Assembly (NCBI GenBank): GCA_963281255.1
Contig: OY725490.1
Coordinates: 6,944,001-7,008,000 of the forward strand
Source of the DNA: Aphrocallistes beatrix
Taxonomy: Eukaryota > Porifera > Hexactinellida > Sceptrulophora > Aphrocallistidae
Direction of reading: 5' to 3'
Length of the DNA stretch: 64,000 nucleotides
Shown: positions 1 to 64,000 of the stretch, piece by piece
Layout: the number at the start of each line of letters is the position of its first letter
Numbering within the stretch: the first letter of the stretch is position 1
Translations under genes and position numbers: made by a program
Notes under the pieces: generated by a model
Told to the model about the DNA's origin: nothing
The model's database searches: none
The model's input: the letters and a program-made list of their open reading frames with translations, nothing else

Positions 1-1681
1 AATCGGATAGAAGTGACTTGGAATCTATCGGAACAGCTGCTGTTTGAAAGGAGACCTCAGTCAACGGGGTCGGAATTCTATTTATAATAGTTACAGGAGG
101 AGGAGGAGGAGGAGGGTTTGTGGGTGTTGCTAGCCTCTCTTTACTTCCTGTAACATCGGAAATCAGCTCAAGACCTGACAGGGCACAAGTTGGGTTGGTC
201 GGAGCAGATTGGAACACAGAAAAGTCTTTGAGGTCAAAGAAATCCGTACTTTTGGTGATAGGATCAGTTTTCGTAGTCGAGGCTTCGGGACAAGTAAACT
301 GAGTGAAATCTGAGAACTCTACTTTAGGTTCGCTAGGGAATATTCCAGTACTGTCCTGTCTGGTTGTGGATGGGATGGAGGGATGGTTGATATTTGCGGT
401 TTGAGGAGCAAGGATTTCGTAATCGGACAATCCCATGACTGGCTGGGAGTTGTTGGAGGTTTTGTCAGTGAGAAGAGGCTCACTCTTCTGATCGCTGCTC
501 TCATCCAGAACTCTGAGATACGCATACTTGTCTGTGACGTCACCTGAGCTCACAAGATTCTCTCCCGCTCCAGTCCCTCCAGAGAAGACGCTGAGAGGAA
601 GGGCAGAGGAGACGGGGGCGGGGGCTTCAGTAGTTCCGATGTCTCTGAAACAGCTGTACTTGTCCTCCGAGACAGTTGGAGCGCCAGTGGGAGGGAGGAG
701 AGGGGGAGTCTCGAGAGGTGAGATCGCAGCTGATGGAGGGAGAGTTGGATTGAGATTGGGTAAACTGGGCACGGAGATGTCTAGTTTGCTTGTTGGGGGC
801 GGGGCGCTCTTAAGTTCGCCAAATTCCGAGCCTATCGGGTTTGAAGATGATTTATCAATGGCAGCAGATTTGAAATCTCCGAAAGAGGTGTCAATTTTCG
901 CGTTTTGTATATTTACAGCTGGACTAACTATAGTACCAGGTTTAAACGTTTGTTGCATAGGAAGTCCATTCGGTACTGTCATGGAGGTGTTAGTAACAGG
1001 AAGTGGGGGTACATTGGCGCCCTGAGGGTACATTCTCACAGGCACTTGTACGGGCGGTGCCAAGTCAAGCGCGGGGATGGGGACGAAAGAGAAGCGAGCT
1101 AGCAAATCCAAATCGATCTGGTGTCCCTGCTGTGCTAGTGCTATCAGCCCCAGCACGGTGTAGCACTCGGTGAGTGTGAGCACGCCGGGCACGGTCTTGT
1201 TGCAGACGCTCCAGATCTGCTTCAGCTTCTCCTTGTCCAGTCTGCTGGACAGCAGGACAGGCTGAATCCGGTCCGTGAGGATGTAGTAACTCTGTCTGGG
1301 GTCTGCACACAGGGTGGACACCTGCTGATACAAGGGAGGGATGGCGCCCTTTCCTTGCATCCAAGCAGGGAGAGCTAAGAAAACTCCCTGGGGGACTCCT
1401 TGGGGGACACCTTGGGGGACTCCTTGGGGAACTCCCTGAGGGACTCCTTGGGGAAGCTGTGGACGAGAGGCCGCGTGGGGAGTGTGTGTCTGGCTGGTGA
1501 CAGGCTGCTGCGGGGTAGGCGGAAGGGTCCCATTCGTAGGAGGGTGTGGGAGGTTCAGGTTGGTGAGAGAGTCTTGTAGCATCTCAGTTAATCCTCGATT
1601 CTGCTGGCTGCTGCCACCAGACCACTTAGTGGCGGGTGGTTCATTGGACGGAGGTACCCAGTTACTATTGCTGGAAATCAT
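1..1681 (-). CDS. SYNRG: Gamma-synergin-like EH-domain protein, partial (3' end beyond window)
   Basis: One open frame runs from an ATG at 1681 to the window edge with no stop, so the C-terminus lies outside (about 560 residues seen). Residues about 105-205 resemble the EH domain of gamma-synergin (QVSTLCADPRQSYYILTDRI, later QIWSVCNKTVPGVLTLTE). Downstream are several acidic-phenylalanine motifs (SFGDFKS, EFGELKS, EFSDFTQF, DFFDLKDF). These match the kind by which synergin binds the gamma-ear of AP-1 and GGA adaptors, which would imply a role in trans-Golgi/endosome clathrin traffic. The rest is proline- and serine-rich and probably disordered, with a six-fold PQGV repeat and a poly-proline run. 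A good acceptor-like GTTGTAG lies 11 bases before the ATG. The family call rests on the EH domain plus these motifs; another EH-domain adaptor is the main alternative. Confidence 0.78.
   Translation of the reverse strand, partial: MISSNSNWVPPSNEPPATKWSGGSSQQNRGLTEMLQDSLTNLNLPHPPTNGTLPPTPQQPVTSQTHTPHAASRPQLPQGVPQGVPQGVPQGVPQGVPQGVFLALPAWMQGKGAIPPLYQQVSTLCADPRQSYYILTDRIQPVLLSSRLDKEKLKQIWSVCNKTVPGVLTLTECYTVLGLIALAQQGHQIDLDLLARFSFVPIPALDLAPPVQVPVRMYPQGANVPPLPVTNTSMTVPNGLPMQQTFKPGTIVSPAVNIQNAKIDTSFGDFKSAAIDKSSSNPIGSEFGELKSAPPPTSKLDISVPSLPNLNPTLPPSAAISPLETPPLLPPTGAPTVSEDKYSCFRDIGTTEAPAPVSSALPLSVFSGGTGAGENLVSSGDVTDKYAYLRVLDESSDQKSEPLLTDKTSNNSQPVMGLSDYEILAPQTANINHPSIPSTTRQDSTGIFPSEPKVEFSDFTQFTCPEASTTKTDPITKSTDFFDLKDFSVFQSAPTNPTCALSGLELISDVTGSKERLATPTNPPPPPPPVTIINRIPTPLTEVSFQTAAVPIDSKSLLSD
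1382..1453 (-). repeat. 12-base coding minisatellite, six PQGV units
   Basis: Six tandem 12-base units in the synergin-like frame encode Pro-Gln-Gly-Val six times. The units differ only at synonymous positions such as CCC/CCT and GTC/GTT, so the repeat is old enough to have drifted or is held by selection on the protein. It lies just N-terminal to the EH domain. Confidence 0.9.
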
Positions 1682-1862
1682 CTTACTGGCTACAACAGCT
1701 ACTGCACTGTATTAATAGTGATACAGACGTGTGAGAAAGCGATAAAATGCTGAATACGTATAAATACCCGTGTATCCCGTATGCTATTCTATGGCGAGTG
1801 GAATACATATGTCACACAGCTAATAGCAAACATATAACAAACACGAAAAGAGTTGCTTCGAA

Positions 1863-2942
1863 TCAAATGTCGTACTTTTTGAACTCCATCCCGTCTGGAG
1901 ACTTCATCCCCACTTTATCCTTCCCTACCTCGCTCCAGTTCGTGCTGAGCACGGTTCCGCCTGACTCCTGGAAGCTCTTCATCATGGCTTTCTTCTGATC
2001 GTCGGTGCCGCCTCCGTAAATCTGCTGGAAGAACTGATTCAGCGCAGCATCTCCTTTCGGTTTCTCCTCACTTTCCTCTTTCTTCATCTCCGCGGTCAGT
2101 TTGTCCCAGTCTTTGGGGGTCTTGGCAGAGGAGGGGAACTTCTGGGGGTCCTGAATAGGTGCCCCTGGGTCCTTGGGGTCGAAGTTCTTCAGGTTAGGCT
2201 GGGTATCAGACTTGGACTTGTCTTTCTCGAGTTTGGCCCATTGAACGGGAACAACTTTCTTGAGACGAATCTCAATCTTGGTAGGCAACACGGTCACCTC
2301 AGACTCATAGAACTTTATCTTGTCGTAGAGCTCAGTGTTGAGGATAAAGCTCTGGTCGTCTGGTAGTCTCACCTCGATTGAGATGTGGGTCTCTTTGAAC
2401 TGGTACACGAGGTCGTCCCGATTCACCTTCTTTATGAGGAGAGAGAGCACCACCTCTTTGTCCGACTGGTACCACTCATACCTGAACGTTTTCTTCGGGG
2501 TTTCTTTCTCTTTTTCTTTCTCCTTCTCCTTCTCTTTGGCGGGTGGCTTCTCAGCAGTTAGTCCTAGTTTTTCGTTGCACTTGTTCACTAGCTTGTATAG
2601 GACTGGATCGCTGCGCTGGGCGAAAGCTACTTTGATTGTGGACTTAGAACTTTCGTATTCCTCCAGCACAAACAAACACTCCGCCTTCAGCACCAGAGCA
2701 TCCACTAAGAAAATGTTCGATATATCTGCTCTATATATGACGGATCTCAAGTCTGTCAGGCACTCCGTGTGGTCTCCTGTCTCATAGTTCCCTTTAGCTC
2801 GGTAGTAAAAGTATTTTGGATCCACTTTATCCTCCCCCAAGGTCAGAATCGCTTCATCACATTTATCTATCATTTCTTGCCATTTCTTTTGATCCAAAAG
2901 CCATTCCATAGTCTCGAGCGAGTAACCTGAGTCATCAGCCAT
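1863..2942 (-). CDS. SUGT1: SGT1 homologue, HSP90 co-chaperone
   Basis: Single-exon gene of 359 residues, start chosen at MADDSGYS because this begins the conserved N-terminus; a further 29 in-frame codons upstream look like 5' leader. Order of domains: a TPR-like helical repeat region (about 8-125), a Lys/Glu-rich linker (KEKEKEKEKE), a CS domain (about 155-245, beginning FRYEWYQSDKEVVLSLLIK) and a C-terminal SGS domain (about 275-359) ending in GMEFKKYDI. SGT1 proteins bridge HSP90 to SKP1-CUL1 ligases and to leucine-rich-repeat clients, and are needed for kinetochore assembly. Length and domain order match the family. It diverges from the PIK3R5-like gene across a 312-base gap. Confidence 0.95.
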   Translation of the reverse strand: MADDSGYSLETMEWLLDQKKWQEMIDKCDEAILTLGEDKVDPKYFYYRAKGNYETGDHTECLTDLRSVIYRADISNIFLVDALVLKAECLFVLEEYESSKSTIKVAFAQRSDPVLYKLVNKCNEKLGLTAEKPPAKEKEKEKEKEKETPKKTFRYEWYQSDKEVVLSLLIKKVNRDDLVYQFKETHISIEVRLPDDQSFILNTELYDKIKFYESEVTVLPTKIEIRLKKVVPVQWAKLEKDKSKSDTQPNLKNFDPKDPGAPIQDPQKFPSSAKTPKDWDKLTAEMKKEESEEKPKGDAALNQFFQQIYGGGTDDQKKAMMKSFQESGGTVLSTNWSEVGKDKVGMKSPDGMEFKKYDI

Positions 2943-3254
2943 TATAAGACGATAGAAGCTAAATTCAATTTTGTGACTTATATTAAAACTATTGTGTTTT
3001 AGATTACGTATATAATACAATAAAACCACTTCATATTGACACCTCTCGGCAACATTACCGTGAAACCCTAGCGATAATTATCGGTCACAAAGAACTTTGT
3101 GGAGATGTGCATACGAAGCATTCAGAATGTCAGAATTAATGATTATATCGTTTGATTGGTACGGGCTTCATCCTAGAGTATGTCCAAAGAAACAAATAGC
3201 TATAAAGCAACATTGCTTGGATCACTTCAACAGTTGATAAATTGGTGAAAGGGA
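2943..3254. promoter_or_regulatory. Candidate bidirectional promoter between SUGT1 and PIK3R5-like gene
   Basis: The two start codons point away from each other with 312 bases between them, so this AT-rich gap must hold the 5' leaders and probably both promoters. I see no clear TATA box that can be assigned. A CACTTCAACAG acceptor-like site lies upstream of the plus-strand ATG. The promoter role is inferred from position only. Confidence 0.45.
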
Positions 3255-6200
3255 ATGGAGTGTGATATTTCGCATTTTTGTAAGTTGCTGAACGCGTATT
3301 TTGACCTCACGAATACGGCACAAGAAGATTACAAAGAGATAAGCAAATTCTGGGATTATTTTACAGATCGCAATAGAATCGTCAGTTTTGTCCTGACTCT
3401 CGTCTCCAAATTGATCGCACTGGACAGTGGGAATGCTTTCAAGCCGCTGGAGCAAGTGTACAATGATCTGATCTACAGGTGTGAACGCAAGGAGGAGTTT
3501 TTACAGTGGGAGCAGGTGGGAGGCAAATTACCTATATATTATCAGGACAGAGCTAAATCTATGCAAAACGCGATTCTCAACAATATTCACTTCATCCAGT
3601 CATTCTATGACTGCTCTAACTCAGGATATCTGCAGAAGATGTACCAGCGGTGGAAGGTGTCTAGAATTTCGACAGGAAGAGCGAACCAATTTGAAATTAA
3701 CATAATGTCTACCTTTGGAATGTTCGAAGTAAACCCGAGACAGTCTCCGCTGAGAAGGGTGCTGGGGAAAGATGCGAAATTCGCAAAGGGACTGGATGAG
3801 ATTATAATCGATCTGATTGACATCTGTCTCACTTCTGTGGGGAGGGGAAGTCTGGGCCAACGGCCGAATTTACATTGTCCCCTGCTCGCATTGGATAAAG
3901 TAAGCACTTCTTAACTTAACTGTTAGTCGTGCTATCTTATAGATCTACTCGGTAGGTATCAGAGAGCCTGATATACCAGAAACTCATGTTCAAGCTGCAG
4001 CAAACTCCGCTCCTCATGACTGTAGCCGTCCGTAGCGTGCTCAGCAACCTCATCAACCTGAGACACAGAGAGTCCGCTGTCCCTGTCAAGCTGTCAGACG
4101 GGATCGAGGAGGAGTCCCTGATACCGCTGCTTAACCTCTACACGGAGCTGGTCACAAGGGCGCCTGTCATCAACAAGGAGGTGCTACATGACGCGTACGA
4201 CATCGTAAAGCCGTTCTACCTCTGGCCTTACCCGCACTGCGAGATTGCACGACTAGCACTAGACTTCACTCAGGAGGAGATCGTATCGCCCGGGATCCAC
4301 TATCGGAGGAGGATCATAGCGGAACACTCCCTCCTTGAGACAGCGGGCGTCATCAAACCGCACAAGCACTACGTCCTGGTGGATGGTCTCGCGCCTAACG
4401 CAGCTGCGTTCATCCAGGCGTTCACTGGGAGGTCAGATCCAGACAAGCTGGAGCTGAAGAAGCACCTGTTGAAGCACGTGTTCGTGTGCGGGCACGGGGG
4501 GAACTTCGACCTGGCTAACTTTGGGAGGTGTCTGGACACCCTAGATGTGTATGTAGGACATTATTTCGAAGAAGTAATCCACTTGATTGAGGGAGCATTC
4601 AGTGATGAGAGCGGAGAGCTGAAGACCTGTCTCTTCACGAGACTGTCCCAAATATACGAGAAAATGGTCCAGCATGCTCAGGACAAAGGGCTTGAAATAA
4701 AATCTACTTCGGACAGCGAATCGAAGCGAAAGCTGGACGAGTTCATTCACATGGTGCCCCTCTACCCAAAGGTAGATAAAACACCCTTAATATAAAATTG
4801 ATATCGTAACGAATTTTTATATGATAAATTCAGGTGAGAATCCATGAGCTGAACAGCATGACAGTCCCCAAGTCGACGGAGTCCATCCTGAGGGACGTGC
4901 TGACTCGGGAACACCTCCTCACCACCTCCATCAACGCAGACTACTCGGAGTCCTATCAGGAAGTGGACAATTCTTTGGGTATCGTGGCTATCTCCAACAT
5001 GACTCAGCAGCGGTGAGTGGCTGATACATTGAAATAATACGAACTGTTAGAGTATGAATCCTGTAGCTACCCCTCAGTGAGACACAGCTTCAAAGACAAT
5101 GTTTTCGTCGCTAGCATGGACTCAATGGCCTCCACAGCACACAGCCTGAACAGACACAGTCGCAGGGAAGATACTCAGGTGATCGATTCTGCACACTACG
5201 ACCGCATAATCCCAGATGATGTTCCTAATACGTACTATAGCGGGCTGATGGAAAATGTGCGCGTTGGAAGCGGCGAGGATCAGTTTCGTGCGCGTTCCAA
5301 CAGTTCCTTCTCTCGACCGTCCAAGATCTCCCTCCCCCCTCGCTCGTCCCGCTCCGAGGATGGAGTAGACAACAAGGCGGAGCTTGAGAGAGCGGAGAAG
5401 ATTCTTAAGATTGTCGTGATTGGGACGGACAAGACGATCGGACAAGTCACGAAGGCGTTCATCAGGCTGAAGCACGAGAGTCCTAGCATATTCGCCAGGT
5501 GAGCACGTTGCTATAGTATCGCACGATATACAAGACCATCTCATATACAACACTCTCTCTCTAGGCAATATCCTCAGATCTTCTACGTGCCTGCCTCCAG
5601 CGCCGAGGGAATACAACTGCCGTTCGAGAGGGATATACCTGTGCCTGAGTTGATAGTACAGAAGCACGATCTCGACCATAAGATGTACCGGGAGTGCGAG
5701 AGTGCACGTGGGGGAGACATTTGGTTCGGGCGATTCATTTCACACTTAGACGGTTGGTACAAGCGTAACCTCCTCCTGGCCATACAAGGAGCGGTACACC
5801 TCTTCCCTCAGGTGCGGAACATCCCCGAGGAGAGTGCACCCCACCTCCTCTCGTTCCAATTCACGAATCGCAACAACTTAGCCAAGAGTGAGGACGAGGA
5901 GTCAGGAGTGAAACACAGTCCGCCCAAGCTAATCAGGGACATCGTGTTCTCCTTCACGAGAGAAGCGAGGTGCCTCTTCAACCTCAGGGTGTATCACGTG
6001 GAGATGTTGGACACGTGCGGGGAGGCCAAGTACACCATCTTCTCTCAGCGAGTGGAGCTGTTCCACAGACAACCGACCTCGATGCTGCCTATCAGACCGA
6101 GGAGCGGAGAACACGGATACGTCGCAAAGCCGCCCTGTGTCTCTGTGCGCATTTGGGAGGTGGCATTCGACGGGACACCAATGAACTCAGTGTGGTACCC

Positions 6201-6579
6201 GATACAGAGGTACTTCTCGGTCCGAGCTCTCAACATCCCTCGCCCTGCGGAGGGGTACATCCCGAACCCGGAGAGGGCGGGGTTTGAAATCACTGTGACT
6301 ACAAGCGTGAAACTTGGCGGGATCACGAACAGTGTGCGGCAGAGGTACAAAGCTAGCGGGGACCGGTTCCACCACCACTGCTACCAGTTCGAGATCCGAG
6401 CCAAGGACAGGGACAACCACTTCTCAGTAGCTGTGGACGGCGAGGCCCCCTTTCAGAACTTGGTGCGCGTCGTGGTGCGTCCGATGGAGAGTGTCATATC
6501 GAGAGTGTCGGACAAGAGACACAGGAAGCGGAGCAAGCTCTCCGTCCCCATCATGACGTTCTGGCCAGTGGATCTGTGA
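3255..6579 (+). CDS. PIK3R5: PI3-kinase gamma regulatory subunit p101-like (PIK3R5/PIK3R6 family)
   Basis: Five exons by reading frame: 3255-3899, 3956-4771, 4834-5012, 5067-5498 and 5565-6579, giving about 1,028 residues; introns are 54-66 bases with GT-AG ends. Blocks match vertebrate p101 in order: FYLWPYPHCEIARLALDF followed by SPGIHYRRRIIAEHSL (N-terminal helical region), KSTESILRDVLTREHLL, ILKIVVIGTDKTIGQVTKAF (start of the central domain), and WFGRFISHLDGWYKRN (WYKRN in p101 is WYERN). The C-terminal third corresponds to the Gbeta-gamma-binding region. p101 recruits the class IB p110gamma catalytic subunit to the membrane downstream of G-protein-coupled receptors. Exon 2 could start at 3956 or 3965, both in frame. 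p84 (PIK3R6) versus p101 cannot be separated here; the gene may predate that split. Confidence 0.9.
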
Positions 6580-6732
6580 ATACAACCGTATCTACCATGT
6601 GTATTGTATTAATATCAGATGCTGCTACAGCAGGATTCTCTTACAGTGATTTATGTATTAAATCAATTTATGAAAGAAAAATCTATTATCAACTCACTTG
6701 AGCTGTTGTATATATTAAAACGGAGGATAATA

Positions 6733-8164
6733 TTATATTTCTATCATCTGAGTGAAAACTCCATACCCTATCGTCCTCATATTTTCCCTAAGTGTAAATC
6801 TGCTACCAGACTCTACTAAGAATTTGGAGTTAAAATCGAATATCACTTCCCTGGATTCTCCAGGAAGGATCATCTGCTTCTCCCCTTGCTCCTGCTCCCC
6901 CCCGGTATCACGGATCATCTCCACGATTCGGGCGGGGAATGACATCATCTCGGAGTAGAGGATAGGTTCAAACCCCTCGAACACAGCCATCAGCCGCCCC
7001 CCCTCGTCCACACTCCTAAAGTAGATCTTGGCTCTCGCTCGCTGGTAGCTCTTCAGCTCCTTGATGATGGGACAGAGTACCATTCCTCTCTTCAGGCGCG
7101 CATTGGTACCCACTCCCCTCATGGAGAGGCCCAGTCTGTCCCCCGCCTCACCCTGTTCCAGTTCCTTACGATACTTCTCTATGGAAGTGACTGTTACCTT
7201 GCAATGCCCCTTCTTTCCCACCAACAGAGCTTTGGTCCCCTTGGCTAGCACCCCTCTCTGCAGGAAACCTAACACGATGAGACCCTCTCCTCTCACCTTC
7301 ATGCTCTTGTCCACGAAGAAGCGGAACGGCTTGTCTTTCTCCCTCACTGGCAGCGGGATATACTGATCCATGGTGTTCAGCAGTAATTCGACAGATTTCT
7401 TCCCGATTTCTTCATCTCTACAGAGTGCAAGTATGAACCGTGGAATCAGCTGTTGCGTCGCGGTCAGAGATGCAATACCTGCCTTGAAGAGCTGCCAGAG
7501 CTGACCCCTTTATGACGGGCACCTCCTCACTAGGATACCCGTTCTCGGCCAACAGCTCTCTCACCTCTAGCTCCACCAGCTCTGCGATCTCACTGTCCTG
7601 CACGACATCCAGCTTGTTGAGGTACACGATCATCCGCTCCACTCCCACCTGCCTCGCCAGCAGCACGTGCTCCCTCGTCTGAGGCATGCAACCGTCCGTG
7701 GCTGCCACCACCAGGATGCTGCTGTCCATCTGAACGGTGCCTGCATAGGAGAGACCAGCGTTCTCAGTACATCGGAGAATAACTCCGTGCTAGAGAGTGC
7801 GCGTACCTGATATCATGCTCCTGACGTAGTCTGCATGTCCAGGGCAGTCGATGTGTGAATAGTTCCTGCTCTCTGTCTCGTAGGTGAGACTGGCATTGGT
7901 AATGGTTATCCCGCGGCTCTTCTCTTCAGGCAGTCCGTCTATCTGCTCGTACGCGCGGAACTTGGCCCTCCCCTCCGCGGACAAGATGCGCGTGATGGCG
8001 GAAGACAGGGTGGTCTTGCCGTGATCAACATGGCCGATGGTGCCCACGTTTACCCAGGGCTTCTCTTGGCTCGGTTTGTCGGATTGGCTGAGGGAGTGAC
8101 TGGACATGAGTAAGTGGGACTGAGGCCTGATCAGACCTCGGCGAATTCTTCGCAGTGGCAGCAT
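6733..8164 (-). CDS. TUFM: Mitochondrial elongation factor Tu
   Basis: Three exons, 7807-8164, 7479-7740 and 6733-7417, give 434 residues; introns are 66 and 61 bases. All GTPase motifs are present: GHVDHGKT (G1), RGITIT (G2), DCPGH (G3), NKLD (G4) and GSAL (G5). Domains 2 and 3 follow, ending [17 protein letters not shown]. The N-terminus [15 protein letters not shown] is basic and amphipathic, as expected for a mitochondrial import presequence. The protein delivers aminoacyl-tRNA to the mitochondrial ribosome. Introns exclude bacterial contamination. It lies only 118 bases downstream of EDEM3 on the same strand, with a TTCTAACTAG acceptor-like site shortly before its ATG. Confidence 0.95.
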
Positions 8165-8282
8165 ACAAGAAGAGGCTAGTTAGAATATTAAGCATGAGTG
8201 TATTGTCAGTGAATAATACTATAAGCATCAAACATTGCAAGACTGTACAATTGATATAAGCAAAATGCATAAGACTCAGCCC

Positions 8283-10751
8283 CTAAGGAAGAGGGCTAGT
8301 CTCCCCACGTTCTTGTTTCTTAACATCCAGCTGGTCTATCAAAGCCTCCCCGAGAATCCTAACTGTCACTTCCTGTCCCTCCTCCAGCATCCTTCTGAGC
8401 TTCCTCCCCTCCCGAGAGGTGACAAAGACAGAAGGGATCTTAATCTGCTCCATCATTTCTCCCGGCTCCCCACTCATGGAGATCAGTTTGCTCTCGGACT
8501 CCTGTGCGTAGTCGAATATAATGGCAGCGCCCGCCCCAGCGTTCTGAGCGCTCAGCGCCTTCTCCTGGAAGAGACAGCCCCCCCTCTCTACCAGCAGGAT
8601 CCCGCCCGACACAGGAGGGATGTCCAGCTCCACACAGGCATTGAGGGGGCTGGCTAGCACCAGGACCCCCTGCACCCAGCTACCCACTGGTAAGGAGCGA
8701 CCGAACATCGCAGCCCCCGCCAGACAGGCGAACTCGGATTCCGTCCCCAGGTTGAAGATGACAGACTTGAAGTTCACATTGGGATTGGCTCCTCCCTCCC
8801 TGGAGGCCTCGGCCAGCTTGATCAGCTCCTTCATCAGGAAGAGCCCCGCCCCCCCGAGCTGCTGGGTCTCCGCTTGTCCGGGGGTGTGCACCAGCTGGAT
8901 GGTACCGCCTTTCTGCTGCTGGATTGAGATTCCCATCCGTCCCAACTGCTTCCTGTGCTCCTCAGAGGTGAGGTCTAGCTCCTGGGGGGTCAGGAGGGGA
9001 CTGACTTCTTCCTCTTTAACCTCTTCCTCCCCTACTCCACATTTTTGCACCACTTTCACACTCTCCGCGGCCACAAGTTGTCTACAGAGGTGTCTGTAGT
9101 AGCTCAGGGAGCCGAGCTGGTAGTCACACGTCTCCTCTGACACCCTGGCCCCCTTCCTCACGGAGGAGAGGGAGAGAGGGAGCAGGTGTGCCTCTGTCGT
9201 GAAGATGAACTCGTCCAGGTTGAATGGGAGCTGTGATTCCTCGCTGAACAAGAGATAGAGGTATTTCAGCGTCTCTGCTAGCACGAAACTGTCCAGCCTA
9301 TCAGCCAGCTTTTTGCTCTTGACATCCTCAAACGCTGCCAGTCCGCAATCCACCCTAGCGTGCCGCTCCAGCACCTCCAGAGCCCGCCTCCCGATGTCCA
9401 GGTACCGGGGACTCCTGGTGGCCTGGTACAGGAAGAGGGTGCTCTCGATGAACTCAGGTCTCAGGTGGTGCTGTCTCCAGTGCACGCCCAAATCAAAGTT
9501 GTACGCTTCCGGCAATACCTCCCACTTGTCCACCACCTGCACGAACCCCTCGTACACAGCTTTGGCGCCTAACAGGTCCCCAGCTAGCACCTGGAGCCCG
9601 GGCCAGAAGGCGGTCAGGGAGTCGGCGTAGGAGCGGATGGGGCGGGCCGGATTGTCCATGTTCACTTGGACAAGGTGTATCCCCCTGCGCACGTACTTGT
9701 CGATCCCTAGGTAGTGACTCTTGAACCTCTCCCAGTACTCCTGCTCACCGAACAGGATGTACCCCTTCAGGAGGTACTCGAAGTATGAGTCCAGCCCCGC
9801 CCCCACTCCCGAGTCCGTCCTCAGCCACTTCCCGCTCTGCACGTCGATCACAGAGCCCACCAGCTGGGTGTGTCTGTCCCTGCGCGTCCAGATGGAGTCC
9901 ATAACCCTCCGCGCGGTCTCCTCCCAGAAAGGGTTGCCGGTGAGTCGAGAAAGAGCGCCGAACTCCAGCAGTAGGGTGCCAGCACAAGCGGTGCAGGTGC
10001 TGTGTGCGCCTGCACCCTTGTTCCCCGCCTCCACTACCTGTCCCGTGCGGAGGTTGACGCGAGGGTAGGGGATCCCTGTCTCGCTGTCAAACGCTGGCAT
10101 CAGTCGCTGCGCCACCTCTGTTCCCATCTGAAGCAGCTCCCCCTGGTACCAGAACACCTCTTCGTGCCCCCTCTCCTTCAGACGCACTGCGAGCACGTGC
10201 CCCGAGAGGAGACCCCCTAACACGCGGATATTCGTCTCGAAAACTGACACTGACAGATTCGCATTGAAGCTGACCTGCTGGATAACTCTCCGCAGCGCTT
10301 GGCTGAACTCCTGGATGTGCCCCATGATAGCCAGCGTGTCCAGGGTGTCGATGAGCGTGAGTGAGAAGTTGCCCATCGCCTCATCCACGTCCCCCCTCGA
10401 CGGCGTGATCCCCCTCAGTCTCCCCGAGCAGGAGAGAGGCATCAGCTCGTCGTGAGGGTAGGCGTGCAGCATGTAGGCGGCGTAGGTGTGGTTGAAGAGG
10501 GCCTCTACCCTCGAGCGGAGCTGTTGCTTCAGAGGGAGGGAGGATTGGGGTGTGTTCGCGCGGGAAGAGTTGGGTGAGGAGAAACTCTCTGATGTATATT
10601 GTGATAAGTGAGAAATGTGGGCCTTGTGCTCCAATCGAACACCCGAGGTGTCAGAGGGAGTGGTCAACTCGATGGACAAGATGGAGATGAGGAGGAGTGC
10701 GTAGAAAGTTCTCAGAGAATGGGAGAAACATTTTGATGAGAAAATGTGCAT
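8283..10751 (-). CDS. EDEM3: ER degradation-enhancing alpha-mannosidase-like protein 3
   Basis: Single exon, 822 residues. I start at MHIFSSKCFSH because the upstream in-frame stretch has no ATG and a strong acceptor-like TTCATTTTAG sits two bases before this one. A hydrophobic signal or anchor segment (FYALLLISILSIE) is followed by a glycosyl hydrolase 47 domain (about 80-520, with MLHAYPHDELMPLSC, DTLDTLAIMG and AGAGAHSTCTACAG-like blocks) and a protease-associated domain near the C-terminus (about 660-780, VERGGCLFQEKALSAQNAGA). The PA domain separates EDEM3 from EDEM1 and EDEM2. EDEM3 trims mannose from misfolded glycoproteins to mark them for ER-associated degradation. The protein ends in GETSPLP, with no KDEL-type retrieval signal such as mammalian EDEM3 carries. 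Confidence 0.93.
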   Translation of the reverse strand: MHIFSSKCFSHSLRTFYALLLISILSIELTTPSDTSGVRLEHKAHISHLSQYTSESFSSPNSSRANTPQSSLPLKQQLRSRVEALFNHTYAAYMLHAYPHDELMPLSCSGRLRGITPSRGDVDEAMGNFSLTLIDTLDTLAIMGHIQEFSQALRRVIQQVSFNANLSVSVFETNIRVLGGLLSGHVLAVRLKERGHEEVFWYQGELLQMGTEVAQRLMPAFDSETGIPYPRVNLRTGQVVEAGNKGAGAHSTCTACAGTLLLEFGALSRLTGNPFWEETARRVMDSIWTRRDRHTQLVGSVIDVQSGKWLRTDSGVGAGLDSYFEYLLKGYILFGEQEYWERFKSHYLGIDKYVRRGIHLVQVNMDNPARPIRSYADSLTAFWPGLQVLAGDLLGAKAVYEGFVQVVDKWEVLPEAYNFDLGVHWRQHHLRPEFIESTLFLYQATRSPRYLDIGRRALEVLERHARVDCGLAAFEDVKSKKLADRLDSFVLAETLKYLYLLFSEESQLPFNLDEFIFTTEAHLLPLSLSSVRKGARVSEETCDYQLGSLSYYRHLCRQLVAAESVKVVQKCGVGEEEVKEEEVSPLLTPQELDLTSEEHRKQLGRMGISIQQQKGGTIQLVHTPGQAETQQLGGAGLFLMKELIKLAEASREGGANPNVNFKSVIFNLGTESEFACLAGAAMFGRSLPVGSWVQGVLVLASPLNACVELDIPPVSGGILLVERGGCLFQEKALSAQNAGAGAAIIFDYAQESESKLISMSGEPGEMMEQIKIPSVFVTSREGRKLRRMLEEGQEVTVRILGEALIDQLDVKKQERGETSPLP

Positions 10752-10772
10752 AACTAAAATGAATTGGAACAA

Positions 10773-11172
10773 GTCTGTTTTCTGAGTCGCCTAGTTATGT
10801 AGTACATACACAAACCGATCATGTCTGTGTTGTGGCAAATCTAACCAACTATCCGATTGTTTAATTAATATTCAAGAACCAAGGATGAGTCAGTTCAGAG
10901 AATCTAAGTTGCAAGTGCGAACACAGATATGAGAACTTGTTAATAATCAAATTAATTATAATTGGAAAAACTAAATGATTCATACAATAATTAAGAAATT
11001 ATCAAAATAGACTTCTAACAATCAAACTCAATAGCTAGACAGTCGGAAAGATATCTATAATACAGTATACACAAATTATCCAATCGATCCATTTACATTA
11101 GAAGTGAGGTGTCAGTCAGTGATGTGAGTGGGCACTAGCAATAGTGGTAAGTGAGGGAGTTGTGTGTTGTGA
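10773..11172. other. Intergenic, EDEM3 to Ig receptor, no gene seen
   Basis: About 400 AT-rich bases between the stop of the Ig receptor and the leader of EDEM3. No open frame, tRNA-like fold or repeat with flanking duplications was recognised. It presumably holds the 3' untranslated region of the receptor gene. Confidence 0.6.
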
Positions 11173-14100
11173 TCAGACTAGGGTTTGGGATCCTTGATGC
11201 TCCTTGCTGACAGTTTGGTACAGCTCTAGCTTGGTGCCGTACGAAAAGTAAGCCGGTTTGTTTTTCACTAAGCTAGGGAGAGACGTAATTCGCTCCAACT
11301 CTGTACTGTGGGATCTAACATGCTGGGGGAAGGCAGTAACGAGGGAGCTGGCTCTTGCCCTGGCAGGGAGATCATCTGACACCTCTGAGTAGGAGGAGGC
11401 GGAGGAGGAGCGAGGGTGAGTCGATTCCATTTCCTCCACACCGCTGTCAAAGGTCGGCGTGTTGTAGCGCGAATTCTTAGCGCTGGAGGGGGGCGGGGGG
11501 TGTCTGATCCGGAGTTGGTGGTGCGCATAGGACGAGTTCGCACTGCTTTTCTGCTGAGAGAGTTTGCGGTGAGCGGAGTGGAGTCGAGCGGACCTGAGAG
11601 GAGAAGGGAGGCTGGAGTGTGCAGGGTCCCTGCGGATCGTGGTCCTGGCCGCCATCGCAGCAGCTGTCGCCGGCCACTGGAGGGAGACTCTATGGGTGGT
11701 TAGGGAGTTGGGGTAGCGGCCAGCTGTCTCATGAGGCAGAGAATAAGAGTAATTGCGGTTATTATTAAAGTTAGGGAAACTACTAGTAGATGAGTACGGC
11801 TCCCCGCTCCCATCGAAGAGAAGAGGGTTTGAATACATGACGGGAAACTCACCCTGTTTCGGAGGGCTGGAAGCCGGGCGAAGGAGGAGCTCCTGGGGGG
11901 GCGGGGAATCCGCGCAGTAGGCTGGGTAAGAGGATGCTTTGAAGGTCTGGGGAACCTGGGAAGGGGACAAAGTGACCTGAGTAGAGATGAGGTGCTGGTC
12001 CGATTGCACCAGGGTCTGTATGGCATCCGGGAGCTCAGTCATCTCTTCTCGATCCTCTTCCCCGACTGTGTAGCTCTTGCCCTTGCTCCCGGAGCCGTAT
12101 ATCAGGTGGTTGCAGATAAACACGAGGATGACGAGGACCAGTAAGATCAGGAGCAGCAGCAGGATAGGGAACGCTCCGTACAGGAGCACCTTACCCCAGA
12201 CGGGGAGTTCCACCACGGAAGTGGGAGGCTGGGGAGCGGAGGTGGTAGGAGGGCTGGTGTCACAATGTGTGTCATCGGGCGAGTCAGTGACAGCACTAAT
12301 CACCATGGATGTGTTACCCACCGATATATTCAGTTGAAGGATGGAATCGGATTCGAGAAGTTGGTAGAGAGAGTGTGTGGATGCCCCGCATAGAGTGAGC
12401 AGGTGCTTGGGACTGTTTTGGATTAGGTCTGTGTGGCAAGAGAAGTGTGAGAGGTGCAGTTCTGTATCCGACAGGTTGCAAGCGCACTGAGCACGAGAAA
12501 CTTCCAACAGGGATTGCATGATGGGGGTCAGGGGATCAGGGGAGGGGATCAAACTACAGTTCTCCACCAACGCGAAGATGACTAAGTGTGTAGTGACAGT
12601 ACTCGGAACCGTGGTGGTGGTGGTGGAGGTAGGGGAGGGACTAGGAATGTCAAATCTGACATTGAGACACTTCTGAGTTCTCCTGAACTCGTTCAACTGA
12701 GCCAGGCAGCAGAAAGAGGCGTTAAAGGCGCCATAATAAGTTGAAAATATTGACTGAGTATCCACTGTTAGGTTAGTCCCATTGATGCTAACACCTGACA
12801 AGGAGGAGTTGTGAGTCCAGGATGCAGTCACGTCGAGGTAGCGAGTGGAGAAGGAGGAGCTGTCTAGAGAGCAGGACAGGAGGATGGAGCCCTCAGGGGA
12901 GTCCAGGTGCAGACTCCCTACCGCATCGGACACCTGGAAGGAGCGGTTCTGGGTGAGCACGGAGAGGAGGAGAAGCTGCTGAGATATCGGACTGATTGTG
13001 ACCTGAATACTGGCATTATACTGTCCAGCCTCATTCTCAGCGGCACAGAGGTATGTCCCCTCAGCTGAAAGGGACAGGTTGCTCAGATGGAGAGTCTGGC
13101 CTACGGAACAGACCTCTGTCTGGGGGGTACAGGTGGGAACACCTGTCCACTGAGGAGACATAGTGACCGGCACAGAATCGTTCTTCAGCAAACACTCCAC
13201 CTCTACGTCAGAGCCCTCCCACAGCGAGAGGGAGTTGGAAGGAGAGAGGACCAGCTCTGGAGGGGGAAGGAGGAACAGAGAAAGCTGGGTGGAGGCCACC
13301 TGACCCCCCACTCGGTACTCCACTCCTATGTCTCCGGAATGGGACTGCTGTAGGCTAGAGAGATAAATTGACACCTCGTAGTAATTCTCTTCCTCCTCGC
13401 TCAGCTGATTGATACTCCAGCCGAACTCTGTCACGTTCCGCCTCACTCCGTTCATGATGTAGAACCAGTCCAGCGCGTAGTCCCCCTCAGGCAGACTCAG
13501 GAACGCGTGGATGCTCACGTTCCCTCCCATCAGCTGGTAGAGGCTGCCGGCGGGGCGGGTAACAACCGCGGGGTTGGAGGTAGTGACGTATATCCAGCTC
13601 TGGAGGGAGGAGCTCCCAGACCTGCAGAAGAAGTAGCTGGGTTCTGAGAATCGCGCAATAAACAATCCTCCGAATTGGACCGCCTGGTACACGTCCTCCC
13701 CGTCGTAGGGGACTGGCGCATCGTTCTGGTACCAGGATACGTCGCTGCCGTCGCATAGGAACACATATGGCGCCTGTCCCGACTTGAGGACCTGTACCGA
13801 GTTCCCGGGGATGGACTCGTACTGGTCGGAGTTGGGAGAGACCTTCCGCTGCATACACAGGTGCTCTATCACGAACAGCATAGTGGAGCTGCTGCTGCTC
13901 CTCCCGCCGTACCCGATGAAGGAGCACGCGTATCCCCCCTCTTCATCCGGACCAGCTGGACGGATGGACAGGAGACTCGTGGTGTAGTACTGGTCATCCT
14001 GTGGGTTTAGCGTCGTGTAAGTGTCTATCAAGTAGCTGCCCCCGGGAGATATCACTTGGTTTCCACGCTTCCATTCCACTGAGAGAGTTGAGTCTCCAAT

Positions 14101-14829
14101 GCCAATGCACATCAGCCCTATGCCCCGACACTGGAGCACCCTGGTAGAGGAGGGGAGGGGTTCCACTACAGCTGGCGTCTTATGGACTGTCACGTAAAGA
14201 ACTTTGGTGGACGTATAACCTTGAGATGTGGCTTCAAATGAATAGTTTAGAATTGTTGAGAAGTCTGTCACGATAATTTGACAGTCAAGACACCCTACAA
14301 AACCTTGCGAATTACAACTCGACAACTCTGCGCCGAGGTGACTCCATCTCACCACTAGATCGCTCTGGAGAGACGGATAGGTCGATGCACAGGCAGACAG
14401 CGTTACGCTCTCGCCCTCATAAACGTCGTATTGCCCTGGATTCGCCACGGTGGAAACCTGGGTTATGTCGGCGAACATGCTCTTCACCTCTACGCCAGCT
14501 GAACAGGTGTAAACACCTGTGTTTAACTGTGAGAAGGAGGAGATGCGCGCCTGGATATACCGGGTGCTGGTGGTCAATAGGGGGGATTGTGAAGCAGTTG
14601 TTACCCAATCAACCGAATTATCGACAGAGCTGGAACAGTTCAGAATCAGTTGCGCATTGCTCGGGACGCTGAGAACTCCATCAACGTCTGAGAGTGTTAC
14701 AACACTTCCATCTGTAATTTCTGCGGTTATTCTGAGGATTGAGTAGCTTGAGGGCAATCGTGTGAGAATTGTTAGGAGTACAAAAAATAAAATATGTCCC
14801 GATGAGGTGATAGTAGAGATGAACTTCAT
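11173..14829 (-). CDS. Single-pass receptor with about seven Ig-like domains
   Basis: Single exon, 1,218 residues. An N-terminal signal peptide (ILFFVLLTILTRLPSSYS) leads into about seven Ig-like domains, recognised by Cys...Trp...YxC patterns such as NTGVYTCSAG and AEGTYLCAAENEAG. A Ser/Thr/Pro-rich stalk, a Cys-containing membrane-proximal region, a transmembrane helix at about 880-908 (PILLLLLILLVLVILVFIC) and a tail of about 310 residues follow. The tail is rich in Ser, Pro and Tyr. Residues 1145-1150 (SSYSEV, Tyr 1147) fit the ITIM consensus, and ELYQTV at 1204 is a further possible SH2 site. No kinase domain is present. The architecture suggests a cell-surface adhesion or recognition receptor, but I do not recognise an orthologue. 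The lack of introns in so long a receptor gene is odd, since Ig domains are usually separated by introns. Confidence 0.85.
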   Translation of the reverse strand: MKFISTITSSGHILFFVLLTILTRLPSSYSILRITAEITDGSVVTLSDVDGVLSVPSNAQLILNCSSSVDNSVDWVTTASQSPLLTTSTRYIQARISSFSQLNTGVYTCSAGVEVKSMFADITQVSTVANPGQYDVYEGESVTLSACASTYPSLQSDLVVRWSHLGAELSSCNSQGFVGCLDCQIIVTDFSTILNYSFEATSQGYTSTKVLYVTVHKTPAVVEPLPSSTRVLQCRGIGLMCIGIGDSTLSVEWKRGNQVISPGGSYLIDTYTTLNPQDDQYYTTSLLSIRPAGPDEEGGYACSFIGYGGRSSSSSTMLFVIEHLCMQRKVSPNSDQYESIPGNSVQVLKSGQAPYVFLCDGSDVSWYQNDAPVPYDGEDVYQAVQFGGLFIARFSEPSYFFCRSGSSSLQSWIYVTTSNPAVVTRPAGSLYQLMGGNVSIHAFLSLPEGDYALDWFYIMNGVRRNVTEFGWSINQLSEEEENYYEVSIYLSSLQQSHSGDIGVEYRVGGQVASTQLSLFLLPPPELVLSPSNSLSLWEGSDVEVECLLKNDSVPVTMSPQWTGVPTCTPQTEVCSVGQTLHLSNLSLSAEGTYLCAAENEAGQYNASIQVTISPISQQLLLLSVLTQNRSFQVSDAVGSLHLDSPEGSILLSCSLDSSSFSTRYLDVTASWTHNSSLSGVSINGTNLTVDTQSIFSTYYGAFNASFCCLAQLNEFRRTQKCLNVRFDIPSPSPTSTTTTTVPSTVTTHLVIFALVENCSLIPSPDPLTPIMQSLLEVSRAQCACNLSDTELHLSHFSCHTDLIQNSPKHLLTLCGASTHSLYQLLESDSILQLNISVGNTSMVISAVTDSPDDTHCDTSPPTTSAPQPPTSVVELPVWGKVLLYGAFPILLLLLILLVLVILVFICNHLIYGSGSKGKSYTVGEEDREEMTELPDAIQTLVQSDQHLISTQVTLSPSQVPQTFKASSYPAYCADSPPPQELLLRPASSPPKQGEFPVMYSNPLLFDGSGEPYSSTSSFPNFNNNRNYSYSLPHETAGRYPNSLTTHRVSLQWPATAAAMAARTTIRRDPAHSSLPSPLRSARLHSAHRKLSQQKSSANSSYAHHQLRIRHPPPPSSAKNSRYNTPTFDSGVEEMESTHPRSSSASSYSEVSDDLPARARASSLVTAFPQHVRSHSTELERITSLPSLVKNKPAYFSYGTKLELYQTVSKEHQGSQTLV

Positions 14830-15726
14830 CTTGGATCAGCTTTATGCATGCTATGCGGAGGAGAGATAAATTATCTTATTTGTACTCAAAAAAACACAAA
14901 GTTGTAACAACATGAAGTTATTACGGAATGTATGATATCTCAGAATTTATAGAAACGTAATCTCGAATACTTGCGAATAAATTTTAAACCTTTATGATGT
15001 AATCTAAAATTAAAAAATGTAGATTGTGTTATAAGGGCCACCCAAACAGAAATGCCGAGTTGAGAGAACAATTCTCATACTGGGGCTATTACTTCACTTT
15101 TATAGTCATGTGGGTTAGGGAAATTAACGAAACCAGACGTAAATATTTGCATTCAAATGCTTCGCGTATAAATATGGCCAGTAACCTCGTGATTTGAATA
15201 AATTCCTAAAATAGTTTCCTTCTAGGATCATAGACATAATTAGTCGTCATTAAAAAACGAAATAAATCCTAAAAATCATCTGTTTGAATGTTTGAATCTG
15301 TCTTCCTTGTCTATGAATATATTTCAGGCGCAACAGAGAAGCCCATTGATATGTGTTGTGCTGTGAAACAAAGGGTTTATCGAAGGACAGATGATAACGC
15401 CATATATCTACGGGATAACCTAGAACCTTATCTTTAGGATAAACTGAGCAAAGGTTAAATACAGATATGGCTAAGTGTCAGGTTCAGAAACCTATCACGA
15501 TTAAGTGTGAGCGCGCAATATATTGTAACGACGGAACTATTAGAAGAGAGGAAGTGATCAGTAGCTTCCTCATTCTCAAAAATGAACAGACCAAATCAAT
15601 TCTTTAATGTGCAATATTTACAACAAGTTTAAATTCAAATGTTTATAGATTTATAAACAAAAGTATTCAAAAAATATTAGAAAATAAACAAAGGCAATAA
15701 AATCTGAAATCAGGCTCTGAAGATAA
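14830..15726. other. Intergenic, AT-rich, no gene seen
   Basis: About 897 bases between the Ig receptor start and the IRS-like gene stop. Strongly AT-rich with no long open frame. It must include the 3' untranslated region of the IRS-like gene and the promoter of the receptor. No RNA gene or mobile element was recognised. Confidence 0.6.
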
Positions 15727-18700
15727 TCAATACTGCTTCTCTCTGTGCTGCTGCACAGTGTGATTTAGAATCATCGACACCTTGTGGTCGATCAGGTCGT
15801 AGTGTGTGGGAGGATCCGTGGAGTTGCGTGTGTTTATAATTACTGTGGCATCTCGCTTACTATTTTTGAGTTCCAAATCAGCATAATAGATACTCTCACT
15901 CTCGGAAGGCTGGGTTCTGAAGCTAAAGGATTTAGCTCCCTTGTTGAGCTGGGGCTTCTGATTCATTGTCACCTGTGGAGTGCTTTCTTGCTTCTTTAAA
16001 ACCCTCGGAGTGGTAGCCAGTGGGTCTGCCTGCTGTGGAGGAGACATCAGGTTGAAGTAGCGAGTGTTCGGAGGAGGAGGAGGGTTAGAACTCTTCCTAC
16101 TCATGTCCACCATCACCTCATATACTTGGCTGGATGCATCTTGATTATGCTTAGGTTGAAGGAAAGGGGATGTATCCTGAAGTGGCGAGCTCTCAAACAC
16201 CTGGGACTCCACGAGTGTGTCTAGAGGCTGTTTGCTGCGGGTTGTGTTAGTTTGGAATAGGAATGTGACGTCACCATCCTCAGCTTTACCGTTACTCTCG
16301 TCTTTATTTGCACTAATCATCTGCTCGTAGCAAGGAGAGGGGGTGCGGCAGGATGCGACGCCTCCTAGGATCTCCAGGCTGTCTCGAGCCGCAGCAGCGA
16401 GACGGTCGTAGTCGCCATCGGACTCCATCATTATGATCGGATTCTCGCGATCTAAACATGAAACAGAGTGAACAAATATTCGTAGATCATTTGAGGGGCG
16501 AATGGGGCATACCGAGTTCAGCAGTGGTAGGGACAGGGAACTGAACCCCAGAGTTGTTACTGGGACACTGGTAGTCCGAGTTAATGGGTACTTTATAGAT
16601 ATTACTCTCTTCCTGGGAAATATCTTCAGGGAGGAACTCGCTCGAGGGGACGGGGCGAGGCTTAGGGTCCACCAGGTTGTAGACCGTGTCGACAGGAAAG
16701 TTCTTGGGAGAGGAGTAGAGGATCGGAGTCTGTGGCATCACGGGCGAATGGGATTGCAGGGGGGTACCTGTGGCGAGTCAGAATAACCAACATATACTAG
16801 GCATACAGGTTTAACTAAGTATCAGAGACGTACCTATTTGCGAGGAATTCTCCATGCTACGACTGCCTTTAGTTTCCAACAGACGCAACCTCTCCTTCCG
16901 CACATCGGCGGGGATCTGGGATTCGAGATCGGAGAACTTCGCGTAAGGAGCAATGTCCGGAGCATTCATAGGCAAGGATCCCTTGTAGAAGGTGGAGTTT
17001 CCTATCTTCTCCTTCGCGCTGCTGTTAGTCAGCTTCTTGGTAGAGATCGTGTTCAGTTTGGCTGGAGTAAGAATTATAATTTGAATGTAAAACTGTAAAA
17101 ATCCCATTTTAAATATTCAGCATACCAATTTTGCGGCCTAAGCTAGGAGAGCTCTTCTTGGTGACGGACAGCTTGGAGATCATCTCGTTCACGTCATAAT
17201 ACGAGTGCGAGGGAGGGGTGGACTGGTGCTTAACTACGTTGCCCTTCCCATCCGTGATGGCGTGTGAGAGCTTGGTCACTACATCTCCGTTCTCGCCGAC
17301 CTTCAGCTCCTGAGTGTCATCTATCAGGAGAATGTCGTAGCGCATCTTAATCCGCTCAGCGTCATTCCCACTCACAGTCTGACTCTTCTTTTTGGGGAGA
17401 CCTCCTTTGGTCTTGTTGAATGTTACCTCAGGGGTGTCAGCTGCAACTCTGCCGTTGCTCGGAAGAGAGGCTCTCCTGTTCTCCATTCCGTTCGGGAGAG
17501 GAGGGAGCTCTGTCTCCTCCCTCCGTGAAAGAGTGGAGAAATGTTGCATGCCAGGAGGCGTCTGACTCATGGGTATGGGGGTTTTCGGGAGGGGGGGAGG
17601 GAAGTTAGGATAACCAGTAGGTTGAGCGAATCCAGTATTCACTGGAGTGTGGTCAAACACATCTGGAGCGAAATAGTTCTCATTGTCCGCTATTGGTCCT
17701 TGCATTAAGTTTCCCTATTCAGCAATAGGATGGGATCAACTGCTGTATTCGCTCATTAGAAAGGAGTGAAACAACTTACAGTATCAGAAAGTAGATCGAC
17801 AGAACCCGGAGGCAATTCTTCTCTGAACTTGTCCCAACAGAGGTATCGCTGTGTCACGAGGAGAGGGAGCGTGCTGCTCATCACACTACAGTGAGGAGCT
17901 AGGTTAAAAGTAATGAAATACTCAGCTCACTCTGACTGAGTCGTTCCTCACTTAGAGAGTGTGGAGTAGAAGTTCTTGGCCAGCACTTTAGAGTGAACGA
18001 ACATCCAGAGGTAGCCGGACCCCGTGTCCGTACGTCTGCCCGACTCTATGAAGACCAGCTTCTGCCAGTGTCCGCACCTCCTCAGGTTCTGGATCTACAA
18101 ACACGCAGTTAATAATGCACCGAGAAGACGGACAATCAGCAGTGCTGGTGGGAGGGAGCATTACAGAGTAGGTGAGTATCTGCGTGCCGGTGTCCGGGTC
18201 CAGGAAGACGAGAGAGGAGCGAGTGAGGATCAGGAAGAAGTAGCGGTTATTGAACTGCCATTTGAAACCAAGTTCCGTCTGTAACACCTCCACAGGACAC
18301 GCATCTTCTACAGGTTGGATGGGTTCAGTAAATAAATATCAATAAATAGAACTTGAATACTATTCCCAAACTTACCGAAGTCCATATTTCCGAATATGTT
18401 CCTGTTGACGAGTGTTTGCTTGGTGAGTGGGAGCTCCCTCTTGGGGTGAATGGACAGGGGGATGACAAGGTCTGGAAGTCGGGCAAGGAACTCCAAATCA
18501 GACAACCAGTCTTCAAACTGATCCCTCGTCTCGACTCCCAGGTACAGCTCCTCCACTGTATCTCTGTCCAGTTTGATATCCACTCGGATGAAGTAGCCGC
18601 CCTCTTTCGAAATCGCACTTACTTTTGAAGTCGTCTCAATTCTCTTCACACACGTGACTGAGGTCAGGGGGATAACACTTGTTGGCTTTTTCTTCGTTTG

Positions 18701-18899
18701 TTTCTGATCGTCGTAGAACTCCAACTGGGCTGTCTTGTTCATCTCTCCGGCCGAACGCAGTACCAGATATCTTTTCTTCATCGACTATAGAGAAACAGTG
18801 TAATTTAGTTCTTGAAATCTGTTCGCATGTCTGCTAGGAACTGACCTTAAACAGAACTTTTCCCTTTTTCACGTACCCTTCTCTGACTGTGGTTTCCAT
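15727..18899 (-). CDS. Insulin-receptor-substrate-like adaptor (PH + PTB + tyrosine-rich tail)
   Basis: Nine exons by frame: 18846-18899, 18376-18784, 18165-18307, 17952-18094, 17780-17885, 17126-17714, 16834-17061, 16513-16767 and 15727-16451, giving about 883 residues; introns are 61-70 bases. The N-terminal PH domain (VREGYVKKGKVLFK, then SMKKRYLVLRSAGEMNKTAQ) aligns with IRS proteins (KSMHKRFFVLR...ARLEYYE). A PTB domain follows (about 140-240, IQNLRRCGHWQKLVFIESGR, compare LMNIRRCGHSENFFFIEVGR in IRS). The tail carries one YxxM p85-PI3K site (YEVM), several YxxP sites (YFAP, YKVP, YQCP) and YDVN, YNLV and YADL. IRS adaptors relay insulin/IGF receptor signals to PI3K. DOK proteins share the PH-PTB layout, but the sequence is closer to IRS. 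Having only one YxxM is unusual for IRS. Confidence 0.87.
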
Positions 18900-19040
18900 G
18901 CTGTTATGTATTGCTAAGCTTAGTGAATGAAACATTGTTAGATACTGCAATTTAGTAAAAGCGATTAAACTAAGTCTTAATTTAGTCTGACTGATTCGAA
19001 AAAATAGAACGAATGTATCGAACTCGCAAGTTCCTCGGTG

Positions 19041-21760
19041 CTAAGCGGAGTCTAGCAGTGTGAAGAGAGCAGGGTACAGCTGCAGAGCAGAGGGGTTCCG
19101 GACCAGGAGTAACGGGGGCAACCTGACCTTCTCTTGCGCCTCAATCAGTTTGAGAAGAGAGCTGGTCAAGATACACCCGACTCCCGCCGAGTAGCCCCTG
19201 CAGAAGGAGTAGCCTCCCGACGTGATGTACCCGCAACACTCTCTGGAATCCTCTGGCACCCGACTCAAGCCCATCTCACTCAAGAGGGTGTCAGAGGGTT
19301 TGTAGAGACATGAGGATGGGGAAAGCTCTGGTGTTGACTGGGAAGAGATCTCTCTTACTTCCTTTATGTGCCTTTTCAGTACATTCGTCGCGGCTTTTAA
19401 CTCTCTTGGCTCCACAGACACACCGCAAACAACTTGCCTACCAGCAGATAGCGTAGTCACCCCTAGAGAGCTGGTGTTATCGATGGAGAATGAGCTAGCA
19501 TCTCCAATTTCAGAATCATTCTTGTAGAGAGCAGCAATGGCCTGCAGGTCTCGGTGGGTGGGTAGGAAGAGTGCAGATCTACTCTCCACACAGCCTCTCC
19601 CCAGCATGTGCACAGACGCCAGCACGAGAGAGTTGGGGAACTGTAGTGAGATGTGCTGGAGAGGTAAGGGATCAGGAAGAGGGGGCAATCGCTTACAGGG
19701 ATATCTCAACCTGTACGGCTTAGGGATGTACTTGTATGGCATATGGGTTCTAAAGAGTGCGCTCTGTAATGACAGTACAGCTCTCCTTTCCCTCACAACA
19801 CAGTAGCGAAGTCGTACACCAGCAAGTGCTGGTTCAAGAGTACTCGTTGACTCTGACTCGCTAATGGGATGAGAGATAGTTGTCTCTGTGTCCATTAGCT
19901 GGCACTCGCTCTTCACGAGAGACCCCCAGGGGCAGTGGAAGGGAGTAGACACCCCCAACTTCCCGTAGTTGAGCCTCTTGTCTGGAGGTCTCGAAAAGAA
20001 CTCCTTCTCTAGAGATCGCCTCTTCTCGAACGAGTCCAAGACGTAGCTGTACGTATCGATGTGGTCGCGAGGGAAACAAGGGACCTGTCGCTCTAAACTA
20101 ACGCGCTCCAACTCTCTCATCCCGACCGGTTTCACACCTCTGTAAGTGAGAGCCACCCAAGAAGTCAGCACCCAGTCTCTGGGAAGGAAGAGCAACACTC
20201 CTGCTCCGAATGCGGCCGTCGATCCCACAGACCCGTGACACCCCGGGGTGGTGACAAGGAGCAGAGGCACTCTGTCCGTGGGGAAGGGCAGCTCTTGAGA
20301 CTCACGCCTTCTGTGCGTGTTGATGCTGTGGTCTGAGTGTCTGCCTTCTACTGACATACGTCTGTGCTGTGCGTTAGAGAGCTGTGAAGTGGAAAACAGG
20401 TGTCTGTTGGGGAGGTAGACACTCGCTACCTCCTGTACGCGTGGAGAGGGAAGGTGGGGCGTGTCAGGTATCACTTCAACCCCTCCTGAGACGGGTGTGT
20501 CTTGTTCTAGCTCAGACTGAAGCTGTAGCAGCAGCTCCGTGAGCTCATTCCTCTCAGGAGGAGAGGTGTGAAGAGGCACCCTCTTCTGTGGGAGAGAAAG
20601 TCTGGGGTCCAGGGCAGTGTAGCCGAGGATAGAGTCGGGGGGAAGGTGTGAGAGAGGAGTGCGAGACAGGTCCTGGAGGAAGGAGGGGAGGAGGGGAGAT
20701 CTGTGGTTGAATCCATCATACCAGTGTCCAGTATCTTCAGGGGAGGGGCAGGTGGAGAGGTCTGGTGGGAGCGCTGCGAGCAGAAGGTGCAGAGAAGAAG
20801 GGCCGAGCAGCTGAATAGAGCCGATCTCAGATGTCAATTCCTGACAGGACACCCCTCCAGCCAGCCTCGCCACCAGCGGACTCAGCTCTGAGCGCATGGC
20901 AGGGTGTGCCACTAGCCAGAGGGAGGAGGGGGAGAGAGGCAGCAGGGTGACAGGACCAACGGCCCCGTGAGGGTAGCTGTCTGGGTGGTGCAGGGTTGTG
21001 TCGAGGGGAGACAGGGAGAGGAGGAGGGAGAGGTCGAGGGAGGGGGGTAGAATTGAGCGGAGAGACTCCGTGAGGAGAAGCGTCGTGTCAGAAGATATTT
21101 CAAACACAGACAGATAAGACGTGTCAACAGCGACACAATTCCTCGCCACTGAGTGGTATGCGTGTCGCATACACTTCTGAGTGGGACTGAGTGGGAGTCT
21201 CCATCCGAACTGCTCCGTCATGTGGAAGCGTTTCGCGTGCCAGATGTGAGTAGGCAACCACTTCGACTTCTTTTTCTCCTTTCCTCCCTCTTCGCAGCTG
21301 TTAGAGAACTGCAGTACCATTCTCTGCAGACGGAGATTCCTGAGGTAGCTACAGAGGAGAGAGTAAAGATACGGAATGTAACACCACCTCAATGGGCACT
21401 CACCGTCTCTTCCTTCTGTTCTCCTTCACACTCCACTTGGGCTTAACTCGCTTCAACAACTGCTTCGGGTGCATCTGACTTTTGGCCCGCTGTCTCACCC
21501 TCACAGGAAGTCTCCTCAGGTTGTGACTGGCAGCTCTTCTCCTCATGTGTCTACAGAACAGGTGTCCCCAATCATAGCACAACTAAGAACTGAGTGTGTA
21601 TCACTTACCGAGGTAGAGATTGAGACACTCGCCCCCTCCTCTTCAGCACGGCGGTATTCAACTCCTCTGCGAGACTCGTCAGCTCTTGGGACCTGGCGCA
21701 GCAGTACTCCCATACAGGGACCCCACTCAGATACTCCTGCTCACCTCCAGACGCATCCAT
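19041..21760 (-). CDS. POP1: RNase P/MRP protein subunit POP1
   Basis: Three exons, 21609-21760, 21404-21550 and 19041-21348, give 868 residues; introns are 58 and 55 bases. The POP1 signature runs across the exon joins: LPRHMRRRAASHNLRRLP, then WLPTHIWHAKRFHMTEQFG, both near-identical in human POP1. A POPLD domain lies toward the C-terminus (about 550-640, HISLQFPNSLVLASVHMLGR), followed by the C-terminal domain. POP1 is the largest protein of RNase P and RNase MRP and holds the catalytic RNA for tRNA 5' processing and rRNA processing in the nucleus. Length is a little under the human protein. It lies 141 bases upstream of the IRS-like start on the same strand. Confidence 0.95.
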
Positions 21761-21953
21761 GGTCAAAAGCTACTAACTAAACCACAGGATGAGTGTACTT
21801 ACAACGCGTTTGTCTAATTGCTGGTGCTCGTAACACACTACAAGTGAATGCTGGGCTCTTTCATAAGTGCGAAAGTACGTACATTCATATATACACATAC
21901 AATTGAGCTGATTAACAGTGAAAGGTGTGAAGTGGCATTGAATCCTAAATTGG

Positions 21954-24900
21954 TTAGTTGAGGCGTGACTTCTTACAGGGGGAGGGGGTCCTCCTAGGGG
22001 AGGGAGGGGGCTGGGTGTGCACGACTGACTTCATAAATGAGTGTGAGGGGTAAGGAATGGTGATGGGGCCCTTTCCCTTCCCAGTGGACAGAGAGATGAA
22101 GACCTGTTTAGAGGTCTGCTTCATGGCTTCATCTGGCTCCTCTGACTTGTTGCAAATAACACGATGTGTGAAGTGGTCAACAACGGAGGTGTTAGTGGGA
22201 ACAGGAGTGGCCTGAACCACACCCACAGAGGTCTTGCGTCCGGACTGCATCAGTTTAGAAATGTGCGCTGGAACCGGACTGTGAGTGGTGTAAGGTGCCG
22301 CTAGAGCGACAGAGTGTCTCCCCTCCCCCTCATTCCTCCCCTTGTTGAGAGAGGTGTCAATCTGGGAGTAGTGCTCCGCCATGTCGATGTTGTTCAGCGT
22401 CGTAGTGGCAGTTTGGTGGTCAGCTCGTGTCCTGCTCCTCTGAGGCTTGACACCTGTCTGCCTGGTGGGATGTTCCGGGAGCTCTGCGATGTTGTGCACT
22501 GCGTTGTTGATGCGCTGCTCTCTGAGGGAGACTGGCGCCTGTTTCAGCTGGCCCGCTGAGAACCCCGCCTCTAGGGAAGGGACATGGGCCGGAGGGGAGA
22601 AGGGGAGGATGCTGAGTTTGGAGTCCAGAGGAGACTTCTCTTTTGAGGAGGGGGCAGGGAGGAGAGGGTGTGTGGGAGTCTGTTTGGAGACGGGAAGGAA
22701 GGAGTGTGAGTGTTCCTTGGGAATCTCCAAGGAGAGTTTCTTGACATCAGGATCCTGATCTGAGAGGAGGGTGGGCTTGTTGGGAGAGGTGAGGAGGGGG
22801 AGATTAGGAGTGAGTTTAGGAGTGACTGGACTCTTCTCTAGCTCAGCTGGAACTGAGGGGACATGAGAAGTGGAGGGGACAGGGGGAATAGATGGAACGT
22901 AAGTGGGAACATTCTTTGAGGTGTGGACCGGTTTAGAGTTGTTTTTAAGTTGCTTCACCTGAGAAGTTGCCTGTTTGTGTTGCTTGGATTGGAACAGGAA
23001 ATCGATGTCTCTCCGAATGTCCTCAAGCTTGTTCGAGTCCTTCTGAGTGCCGTTAGTTCGCAGGTGGGGAGAGTTCGTGACGGGAGCAGAAGGAGTGGGT
23101 TTAGGTTTGTGCTGAGGAGGCTTGGGTTTGTGGAGAGAATGCGAGCTGTTGGAAGCAGATTGAGGATCGCTCATCTTCTGCTCTGACACGAAGCTAGTGT
23201 AGACCATGTTCTTAGGGTTCTGGGGCGGGATAGCTTTCGAGGTGGGCCAGAGAGCCTGTGAGGAGTTAGCATAACGACCCAATACAGCAGTAAGCTACTA
23301 CTACGTACAGCATGTTATCAATACTACCTGAGTGATGTCTCCCGCATTGTTTGCGGAGCTAACAGAGTTCCTCTGCTTGTGGGGAGGTGCACTCGCCTCC
23401 TTAGAATGTTCTGACAAGTATTGAGACAGGTAACTAGACGCAAACCCAGTGTACATAGCAGTGGGAACCTAGAAAGTGGAGGTTGTAGCATAGGCTCCTT
23501 CAGGTTAGGTGAGCATCTGGTTACCTTGGAAATTATGAGAGATGCCGGATTCTGCATTTGGCTGGCGTCAGACTCACAGTCGGACTGGTATCCGTCCTCT
23601 GGGGGCTTACACAGGGGACTGAACACCTCCATCCTCGCGTTGTTGAGGTGTGAAGGGATAGAGGAGAACCTGTGCCCAGGGACACACGCGTTCTCACGGG
23701 ACACGACGGGGAGGTGCTTGAGGAAGTCGTGTGAGAAGCTCTCAGCACTGGCACGGCCGCTCTTTGCGATGTCAGGCATCGAACTGTGAGCCCCGGAGAG
23801 AGGAGTGCTGGACTCTCTGGCTTTGCGCGCATTCCGCTCAGCTATCCGCTCCTACCGGGCGGATGTAGCTTTACGTGGAGCCGTGTCTATTTATAGTTTC
23901 AGATACTCACCCGCGAGAATACAGGGATGCCTCCGTTCCTGTTCTTGTACTTGGCAGCAGACGCAGAGGTCTGATTCTGGTTGGCGAATGCAGCCTCATT
24001 CAGTGCAGATCCGTAGCTGGAGTACTCTTTCGTGCTTTTTAACACCTCAGACGCACCTTCTTTCCGTCTGGTGCGCGCATGGAGGGACAGAGCGTAGCCG
24101 TCAGCTGATTTGGGCCCGAGTTGAGCTGCTCCGTCAGCTTCTGTCACTGAGGGAGCGCAGAATAAGGTAGAATCGGGGTATGGGGAAAGAGGGAATGGCG
24201 CGTTGGATACCTGTAATGGTTGCAGTAGTAAGCTTCGCCTTCACGCGTCTCCTCCTGTCCTTGTTCTTGTTCCGACTCCGCTTGGACTTCCGCTTCTTCT
24301 TCACGCGCTTCTTGTTCAGCGCCTTGCACTGGGCGGGAGTTCCGTCCGACACAGAACTGTCACTACCCCCGTCGCTCTCAGAATCCAGAGACAACTCATC
24401 CAGAAGATCCAACTCGTCCAGAGGGTCTCTGTCAGAGGGAGGGGAGGGCTTTCCTTGTTTCTCCAGTTTCTGCAAGACCTATCAGCCAACAGCTAAACAC
24501 AGCTGATCCTAGCGAGCGTGAAATGGAGGTAGTGGAGTACCTGCAGCCTCAGGAGGTCCAGGATCTCCTCCAGCACCTTCTCCCTCTTGTAGGGGTCTGG
24601 GTCGAAATAGTCCAGGAACGTGTCGCACAGCTGATGTCCCATCTCTTCGAGATCGCAGGGTCTGAAGTAGCAGGACGCTAGCTTGCCCATGCTGCTCCCA
24701 CAGAAGCTCGCCTCCATGGTGAAGCTGTTCTTCACGTTGTAGTCTTTCCAGATTGCGATACGCCCGCAGCCCTCCTTGTACTTCTGAACTTTGAACCGCG
24801 AAGACCTGACACAGGACAGGACAGGGCAGTCACACAGTGGCATGGAAGGGAGGAGAGCGAGGGACATACCTGTAAGAGAAGAGGTGGGGCGCATTCTTAT

Positions 24901-26781
24901 TCAGCATGAAAGGAAGAACTCTAGCTTGAATGTGTCCCAGGAGGGACCCTGTTTCTATCTGAGCCGCTCCCTGTCCTCTCCTGTCGTCGCAGCCGTACAT
25001 GAATATATTCTGCTTCCTCGAGTGTCCGTGGAGGTCGCAGTAGACCAGCACCTCTCTCTCCTGGCTCAGCTTGCGCAGCATCTGTCTCAGGTGGAAGATG
25101 ACGGGGAAGAACTCCTTCATGCTGGAGAGCTTGTTGTACTGCCGGTTCAGGTCGCAGCCGGAAAGCGAGCACCGGTAGTTCCCTACGATCACCCCGTCCG
25201 GATTCAGCATCGGGACGATCTTGAATACGAAGATGTTCCGCAGTAGGTTGGCATCCGGATTGTCCGGGTCTGTCAGGAAGTCGATCACGCCCTTCATCAT
25301 GAAACTTGAGTTCGTCTCTCCTGTGTACGCGGGCAACCGTGACAGGAATGGTAACAGACATTTGGGATTGACAGGTGTTCTCACCTGGATGCACGCGAGC
25401 TGAGATGACGACGGCGCGCTTTGCCTTCATCTCAGCTGGAGAAGGAGAGGGGTTGGTGATGGTGAGCAGGTGCACCATGTTCCCCGCCAGAGAGGTGCAG
25501 AGCAGCTTCTGTCGGCAGATCTTGGAGCGGAGAGGACAGCTGTGGAGTTTGTCCAGGTAAGCCTGCAGGTGCGAGTAGGTGTAAGGGTAGCAGTGTGCGA
25601 AGTAGCAGGTGTCCTCTGCGTGCGGAAATTCACAGGTCCAGGAGAGGCTGTAGTGACTCTTCTCCTTGGTGGACTTCTCGGACACCCTGTACTTGAGGTG
25701 GTTCTTGTAGTAGAACACATTCTCCCCGTGGGGGGTCCAGCCTACGGACAGATTTAGAATACCATTGTGACACCTCAGATAGGTTTAGAGGGAATAGTCA
25801 CCTGAGTTGGAGTCAGCAGTCTCCTTCTCCGAGTAGAGCAGCGGCCTCAAGCCTTCCCCGTAGAGGGAGGCGGGCTTGAACAGGTTCATGATCACGAACC
25901 GATACCTGACTCCAGGCAGCATGTTCTGCACCTGGAAGAAGAACCACTGCGCGTACTTGCCCGTGTACAGGTCGTGCTGCAGGTACAGCTCGTACTCGTG
26001 CTCTCCCACTTGGTTAGCTTTCCTCAGATTTCCACTCTCGAACCGCGCCTCGAACTTGAGAGTGCGGTCCTGCAGAATGAAGCTGCGGGAGGGCGCCTGC
26101 TCGAAGCTGTGGCTGGCGCCTATCCGCGACTTTGTGAAGCACTTCTCCTTGCTGGAGCAGTTGTGGTACCGGTACACCACGTGTCTCTCCGCCTCCTCTG
26201 GGATGGGCGAGGTGTCAAGGGGAGTGTCAGCTTTCTTGATCTTGATGGGTTCGGAATGTGAGGTGGGCAGAAGTTTAGACAGCGGAATATCAATCGACTC
26301 AACTTCTTTAGGCCATCTCGGGAGAGAAGGTCGGTCGCTCTCTCGCTTGTGTGAGATGTTGGAGGAGAAGGGAGCTCTAAGACTAGGCACCAGGCGTCCT
26401 TCCACTTCTTGATACACGATCTATAGAGATGCGTCAGGCCGTGCATGAGCATTACACGTACAATCTGAGGAGTACCTGGGTAGTGGTACGGAGCTGCTTC
26501 CATGCAAACAAGGCATCATTGTCCTGGGAGGTCTCCCCTCTCAGGGTGTCCGCCCGTTTGCTGGTGCTGGCATTAGCGTTAGCAGAACTCGCGACGGAAG
26601 TTGCCTGGGTGTGCAGAATCCCGTAGGCGTACAGCTGTCTCCTTATATAGTCCTGAGACAAGTCTCTGTCGATCTCCTTAGAGAAGCTCTTGAACTTGCT
26701 GGTGGGAGAAGTGACCGGGTTCGTCTCGAGAAGGGGGTTTCTCGCTGTGGACGCTGTGGAACTTAGCATTACACCATTCAA
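21954..26781 (-). CDS. AGBL2: Cytosolic carboxypeptidase, AGBL2/AGBL3 type (tubulin deglutamylase family)
   Basis: Ten exons by frame: 26476-26781, 25802-26420, 25385-25741, 24870-25320, 24541-24805, 24211-24478, 23911-24146, 23525-23851, 23328-23468 and 21954-23255, giving about 1,423 residues; introns are 55-72 bases. The CCP-specific N-domain (about 200-370) leads into an M14 peptidase domain. Visible are the zinc ligands HPGE and the His in CDLHGHSRK, the substrate-binding NPDGV and CDLNRQ motifs, and the catalytic Glu in FTMEASFCG. FPHAEDTCYFAHCYPYTYS is typical of AGBL2/3. The enzyme removes glutamates from tubulin tails in cilia. The last five exons encode a low-complexity Ser/Pro/Lys-rich tail of about 750 residues, which I join by open-frame splicing only; its sequence is not recognised. 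The 3' exons could belong to a separate gene, but no stop intervenes. Confidence 0.9.
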
Positions 26782-27569
26782 GCAGCTAATTGCTAGTAAC
26801 CAAGGATTCTAACGACTAGTAAAAAAGCAGATTTAGAGAACACTTCTATTTTCAAGTAACTAGCTCTTATAAGTATCAATGAATAAGCTGACATAGGCGT
26901 TTATTTTAGTATTGGACAAATATTGTAAAGTAAATTGTTATTACATATACGTATATAGAAATGTGGTTTCTGTGTGCGATGGCATACCAGGAAGATTGCT
27001 TTCGTGTTGAAACTACCTCTAAGTTTCCAAACTCACCAACTTTGTCTCCATTCTTCTTCACAGATCAGATTGCGCCCATACAATCATGACGAAGCAGAAA
27101 AGTAGCTTCCTTAGACATCTTTTCCATTCTAATTGGTGGGCTACAAATGAGGCGGAGTTAATGTAAAGGATTGATTTCACTATTATTGAGGCATTCTAAA
27201 GGCAGCACAAATGAGCAACCTCTCTTAGCCAATATCCCATTACTCTAATTAACAATCATTTCGTTCATAAATCGATGTTAAAAGAAATGCATCTCTACAA
27301 AATCGTGAAAATCAATTGCTTCATTAAAAATGCCATCATTCAGTGTCAGGTGGTAATTGCACTTTTTCTTGTTAAAATACGTTTGATTGTTGACATCAGG
27401 CGCCAATCTCTCAAAGTGATAAGAGCCGACGTAATGAAGTAGAAGAGTGATATCTGTCAGTGATCAGACCTTGTCTAAGTGTAACGCTTGCCTGGCTAGT
27501 CCTCGATGGACTCATCCAGCACGTGGTAAGCGGAGGAGATGGGTGTGTCCACAGGCATCTAGAGATACA
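26782..27569. other. Intergenic, AT-rich, no gene seen
   Basis: About 788 bases separate the carboxypeptidase start from the NF-YC stop. AT-rich, with no open frame of note and no recognised RNA gene or element. It should carry the carboxypeptidase promoter and the NF-YC 3' untranslated region. Confidence 0.6.
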
Positions 27570-29048
27570 TTACATGGATAAGGGTACAGGAATGTCCTTG
27601 TTCCGCAGAACTAGCAATGATACCTTTCCATGCGGGAGACAGCTAGGGTCTCCTGGGTGCTCCAGTGGGGACAGCAGAGATGCCCCATCTAGGAACAAGT
27701 TGTTGTTAGAAAAGTTGAAGTTACTCGGCAGGACGTAGCCCTGATGCTGCGGGTGCGAAGAAGCGGGAGGTAGGAGGTTCTCTTCTAGGTCTGCGTCAGA
27801 GGGAGACATGTCTGGCTCTGCTCCCATCTCCCCCAGTTCTAACTATACAGCAAATAACGCAGCTGATAAGTTGATAGTAAACAGGTGATACCTACCATTT
27901 CCTGAGGAGGCGTCACTTCCTCGGGAGATCCCTCCCGCTGTAGTTGCTGTTGCTGCAGGTACTCCAGCAGGCTACGTCGAGACGTTCCCATCAGCTGAGT
28001 GATCTGGGTCTGTATGTCCTGGGAGCTGGCGCTGCAATCTCCGTCCTTGGCTTCTAGGATATTCTCGAGGTACTGGAGCAGCACTTGGTGCTGTAGCAGC
28101 TGCTGCTGGATCAGTAGCTGGATCTCCACTTCCGGTCGTATGTCTTCAGCTGACAACACACGATGATATGAAGATTGCGTGTCGTATCTTGTAACGAAGT
28201 AACGCACCATTCTTCCAGGATTCCTGAAGCTTCTCCTCCTGCGCTATCTGCTTACGCAGCAGCTCCATGCACGCCTTGATTTGGTCCTCAGACAAGAACA
28301 AGCTCTGAGCTGGACCAGGCTCAACGTCTGCCTCCCCTCCTTCTATTTTGGATCTGTGCTGCTTGGGGACTGCGCGGGGTTTAGAGATCTTGCTGTGACA
28401 GCTGTCATCTCTCGGGACTATGTCAATCAAGAAGTCGTACATCTCGTCCTCGCCCAGTGCTTTGGCTATGTCGCTCTTCTACAAGCATCGAGCTAGCACT
28501 ACAGTCATCCAGTGAAACGTAACTACACGCATGACGCCTGAGAATCGTACCTGAAGCGTTTTCCTCTTAGCGTCTTCTGTGTGCAGCCAAGCCTTGAGCG
28601 TCAGCTCCTCTATGAACATGGTGGCTGCCTTTGAGAAGAGGAGAGGCACCTCGCTGGAGATCATCTTGACATTCTCGTCTAGCTTCATTATCTTCTTGAT
28701 GCGGGCTAGAGGGAGCTCGGGGGTCGCTCTCAGGTCTTCTTCTGTCAGACTCTCCATTGCCGCGTTCTGTTTCTCCCAATACGTGCTAGAGAAGGGTCAG
28801 GTGTACAGGGTACACTGAAAGGATCCATAGATGGAAGGCCGACTCAATAACTACCGTATCGCCTCTTCGACTATACTCCGAGTGTCCAACTCTTCCCCCG
28901 AGCTGTCATCATCTCCAGGAGCAAGAGTCTCATCCAGAGCAGGTGTCGCCACCTGGTTGACTTCTGCCGCAACATCCAAGTCATCTGGTGGGATACAGGG
29001 CGCTCCTCTCGGCTTTTTACCTCGCTTCCCTGCTAACTTAGATGCCAT
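27570..29048 (-). CDS. NFYC: Nuclear transcription factor Y subunit gamma
   Basis: Five exons, 28855-29048, 28551-28785, 28208-28478, 27896-28149 and 27570-27842, give about 408 residues; introns are 53-72 bases. The histone-fold domain (about 85-165) is highly conserved: [40 protein letters not shown], and [14 protein letters not shown] Gln-rich region follows ([23 protein letters not shown]), as in NF-YC activation domains. NF-YC pairs with NF-YB and binds CCAAT boxes with NF-YA. The fifth exon, ending PVPLSM, is placed by frame and a CTGTATAG acceptor and is the least certain. The gene starts 156 bases after MANF ends on the same strand. Confidence 0.93.
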
Positions 29049-29204
29049 GGGTGCTAAGCTTGTGAAAGATCACAGCAAATGATATCACTCAATCTCTTTA
29101 ATTAGAAAGCAGATAGACAATATTAGAATTATCTCATCTACTTGCAAAACATATTGACTAGAATACAATTACCCTAAACAGCAATTACGAGCAGTAGCGC
29201 TGTG

Positions 29205-29723
29205 TCATAGCTCTTCGTGCCGAGGCAGTAGGAGCTTGACACGCTCTACGAAGTCCGGTTTCTCAACACAGCCGGGACAGCTCTCTCCCCACCCACTCAG
29301 GATCTTCCTCAGCTCCCGTATCCTCAGTTTGCTCAGGTCTGTGTTCTTGAAATCGATTTTCTTGTCATATTTCAGTTCGCATATCTGCTCGTCCATCTTC
29401 TTCAACTTCTCGCAAATCTTCTCGGGAGGAACGCTAGACAGTAATGGCCTCACTATCTCCATCACGATTCCGGTAGGAGCGTCCTCTGTGGCTCCGATGT
29501 AGTAACAGAATCTGTTCTCCTTCTCTTTCGCCTTCTTACATTTTCCGAATAGAAACGTCTTCATGGCGTCCTGTCCACTGATCCCCTCGGAGGAGGCGGC
29601 CTCAGAGAGCTGACCGAGGAATTGGATGCACACGTCACAGTCCCCCTCCCTCAGCTTACAGAGAGAGGAGGGGGCGTGGGTCAGGAGGAGGAGGAGGGGG
29701 AGGAGAGTGGATATAAACAACAT
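29205..29723 (-). CDS. MANF: MANF/CDNF-type neurotrophic and ER-stress factor
   Basis: Single exon, 172 residues. The start is the ATG at 29723; the frame is open two codons further, but with no ATG. A signal peptide (LFISTLLPLLLLLTHAPSSL) precedes the saposin-like N-domain with its conserved cysteines (GDCDVCIQFLGQL, FLFGKCKKAKEKENRFCYYI, EKICEKLKKMDEQICELKYD). The SAP-like C-domain has the CxxC-type motif ESCPGC (human CKGC). The C-terminus RHEEL is a plausible KDEL-receptor retrieval signal, like RTDL in human MANF. MANF is an ER-resident, stress-induced, secretable protein. A textbook acceptor, TTTTTTACAG, ends 14 bases before the ATG. Confidence 0.96.
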   Translation of the reverse strand: MLFISTLLPLLLLLTHAPSSLCKLREGDCDVCIQFLGQLSEAASSEGISGQDAMKTFLFGKCKKAKEKENRFCYYIGATEDAPTGIVMEIVRPLLSSVPPEKICEKLKKMDEQICELKYDKKIDFKNTDLSKLRIRELRKILSGWGESCPGCVEKPDFVERVKLLLPRHEEL

Positions 29724-29932
29724 TATCAAGCTAAGCTCTGTAAAAAATAAATTATATACAACCTCTTCTTCATTTAATAAGTAGAGTTTAATGAAATAAA
29801 CTAGCCAATCAGATTATGACAACAAATAGCTGAGAATGCAAGCATGGAAGAGATTAGGAGACAAATTTTAACATGTAAGTACATCTCGTGAAGTGATCGG
29901 GTAGTATGAGGGGATAGGAGGAGATGGGACAC

Positions 29933-31443
29933 TCAGTCGATCGAGAGGAGAGGGTTCCAGAGAGTACTCTTCCCCATTGGTCCCTTCACCGCAAGACTGC
30001 AAGAGACCACCTCACCAAGACACAAGGGTACCGCTTCAGGTCGAGTATCAGGGCTAGGGTCGCTCTTGGTGAGAACTGTCGCGGGAGGAGAAAGGGAGGA
30101 GGCAGATTCCTCCTTGATGTCATCTAGTGCTTGGGTGGCCTGGGGAAGAGGTGTCTGTTTGGGAGGAGGGAGGGGCAGTGGGAGTGAGGGGAGACTCTTG
30201 GAACTGTCCGCCGTAGGAGAAACCTTCTTAGCTCGAGGGATGGGAGTACGAGGCAGCTGTTCCAGCTGCGCACAGAAGTTAGAGAAGAGAGCGGAGAAAT
30301 CGACGAAGTCTGACCTCTCCATGAACCTTTGAGCCTCCAGCTCGTGTCTCTTGGAGTGGGCGAGCATGGTGTGCATCTGGTCGCGAGTTGATCGCACCTC
30401 CAGAACTGCGGAATTTGACACCTGTGATCTCTCCTCCACACGGAACGAGTCAGGGGCGAGTAGATTTGTGAGTGAGTGCAGCTTGGGGGGTCTGTTAGCC
30501 TCAACAGCCCGCTCTATCTCAGATAGGATGTCCTCTGTCCAGCAGGGAGGAGGGGGCGAGCTGTCGAGGGGCGGGAGGTGGGAACAGGTCTCTTGTTGGC
30601 CGGTTATAGCCCAAGTGTTCGTGAGCTCCGACTCCTCCTCTCTGACAGGGGATACGCTAGCGGGGACGAAAGGGGGTAAAGTGGGAGGAGAGAGGATCTT
30701 GTTTCTGTCCCCAGCGAGCATGGTGCTCCAGAAGGTCTCGTGGTCTACCTTACTCCTGAGCAGTCCCTGCTTCCGCATCTTGCACTCCACTTCCACGATC
30801 TTGTAGAAGATGGAGGTGTGCACTCGCTGGAGGAAAGCGTTGTCGTTTTTCAGCTGGGACCTGAAGGCTCGGGGTTTCTGTGCGAGTCTGACTCTTCGCT
30901 CTCTCCGCTCCCTCCTGCGACAGCTCTCCTCCCACCGCCGGTCCGTCCGCCGCTGCACCTCCAGCTGTCCCTTCACGTGTCGCTGCAGCGCCTCTAGGTG
31001 GAGGTGTTTGTAGTACTCGTGCAGCGGCTTCCAGTCGCTCAGCTGTTCGGACAGGGGCTTGTACCCACGCCCAGCTGATCTAGTGAGAACAGCTGTTATT
31101 CAGTAACGCACCTAGTTCCTCTCTAAGGGCTAGAATGACACGCATACCTCAATGGCACTTCTGTATCTGGGAGAGAGATGGTCTCAGAATGGGATGGGCC
31201 TCCCTTCATTCTCACAGCCGGATGAGAAAGGGTCTCTTTAGCAGAAGTACTCGTAAGGATCTGTGAGGGTTCATTTGTTGTGGGAGGAGCCAGGGGGCGG
31301 GTGTGAGGAGGGGGTGAGGGGTGGAGGGTAGGAATGTCAGTTTGGGACTGGAAATGCTCCGTCAGAGAAACCAGACGGGACCTGATGGTCTCCAGGTGCA
31401 TCTGCAGAGCATCCAGCATCAGGTCGCACTCCGCATCCGACAT
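29933..31443 (-). CDS. Uncharacterised Arg-rich helical protein
   Basis: Two exons, 31148-31443 and 29933-31079, give 480 residues, joined by a 68-base GT-AG intron in frame. I do not recognise a family. The N-terminus (SDAECDLMLDALQMHLETIR) is helical and acidic, followed by a Pro/Ser/Thr-rich linker. Residues about 105-215 form a strongly basic helical region (HLEALQRHVKGQLEVQRR, RWEESCRRRERRERRVRLAQ) that may be coiled coil. The C-terminal half is Pro/Ser-rich with a second conserved-looking helix (RFMERSDFVDFSALFSNFCA). It sits 102 bases after SART1 on the same strand, with a TTTACTAAC branch-point-like motif and an AG shortly before its ATG. Splicing and length support a real gene; function is unknown. 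Confidence 0.75.
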
Positions 31444-31545
31444 TTCACTCTAGTCTAATAGCACTCACAGTTAGTAAATATAGCTAAGTACACTGACAAT
31501 GGAATTTAATTATCTTCAATTAATTCAGTTTGGAATATAACACAA

Positions 31546-33831
31546 TCATTTCCTCCCTTTGGTCAGTCCCCCCTGTAGACCAACGGAGCTGGCCTCCAGT
31601 GAGTGCTGCCCTCCCGAGAGGATCAGGTAGGGGATTCCAGATGTCTCCATTTTCCTGGTTGCCATTGCGACAGTGTTGAGAGGCGTGTCAAAAGAATTCA
31701 TCTTCATCATCGACAGTTCGTCCTCTGCCTTCTTAATCCGTCGCTCTGTCTTCATCTTCCCAGACCCCTTACCGTGGAACACATGAGACATCCGCCTGAA
31801 GGCCTCCTTCTGCGAAAGTTCCCGCCCCAAGTCATCCACGTACTCCAGCTTAATCTCAGGGACGTAGGACTTCAAGTCAGGGAATGAGTCTCTATCTCGA
31901 TACTCATTCCTGTCCCTGTCTCCCTTCAACCTATCTCTATCCCTATCTCTGTCCCTGCCTCGGTCCCTATCCCTATCTCTGTCTCTGTCTCGGTCTCCTG
32001 GTCTGCCCTGCTTGTCCGTCAGAGAATAGTTGTGAGCTGAGATGTCGTTCTTGTCTTTAGGGTTAGCTATCGCATCGGTGTATCCGGCGGACTTGGACTT
32101 CTTTTCAATGAATCCTTTCCTCTCGGCCAGCAGCAGAGCCGAGGTGAGAGAGTGAGACACGATCGGCTCCGCATCGAAATAGTTGTCTCTATCCTCTTCG
32201 CTCTTGACACGTCCCTTTTGCTCCTCCCCATTCTTCAGCTCCTTCCATCCTTCCTTCTCTCCGTCCGATCCTGTGTCCATGTCATCCTCCGACTCAGACC
32301 TCATCTTGCTGTCGCCCTGTGTCCGCCTGGAGAGGTTGCTGGCGCCACTGCTGGGGTGGGTGTTGAGGGAGCGGACGAATTCTTGAGTGCTGTCGAATAT
32401 CATCCCGCTAGGGATCGGATCCTCAGTTCGGGCGCTGGGCGGCTGAGAGAGGTGGAGAGTCTGCTTGGCGATGGCGGCCGCTCTCTCTACGGGGTCCATC
32501 TGCTTCCTGGAGAAGGCGCTCTCCCTCAAACGGCGGATGCGCTCCTTGGCGCTGGAAAGAGCAGCTTCATCAGCTGAAGGGAGAAGAGGTGTTGTGACGT
32601 CATCCCCTTCTGTCATGGCTGGGCCCACCAGTTCTTCACTCTTCACCTTTCTACCTCTGAAGGCCATTGAAGGGGGTTCATGGGGAGAGGCGTCCCTCTC
32701 AGGCTGCTCCCTAGATCCCATGTCCGCGGGGAGAGGCTGTGGAGGAGCGGAGTCGGAGAGGAGCTCTTCTGCTCGTAAATGGACCACTTTCCGTCGCTTC
32801 TTTATCTTTCGGAACTTCTCTGCGATTTCCTCTGACGTCATCACCTGAGTAGCAAATTTGTGCTCCATGTTCAGGTCCACTTCTCTCTTACCCAGCTGAG
32901 ACAGGAGTTCTTCCCGCTTCGAACTAGCCAGCTGGCTGCAGCTGTTGATGTCCAACTGTCCGTCCGTGGACAGGTGGAAAGACTGCGTTTTCACGCCTGA
33001 GATCTCATCATCGTACTTGGAGAGGACGTTAGAGGAAGAGATGTCACCTCTCAGAGCTCTCTCCACACTCTCCAGCTCTCCCCCCTCTCCCAGCGTGTCC
33101 TCATAAGGATCGTACCCTTTCATCTTCCCCTTCATCTCTCGATTCCTGCTAGCCATGTCCTGGTCAAGCATCGTAGGGTTCTGTAGCGTCTCTTCCCCCT
33201 CTTCATCTAGGACCGCTCTGTCCTGGAGTGTCAGGATCGTGTACTCCCCCTCCTTGAACCCGTCCAGACTGTGACCTACCTTCATTCCCTTCAAATCCGT
33301 ACTCAGGTACCTGTTCCCACTAATGCCCCCTCTCTCCTCCGCCGCTTCCTTTTCCTTCTGAGTCTGTTCCAGGGTTCGGCTGTGCTCCACCCAGGCACTG
33401 ACGTCATCAAGATCGTCAGTGGCTGTGTTTCCTTCGGGAGTCGGTAAGTCGGTGTGTCGACTCAACTTCTTCTCTCTGAGCATCTGCTTCAGCAGGAGAG
33501 TTCGCTGCGTACCTTCAGAACTGACATCAGTGGCGAAGGTGTCAGGTTGGTTAGAGGTGTCAGGTTGGTTAGGGGTCCTGTTGCGCTCGGAGATGTCTTC
33601 TTTGTGACGTTTGGATGTTTTGTGCTTCGAAGGGGAAGGAGATCTACGGGAGCGTTTGGTAGAAGTAGCGTGATGAGGAGAGGGTCTTCTCGAATGTTCA
33701 GACTTTCTCTGAGGAGACTTTTTTCCTTCGGACCTGTGCTTGCGACTGGACCTAGAACTGGTGGCGACGGGACTCGAGCTGTCTCTGGAGTGGTGACGGC
33801 GCCCCTTACGTCGAGTTTCGCGGGAACTCAT
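31546..33831 (-). CDS. SART1: U4/U6.U5 tri-snRNP-associated protein 1 (Snu66/SART1)
   Basis: Single exon, 761 residues, close to the human length of 800. The N-terminus is Arg/Ser-rich (RS-type). The SART1 core follows: GHSLDGFKEGEYTILTLQD, KMKGYDPYEDT and KYDDEISGVKTQSFHL. The conserved C-terminal block is AEDELSMMKMNSFDTPLNTV and TSGIPYLILSGGQ. SART1 is part of the U4/U6.U5 tri-snRNP and is needed to assemble the active spliceosome. A run of alternating Arg-Asp (about residues 605-640) is an added low-complexity insertion. A TTTTTCTCATTAG acceptor-like site lies about 27 bases before the start codon. Confidence 0.95.
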   Translation of the reverse strand: MSSRETRRKGRRHHSRDSSSPVATSSRSSRKHRSEGKKSPQRKSEHSRRPSPHHATSTKRSRRSPSPSKHKTSKRHKEDISERNRTPNQPDTSNQPDTFATDVSSEGTQRTLLLKQMLREKKLSRHTDLPTPEGNTATDDLDDVSAWVEHSRTLEQTQKEKEAAEERGGISGNRYLSTDLKGMKVGHSLDGFKEGEYTILTLQDRAVLDEEGEETLQNPTMLDQDMASRNREMKGKMKGYDPYEDTLGEGGELESVERALRGDISSSNVLSKYDDEISGVKTQSFHLSTDGQLDINSCSQLASSKREELLSQLGKREVDLNMEHKFATQVMTSEEIAEKFRKIKKRRKVVHLRAEELLSDSAPPQPLPADMGSREQPERDASPHEPPSMAFRGRKVKSEELVGPAMTEGDDVTTPLLPSADEAALSSAKERIRRLRESAFSRKQMDPVERAAAIAKQTLHLSQPPSARTEDPIPSGMIFDSTQEFVRSLNTHPSSGASNLSRRTQGDSKMRSESEDDMDTGSDGEKEGWKELKNGEEQKGRVKSEEDRDNYFDAEPIVSHSLTSALLLAERKGFIEKKSKSAGYTDAIANPKDKNDISAHNYSLTDKQGRPGDRDRDRDRDRDRGRDRDRDRDRLKGDRDRNEYRDRDSFPDLKSYVPEIKLEYVDDLGRELSQKEAFRRMSHVFHGKGSGKMKTERRIKKAEDELSMMKMNSFDTPLNTVAMATRKMETSGIPYLILSGGQHSLEASSVGLQGGLTKGRK
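31905..32010 (-). repeat. Arg-Asp coding microsatellite in SART1
   Basis: Hexanucleotide-like runs of alternating Arg and Asp codons, interrupted by Gly-Arg and Leu-Lys-Gly. RD/RE runs are common in splicing factors. Length is likely to vary between individuals. Boundaries are approximate. Confidence 0.8.
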
Positions 33832-35163
33832 CGTGTGATAATGCTATGATGTGAACTAATGAGAAAAACAATGAAATATGAATAAAGACGTGAATAAGAG
33901 AACTAGTAGGGACACTTGGAGAGTATAAACGAATTAATTTACAGGTTGTTTCAACTGTTCATGTGGCATTGACATAGTTATGACAGAACGAGCAGAAATG
34001 TTACGAATGTGCCTTCCAGTAAACACAAGGTAATCTTGATTCGTCAGTTGTCCAACATCAGTCAATTGAGCAAGTCAGAGTCCGAGTTGGACATACACAT
34101 ACGCATCTACAGATTAGCCAATTCGCGAGTGTAGGAAGACTGCGAATGCTCTGACTGATTTCGAATTAATTAGATGACTTGAGGTTGACTATTTTGGAAT
34201 CGAGTTGTCCGCTTATCAGCTGTGGCTATACTGAGATTATCTCGTGTACCAGGACTAACGAGTTGATAACATGATGTGAGATTATTCGCTGAAAGATGAG
34301 GATTCTTATAGAATGGAAGTTCCAGAGAGTAATCTTGATGAGTGCATCCAATCGTAATGCCAAGCATTAGAGTCAGCATGTTGACATGCTACAGATTCCA
34401 TTACGGCAAAACAAGGTTGTATTAGAGCTTGTGAAAATCTAATATCAACAAGTTAGTGGGTGCAAGTATCTATAATCATTCTTCAGATGGCTCGGCTCCA
34501 CGCAAACAGAGCTGTAAGTTATTAGTTTCCACTCACAGCTGAGACATTTCCGAGCCCATGAGAGAGCGAATTTTCATGAGTATGTGTCAGGTGGTACAAA
34601 CTAGAAATTGAATCATAGTGCATGTTTGTATTAGTGCCAGACGGTTGTGGTTGAAACCTCTATTTCAAGTACTACGGAAAACATTCTATCTTTTCCAGCA
34701 TGAGCACAAACCTACCCAGCAACCTCATTTCTAAGAATGTAATGGACAAGAACGCAACTCCAGAAATACATTCGAAGAGTTTTTGTTAAAAAGGACATTG
34801 GTCAATTAAAATAATGGATATTCTTTCGAACAATTTAAATTTGAACAATAAGTAAAATCTATTCAAGACTAAACCGCACAATTTTGGACAATAATGTTTT
34901 TTTTTTTGAAATGGTCAATTAAAGAGTTTAAGATCTTTCTTCCAATTAAACATTAATTTAGGGCAAATTATGTGTACATAACACATCCTTGATGTTGTCA
35001 TTGATTCAAAGCTAAATCTTAGAATTGAGAGATTAAATGCTATATAGTTCACATTAGATAATATAACTAAGTGGCAGACTGAAACTACATACGTAGATTA
35101 GCACAGGTAGAAGTATAAATAAATAGAAGGCTTGAAAAATAGCATCAAAGAATTGTATCTATA
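33832..35163. other. AT-rich intergenic region, no gene supported
   Basis: About 1.3 kb between SART1 and the first ankyrin gene. It contains short open frames (for example 34170-34379, minus, 69 residues) with no recognisable similarity or codon bias. A run of about ten T lies near 34904. No tRNA or flanked repeat was recognised. Confidence 0.55.
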
Positions 35164-35895
35164 ATGTCTGTTTCATTCAACATTCTCGATCAGTTAATTA
35201 ATGCAATTAAGCAGCAAGATAGAACAGAATTCGACCTCATTCTCCCGGCACTGCACAGAGATGAGATCAATAAGCGATCCCCTACAGGACTCGCACCCAT
35301 CCACTACGCTTGTCAGGAAGGACACATTGAAATGGTCGAATCTCTCATACAAAACAATGCAGACATTTCCCTGCAAGACATCGAGGGGTGGACTCCACTA
35401 CACATAACAGCGGCCATCAGCAACCATGACCTAGCTGTAAAGCTGTTAGATTTCGGAGCCGACATCTCTCTTCTCAATAACGATCGGGAGACGCCATTTG
35501 ATGTGTCAGAAAATGAGAAAATCACACTGCTGTTGGAACCCCTCAACACTACAGATGCAACTACACCTACAACGAATGATGAGGAACAAACACTCCTCAC
35601 AGCTCTCAGAAAGGCTCACAGAATGAAGAATGTTTCCAAGTGGGAGCAGAGCCTAGGCATCAGCGACGAAGGCAGCATTCTCCATCTCGCAGCAGCCTAC
35701 GGCTTCTCTCGTCTGGTGGAGTACATCTGTGAAGAGAAAGTGGTGAGTGTGAACAAAGGGGACTGCGATGCATGGACACCTCTGCATGTGGCTAGCTACT
35801 GGCAGCAGACTGAGATAGTGGACATACTGCTGGAGTACGGAGCGAACCCAGCTCTCACCACTAAAGTACACTACAACAGACCTTGTGACCTCTAA
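35164..35895 (+). CDS. Ankyrin-repeat protein, copy A
   Basis: Single exon, 243 residues, made almost wholly of ankyrin repeats. Three or four are clear: GLAPIHYACQEGHIEMVESL, GWTPLHITAAISNHDLAVKL, GSILHLAAAYGFSRLVEYIC and AWTPLHVASYWQQTEIVDIL. A non-ankyrin linker (LNTTDATTPTTNDEEQTLLT) splits them. There is no signal peptide or other domain, so it is probably a cytosolic binding protein, partner unknown. A second copy lies at 38002-38733 in inverted orientation. The two are identical at protein level from LNTTD to the end, while the first 50 residues differ at many positions. No introns are present. Confidence 0.82.
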   Translation: MSVSFNILDQLINAIKQQDRTEFDLILPALHRDEINKRSPTGLAPIHYACQEGHIEMVESLIQNNADISLQDIEGWTPLHITAAISNHDLAVKLLDFGADISLLNNDRETPFDVSENEKITLLLEPLNTTDATTPTTNDEEQTLLTALRKAHRMKNVSKWEQSLGISDEGSILHLAAAYGFSRLVEYICEEKVVSVNKGDCDAWTPLHVASYWQQTEIVDILLEYGANPALTTKVHYNRPCDL

Positions 35896-35902
35896 CTCGA
35901 CA
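35539..35902 (+). repeat. Inverted-repeat arm A (364 bases, identical to arm B by eye)
   Basis: This stretch, from just after the last coding difference to seven bases past the stop codon, reads as the exact reverse complement of 37995-38358. Identity stops abruptly after TAACTCGACA in both copies. Upstream of 35538 the copies differ by scattered single bases, then heavily near the start codon. Checked by eye only. Confidence 0.85.
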
Positions 35903-37019
35903 ACAAATAGCCACCTAGCATTTTCTTCACTTGTATTTATTAAGGCCTGTGCTTTTAAATTATTATTTACATTATAAATTGCTTATACTGAATCATTACA
36001 ACAACATTCTAAAATATCTTATTGAATCTTGTTGTGGCTGTTCATCCAGGTTGAGTTGATGACTTCTTGATAACATGCTTTCACTATTAAATTTAAAATC
36101 GGACACATAACCAAGAATAACCAACAAGGAAATGAACATGATCAATAATCGGGCTACGTGCATTGGAGTCACATGTCTAACAGCTTGCTTTTAAGGATAC
36201 ATAAAAAATTATATTTGTCTAAGGCTTTTCTGTTTAAGGGTCATTTCTTATCGTTTGCAGCCAAAAAAGCCCAACAAAATTGAAAGTAAGTAATCCAGCG
36301 TAATGATGAATAAATTCACGCTTGATATATGACTTGAACCAAATCAGGGAAATCAGGAAGTCATATAACTTAACACTGCCTCTTGCGTTTCTTGAACTAT
36401 GGCATATTAAACCATAAGATGCAAGGATATTACATGCAATGTCTGAAAGGTGTTTATCTTCTAGTTCATTACACAGTGCAAATAGTCATTACTATTAGTT
36501 TACCCTCATCAATAATCTGAATAGTTAAAATTAACTACTCAGCTAACGCCACTAATAAATGAACCATTATGGCAAAATTTGTAGATTTACACTCGCAGAA
36601 TAACTCTGCAAAACAAAATAAAGCACTTAGAAATGACAGCGTGTAGTTCTATGAGAAGAGATACAATTCTAGACTAAACAAGATACACACGTAATGAATC
36701 AAGATTGCTGTTCTGTTTCAGTTGTAATATCCTGTAAAATATCAACCATTCTAGCCTTACAAGGAGATGGTGGAAGTTAAATCTGAGATTGCAACGTTTC
36801 AGATCAACAAATTCCAAGAAAAGAACTAAATTAACAAATCCAAATAGAAAATAACAGTCCATGTCACAGAGTATATTGAGACACAACATTAAATTTAGTA
36901 TCCGAAAGTTATTTACAAAAATGGAAATCATTTACTTGGAAATAAATATATATTAATCGAGTTCGGGTGTCAGAAGCGGTAATCAAATGAGCTAAGAAGA
37001 ACTAATAATTGATTAATAA
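35896..37019. other. AT-rich spacer between ankyrin copies, left part
   Basis: About 1.1 kb of AT-rich sequence downstream of ankyrin copy A. I see no supported gene. An open frame at 36674-36931 (minus, 85 residues, rich in Leu/Phe/Asn) has composition typical of chance frames in AT-rich DNA. Confidence 0.5.
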
Positions 37020-37215
37020 ATGAATATCTCAGGATTCATTAACAGAGCACTGAATAACGATGACACACTCAAATTAGAAATTAATTAAGCATCTAATGAA
37101 CAGATTGGTCAGCCACCAGAACTAATTAATCTAAACACAAATATGCAAGATACGCCTGCTCATTGTGCAGTTTGAATTCCTATCGACTAGGTTTAGTGAA
37201 GGCTAACGTAATGAG
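37020..37215 (+). pseudogene. Decayed ankyrin-repeat fragment
   Basis: From the ATG at 37020 one frame reads MNISGFINRALNNDDTLKLE, then a stop, then about 28 codons ending LNTNMQDTPAHCAV and another stop. DTPAHCAV matches the ankyrin TPLHxA motif. After that stop a shifted frame reads NSYRLGLVKAN, which fits the next ankyrin helix. Two in-frame stops plus a frameshift suggest a broken ankyrin gene related to the flanking pair. Short, so a chance match cannot be excluded. Confidence 0.45.
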
Positions 37216-37994
37216 ATACTTACACATTCAGATGTGAGATATGTGGATGTGGAATGTGTCAGTATGTGTACGTATTGTTAAAAGCAACGTACACACCTGG
37301 TTAAAATGGAGAAACCTAGTCGTGACAAAAGGGAATCATGCGCCACACACGAAATACAAAGTCATTCTTCCAAAGGATGTGACATCTTATTATTCAACAA
37401 CCTAAGTTCTGAAACAATAACCTTAGTTCCAAAAGAGCAACCAGATCATTTTTGCAAATCCACAGTGTAGGTTCCATAATCCATATGCTTAATGCCACTT
37501 TTACCTGGGGTCTTTTCTATTTATAGTCTGGACCAAATTTATATGGCTTCCCGCCCAAAATGCCTTAAACAGGAAATGACGCAACACATTCCTGGTATAT
37601 GTGGGGTTAATTTATTCACGTGCGTTTGATCAAATTGATCACACCATCAATAAATCAAAACTTAGAAGTTAGTTTTCAGCGAATTTCTGGGGACTTTTGA
37701 GTATTATGTGAAGTGTCTCATCTGTCGAGTATGGGAACTGGTTGGCTGTCTAATGGAAGTACAGGGTCCTATTGCCGAAGTTGTTAACCTTACAGTATTT
37801 CTATTATTAGTATACCTGGCCAAATTACCCCATTGTTCCCATCGTTGATAATTTTAATACAATTCGATTTGACTTTAATACTTAGGTTCTTCGAAGATGC
37901 AGATAAGAATATTGATATCAAATAAAATATATGCACAATACAAAATTTGAAAAGTGAAACTAGTCAATATTATTCGGTCGTGTGTTTAATTAGA
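37216..37994. other. AT-rich spacer between ankyrin copies, right part
   Basis: About 780 bases with no open frame worth reporting, ending at the 3' side of ankyrin copy B. No RNA gene or element was recognised. Confidence 0.5.
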
Positions 37995-38358
37995 TGTCGA
38001 GTTAGAGGTCACAAGGTCTGTTGTAGTGTACTTTAGTGGTGAGAGCTGGGTTCGCTCCGTACTCCAGCAGTATGTCCACTATCTCAGTCTGCTGCCAGTA
38101 GCTAGCCACATGCAGAGGTGTCCATGCATCGCAGTCCCCTTTGTTCACACTCACCACTTTCTCTTCACAGATGTACTCCACCAGACGAGAGAAGCCGTAG
38201 GCTGCTGCGAGATGGAGAATGCTGCCTTCGTCGCTGATGCCTAGGCTCTGCTCCCACTTGGAAACATTCTTCATTCTGTGAGCCTTTCTGAGAGCTGTGA
38301 GGAGTGTTTGTTCCTCATCATTCGTTGTAGGTGTAGTTGCATCTGTAGTGTTGAGGGG
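37995..38358 (-). repeat. Inverted-repeat arm B (364 bases, identical to arm A by eye)
   Basis: Reverse complement of 35539-35902 with no difference that I can see. Spacing between the arms is about 2.1 kb. Such an arrangement can form a hairpin and is a substrate for gene conversion. Confidence 0.85.
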
Positions 38359-38733
38359 GTCCAACAGCAGTGTGATTTTCTCATTTTCTGAAACATCAAA
38401 TGGCGTCTCCTGATCGTTATTGAGAAGAGAGATGTCGGCTCCGAAATCTAACAGCTTTACAGCTAGGTCATGGTTGCTGATGGCCGCTGCTATGTGTAGT
38501 GGAGTCCACCCCTCGATGTCTTGCAGGGAAATGTCTGCATTGTTTTGTATGAGAGATTCGACCATTTCAATGTGTCCTTCCAAACTTGCGTAATGGATGG
38601 GGGAAAGTCCTGTAGGGGATCGCTTATTGATCTCATCTCTGTGTAATGTCGGAAGGATTAAGTTAAATTCTTCCATGTCTTGTTTTTTAATTGCATCAAT
38701 TAATGTTTCGAGAATGTTGAATGAAATAGACAT
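38002..38733 (-). CDS. Ankyrin-repeat protein, copy B
   Basis: Single exon, 243 residues from the ATG that aligns with copy A (MSISFNILETLIDAIKKQDM); an ATG four codons upstream (38745, MEIK) would give 247. It has the same ankyrin layout as copy A. Differences concentrate in residues 1-51 (for example DQ to ET, RT to ME, CQ to SL). Then only isolated changes occur (T/A, R/Q, E/D), and none from LNTTD to the C-terminus. Both copies keep intact frames, so both are probably expressed or only recently duplicated. Function unknown beyond ankyrin-mediated binding. Confidence 0.82.
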   Translation of the reverse strand: MSISFNILETLIDAIKKQDMEEFNLILPTLHRDEINKRSPTGLSPIHYASLEGHIEMVESLIQNNADISLQDIEGWTPLHIAAAISNHDLAVKLLDFGADISLLNNDQETPFDVSENEKITLLLDPLNTTDATTPTTNDEEQTLLTALRKAHRMKNVSKWEQSLGISDEGSILHLAAAYGFSRLVEYICEEKVVSVNKGDCDAWTPLHVASYWQQTEIVDILLEYGANPALTTKVHYNRPCDL

Positions 38734-38745
38734 TTTAATTTCCAA

Positions 38746-40337
38746 AATATTTTCTTTACTTACAAGTTAACCTCGACTGCTATTGTCCATATTTATACTC
38801 ACAGTAGTGTACAGAACAAAGCCTGAAGCACTCGTACAAAGTTGAAAAGCTTGGATGACTACCAAGTACTAGCACAATTTTCCTGTTAATTAAACATTTT
38901 TTGCATAAATTTGCATATTATTGAATTTCGCAGGATTCAGGATTGTGAGCTGTCAGATGCGACACAACTTGTAACTTTGTAATCAATATTTAATGCAAGT
39001 TTAACAATTAAAGAGTTTAACGCAGAAAGTAGAGATTGCTGAAAAAATAATGTAGTTATGATTAGCGATTATGTGACTTCAATAGACAATCCCGTAACAA
39101 ACGCAAGACTTACAGACGTAGAACGCACCCATGTGAAAGCGACGGCAATAAATGAAGAAGTTCAGCACTTGTAAGAAGTGCCAACATGAAGACAAGGTAA
39201 AGCAATCAGATAAGGAGGATCTCCGTAGTCAATTAGAACTGCACTGGCCTAGCAGATGTTTCATGGAGATGAGAAGTTCGCTTACTGATATATTTTTTCC
39301 TCGCCAAATTAAGCTAATATAACTTGTCGCACATACGTTACAGTTGGTAATGGTTCCATGACGCTGATAATGGCGATGTGTAGCATCATAGAATAGCTCT
39401 GTATTTCTGATAAAGAGTTCAATTAAGCAGAAGCAGAGCCTAGAACTACTCCACTCAAAGAGTTGATGACCAACTTGTTTACTTAGACATGCTGCATTAT
39501 GCAATAAATCAGGAGGTAGAGATAAAAATAACTTTTTAAAAAAAATGGTCATGTCTTTGGAACCATTTTATACACATGAGCGTATGATTTCAATTGTTAA
39601 ATAGAGTTCAGTATTTAGTTTATTGATTTGAGATAACAAATTATACTCTTCTAGGTCTCATGTACAGAACTAAATCATATATGAAATTTATGCATGATGA
39701 ACTCAATACAACAACACTTACTCAATCTGAGCAGATAGAGCACACTCACCACAGCAGAGTGAAATAGAGGATATGAATGGGGTGAGGTAGTAGTTCCTTT
39801 GAACTCCTGGATGGAACTTATACGTCTTAAGTTAACAGGTACATAGTAGGCTGAATAAGCATAAAATATAGCAGCATTCTATAAATTGTCCAATAAAACC
39901 CAAAGTCATATCATCCAAAAATGGTCACCGTAATCGCATGAAGCGTTATGTCCAATTTGTTAACACGAATACCTTAAACGAGAAAGTGATCGAACCTCAA
40001 GTAAACATCAAGGTAGTTCAATTGTGTTTTTAAAGAATTTCCGTCTGAATTATCTGTGGACAAAAGAGTGTCTAACCTTGTTACTGGTCATGTCTACACC
40101 AACAAAATTAAGAATGTTCTACGCAACAGATTACATTGGTAAATAGGTAGTTGAGGGCGGAGGAGCATATCTCTACAATCTACTTTGACTAATCTTTTAT
40201 AGTGTGTCATTATAATAGTCTAGGTAACGCCTGCATTTTTTAAAACTCTTACATAAATCTCAGAAAATCTATCAGAAAATGTAGCGCCATTGGTTTTAGG
40301 AAAATAATTAAAGGACAAAATTTATAAATTTAAGTTA
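38746..40337. other. AT-rich intergenic region, no gene supported
   Basis: About 1.6 kb. One open frame at 39229-39552 (minus, 107 residues, MTIFFKKLFLSLPPDLL) lacks any recognised domain and ends in AT-rich sequence, so I do not call it. No tRNA or flanked repeat was seen. Confidence 0.55.
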
Positions 40338-41168
40338 TCACATGTCACAGTTATAGTTTTCTTGCTCGTCCATCCCATCCATAGCTTTTACGTTAACATC
40401 CAAATCTTCTCCGTATTGGATAATCATATCAATCTGCAAGAGGACAGATTCTTTGGACTCTTCATCAGTAATGTCTAATGGTAGGAACTGAACTAAGCTG
40501 AAGTCAGAGATCAGGTTACTGATTGCCTTGTTCAGTTTCATATACTTCGGATCCACGTGGCTGCTCACTTCCTCGAGTAGTGCTTTAGGGTCGGGGTCCA
40601 GGTACTGGTCCAGGGTCTTCTTGGCGTGAGGGGATATCAGGTCTATCTTGGAGAGGATGTTAATGTGAGGAAGTTCCAAGAGTATCATCGAACTGAGAGC
40701 AGTCATGATCCCAGAAAACATTTTAGGAGCGTCAACGATGAAATGACTATCCAACAGAAAAACAGAACAGATGTTAAAGTCCCAACTCTTGAGGACTTGT
40801 GTGAATTGTTTCATGGCTGGAATGTGAGTGTAGAGCTCGATCTGTCCAGGACAATCGAATATTATATAATCATCATCCGCACTGCCCAGCTTCTCCTCCA
40901 GCCATTCTAGATTCTGTAGGAAGAACTCCATGCAGAAGACCAGGCCCCCATTAGGCCCGAAGTTCAGCTCCTTATCTTCCATGACGTCATCGATATGAAC
41001 CAGCTCACGGATATCGGCGATGACCGGGTACTCGAAGTGCTCCGCTGCAGGGTCCAGGTTAACCACGTACACGGTCCGATTGATGGTCTCGCAGTGCTGC
41101 TGGATGGCGTGGCAGTAAGTGGACTTACCACTGCCAGCAGGTCCGATCACTAATTGCCCGTAGCGCAT
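40338..41168 (-). CDS. GPN3: GPN-loop GTPase 3
   Basis: Single exon, 276 residues, family-typical length (human about 284). The P-loop is GPAGSGKST, and the family-defining Gly-Pro-Asn loop is present in [14 protein letters not shown]. The G3-like [11 protein letters not shown] and G4-like SKID motifs are also present. GPN3 works with GPN1 in cytoplasmic assembly and nuclear import of RNA polymerase II. The acidic C-terminus ([13 protein letters not shown]) is normal. It sits alone in an AT-rich region. Confidence 0.97.
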
Positions 41169-42771
41169 TCAAACTTGATGTAAATATTATAACTCCAAAA
41201 TTCTAAGAATATTGCTCAATTGCACACTAATTACTATAATTACAGTAGAAGGAAGCTATTAAGAGGATTGTGACAGGAAGATTCGGTACCTAGATTTGAA
41301 TCATACAATTTCTCGGAACTAAGCATAATTTAATACAGTGAGTGAAATGAAAACTTCTCCAGATATGCAGATTCTCTTTATGGATGATGATTGCAAGAGA
41401 TGTGCAGGACTTCACCTCATTGAGAAATCGCCATGTGTCCAGTATAAATATTGTACAACAACTTGTCGTCTATTTTAGCACATATATGAGATAATATAAG
41501 AACTAAATCTAACAAAAATAGGATACTTTACGTATAACACTAAGAAGTTTTTTAGAGTCTTGTACAGATAAGGCTACATAATTGTAGCTGATGCAAATTC
41601 TCAAAAAGATTTAATGAGCATCTGAGGTCAGAAGATTCAGCGGACTCTGATATCAAACATCAGATTAGTTCCGAGATATTTGTAGTATTATTCTCAAGTA
41701 ACCAGTAGAACGATTACAGAGAGTGAGGAATCATTCAGTTAGTCATTAGAGATGGGAAGATGGCTAGATAAGGAGATTTTTAAGGAGAAAATAACACTAC
41801 TATTAGCATAGATTGATAACCTGAGTGATGGCTCAGATTACGCTATCAGAAAGGAAAGGGCGTTCTAAAGGAAGAGGAAGAATGTAGTAATAGCATAGTG
41901 ACGGAATAATTATCAGTCAGTGTGGGCGATTTACTATCGCTAGAGTTGCAAGATCATTTGAAATATTTTAGCATACCTACTACGGCAGCAAGTGTAGGTG
42001 TGAGGAAACATTTGAACCATGTAAGTACATGGGAGACATCTCCTGTCCTACGTAGTCACAACGAACTGGTGCGTGAAATGTGACAATTAATTGAAAAATG
42101 AAGTTTATCTTGACCTGGCTATCTGCATGTCAATCAATGAGCAGATAATAGAAAGTAATTATACTTTGCATTAATTACGTATGATGTACGAGTACGTAGA
42201 TGCTATTACTTGAGAGTAACCTTTTTCATGGATTCTAAGCAGAATACGATTCTAGAACATTGCATTTTTCGAATGATTGGGTTACAGGGCGAATACTGTT
42301 TAGCAGTTAAATCAATACTATCATTACAATCAAAATAAGCCTTAGTATTAACTCATTAAGAAAATATTCGAATAGATCGAGTCAATTAGCCTTGTAAAGA
42401 GAGAAACAACAGAGAAGCTGTACTCCAGATGGCACAGGTTTCAGATGATGCTGCGATCACAAGAATAAGACATTTCTGAAAAGCAGCTGCGTAAGTACAA
42501 ATTTGACTAGTTGCAAGGGTAAAATTCAAATAACTTGTCAGAACAATAACTGCGATCCTTATTAGAATAATGTTAATGGAGAGACACCAGTCAGTGGTCA
42601 GACTTCATACGTCTATCCAGGGTTCAATCTTAAATATTGGAATTTGACTGATGCGAAGAAATATTAAATTGAAAAGTTTGCCATTTTGGTAATAGCAAAT
42701 TCATTCTATTGAAAGGGAAAGTAGCAACGTGATACGGTACGTGTACGGAGTATAAAGTGCATCGTTAAAAT
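41169..42771. other. AT-rich intergenic region, no gene supported
   Basis: About 1.6 kb between GPN3 and EXOSC5. No open frame of useful length and no recognised RNA gene. The density of short AT-rich words is high, and I found no terminal inverted repeat with flanking duplication by eye. Confidence 0.55.
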
Positions 42772-43449
42772 CTAACAAAATTTAAGGTCAGACAATTTCT
42801 TAGAAAACACGTTACGAAAGCTAGTCAATATGTCGTCTACTTCTCCTAAAGCGGTCTCTAGGCACAACTGGTATTTTTGAGGTGTGAAAATACCCCAAGC
42901 ATGACAGAATAACTCTCTTTTACTTGGCATTCCAATCGCGAATACAAATACGCTCTCTGCATCCGCTTCTTCTTCCTTATTCGGATTGACAATCGTTTGT
43001 ATTTTATCAACTCTCGCTTCCTGATCTGATTGTGGGATGGCCACAGTTACGGAGACAATGGATTGCCGCATCGGCACTCCCGCGTCAATTAACGCGACAT
43101 AGCAGGCGTTGATAACTGTAGAAAGGTAAGATCCCCCGAATGCCCCTTCATGAATAGTGATGGAGATAACAGCTCGAGGGAATAGCGTTTTGATAACGAC
43201 TGAGTCTAACACCTTTTTAATATTAGCCACGCACACATTGTCATTAGGAACAGAAGGTCGAACTTCCACAGAGCGGTAGTAAACCAAGAGATTCGCTTCA
43301 CTTCCAACTTCCACCTGCTGCCGAGACTCGGAGGGACCCTGGACAGCTACTGTTACCATTGAGCTGCAGTTACAGAGACGAGATGATCCATCAGACTTGG
43401 GCAATATGCCAAGGGATAAGTCGCCCAATTTCGTTGTGCGTGCATCCAT
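42772..43449 (-). CDS. EXOSC5: Exosome complex component RRP46
   Basis: Single exon, 225 residues. It consists of one RNase PH-like domain. Typical blocks are GDLSLGILPKSDGSSRLCNC near the N-terminus, AVQGPSESR in the usual KVSVYGP-type place, VVIKTLFPRAVISITI, and GGSYLSTVINACYVALIDAG. RRP46 is one of six RNase PH subunits that form the inert barrel of the RNA exosome for RNA decay and rRNA processing. It lies 186 bases after APEH on the same strand, with an ATCTGTAG acceptor-like site about 12 bases before its ATG. Confidence 0.95.
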   Translation of the reverse strand: MDARTTKLGDLSLGILPKSDGSSRLCNCSSMVTVAVQGPSESRQQVEVGSEANLLVYYRSVEVRPSVPNDNVCVANIKKVLDSVVIKTLFPRAVISITIHEGAFGGSYLSTVINACYVALIDAGVPMRQSIVSVTVAIPQSDQEARVDKIQTIVNPNKEEEADAESVFVFAIGMPSKRELFCHAWGIFTPQKYQLCLETALGEVDDILTSFRNVFSKKLSDLKFC

Positions 43450-43635
43450 TAAATTATAATACTACAGATAAATCTGTTAGAATCAGGGTTAGATTGAACT
43501 TGCAATTTGCTATTGTACTGCAGTGAATTATGATAAATACCCTGAATTCCATTCCCGTAAAGTAAAAAAGAGTAAAATTTATTAGATCTGCAAGACACTT
43601 GACTAACTTAACTAACAAGCACGCGCATCGAATGA

Positions 43636-45795
43636 TCAACTAGAGATAGCCTCCAAAAGGAAGCTCACAGCATTGACGAACCCGTCTGCTTCAACGGAAG
43701 CTTCCCTCAGAGAATGGTTAGAGTTTGGGTAGCGGAGGATCCTCACATCCTTCCCCAGGGCTCGAAGCAGTTTGTAGTAGGCCAGACCCTGACTGTTAGG
43801 CACCCTGCAGTCCTTCTCCCCCAGCAATATCAAGACTCGCGCCTGCACCTCCTTGGCGTGTATGATGGGGGACTTACTCAGCATAGAATCCAAGGCTTCC
43901 CCGGTCATGATCGTAGTCTGCGAGTGCTGCAGTCCACTCTCGTAATAAGTCCAGTCGGGAATGTCCGTCACTCCCGCCATGCTAGCCAGGTTTGTGACGG
44001 GATTCCGCATCACTGAGGCTTTGTACACCTTAGGGAACTGTCCGATGAGATGAGCAGCGATGAAGCCACCGTGAGACCCGCCTATGCACACCACTCTCTC
44101 GGGGTCACACGCCCCTTCAGACAGCAACTGGTCCACTGTCCTCTGTGCATCGTCCACATCCTGCCGGCCGACCTTGCCGGAGAGGCTGTGGATGGAGGAA
44201 CTGCTGTACCCCAAAGTTCCTCTGTAGTTCGGGAATAGACAGAGAAAGCCGAGCCGAGCGATGCAAGAGACCCACAGGAAGAACTGGACAGGACCAGGGA
44301 CGTGGGGACCTCCGTGCAGATACACGGCTAGAGGAGGTTTCTTCTCCTTAGCTTGATCACTTGGATGTACTAGGATAGCATCGATGTGCTCTGAGGTGTC
44401 AGAAACCGCGAACCGGCGAACTTCCCACCTCAACTCATGGAACTTAGCAGAGGTGTTAGGCTTGGAGACTTGGAACCACTGCGTGACAGTTCCCTCGTGA
44501 AACACGCCTACCATGAGTCGAGGAGTGACGTTAGGAGACGAGTAGGTGGCGAGTAGCAAGTTGTGCGAGGCGTCCAGCAGGTTCCAGGAACCGGGATCCT
44601 TCGTCAGCTGTGTGGTCTTATGCTCCTGCAGACTGACCGAGTAGACGTCCTGGAAGGAGCGGTTGTAGCAGGATAGGAAGAGGTGAGACCCGTCCGCAGA
44701 GAAGCAGTTCAGAGGCAGGGAGAGGCAGACTATGCCGGAGAGTTCAGGACTGGGAGTATCAAGGGACTCCACGACTAAGGTCAGCTGCTTCGTCTTCCAG
44801 TCTATCATCATCACGCGGAAGTTGGATATGTGAGGTCCATGGGAAGGATGGTCTAGATAGATCAAGCAATCTCTATCAGGGGAGAACCGAGGGAACATGG
44901 CTAAACGCCCGTTCTCCCCCAGCTTCTCACAAAAACTCCCGTCCATGGCAACGTGAAATATGTACCCGGTCCGGTTGTAGCAAAATCGCAGTCCTAACCG
45001 CCACGGCTCGCACAGGACTCCGATACACACCACACTGTTGCTGTCCGCTAGCAGCGGCTGTCCGAAGCAGTACTCCTCCGGCAGACCGGCCAGCTCCTTC
45101 ACTTCCTCCTTGGCCCGGTCTAAGATGTAGACGTGAGGAGAACTCGACTCCACCATCTGCTCCCCCCAGTTCTCCACGAAATCGTACTCGTGTCCGGGGG
45201 AAGGTGGGGACTCATCTTTCTGTGTGGGGGGCTGGTCCTGGAAAAAGGAGAAACTTTTCTTCCTTTTCCTCTCCGCTGCGTACACCAGAATGCCTTCGTC
45301 TTGTGACCAGGAGAGTCCGGAGAACAAATTCCCGACGCTAACATTTCCGTGGAACTTGGCTAGGTCGAAGGATTGCAGACAGGCATGCGGGGAGTATATC
45401 TGAAGGAACTGCTTCTTAGAGCTGCTGTCTGGCTGGCTGGGAGGCAGAATGACTGCTTGCAGTTTCCCCGAGGGAGAGGGAGATTCGATCAGAGCTTGCG
45501 TCTGGGTTGGAAGAGAAGGGTTGTCGATCTGAACTACGTCATTCTTGGCTAGCATGAATTGAGAACAAGTTTTGAACTTCTCTTCTTCCTGCTTCAGTAG
45601 GTTCTTCTGTCCCCAGGTCGCATTTACGCTGAAAATTGACTGAGCGTCAAGAGCTGAGTCGGCAGACAGCTTCTCCTTCGTCGGCAAGTGTGACTGAGAC
45701 AAGTAAGCATGCTGGATGGCGGGAAGAGCTACGAATTCTTTGTAGGCTTCCTTAGCTCGTTCAATTGAGTCCTGGAGAGGCTCACTGCTAGCCAT
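43636..45795 (-). CDS. APEH: Acylamino-acid-releasing enzyme (acylpeptide hydrolase)
   Basis: Single exon, 719 residues against about 732 in human. The N-terminal beta-propeller occupies about the first 450 residues. The prolyl-oligopeptidase (S9C) catalytic domain follows, with the nucleophile serine in CIGGSHGGF, the aspartate near LGEKDCRVP and the histidine in NSNHSL. RNPVTNLASMAGVTDIPDW is diagnostic of APEH. The cytosolic enzyme releases N-acylated amino acids from blocked peptides. It diverges from an NHL-repeat gene across 327 bases. Confidence 0.96.
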   Translation of the reverse strand: MASSEPLQDSIERAKEAYKEFVALPAIQHAYLSQSHLPTKEKLSADSALDAQSIFSVNATWGQKNLLKQEEEKFKTCSQFMLAKNDVVQIDNPSLPTQTQALIESPSPSGKLQAVILPPSQPDSSSKKQFLQIYSPHACLQSFDLAKFHGNVSVGNLFSGLSWSQDEGILVYAAERKRKKSFSFFQDQPPTQKDESPPSPGHEYDFVENWGEQMVESSSPHVYILDRAKEEVKELAGLPEEYCFGQPLLADSNSVVCIGVLCEPWRLGLRFCYNRTGYIFHVAMDGSFCEKLGENGRLAMFPRFSPDRDCLIYLDHPSHGPHISNFRVMMIDWKTKQLTLVVESLDTPSPELSGIVCLSLPLNCFSADGSHLFLSCYNRSFQDVYSVSLQEHKTTQLTKDPGSWNLLDASHNLLLATYSSPNVTPRLMVGVFHEGTVTQWFQVSKPNTSAKFHELRWEVRRFAVSDTSEHIDAILVHPSDQAKEKKPPLAVYLHGGPHVPGPVQFFLWVSCIARLGFLCLFPNYRGTLGYSSSSIHSLSGKVGRQDVDDAQRTVDQLLSEGACDPERVVCIGGSHGGFIAAHLIGQFPKVYKASVMRNPVTNLASMAGVTDIPDWTYYESGLQHSQTTIMTGEALDSMLSKSPIIHAKEVQARVLILLGEKDCRVPNSQGLAYYKLLRALGKDVRILRYPNSNHSLREASVEADGFVNAVSFLLEAISS

Positions 45796-46122
45796 AGAAT
45801 CTGAACTGAATAGTTCTTATCTACACTTGTAATTGAAGCATTTTAATAACTAGGATAAATTTAGGATGATTACGAATCAGCCAGTAAATTGGGAACACAT
45901 GGGCTTCAGCTCAAGCCCCCTGAAACTCTGAGATAAACTCCTTTATTGGACATGTTATTTCAGAAAAATGCAAGATTAGTAACATCTTTTATTTGATAAT
46001 GCTTCCAAACCAGATAAGTATGAGATCTGAATATTTTCCGGGCGACACAATCATTAGGCTATTTATAGAGGAGTTTATAGATTAGCAATTGATAAGCATC
46101 TCTTCTCTAGCAGCATACTAAA
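45796..46122. promoter_or_regulatory. Divergent intergenic region, APEH / NHL-repeat gene
   Basis: Both neighbours start outward from this 327-base gap, so it presumably holds both promoters. A clear acceptor-like tract, CATCTCTTCTCTAG, ends 13 bases before the plus-strand ATG, so the 5' leader there may be spliced. No promoter motif could be assigned. Confidence 0.4.
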
Positions 46123-47364
46123 ATGGCTACACATCTGCACTATTCTTACTCGTCAGAAGGTGAGAATCTGTTCAATAAAACCAGAAAGAAGATAGAGGAT
46201 ACTTTCGCCTCCTTAATCCAACTCCTCCACGAACGATGCAACGGTCTGCTAGCCGAGCTAGAAGCAATGCAGAAAGAATTCGAGGCAAATAGTGACAAAG
46301 CGAAGGAGGCACTCGACAAGATAGAAAAGGACAACGAAGACATGAGGCGACTCTCTGTCTCTTTGAAATTAGACACAGCTAGAGATGGACTGGCTAAGAT
46401 GATCGAGGAACTGGACCGGAAGAGCCGTGATGAAGAGATGAAACTTAATTGCCCGGACATCTCATTCGTTTGTGAGACGAACGAGTTGGAATGGCGGATT
46501 GCCCATCTAGGCACTCTCTCTCTGGAATCCATACAGAAATCGCTTGTTAAGATGTACAAAGGAATGAAAGAACCACTCAAGAAATTTCGGAAACAGGGCG
46601 CTAACGAGGAAAAGTTAGCTGTCAATCCGAGGGGCGTGTGTATTGATCGAGCCAATGGGAAGATCTTCATTTCTGAAATCTCTAACTCAGAAATCGAGGT
46701 ATGGAACTACCAAGGAGAGTGCGTGTCCACCTTTGGGAAGGGGGAACTCGAAAGTCCATGGGAACTATGTCTCTGCGAGAACATGCTCTACGTCACAGAC
46801 ATACATCTTGATGCCATTCTCAGGTTCAATGTTACGGGGTTCGTGTTCGAGGCTAAGACAGGAGGGAAGTTTGGGAGCGAGGAGGGACAGCTGGCCTCTC
46901 CGGCTGGGATTGATATAGAGGGAGGAGAAGTTTTCGTGATGGAGTGCGGGAACAAGAGAATATCCGTGTTTGATCCCGATCTCCAATTCCTACGTGTGTT
47001 AGGGTGCGGGCTGATCGACAAGGCACACGCTCTGAGAGTGAAACAGTCGACGGTCTACCTCCTCGAGGACTCCGGGGTCCTCAAGATGTTCTCTGGGGAG
47101 ACGGGAGACCTGGTGCGGATAATCAGGAATAACCTCTTCTTCTCGAACTACATGTATCATTTCTGCTTTGATGGGAACGGCAACATTCTGACTTCAGACA
47201 GAGACCAGAACTGTCTGTTCATTCTCTCTTCTGAGGGGAACCTGCTCCACTCCATCAACACGTCGGAGTGGGGATGTGAGTCTCCCTTTGGGGTCGGGGT
47301 AACCAGGGAGGGGAGGATCGTTATGAGTTTCCTGCACGGCGACTTCGGTCTCGTCATTTTGTAA
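46123..47364 (+). CDS. Coiled-coil NHL-repeat protein (TRIM-like, no RING or B-box)
   Basis: Single exon, 413 residues. An N-terminal coiled coil (about 8-115, EALDKIEKDNEDMRRLSVSL) is followed by a six-bladed NHL beta-propeller (about 145-413), with blades marked by RGVCIDRANGKIFISEISNS, EVWNYQGECVSTFG and ASPAGIDIEGGEVFVMECGN. This is the C-terminal half of TRIM2/3/32/71-type proteins. No Cys/His-rich RING or B-box precedes it, and the frame starts at its own ATG, so it is not an obvious ubiquitin ligase. NHL propellers bind proteins or RNA. Two further NHL genes lie at 62-64 kb. It starts a close same-strand trio with PIGB (124 bases) and NUDT19. Confidence 0.88.
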   Translation: MATHLHYSYSSEGENLFNKTRKKIEDTFASLIQLLHERCNGLLAELEAMQKEFEANSDKAKEALDKIEKDNEDMRRLSVSLKLDTARDGLAKMIEELDRKSRDEEMKLNCPDISFVCETNELEWRIAHLGTLSLESIQKSLVKMYKGMKEPLKKFRKQGANEEKLAVNPRGVCIDRANGKIFISEISNSEIEVWNYQGECVSTFGKGELESPWELCLCENMLYVTDIHLDAILRFNVTGFVFEAKTGGKFGSEEGQLASPAGIDIEGGEVFVMECGNKRISVFDPDLQFLRVLGCGLIDKAHALRVKQSTVYLLEDSGVLKMFSGETGDLVRIIRNNLFFSNYMYHFCFDGNGNILTSDRDQNCLFILSSEGNLLHSINTSEWGCESPFGVGVTREGRIVMSFLHGDFGLVIL

Positions 47365-47488
47365 CTGAGATTCGTTTACGATGATTCAGAATATGTATTG
47401 TATACCGTATATCGCTATATTTCTAAGTATGTAAGTCTATTATAAGCTATGATGTTATCTGATAAGTCGTAGCTGATATTAGGGACGC

Positions 47489-49039
47489 ATGGACACTTCG
47501 TATCATCTCATATTGATACTCTTCCGCCTGTCCAACGCAATCCTTTGCAAAACCTCGTTCGATCCTGACGAGTACTGGCAGGCGCTGGAGGTAGCTCACA
47601 GGAGGACGTTCGGGTATGGGTACCTCACGTGGGAGTGGCACACTCAACTACGCTCCTACATGTTCCCACTCATGTTTGAATGTTTGTATCGAGTGCTCTC
47701 CTTGTTTGAAGGGTGGGGATTCTCGCGAATGCTGCTGGTCTTGTGTCCTCGTCTGGTTATGGCAGTGCTTGCTTACCTCACGGACGTGTACACTCACAAA
47801 GTCTGCACGTTGTTATTCGGGAAAAGAACGGCTCTCACTTGTCTATATCTCCAGATAACCTCCTGGTTCCTGTTCTACGCGATCACTCGCACCTTTATCA
47901 ACTGCCTTGAAGTCTTCCTACTCACCGCAATATTCTATGTCTGCTGCACGCTGCTGATTGAGGACTATCGCGGCAGGATCAGGTCTCGCGAGTTGAGATT
48001 TGTTATATTCTTGAGTTTGATTGGGTTTATTTGCTACCAAAGACCAACTGCAGCACTAGTTTGCGCGTATCTCTATTTCGTAGTCGCATATCTCAGTAAT
48101 CTGCACAAGACTCGCATTCTCGTTCTCTCACTCACCACTAGCTCTGTCGTCAGCGTCGTACTCTGCGCCACGGATGCAATCCTCTACGGAGAGGTGACAC
48201 TCCCACTCATCAACTTCTTGATTCTCAACGTAGTGCACGGGATCGCGAGCTTGTATGGGACCCACCCTTTCCATTGGTATATCACACAGTGCCTGCCAGT
48301 CTTTCTGCTAAACAACCTCCCCGCCTTCTTAATCGGCACATTTTCTGTACTGAAGAACAACCTACGTAACCCTCTCAGCAACAAGCGAGTTCTGATCTTG
48401 TCTATTCCTGTTTTCGTCTTGCTCAATCTCGCTTTCCTAACTCCTGTCCCTCACAAGGAGTTCAGGTACTTGCTGCCAGTGCTACCGTTCTGTCATATGC
48501 TGGCAGCTCGAGGAATATATACACTTAAATGGTATTCCAGTAACAAATTGGTCTCATTAATTGGAAAAATTCTCATCTTGTCACCCCTCCTCCAACTTCC
48601 CGTTTCCATTTACTTCGGATTCGTTCATCAGAGGGGAGCTATTCGACTCATGGACTATGCGCTCGGACATGTTACCCAAGAGAATCGTGTCCTGTTCCTA
48701 ATGCCGTGCCACTCCACACCTCTTTACTCCCATTTGCACAAGAACGCCACTCTTCACTTTTTAGAATGTTCGCCTCCTAACTACGAGCCCGTAGACCGAG
48801 CAGCTGTCTTCTACAAAGATCCAGCGCGGCACACAGAACAACTGCTGCGTGCAAATAGATACGACTATGTGTTCTGCTTCTCAACACTTTCTGAGCAAAT
48901 TGGAGATGTTCTCTCCAGATACGGATTTGCTAAGTCAGTGGAAATATTCCATACCCACTTCCCAGAGGGTAGGATTGGATCTCATGTACATGTATACAAA
49001 CTGATTGATAATATTGCTAGCTTTGAATCGGTGCTATAA
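47489..49039 (+). CDS. PIGB: GPI mannosyltransferase 3
   Basis: Single exon, 516 residues, multi-span membrane protein of glycosyltransferase family 22. The luminal first loop is very close to PIGB: FDPDEYWQALEVAHRRTFGY, then LTWEWHTQLRSY. Later family blocks include PVPHKEFRYLLPVLPFCH. The enzyme adds the third mannose to the glycosylphosphatidylinositol anchor in the ER. The DE of PDEYWQ is the likely catalytic acidic pair. The next gene, NUDT19, begins 85 bases after this stop codon. Confidence 0.95.
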   Translation: MDTSYHLILILFRLSNAILCKTSFDPDEYWQALEVAHRRTFGYGYLTWEWHTQLRSYMFPLMFECLYRVLSLFEGWGFSRMLLVLCPRLVMAVLAYLTDVYTHKVCTLLFGKRTALTCLYLQITSWFLFYAITRTFINCLEVFLLTAIFYVCCTLLIEDYRGRIRSRELRFVIFLSLIGFICYQRPTAALVCAYLYFVVAYLSNLHKTRILVLSLTTSSVVSVVLCATDAILYGEVTLPLINFLILNVVHGIASLYGTHPFHWYITQCLPVFLLNNLPAFLIGTFSVLKNNLRNPLSNKRVLILSIPVFVLLNLAFLTPVPHKEFRYLLPVLPFCHMLAARGIYTLKWYSSNKLVSLIGKILILSPLLQLPVSIYFGFVHQRGAIRLMDYALGHVTQENRVLFLMPCHSTPLYSHLHKNATLHFLECSPPNYEPVDRAAVFYKDPARHTEQLLRANRYDYVFCFSTLSEQIGDVLSRYGFAKSVEIFHTHFPEGRIGSHVHVYKLIDNIASFESVL

Positions 49040-49124
49040 TGTGAAGTTTAGTGACGATCACAAGTATGTATGAGCGAATATTTAAAGATTTAATGAAACA
49101 TTAATTCACATTTTGTCCTCTAGC

Positions 49125-50304
49125 ATGGTAAGCAAGCTCCCATGGAGACAAGCTGCCACGCTAATTCTAGCTAGAAATGCAGGGACAAATTCGAATATAT
49201 TCCAAGAAAAGCAGAAGAGACAAATCGAAATTCTCTATATCAAAAGAGCCAGCAAGTCGAGTGACGTATTCTCTAGCAATTACGCGTTTCCTGGAGGCAC
49301 AGCAGATGCGGCGGACTTCTCGAACAAGTGGTGGAGTGTGTTTGCGAAAATGACAGATAGACTAGGGATAGACGTGAAGCAGTATCTCAATTCCAGTGTG
49401 CAGTCCGATAAGAACATCCTCCTCTACAAGGAAGGAGGTATGTTAGAGAACGGAATGCCTCCGCACGTCGCTTTCAGGATATGCGCGATTCGAGAGGCAT
49501 TTGAAGAAACCGGTCTATTGCTCTGCGTCGACGCTGGAAAGATGGAAAAAGAAGCATCTGGTTTAGCTGGGAGAGGCTCGTGCCACTTTGCCGGGACGAG
49601 GGATCTATCAAAGTGGCGGGAGTCCGTCCACACGGACGCAAATAGGTTCATTGAGCTGTGTGAAGAGTTTAACTGCGTCCCTGATGTGTGGAGTCTGTTA
49701 GAGTGGTCCAATTGGTTGACTCCTCCACTTCTCTCCAAGAGATGGGACACTCTGTTCTACATCTGCTGCCTGCGAGGGAGTCTCGTCGCATCAGCTGATA
49801 AGGTTGGTTTTAATAATCACGTTGGAGAGTAAAGAGGAGTCAATAATCAGCTAATCTATTCGCTAGGTAGAGATTAGCAGTGTAGAATGGCTGAAACCAA
49901 GCGAGGCCATCGAAAGAGCTAGCAAGAGTGAAATCAACCTTCCCGTTCCGACCCTATACGAGTCCAGCCGTCTGAACAGATTCTACAGTCTGGAAATGTT
50001 AGCGAGGTTCGCTCTGTGGCGAGCAGAGCACCACTCTTGCACTAGAATCAACTCCGCCATCTTACTCAGTAGCAATGAAGCGTTCGTTTCAGTTTATCCA
50101 AACGATGCAATGTATGACGACCTCATTATGAAGGGAAATGTAACAGGAGAGATAGTTCTGTCTGAAATGAAGACTAAATCTGGATTGCTTCACAGGTTTG
50201 TGCGCATAGGCAAGTCACTCTTCCTCATCTGCAACGCTGTACCAATAGATGGACACCTGATACCCTCCCTCCTCTCCGCCGAAAGGATCTCGAGCAAACT
50301 CTGA
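49125..50304 (+). CDS. NUDT19: Peroxisomal acyl-CoA diphosphatase NUDT19
   Basis: Two exons, 49125-49802 and 49867-50304, with a 64-base intron; 371 residues against 375 in human. The Nudix box core is REAFEETGLLL, preceded by FRICAIR. The family-typical split layout has a long insert between the first strands (YAFPGGTADAADF) and the Nudix helix. The C-terminus SSKL ends in a perfect PTS1 peroxisomal import signal. NUDT19 hydrolyses coenzyme A and acyl-CoAs in peroxisomes. The frame is open upstream of the ATG, but GTCCTCTAG directly before it is a strong acceptor, so the leader is probably spliced on. Confidence 0.94.
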
Positions 50305-50841
50305 TAACTCTCCTCTGTAGAAAGGATTCAGAATAAGACTATTTGCAAATTCGTATTCGACAAATAAGTATACGAATATATTTCGAGGTGCGATTTCAAA
50401 TATGATTAAAGCTTGTATTATATCTCGTTTGTGATAATTAAAGCTTACGATTCGATTTCGAAAATATCTAAAACATGAGTCTTACAGTTGTAGGTCATTG
50501 CCTAAAGTGAGAGCTGTTCGGCGTGTGTAGATGTGTGGTTCGGATCGCAGACTGTAAACCTGGATTGTCCTGTTCTCATGTCAACTACGTCATGATATCC
50601 AGATCTGATGCGCTACGAAGCTGCGTGACACGACCTTCTACTTCTTTCCGAAAGAGAAGAATTTTTATCTCGATTTAGTTTAGGATTTCTTTCTTGGAGT
50701 AGTTGAATCTTATAATTATTGCTATTAGTTATACTACGTAATAAAATTAACATTGGTGAAGTCCATCAATACCATTACGTCTATCACTCGTAGGATTCCT
50801 GTAGTCGCTTAGACGAATTCATTAACCTAGAATAGCAGAGC
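50305..50841. other. Intergenic, AT-rich, no gene seen
   Basis: About 537 bases between NUDT19 and the CCDC28-like gene, holding the 3' leader of one and the promoter of the other. No open frame, RNA gene or element recognised. Confidence 0.6.
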
Positions 50842-51468
50842 ATGGCCACTCAATCTCCTCCACTCCAGCATACCTTCTTCTCCGAGATGAAGCCGATCAA
50901 GGAGATCGAGCAGGAGCTCAACTTGCTGATGAAGGAGTTCGACGAAGGAAAGATGCAAGCGTTTACTGACCCGGAAACCATCTCACGGATGGACCGCATC
51001 CGACAGATGCAGGAGCGGCTGGCACACAAGCATTTCAATCAAGACAGGGAAGTCCTCTCTTCGAGGGAGGAGGGGAAAGGGGATCCGTTCCACCGGGACC
51101 CTTCAAGAACAGAGGAGCTGATGCGAGAGCTAGACGCACTGACTTCAGAGATCCAGGAACTGAAGCCTGTGTCTCTCCTGGACAACTCCTACTCTTCCCT
51201 CCTGAGCTCTCCCATGCTCCTGAAGAATCAGGTGCACTCTAGGTCCCCGGGCTCCTCTATATTCCCGCCAGCAGGGGACGAGGCAGCTGAGAGGGTGTGG
51301 TCCGGGTCTCCTGCACCGACCCCAGATACGGTAAGACTGTCAAGTGTACATTTGCACGAATCATCTCTCACTCCCTCCTCGAGGCTTTCGCAAGATGGAA
51401 CAATTGATTCTCCTGCAGAAAACAGCGAAGGACAGCCTTCCCTGCGACCCGCCAAGCTCGCTAGCTGA
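50842..51468 (+). CDS. CCDC28-family coiled-coil protein
   Basis: Single exon, 208 residues. The conserved region (about 10-110) follows human CCDC28A/B: HTFFSEMKPIKEIEQELNLL, EGKMQAFTDPETISRMDRIR and QMQERLAHKHF. A second helix (LMRELDALTSEIQEL) matches the family's later LLSDLEELNSSI block. The C-terminal half is Ser/Pro-rich and not conserved. CCDC28B modulates mTORC2 assembly and cilium length in vertebrates; extending that here is inference. An AATAAA signal lies about 70 bases past the stop. The gene converges with the large USP53/54-like gene. Confidence 0.8.
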   Translation: MATQSPPLQHTFFSEMKPIKEIEQELNLLMKEFDEGKMQAFTDPETISRMDRIRQMQERLAHKHFNQDREVLSSREEGKGDPFHRDPSRTEELMRELDALTSEIQELKPVSLLDNSYSSLLSSPMLLKNQVHSRSPGSSIFPPAGDEAAERVWSGSPAPTPDTVRLSSVHLHESSLTPSSRLSQDGTIDSPAENSEGQPSLRPAKLAS

Positions 51469-51536
51469 GGAGGCCGATTGCATTGATATTTATTTGTGTT
51501 GCCAGGTTTTGTAGGTGTATTCAGGACAAGTTATTC

Positions 51537-51542
51537 AATAAA
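51537..51542 (+). terminator. Polyadenylation signal AATAAA of CCDC28-like gene
   Basis: Canonical AATAAA 69 bases after the stop codon on the same strand, in a convergent intergenic gap of 261 bases. Position fits a short 3' untranslated region. Confidence 0.6.
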
Positions 51543-51729
51543 TCAGCAGTCACACCTCCCACTTTACAGATTAATTAAACTGAGTCAAATAAATTACTTT
51601 AATTCACATTACTGAATCATTATGCATGAATTCGAAAGCTCAATATTATCAAAATTAGAACTTTAACTGATGCTTAGAAGCTGCCGGAGAGAGAACGAGT
51701 AAAATGCGTAAAGTGAGTGTCCGTGTGAA

Positions 51730-54700
51730 TCAGACGTCAGTCGGCGGGACTCCCGTCCTGATCATCAGGTTAGTGGAGCGGATGTGGCGAGTGTAACACT
51801 CCGGACACATTCCTTTGATGGTAAAGAATTTGGTACTGCGACAAACGCAACACTTCTCAGGCACCAGGGATCTTCCTTCCGTGTCTATCTTCGCCGCGAC
51901 CCCTTCTGTGCGAGACTCACTCTTGGTGAGTTTGAAGTAGTCCCTCTTCGGAATGGATTCCGTCTCCTCAGAGGAGGTGGTGGGTCTGGAAGAGGATGTG
52001 TTTGTGTTCGAAGATGAGCTGTTAACAGAGATGCTGCGCGAGTGGATCTTAGAGTCCAGCAGCTTCCTGGACAGCTCCGAGTCGTCGAATTCGGGAGGGA
52101 TCAACTGGTTGAGGAGTGTGAAGTGGTCCTCGTTGAAGAAGGGCTTAGAGGGCGGGTACTGTCTCGTAGGGTCGTGTTTGTTGGAACGACTCGACGCGCG
52201 GGAGCTAGAAGTGGAGGTCAGGTCGTCGGAGAGAGTGGAGAGCGTCGAAGGGGTGGACAGAGTGGAGGGGGTGGAGGTGCGAGAGTCTGAGATGGAGTCC
52301 GCTGGAGTTGGTTTCGGCTTGAGTGCTCTGGAAGGAGGATAGTTCATCTTATGTTCCGACCGGACTGGTTTCTGGTTCTCCTTCTCCTCTTCTTTCATCG
52401 CCCTGCCGATAGGAGGTGGTCTCGGGATGCTCTGGTAGAGGGAGGGGGTGAGGGGAGGGGGTCTGAGGATGGGACGGGTGTAGGAGGGCGGCGGTTCAAT
52501 TTCAGGTCCCTGAGAACTCGGGGTGGATGAGGGTGTGAGTTCCTCCTGGGGCGTGGCTAGGGACGAGATGGAATCGAACTTGACTCGCTTGGCTTTGCAG
52601 TGAGCTTGCTTCTTGGGAGGAGACTTGAACTGGTGGTTGGGGTCCAGCGTCCTGAGGACACTTCTCCGGTGCAGCTTCACAGCTTGCTGGTGGCAGACTT
52701 GTCTCAGCTGAGAGAAGGCTTGCTTCTTGACAGGATCCAGCCGCACGTCGGGCTCTATCAGCGCGAGGTCCAGCTTGTTCTGCGCCTGCACACACAAGCT
52801 AAACGCTACGCTGAAGTCGGACACGTTGTGCGACTCTCGGTACAGGTCCCGCGCCTGCGTGTAGAACATGTCCGCTTGCGTCGGCGGGAAGGAGGCGGGG
52901 AAGGCGGGAATCCTCTCCTGCACCAACTGGGGCGGTGGAATGTATTGAGGAGCATCCGCTGGCTGGTCTTCCGTCTGCCCGCTGGCGATGTTGGACAGTT
53001 CATTCCTGAACTCTACGATGGACTGCAGCTGTTTCCTCCTAAGCCGGTCTACCTCCTGCTGCTGTCTGGACTCCTGCGCCTCCATCTGCTCCTGGTAGTC
53101 CCTGAGAAGGGAGGCCTCCTCTTCGCTGTGTCTGCGCAGCAGCAGCTCGCTCTCCTCGTCCAGCTCGCTGCTACTCATCTCCCGCCCCTCGGGGCCCTCT
53201 GAGGGGATAGGGACAGGAAGGGGCGCCATTTTGATGGAGGAAGGGTCCGGGTCGTACTCCTCGCTGGAAGCGGAACTGCTCTCAGACTCTGCTGGAGGGG
53301 CGGGGCTCTCTTCAGGAGGTGGGAGAGGGTCCGTGAGCGGCGGAGGATGGGAGTTCGTGTAACTGGATGGGTCCGTTAGAATCGAGATTCCCTCTTGAAA
53401 CTGTAACTGTGTAAATGCGTCCATCAACACCTCCAAAGGGACCTGGTAGCTCTGGACTCTCTCCAATACGGCCTTCCCGGGGTTGAAAGCGGTCTTTTTC
53501 TGTCTCTTCTCGAAAGCTGTCACTTCATAGCTCTCTCCGATGCAAGGAATGCTCTGGAACAGATTCCTCCATAGGCCCGTCTCTGTCAGCTGCGCTGCCA
53601 GCGCGGCGACCGCTGCCGCAGAAAGGGACTTGTCAGGGTGCAGGAGGGCGGAGAAGCAGAACTTGGGAGTAGTGCCGCTTCCGGTCTGAAGAGGTGGGTA
53701 CTGTCTCGGGGGGTAGGAGGGGTCTGCTTGTGAGAGAGGCGGTGGGTAGGCTAGGTTTAGCGGAGGTGTGAAGAGGGGGTGTATAAGATCGGTACCGGCG
53801 TAAGGAACCTCAGCAGAGGGCGCAGGAGTCAGACTGGGATGGTAGTAGGGTGCGGGGTCTGATTGCGCAACAGGGGGAGGCAGGGCGATGGGAGGTGCGA
53901 AGAGAGGCTGTGATTGGTTTGTAGGCGCATAGGAGGGATCTGTGAAGGGATTCTGAGTTAGGACAGGGAGGAGGTGCTGGCCTGGTTGTCTACTGGCGTC
54001 AGAAGGGATCACAGGAGGGGGGTTGACGAGTTCGGCTGAGAATATCAAGTCCTGCGAGCGAGGAGCTGGCACGGGATGTGCTGCGACGGCTCCGACTCCC
54101 TGTTTCTTCCGTTCATAATCTTCTAACAGATTCTCAAACCCTATGCCGGGCGGCAGAGCGGGGTAGAGAGAGATTTTGTTTTCTGTCGATTCTTCCTCGA
54201 CCTGCTGCATCCTGCGGATGGTAGCGCTGTCCCCACTGGCCTCTAGACTGCGCGTGGTCTCCTGGGGGAGCTCGAGGGGACTGGGCCGGGGGGCGGTGGG
54301 GTTGAGGTAGAGGGTGGAGAGGAGCGAGTATTTGCTGGTGATTAGGTATTCACTCATTTGTTGGATGCTTGGAAACTAAACAATAAACATACACGTACGT
54401 ACAAACTGGATTTATTCAGAGAATTGCTGAAGAATATTTACCTTCAGTTCATTACGCGGCTATTACTCAGAGGGAGTACCACCAGACGGCTAATGTTAAG
54501 CAATGTCAATTCAAGGCAGTCTTATATAGCGTTTTAAAGAAGTTTATTTATAACTTCGCTCTAAGCGATTATACATTTTTTAGGGGTTCTATATTGCATG
54601 ATCTCAAGTCGGACAATGCGCATATCTTGTGTAGTGTAAAGGACGATATTATTAGCATAAATCAGGGTTTTTTTAAGGTTGAGACCTTGGTGTAACTCAG

Positions 54701-57700
54701 TTTAATCACGGTGTAACCACCGAAAAAATATTAACCAAATATTGCCCACGCTGCAGCGGCCGACCCAAATCGTGGTGTAACTCCCAAAATTCGTGGTGTA
54801 ATTTTTACACCACGATCGCCCTTAAAAAACCCTGGCATAAATGGAATAAATTAGTTTTGCGTTTACCAATACGAGGCTTGTAATTAAGGAATAATGGATG
54901 GACTTACCTGTCCGGCCATATGTCCATCGTAGCACACCCAGCGGCAGAACTCGAGGTGGTAACTGAAAGTGACAGTTTTCCCGGTGGGATCCGCTGCGAG
55001 GACGGAGGAGAGGTAGTAGTGAGGAGAGAGGCAACTCGCGCCGACAGGAATCAGGTCCGAGAGTCGGATGTGAGCGCCGAGTGATCCTGGCTGAGTGAGG
55101 AGTGTGTCACCGCTGAAATCCAGGATGAGCACGTTAGGCACGGAGCGCAGCTTCAGATTGGCCCCGAGAGTGCTGGCGAGAGCTTTGCTGAAGACGAGAG
55201 GATGTGTCTCTGTTCGGAACCTGCGCGTCCTGGCTAGTCTCGTGATGTTCCCTTTGAGGGCATCCAGGAAAACAGGAAATGAAGTCAAACTCCCCTGCTC
55301 ATGCTCCAGCGTGAAGTTCCGCAGGGATCGGTAGTGACCAGTCTTCAGAGTCTCATCGATCGTTCCAGCAATAACCGGCACCAGCTCCCCGATGGACAGG
55401 CATCTGTCCGTGGCGGAGAAGGCGTGTCTGTGTGCGAGGGAGATTGCGCCGGAAGGGAGGGCATAGGCGCGCGAGTAGTAGTGCAGTGCGAATAGGCTCT
55501 TGAGTGCACACATGGGACAACTGTAGCCCAGGCAGGTGTGTCCAGGGGAGAGCAGCACGGCCTGTCTGAAGAAGGGGAGGTGCCAGAGCATACTGATAGC
55601 AGACACGAAGAGAGGAGGTGTCACCTGCTCCTGTGACCGCATGTCGTGTCCTGATTGAGCACTGGGAAGAGGCGGGAGTGAGGTATAGGTGTGGATGTCG
55701 GGGGTAATGAGTAGGACGCTAGGGGGAGGGGAGGTGTCAGAGGGAGGGGACGGGAAGGTGATGAAAGGAGGGGAGGTTCTTTCTAGAGAGAACATTTCTT
55801 GGAAAATTTCAGGGGGCGGGTTTGTGTCGGTGAGACTGGTAGCAGGACCAAAGCTGTCGCTGTCTCCGATATGGAGGTCCAGCATACCAGGCTGTGTGTT
55901 GGTTGTCTGGAAGATGAGCGGTTGTGTGAACTGACCAGAAAGTAGAGGGGAGGTGACATCGGGGGTGAGGCTAGTGAGTAGGGGCGAGGAGAGAGGGGGC
56001 ATGTAGGGATCAGAAAAGGAGGCGGAATAGTGCCCCATGATACTCTCGTTTGAGTAGAAGCAGAAGAGAGGAGAGAACTGGGACGATTTGATCCTGTCGC
56101 AGAGTTGCAACCAGGAGAGTTCTTCTCCCTCGGATAGAGAACCCAACCTGAACAGGAGCCACTTCTCACGCGGACACAGGTACACAGCGGAGGTGTAGAC
56201 CGCATGCCCCTCCTCCACAGAGGAGAGGAGGAGACCTGTCAGGTAGTAGGAGAGGTTTTGGAGATTTCGTTTGGCGGAGACGGCGCCCAGATAGCTGAGC
56301 TGCAGCTGTGGAGGCAGATGGGAGAGAACATCTCGATTCACTGTCTCCTGCTCGCAGCAGAGGCAGATTAGACGCGAGGCGTTCTGTATCTGTTTCTTCT
56401 TCACGCTGGAGACGGACTTGAGGGCGATTCTGCAGTGGTTAGGGTTTAGCTTGGAGAAGCGAGGGATGTTAGTGGCTTGACTCAAGTAGGCCGAGAGGGA
56501 GAGAGAGACTGAGGGGATTAGTTCTTCTTCATTCCTGTCCGCCACTGAGAGGTAGAGCTTATTAAGGAGGGCGGGGTCTCCTTCAATCAGCTTCGAGATC
56601 AGCTGACTGTAGATAGAAGAGGGACTGTTGTCACCTATTGCTTCCGGTGCCAAATTCCTCTGAACGAACACGGAGATATGGTGCTGTCTGGTGGAGAAGG
56701 AGTGCAGGGAGGAGCTGATGAGGTTGCGAACCTCCGACGAGAAGGGTGTCTGAGAGGATTGGGGCGCAAAGGAGGCGCTGAATCCAGGCGTGAGGAGGAG
56801 AGTACTGAGCAGCTGAGTGGTGAGGCTGTTTCTGATGTTGAGCAGGGGCAGAGAGGGGACAGAAGGATGGGGCGTGAGGGTGTGGTAGCGCACCTTGTCT
56901 AGAGAGGAGGCTAGCGATTCGGAGGTAGTGTGCACAGGAGGAGGCAGACCCGTGTGTGCAGAGGCCAGGGGAGAGGCATGCGTCTGCGGAGAGAACAAGG
57001 GCTGTGAGTGGGTGGAGGTGTAGAGGAGCGCGAGGGGGTAGATGGAGTGAGCAGTCACTTGTGCCAGCAGTTCGTCCCAGCGCTGCATACTCGTATGAGA
57101 AACCGCATTCGAGCTGTAACAGCACCACAAGCCCCTGCCCTCCACGTAGCAGTACGAGGAGAGAGCGCCAGTCTCAGAACGCGAGATGATACCGGTGAGG
57201 TAGAAGGGCTTGTGCAGAGAGTGCCGCGCCTCGGCCGAGGGGGACAAGTCTCCGAGAGTGAGGAGAGTCGGAATGCAATTCCAGATCCTCCACGTAGAGA
57301 TCGTCCCCACTTCTCTGTCGTAGTTCACAGCCAAGTAGAACTGGTCCGGACTGTTGCAGACGCGCTGGCAGACGGGCGGCAGTATCTTCTTCAGGCCTTG
57401 CCTCAGCACTTTGTGGTTGTGTGTCACGGGCGTGTTTCGCTGGAGAGAGTCTTTAAACGTGTCCAGCCAATCAGACACAGCTGTCACAACGAAGTACACC
57501 TCCTTCACACCTCCTTCACGGCCTGAGTCCTCCACTTGCAGGGAGTAATGCTCCTTGAAAGCGTCGCTATGCGGCTGGAAGCTCCAGTGCAGCTGGTGGA
57601 ATAGTCGGTGCCCGGTATCGAACTCAGAGCTGCCGAGCATGGAGGGCATGCAGGTGTTGAGGTACTCGATGATGTCCAGCTGGTTCACGGAGTGCGAAGC

Positions 57701-60700
57701 TGCGCGCTTGAAGAGAGCGTCCAGCGCGTGGATGATCTGGTGCTTCTTCTTGATGCGCAGCTTGCAGAAGTTGAGCACGCTGTGGTAGTAGGCAGAGAAG
57801 TTGATCATTTGCAGGAGCAGGTGCGCCGCGATGCTGGTGTCGAAGGGGTCCCTCTGAGTCCGGGGAATGCGCACGTCCCTAGGGCGGGGCAACGGGACGG
57901 AGTTCTTGGAACTGGGGTGTGATATTTCATCTGCCTTGGGAGGAGAACTCCCCTTGAACTGTTGCACTACCTGATCGTAGCGCCCCAAGTTCTCAGCTGT
58001 GAAGGTCTTGGAGGTGAGGAAGGAAGGTGCGGGCTGCTGCTGCTGGTACTTGAGGTCAGGAGACCTGGGAGGGTGTGAATTGCTCTCGGGCATCGTGGCA
58101 GAGGAGAACAGCTGGTCCAGTTGTTCAGCGTAGTTATCCTCTGACTTGGCCAATCGATTCGGTTTGGGGTTGGGTGTGTCCATCAGCTCGCTGTGTCTCG
58201 GAGACGTGGTGTCCAGGTCAGAAGGGGGGTATTCATGAGTTGTCTGTATCACCTGGGGGATCCGCACCTTGTCTTTCTTTTTGAAGTACGTCTTGGGGTT
58301 AAGTTTGTTCAGGAGAGTGATGGAAGTGGCTTTCTTGTGTTTGCCTTTCGGTTTGACGCCATTCTGCTGTGAGAGTTTAAGAGGGACAGTCCTGGTTTTA
58401 TCCTGAGCTGCCTTTGCTCCGCTCTTCCCATTGCTCATTCCCGCTAGGGTGGAGAGCTCAGATACGCTGGAGTAGTGGCTGAAGTCCGGACCGCTCGGTT
58501 TGATCTGAATCGCGTCTATTCCTTCTAAACTCTCCTTGGAGTGAGATACCCTGATAGGCAGTGGCGGTCTCTCTTTGTCCCGGTCTTCCCTGCTGCCAGT
58601 CTCTTCCGAGGAAGAAGTGGAGAGCTGAGGACGGTGTTTGTGTCCGTCCGTCTGCTTCATCCTCTTCTTTAAGTTGATGTCCCGAATTGGGACGTACTGA
58701 GGGTCAGGCGTGGAACGGTCCGGTGGGACTTCATCCGTACTGGAGGACGTCAAGCCTCGAACTCTCTGGACGCTGACGTTCGGGGTCGGAGGGTCTGAGG
58801 GGTCCGGGGCGCTCACGGATCGCTTGATGCTGCTGACGGGTAAGAGGAGAGCGGAGTTCTGGTACTGATGAGAGAAGTCGAGCGGGTTCGTGTAGAAGAG
58901 AGTGCTAGGCTTTGCGTTGAGAGCATCGATCTCGTCTAACACGCGTGCCCAGGTGTCCAGGTTCTTGTACCCCATCCCGTCCACTGACACCCAGGTCCGC
59001 AGTCCTGTGTGGTAGTAGAGGTGCAGAACCCTCTCCTGGGAGATCTCCGCCATCACCCCGGTCAGGTAGAGGAGCGTGCTGGCCCCGGCGTTAGGTCCGA
59101 TCTCCGTGAAGAGCTTGCCTACCTGCAGGGAGGTGGGGAGAGCGCAAAGGAGAGAGTTTACGTCAACGTCACGGTCCGCGTAGTCCAGAGCCAGACACAG
59201 GACTCGCGGAGCTGTCACGAGCAGGGAGGTAGCCAGGTAGGTTCTTTTGCAGGTTTGACTCTTGCAGTTCAGCTTGTTCATTAGCAGTAAAGTGTCGCGG
59301 ATCGCTCGATGTGCGAGGGCGGGAACGTTGTTGATGTTTCCGTGCTTGTTACACGGTTTCTTAGCGTAGGGCAGATAGAGGGCGAGATTGAGATGCAGCA
59401 AGTTCTGTTTGAATTCTGTAGGCTCATATATGGCCCCGCATCTGCACTTGCCGGACTGCTGGAGCGTCAGACTGAAGAGGTTCTGAATGAGTCGGCTCTT
59501 TTCAATCGGGTCAGGTCCCTGGAAGGTGATTGATTTCCTAAGTTCGTCTTTTAGAAGTGTGAGAATCGAATCAAAAACCTCGGTGCCACTTCCGGTGAAT
59601 TGAGGAGAGTTCAGCAGCCGCGAAGATAGGCTCTGTTTGAAACAATAAATTCGTTAATTCAAACCTGAATACACAGCACACATAGTTATGATATCCGTAG
59701 CAAGTATGATAGGGTATCTAGGACACAAGTACTGATTCACACGCAGCACTATATAAGCACAGGACTAGCAGGCCTACCTGGAACAAGTCGAGAGGAGGAG
59801 TGAGGGCTGTCGCGTGAGTGGAGGCAGAGAATATTTGCTTCAGACGTGTGACGAGAGGCAGAGAGTCTGGGGTCCGTAATTGCATTTCTAAGCGGAGGAG
59901 TGACTCTCTAAACGCATCGATGCTCCAGAGAGCGACGATACTGGTGAAGAAAGGGTGGTAGCTAGCTCTGGTCTCTTTCCTGAATATGCTGCATTCGGAG
60001 CTAGCTTGGGAGGGAGGAGGGGGGTGGGGCGTGGATACACTCTGTCCGTTTAATAAACCGTTTCTGTTCGGTTGACGCCTGCACAGAGAACTTTCGTAGT
60101 TAGATCCGATGCCGATACTATCAAGTCCTTCCAGACTCGCAGTGTTCCCGGATAAGTGCACATCCTCGTTGCTGGCGTCGTTATAGAGAACCATCCGGAC
60201 CGGACTTCCCGCCCTCTGCTGTAGCTCTGCCGGCATCACTACGTCCTGCACCAGCCGGAGAGAGGGAGGCTCCTGTGTCGGGTCGTCTCGCGGGAACATG
60301 TCGGTGAGGATTTGCTCCGCTATGGAGTTCAATCCAGGGTTGGTCTTAGTGTGCGAGATCTCAGGGAGGCCTCTCTCCAAGGGAGAGGAGTCCAGCAGGC
60401 TGGGGGCGGGGTTGAGGTAGAACAGGACGTCAGGACGGCAGTAATTCGACTCGAGGAAGTAGCGGACATCCTGCCAGACCAGGCCGATTTTCTCGAAGTG
60501 AGTCCCGTCATATATGATCCACGACTGTATGTCAGTAGTGTAGTATATGATCAACTGCACCTGGTTGACCGAGACGAGCATTCCGTAGAGGGAGAGCACT
60601 CTCTGAGAGATAAACTTGTTGGCTACCAGGGGGAAGAGGTCCTTCATGAGGAGAGAAGGGGAGATGTGCTGCACGATGAATTCAGTGTCGGAAGAGTTGA

Positions 60701-61253
60701 TGACGTCAGGATTCCATTGGAGGTGTAGAGGGATGACGTCAGGGGAATTCATAAGCGATAGAGAGGTCCCGTCGTGAGTTAGCATGTTCCGAATGATGCT
60801 AGAGAAGAGCTTAGGGAAGGAAGGAGTTTGGTGGGGTTTAGAAAGCGCAGATTGGAGCTCAGCCACTAGTCTGTTGGCAGAGATGGGAAGAGCCACCTGT
60901 GTGTAGAGAGTGCCTTCCTTATGCTGCACTCGAATCTGCAAGCTCTGCTTGAGATAGTTAACGAAAGGGTTGAGTGGGAAGCGAGAAAAGAGCTGCGAAA
61001 CTAGATCTATGTAGAAGTCAGTGGCAGTGGTACCGTTCAGCTGGGCTAGCAGGCCTATGTGTTGACAGGAGACGGGAATGAATCTGGAGGGGATGAGATG
61101 AGGCACTGCGATGATGATGTTAAATATTTGCTTGAGATAGATCAGCGGCGTGTCTTCGATTACTTGGTCATGGATCTGAAGGAGGGAAAGCCTGAAGTGA
61201 TTCATTTGCAGCAATGTGAAGAGGACGACGGACAGTCTCTCTGCGCACTCCAT
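51730..61253 (-). CDS. Giant USP53/USP54-like pseudo-deubiquitinase with about five UCH-like modules
   Basis: Three exons by frame: 59778-61253, 54908-59632 and 51730-54375, giving about 2,948 residues; introns are 145 and 532 bases. Both joins restore a module. The first gives LDLFQ+SLSSRLLN before a zinc-ribbon half CRCG; the second joins RWVCYDGHMAGQ to FPSIQQMSEYLITSKYSLLS. Module 1 ends WIIYDGTHFEKIGLVWQDVR, close to human USP54 [20 protein letters not shown]. Related C-terminal cores recur (YLTGVMAEIS, FYLTGIISRS, YYLTGLLLSS, YYLSSVLAAD). Module 5 keeps GYSCPMCALKSLF (USP54 DSCIFCALKSLF). No module keeps the catalytic Cys or His by my alignment. The C-terminal 700 residues are Pro/Ser-rich with an MIT-like helical segment and a CxxC...CxxC zinc motif (CCVC, MCPEC). 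The start may lie further upstream: the frame stays open to a TTATTCTAG acceptor near 61322. Confidence 0.82.
54376..54907 (-). other. Long intron of the USP53/54-like gene
   Basis: At 532 bases this is about eight times the usual intron length in the window. It begins CAG|GTAAGT (exon end 54908) and ends GTTTAG at 54376. It carries the hAT-like MITE at 54663-54834, which explains about 180 of the extra bases. No open frame. Confidence 0.8.
54655..54842. mobile_element. hAT-like MITE with 8-base target duplication
   Basis: The element spans 54663-54834 (172 bases). It begins CAGGGTTTTTTTAAGG and ends with the inverted counterpart CTTAAAAAACCCTG. It is flanked on both sides by GCATAAAT (54655-54662 and 54835-54842), a perfect 8-base target-site duplication. 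CAGGG...CCCTG ends and 8-base duplications are hallmarks of the hAT superfamily. There is no coding capacity, so it is non-autonomous. Internally it carries repeated TGGTGTAA words and a palindromic TTACACCACGA / TCGTGGTGTAA pair near the right end. Confidence 0.9.
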
Positions 61254-62086
61254 TTCGCTGGTGGGGACTACTGATTGCGGAGAGAGGTTGGGAGAGGGAG
61301 TGAAGTCGCGCTCTGTGAACTAGAATAAAACAAAAAATTATTAGATTGTTCTTATTCAGAAGTACTACAGTGGCGAGCATTTTAAGGAGGATAATGATGA
61401 TAATAACAAAGGTGCATAAAGCCATTGCTTCAAAGTATTCGCCCTTTGTCTCTTCATAATGATGGAAATTAGATAATATATAAACAATAGATGTAAAGCT
61501 AGGTATATTGCGAAACAGATGCAAGCATATTGTCATAACTGTGCTCGCTATGTTATGTGCAAAATGTAAGTGTGCGAATGAAGATATTATAGGTCAGGTT
61601 AATAGGAGATTAAGTAAGAGAAAAGATATTGAATATCGAACCTATTTTTTCTGAAAGTACTCAACTGAAGAGATGATTAAGCACATAGGCGCCGAACCCG
61701 GGGGAGCTGGGGGGGCTCGAGCCCCCCCTGGATTCGAAGATGGCCCATAGACGCAATACAAAATTTTGGGCTGAGCCCACACTGGAACCCCGAAATTGTC
61801 CTTAGATTTTGAAAAGTTCGGCGCCCCTGATTAAGCATCCTCAATATTAGCATAAACAAGCCAGATTACCGGTCAAGAAATGAACTCACAATTCTACCTG
61901 TGCATCTGTTTAATTGAATCATAATCAGACGAGCACAGAGATTGTGTGAAGTAACTTGAGCTCTATCTGCAGCCAATAGAATTAGACGCTGGAATTTCGA
62001 CAGAGAGTAGGCAGAGAGACAGGGGTTACAGATAATATAATAAATAATGTATCCAGGATTCTTTAAGAAGTTTAAATCACTTTGGT
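61254..62086. other. Region upstream of the USP53/54-like gene, with possible further exon
   Basis: The frame of the first USP-like exon stays open from 61253 to an acceptor-like TTATTCTAG near 61322 and reads FTERDFTPSPNLSPQSVVPT, so the exon may begin at about 61321 and be preceded by another exon or a spliced leader. The rest is AT-rich and holds the hAT-like MITE at 61676-61837. On the plus strand it should hold the promoter of the NHL gene at 62087. Confidence 0.5.
61676..61837. mobile_element. Second hAT-like MITE with 8-base target duplication
   Basis: The element spans 61684-61829 (146 bases). The left end is CATAGGCGCCGAAC; the right end, reverse-complemented, is CAGGGGCGCCGAAC, a match at 12 of 14 positions. 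ATTAAGCA flanks both sides (61676-61683 and 61830-61837). It has no coding capacity. The inside is GC-rich with a run of about eight G and a run of about seven C, unlike the AT-rich surroundings. It differs in sequence from the element in the intron at 54.7 kb, so it is a separate family. Confidence 0.88.
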
Positions 62087-62917
62087 ATGATAACCAAAAG
62101 CATCGGGAGCTATGGAGACCAAGAAGGGAATTTTAAGGGACCGAGAGGAATTGCCATCGAACCGAGTAGCCAAAATATCTATATTGTAGACTCGATCAAT
62201 TGCCGCGTACAGGTTTTCTCCAAAGATCTGATATACGAGTTCTCCTTCCCCCAAGCTGGTGATTCAGCACGATTGAACCTACCTTGGGGTATTTGCATAA
62301 AAGACTCGCTCGTGTTTATAACTGCTAGCTCTATCGACTACTTCGAAAGGCAGGCCGAACACGGATTCTATGTATACACGATAGATGGGATATTAATAAC
62401 GAAGATTAATAGATATACTGTACGAGAGAGAGAAATGAAGTTAAACGTGCCTCAGGGAATCGCGGTGGACTCCGAGAACAATGTGTATATCGCTGATTTT
62501 AACAACTCGCGAGTAATCGCATATTACGTGTCATTGCCTCTCTATAGTGTAATTGTTGCAAATGCAAACCCAAGGAATGTCTATTTGCACAGCAAAATGC
62601 TGTATATACTCCTCAGCAATGGAAAGGTGATTAGGAAGGGATTAGATAAGGAGACAGAAATTGAAAAGATAATCAATTGCAAAAGAAATTCCTGTTCGGC
62701 AGAATTCTTTTCTGTGTTAGATGATAAAGTATATGTATGCGACCAGAAACGGAATCAGATTATCGAGTACTCTATTGAAAACGGAGAAATGACGAGGACA
62801 ATAGGACAATCTGATAGCTTCACTCACATCAAAGGTTTAGCTTTTGACAAGCAGTCAAATGTCCTTATCAGTGTGTGTGAAAATGAACGTAACAGGCTAA
62901 AGCGGATCTTACTGTAG
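62087..62917 (+). CDS. Stand-alone NHL-repeat propeller protein
   Basis: Single exon, 276 residues, almost wholly NHL repeats: GPRGIAIEPSSQNIYIVDSI, NCRVQVF, VPQGIAVDSENNVYIADFNN and SRVIAYY, then degenerate blades to the end. No RING, B-box or coiled coil precedes it, and the upstream frame meets a stop within about 14 codons. The length fits one six-bladed propeller, probably a protein- or RNA-binding module. It is a tandem paralogue of the NHL gene beginning at 63441 and more distantly related to that at 46123. Confidence 0.8.
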   Translation: MITKSIGSYGDQEGNFKGPRGIAIEPSSQNIYIVDSINCRVQVFSKDLIYEFSFPQAGDSARLNLPWGICIKDSLVFITASSIDYFERQAEHGFYVYTIDGILITKINRYTVREREMKLNVPQGIAVDSENNVYIADFNNSRVIAYYVSLPLYSVIVANANPRNVYLHSKMLYILLSNGKVIRKGLDKETEIEKIINCKRNSCSAEFFSVLDDKVYVCDQKRNQIIEYSIENGEMTRTIGQSDSFTHIKGLAFDKQSNVLISVCENERNRLKRILL

Positions 62918-63440
62918 ACCAAGTAAATTTAATTGTATATAAACACGATTAAAACATGTGTATATATGAAACCATATAAGTGATGTGAAGAATATTATAA
63001 GTGCATAAAGTTTTGACCATTTATAGAATCCAATCCAATCCGAGTCAGCTGACAAAACTCGTAGCAAGGCACGGGGGGCAGGTTCCTCAACAACCTGTAC
63101 TTCCAACATAACCATAAGATGTTTACCGAAATGAGATTGTCCCAAGCTGACTCGTGAGGACAAATTCAAATCTGATATTTAAGATATTTAATGGCGATAG
63201 AGCATTACTTATCTAGTTAATAATTATATAATTATGCTTGATCCACTTACAAGAAGTGACAATATAGTCTATCATGATATAAGACATAATTATCAAAGCA
63301 AAGTAGCTCAAGATTCTGTGTATTGAGTTACGATTCACTCAGATAAGCAGTATCATAATATCTTTCTATATAGGCTCCTCTGACAAAGGCAAGGGATTCA
63401 TATCGTTAGCAAACTGACTTCTTATTAGATATTTACAAGA
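62918..63440. other. Intergenic between tandem NHL genes, no gene seen
   Basis: About 523 AT-rich bases. Short minus-strand open frames here overlap the next gene or lack any recognised feature. No RNA gene or flanked repeat recognised. Confidence 0.55.
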
Positions 63441-64000
63441 ATGGAGAATTCCCAGCGCGATTACAAGCAGATAAAAGGACCAATCAAGTCGATTGGAGAG
63501 TTCGGGGCAAGCCGATGCAAATTCATGGGGCCTAAGGGAGTGAAAGTAGACCGCTGGACTCAGAATATCTATGTAGCTGATGGAATGGCTAACCGAATTC
63601 AAGTCTTTAGCAGTCAACTTGAGTTTCTGTTCGAGTGTGGAGTTAAAGAGGAAAAGAAGTATCTGTTCATCCCCTCCGGAATCTGCCTAACGGACAGACT
63701 CGTGTTTATAGCGACAGGAGTGGTGGGGATGTACATCTTCACCTTGGAAGGGGAACTTGTCACCTCTTTCTATCCTCAGTCTAAATCGATTTACAGAACC
63801 ATCAAGGCAGTAGCGGTAGATGAAGATGGGAAATGCTACGTTTGTGACAGGGCAGGGAATCAAGTCGTCGTGCTCTATAATGGCCTCCCCACCGCAGAGG
63901 TATTCGTCCAGTCCATCAATCGTCCTTGCGACATCAAAATATTCGAGAATACTATCGTCGTGCTGAAGGGCTCGGAGAAGATGTTGAGCGTGTTCTCAAG
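63441..64000 (+). CDS. NHL-repeat protein, partial (C-terminus beyond window)
   Basis: An ATG at 63441 opens a frame that runs to the window edge without a stop (186 full codons). It starts MENSQRDYKQIKGPIKSIGE and continues with NHL blades: GPKGVKVDRWTQNIYVADGM, NRIQVFSSQLEFLFECG, then AVAVDEDGKCYVCDRAGNQV. Blade by blade it follows the gene at 62087 (KSIGSYGDQEGNFKGPRGIA versus KSIGEFGASRCKFMGPKGVK), so the two are tandem duplicates. Like its neighbour it lacks RING, B-box and coiled coil. Confidence 0.8.
   Translation, partial: MENSQRDYKQIKGPIKSIGEFGASRCKFMGPKGVKVDRWTQNIYVADGMANRIQVFSSQLEFLFECGVKEEKKYLFIPSGICLTDRLVFIATGVVGMYIFTLEGELVTSFYPQSKSIYRTIKAVAVDEDGKCYVCDRAGNQVVVLYNGLPTAEVFVQSINRPCDIKIFENTIVVLKGSEKMLSVFS

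Follow-up and report, generated by a model that had tools for sequence, protein, structure and literature searches.

The deubiquitinase-like proteins USP53 and USP54 were formerly annotated as pseudo-enzymes. A paper of 2024, in the portion available, demonstrated that both are active enzymes specific for K63 chains (PMC12037411), and the premise of an earlier note on the locus described here, that the vertebrate proteins are pseudo-enzymes, is out of date. The same source indicates that missing the usual USP motifs is no proof of inactivity in USP53/54, and the family's own motifs therefore need checking. In Drosophila, non-catalytic isoforms of the USP53/54 homologue Echinus suffice for rescue of the mutant (accessible text of PMC1950886), so the family has catalysis-independent roles. 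USP53 and USP54 contain one USP module each, whereas the locus of the glass sponge Aphrocallistes beatrix described below has three plus five. No account of multi-module USP53/54 proteins was found among the titles of the literature matches listed, supplements and subscription journals being outside the scope.

The window is the whole stretch of DNA that was analyzed, 64,000 nucleotides of contig C3 (C3:6944001-7008000). Reconstruction of open reading frames gave three minus-strand exons encoding 2,948 residues, with phase 0 joins, GT/AG borders and no internal stop. The five window modules (1-5, also M1-M5) and the other features are as follows, in window positions.

59778..61253, minus strand: exon 1, residues 1-492, counted from the conserved Met
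60384..61253, minus strand: pseudo-USP module 1, residues 1-290; match to 8c61 at E 1.5e-9 over residues 166-285; hhalign 99.4%
59778..59975, minus strand: pseudo-USP module 2, N-terminal piece, residues 427-492
59633..59777, minus strand: intron 1, 145 bp, GTAGGC...ACAG, phase 0; the Oopsacas orthologue reads across
54908..59632, minus strand: exon 2, residues 493-2067; further orthologous ORFs P0011-P0014
58865..59632, minus strand: pseudo-USP module 2, C-terminal piece, residues 493-748; four finger Cys retained; 8c61 at E 1.5e-10
56984..57856, minus strand: pseudo-USP module 3, residues 1085-1375; five-row profile against 8c61 at E 9.4e-9; hhalign 99.2%
56024..56857, minus strand: pseudo-USP module 4, residues 1418-1695; diverged furthest and the least certain, by hhalign only
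54908..55645, minus strand: pseudo-USP module 5, main part, residues 1822-2067; 8c61 at E 3.8e-8; hhalign 99.6%
54376..54907, minus strand: intron 2, 532 bp, GTAAGT...TTAG, phase 0; the Oopsacas orthologue reads across
51730..54375, minus strand: exon 3 and stop, residues 2068-2948; coding 54375-51733, stop 51732-51730
54283..54375, minus strand: pseudo-USP module 5, last piece (exon 3), residues 2068-2098
52642..52890, minus strand: MIT-like helical stretch, residues 2563-2645; resembles the tail of shark USP54
51787..51855, minus strand: C-terminal C-x2-C-x11-C-x2-C knuckle; shark USP54 and Oopsacas share both its spacing and its place at the end of the protein

The joining of the three exons in phase, proposed in the earlier note, is borne out by the Oopsacas minuta protein P0001 (2,900 aa; its NCBI name is inactive USP53), whose alignment spans both junctions. 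In a search of 5.8 billion proteins P0001 was the single match at E ≤ 1e-3 among 5,928 candidates; 100% of the query was aligned at 51% identity. For exon 2, at least six matches were obtained from 7,984 scored candidates sharing most words: the window's own copy, four orthologues (P0011-P0014) at 49-50% and one shark USP54. The orthologue search that had been suggested for related genomes thus returned a full-length relative and additional orthologous ORFs. P0001 has a Met at the same place as the exon 1 Met. Ahead of this Met the exon 1 frame stays open, in phase 0, as far as an AG at 61321-61320, which gives a possible start at 61319 and 22 extra codons. No DNA relatives for testing these 22 codons were found in the viral and genome contig collections. 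The single gene of about 2,950 residues claimed earlier stands as a frame of 2,948 residues but is probably incomplete, since three modules lie further upstream and exon 1 may begin at 61319.

The additional modules were located by a search of the organism's own genome, which covered 100.5 Mb in 28 contigs. An open frame of 1,380 codons on the same strand (C3:7008282-7012424) starts 282 bp beyond the window end. From its first Met to a donor reading AAG|GTGAGT (L014:7391-3336) it comprises 1,352 codons. Shark USP54 matches its modules B, A and C in tblastn at E 4.7e-53, 1.1e-21 and 2.8e-16, respectively. At least eight protein matches to this ORF were obtained from 7,997 scored candidates sharing most words, namely P0002, which is identical in sequence, and others that are 51-75% identical; the relatives include P0003, P0004 (Oopsacas) and P0005-P0009. 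The donor-matching residue is followed by Val (GT-) in all three records that reach this point (P0002 from the same species, P0003 and P0004 from Oopsacas). Past the donor their frames end within 17, 10 and 2 residues, respectively, as expected from read-through into an intron. The upstream donor therefore looks conserved, the DNA itself being seen in A. beatrix and the conservation elsewhere being read from protein.

Because a conserved-looking donor upstream is paired with a phase 0 acceptor that opens exon 1, the two ORFs likely form one gene with eight modules. The joined length would be 1,352 + 22 + 2,948 = 4,322 residues. The putative joining intron (C3:7008336 to C3:7005319) spans 3,016 bp and would contain two NHL-repeat ORFs (L014:1048-1917 and 2429-3250), likely nested there on the opposite strand. 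Nested genes amount to 12.4% of all genes in Aphrocallistes vastus, and only 83 are annotated in Oopsacas, according to the available part of PMC10282587. The average intron is given as 341 bp in Oopsacas and as 516 bp on an Aphrocallistes scaffold in the published text at hand; a joining intron of this size is long by glass sponge standards. Spliced-leader trans-splicing is present in Aphrocallistes (PMC10282587, same part), and spliced leaders could account for an acceptor before the exon 1 Met.

A possible but less probable arrangement is that of two neighboring genes, of three and five modules, each with its own promoter. The exon 1 acceptor would then belong to a 5′-UTR or a trans-splice, and the upstream ORF would be spliced to a short terminal exon. 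The trans-spliced leaders and the length of the joining intron are in keeping with this arrangement, as are the G at both -3 and +4 of the exon 1 Met, the Met at the same place in Oopsacas, and the annotation of the Oopsacas models as separate proteins on contigs that both carry the figure 521,018. An upstream ORF on its own, however, would be without the USP54-type tail, and its donor lies approximately 85 bp from the stop of an opposite-strand NHL ORF, so that a terminal exon of its own would have to sit between the NHL genes or opposite them on the antisense strand. The phase and the frame also suit a join. The eight modules of the two ORFs, which likely form one gene, are referred to below as the array.

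The identity of the modules was examined using phmmer against 177,635 distinct PDB sequences with matches accepted up to E 10. Human USP54 (8c61) is the sole match for residues 1-760 (E 1.8e-12), and it is also the sole match for module 2 and for module 5 at the E-values given above. As single sequences, modules 3 and 4 gave either no match in the PDB or unrelated ones at E ≥ 0.92. Five-row orthologue profiles of both modules were prepared, with P0013 left out of the six rows; that of module 3 matched 8c61 alone, and that of module 4 gave no match in the PDB. The five-row profile of module 4 aligned with that of module 3 in hhalign at 94.5% over 172 columns. When compared with a profile of all other modules plus USP54, module 3 scored 135.7 (99.2%; maximum of 30 shuffles, 22.5) and module 4, with six-row profiles, scored 84.2 (97.5%; maximum of 30 shuffles, 19.9); these leave-one-out profiles exclude the tested module, yet the joint alignment had been built with it.

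In profile comparisons of module against module, 18 of 28 pairs exceed 50% probability and 10 fall under 50%. Module 3 pairs with B, module 2 and module 4 at 92.5, 92.1 and 92.6%, respectively, and module 4 pairs with module 3 only. Among the control pairs (control-control and control-module), two overlapping tail pieces alone exceed 20%. Shark USP54 gives 85.9-100% with seven of the eight modules and 6.3% with module 4; nine controls do not exceed 0.6%. The search with Pfam UCH (PF00443) that had been proposed placed no window module above the cut-off of 23.9 bits. Module 2 reached 17.8 bits and modules 1, 3, 4 and 5 were unmatched; upstream module A, with 25.5 bits, is above it. The solved USP closest to modules 1, 2, 3 and 5 is thus USP54, and module 4 finds no USP in the PDB. 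All five window modules are taken as USP53/54-type domains, with module 4 the weakest case. The five such modules described in the earlier note are confirmed by the 8c61 matches for modules 1, 2 and 5 and for module 3 as a profile, and module 4 is reached only through module 3 and the profiles. The proposed internal multiplication of modules is likewise supported.

Two other loci in the same genome were compared with the array. One further USP53/54 gene was detected on contig C1 using tblastn with shark USP54 (C1:6211593-6213962, minus strand; two pieces, E 3e-11 and 1.5e-5). It belongs to the same family, but a single module is visible, broken into short pieces that suggest many exons; it keeps an NNCFINS Cys box and a GHHFSAF His, whereas the array has neither the Cys nor the His. 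A USP cluster on contig C17 includes a three-domain USP ORF of 1,609 codons that, like the array, has several USP domains in one ORF. Unlike the array it is of the ordinary LGNTC type: the first two copies keep the Cys, the last two keep the GHY, and the middle copy keeps both.

Catalytic residues were counted in the 43 module rows of a joint alignment of 45 rows. The catalytic Cys column contains Cys in 0 of 43 rows (5 are gapped), and the catalytic His column contains His in 0 of 43. The Cys-loop motif (NEPGQNSC-type), present in both shark USP54 and the C1 gene, is found in none of the 43. Asn occupies the oxyanion column in a single row, from M5. The catalytic Asp is retained in A, B, M1 and M2 and partly in M3 and M5. 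The residues assigned earlier to the Cys position of modules 2 and 5 agree with this alignment, which has His in module 2, Ser in module 3 and Pro in module 5; the Glu of module 1 was placed by hand and is gapped in the joint alignment. The reported absence of the GHY-type His holds for every module, and the proposed pseudo-enzyme nature is supported by the loss of the catalytic residues. A residual enzyme with a shifted His was considered and rejected. A His no more than four columns away from the His column occurs in 7 of 43 rows (four M2, one M4, two M5), never in the column itself. A Cys equally close to the Cys column occurs in one M5 row, and no row combines a nearby His with a nearby Cys. 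The giant protein should be non-catalytic.

Other family features persist unevenly. The USP53/54 N-terminal motif (LWHLDIFRR, then H-x-C-x4-C-x2-C) remains in modules A, B, C and M5, and thumb or finger Cys are present in A, B, C, M2 and M5. Likely zinc ligands, at three sites that we assigned ourselves from the motif and the available text of PMC12037411, are kept in B and partly in A, C, M2 and M5; there are none in M1 and M3, and one stray Cys occurs in M4. At the S2 column (F161/Y160, with F161 in human USP54) one of the 43 module rows is aromatic, a Tyr in A, and the residue is replaced in the other 42, although this strand may be misaligned by one or two residues and the C1 gene, the would-be control, has a gap at the column. 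Relative to USP53/54, the array is therefore without the Cys, the His and the Cys loop in 43/43 rows and without the S2 aromatic in 42/43.

The C-terminal tail also resembles that of shark USP54 (P0015), which has an MIT-like stretch and a terminal C-x2-C-x11-C-x2-C as in the array. Residues 2551-2650 are 84-88% identical to Oopsacas. The MIT-like stretch aligned with the shark piece at an hhalign score of 22.9, equaled by 0 of 300 shuffles, and a longer tail stretch scored 24.1, the best of 40 shuffles reaching 20.7; the likeness concerns one shark sequence and an alignment of 25 residues. The shark MIT-like piece has a sub-threshold match to Pfam MIT (E 0.014). The window piece gave no Pfam match, and in the PDB it returned two designed single-chain coiled coils; no accepted family was found for the tail pieces in Pfam or the PDB. 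For the Cys knuckle, profile comparison did not score above shuffles. The own genome yielded no second copy of the array tail. The shark MIT-like piece also found nothing there, although the array tail is present, and that search is without power. A death-like fold, suspected around residues 2310-2405, was dropped after a database search gave nothing credible.

The age of the array was assessed from its relatives. The ENA orthologues other than those of Oopsacas presumably come from glass sponges, judged by their similarity to Oopsacas. P0001 and P0004 are on contigs of 521,018 each, and P0005 and P0013 on contigs of 37,221 each; given these equal figures, the two ORFs probably adjoin elsewhere too. 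A tree was calculated from 29 rows of the joint alignment. The other 16 of its 45 rows were dropped, either because no module was allowed more than four or because they were short (three M2 rows), and M1 and M2 are represented by two rows each, from the window and Oopsacas. The eight modules form eight clades, each with a support of 100/99 or better, and their stem branches measure 1.0-2.1 changes per column. The tree joins of M3 with M4 and of M1 with M5 link long branches and may be false. The clades are common to A. beatrix and Oopsacas, and the eight modules therefore predate at least the split between them. Fractions of invariant columns are 0.38-0.51 for modules 2-5 versus 0.17-0.40 for the linkers between them. 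Module B is best kept, with 60% of columns invariant in seven rows versus 36% for A and 21-36% for linkers; most of these rows contain module C in truncated form. The array is thus old, conserved and larger than first described; it probably numbers eight modules, with three lying beyond the window.

The arrangement is conserved in related sponges though the residues needed for cutting are absent, and it is therefore probably a docking scaffold, not an enzyme. We assign a probability of roughly 0.6 to the reading that the array is a USP53/54 descendant, recorded to date in glass sponges, which arose by multiplication of the USP domain with loss of the catalytic residues and is a very large non-enzymatic scaffold. 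This reading rests on the absent catalytic residues and on analogy. The modules would be separate, diverged protein-docking folds strung on linkers, and the USP54-type tail, with its MIT-like stretch and zinc knuckle, may act as an anchor. By analogy with the non-catalytic Echinus isoforms, the modules would bind partners without cutting them.

An unlikely alternative is that the array is a polyvalent reader of ubiquitin chains, in which dead modules hold K63 chains and shield ubiquitinated proteins or gather them together. The S2 site is what USP53/54 use to bind K63 chains (PMC12037411, available text), multiplication would confer avidity, and finger Cys are retained in A, B and M2. The S2 aromatic behind this binding (human USP54 F161), however, is the residue replaced at the aligned column in nearly every row, the Cys loop is lost, and the S1 site is weak already in USP54. 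The ubiquitin-binding role suggested in the earlier note is weakened to this extent, and ubiquitin binding through the known S2 mode is disfavored.

It is still less probable that the array regulates the C1-encoded USP53/54 enzyme by competing for its substrates or partners as a built-in dominant negative. The two genes coexist in the genome, and inactive USPs are discussed in such a role in the accessible part of PMC1950886, but eight modules as strongly diverged as the stem branches indicate suggest different partners rather than one substrate. A decaying pseudogene or an assembly artifact, for which the loss of every catalytic residue might speak, is rejected, since independent records with roughly 50% protein identity preserve the long open frames, the splice sites and the order of the modules.

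The non-catalytic scaffold can be considered in the light of glass sponge tissue. Glass sponges have syncytia and plugged junctions that are proteinaceous, with a content left undetermined in the portions of PMC10280926 and PMC5684314 available. Plugged junctions and syncytia are a possible place of action of the array, for which the earlier note had raised a junctional scaffold as a possibility. It is a speculative and rather improbable extension that a protein carrying eight dead USP53/54 folds in approximately 4,322 residues was fixed in the glass-sponge ancestor as a dedicated structural scaffold of syncytial tissue, for example of the plugged junctions. If this were true, a deubiquitinase fold would have become a building block. 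The history of USP53/54, in which supposed pseudo-enzymes proved active, is met here in reverse: the lineage retains a gene with catalytic residues alongside a conserved array without them. The array suggests that a deubiquitinase fold may be used as a repeated binding module, and it provides a concrete candidate for glass sponge junctions and syncytia.

Two NHL-type ORFs separate the pseudo-USP ORFs from each other and run on the opposite strand; this NHL-type pair is probably nested inside an intron. These ORFs and the neighbors of the pseudo-USP gene are listed below (L014 is a stretch of contig C3).

Window 47483-49036, + strand: Alg9-like mannosyltransferase, neighboring gene (E 4e-82)
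Window 50836-51465, + strand: CCDC28-type protein, neighboring gene (E 1e-14)
Window 62048-62917 (L014:1048-1917), + strand: NHL-type ORF 1 (Pfam NHL, E 1.9e-18)
Window 63429 to the window end (L014:2429-3250), + strand: NHL-type ORF 2, resembling ORF 1 by eye

Intron 2 of the pseudo-USP gene contains two copies of GTGGTGTAA and one of the reverse complement, TTACACCAC, all within ~40 bases (window 54772-54813); these repeats look like the terminus of a small mobile element. A 94-base tRNA-Thr was predicted by ARAGORN at window 59511-59604 (+ strand), antisense within exon 2, and is probably a false match. Long tandem arrays that are open in frame were observed at the end of C3 (L015:6954-9998 and L016; C3:7021954-7029529). 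For example, one array unit reads CNVAFPKICCS and another starts with SLKQCQIESDSRHFVVPVGGYSDILRK; the arrays are probably contig-end repeats and not genes.

LGNTC-type USP genes are clustered in tandem on contig C17 of the same genome (C17:3629001-3669000, L030-L033). A single 1,609-codon ORF (C17:3633379-3638205) contains three USP domains, as follows.

Domain 1: NLGNTCYLNS present, GHY absent
Domain 2: NLGNTCYLNS-type box and GHY both present
Domain 3: NLGNVSYFNS, GHY present

Judged from these motifs, the three-domain ORF is a case of partial decay internal to an array.
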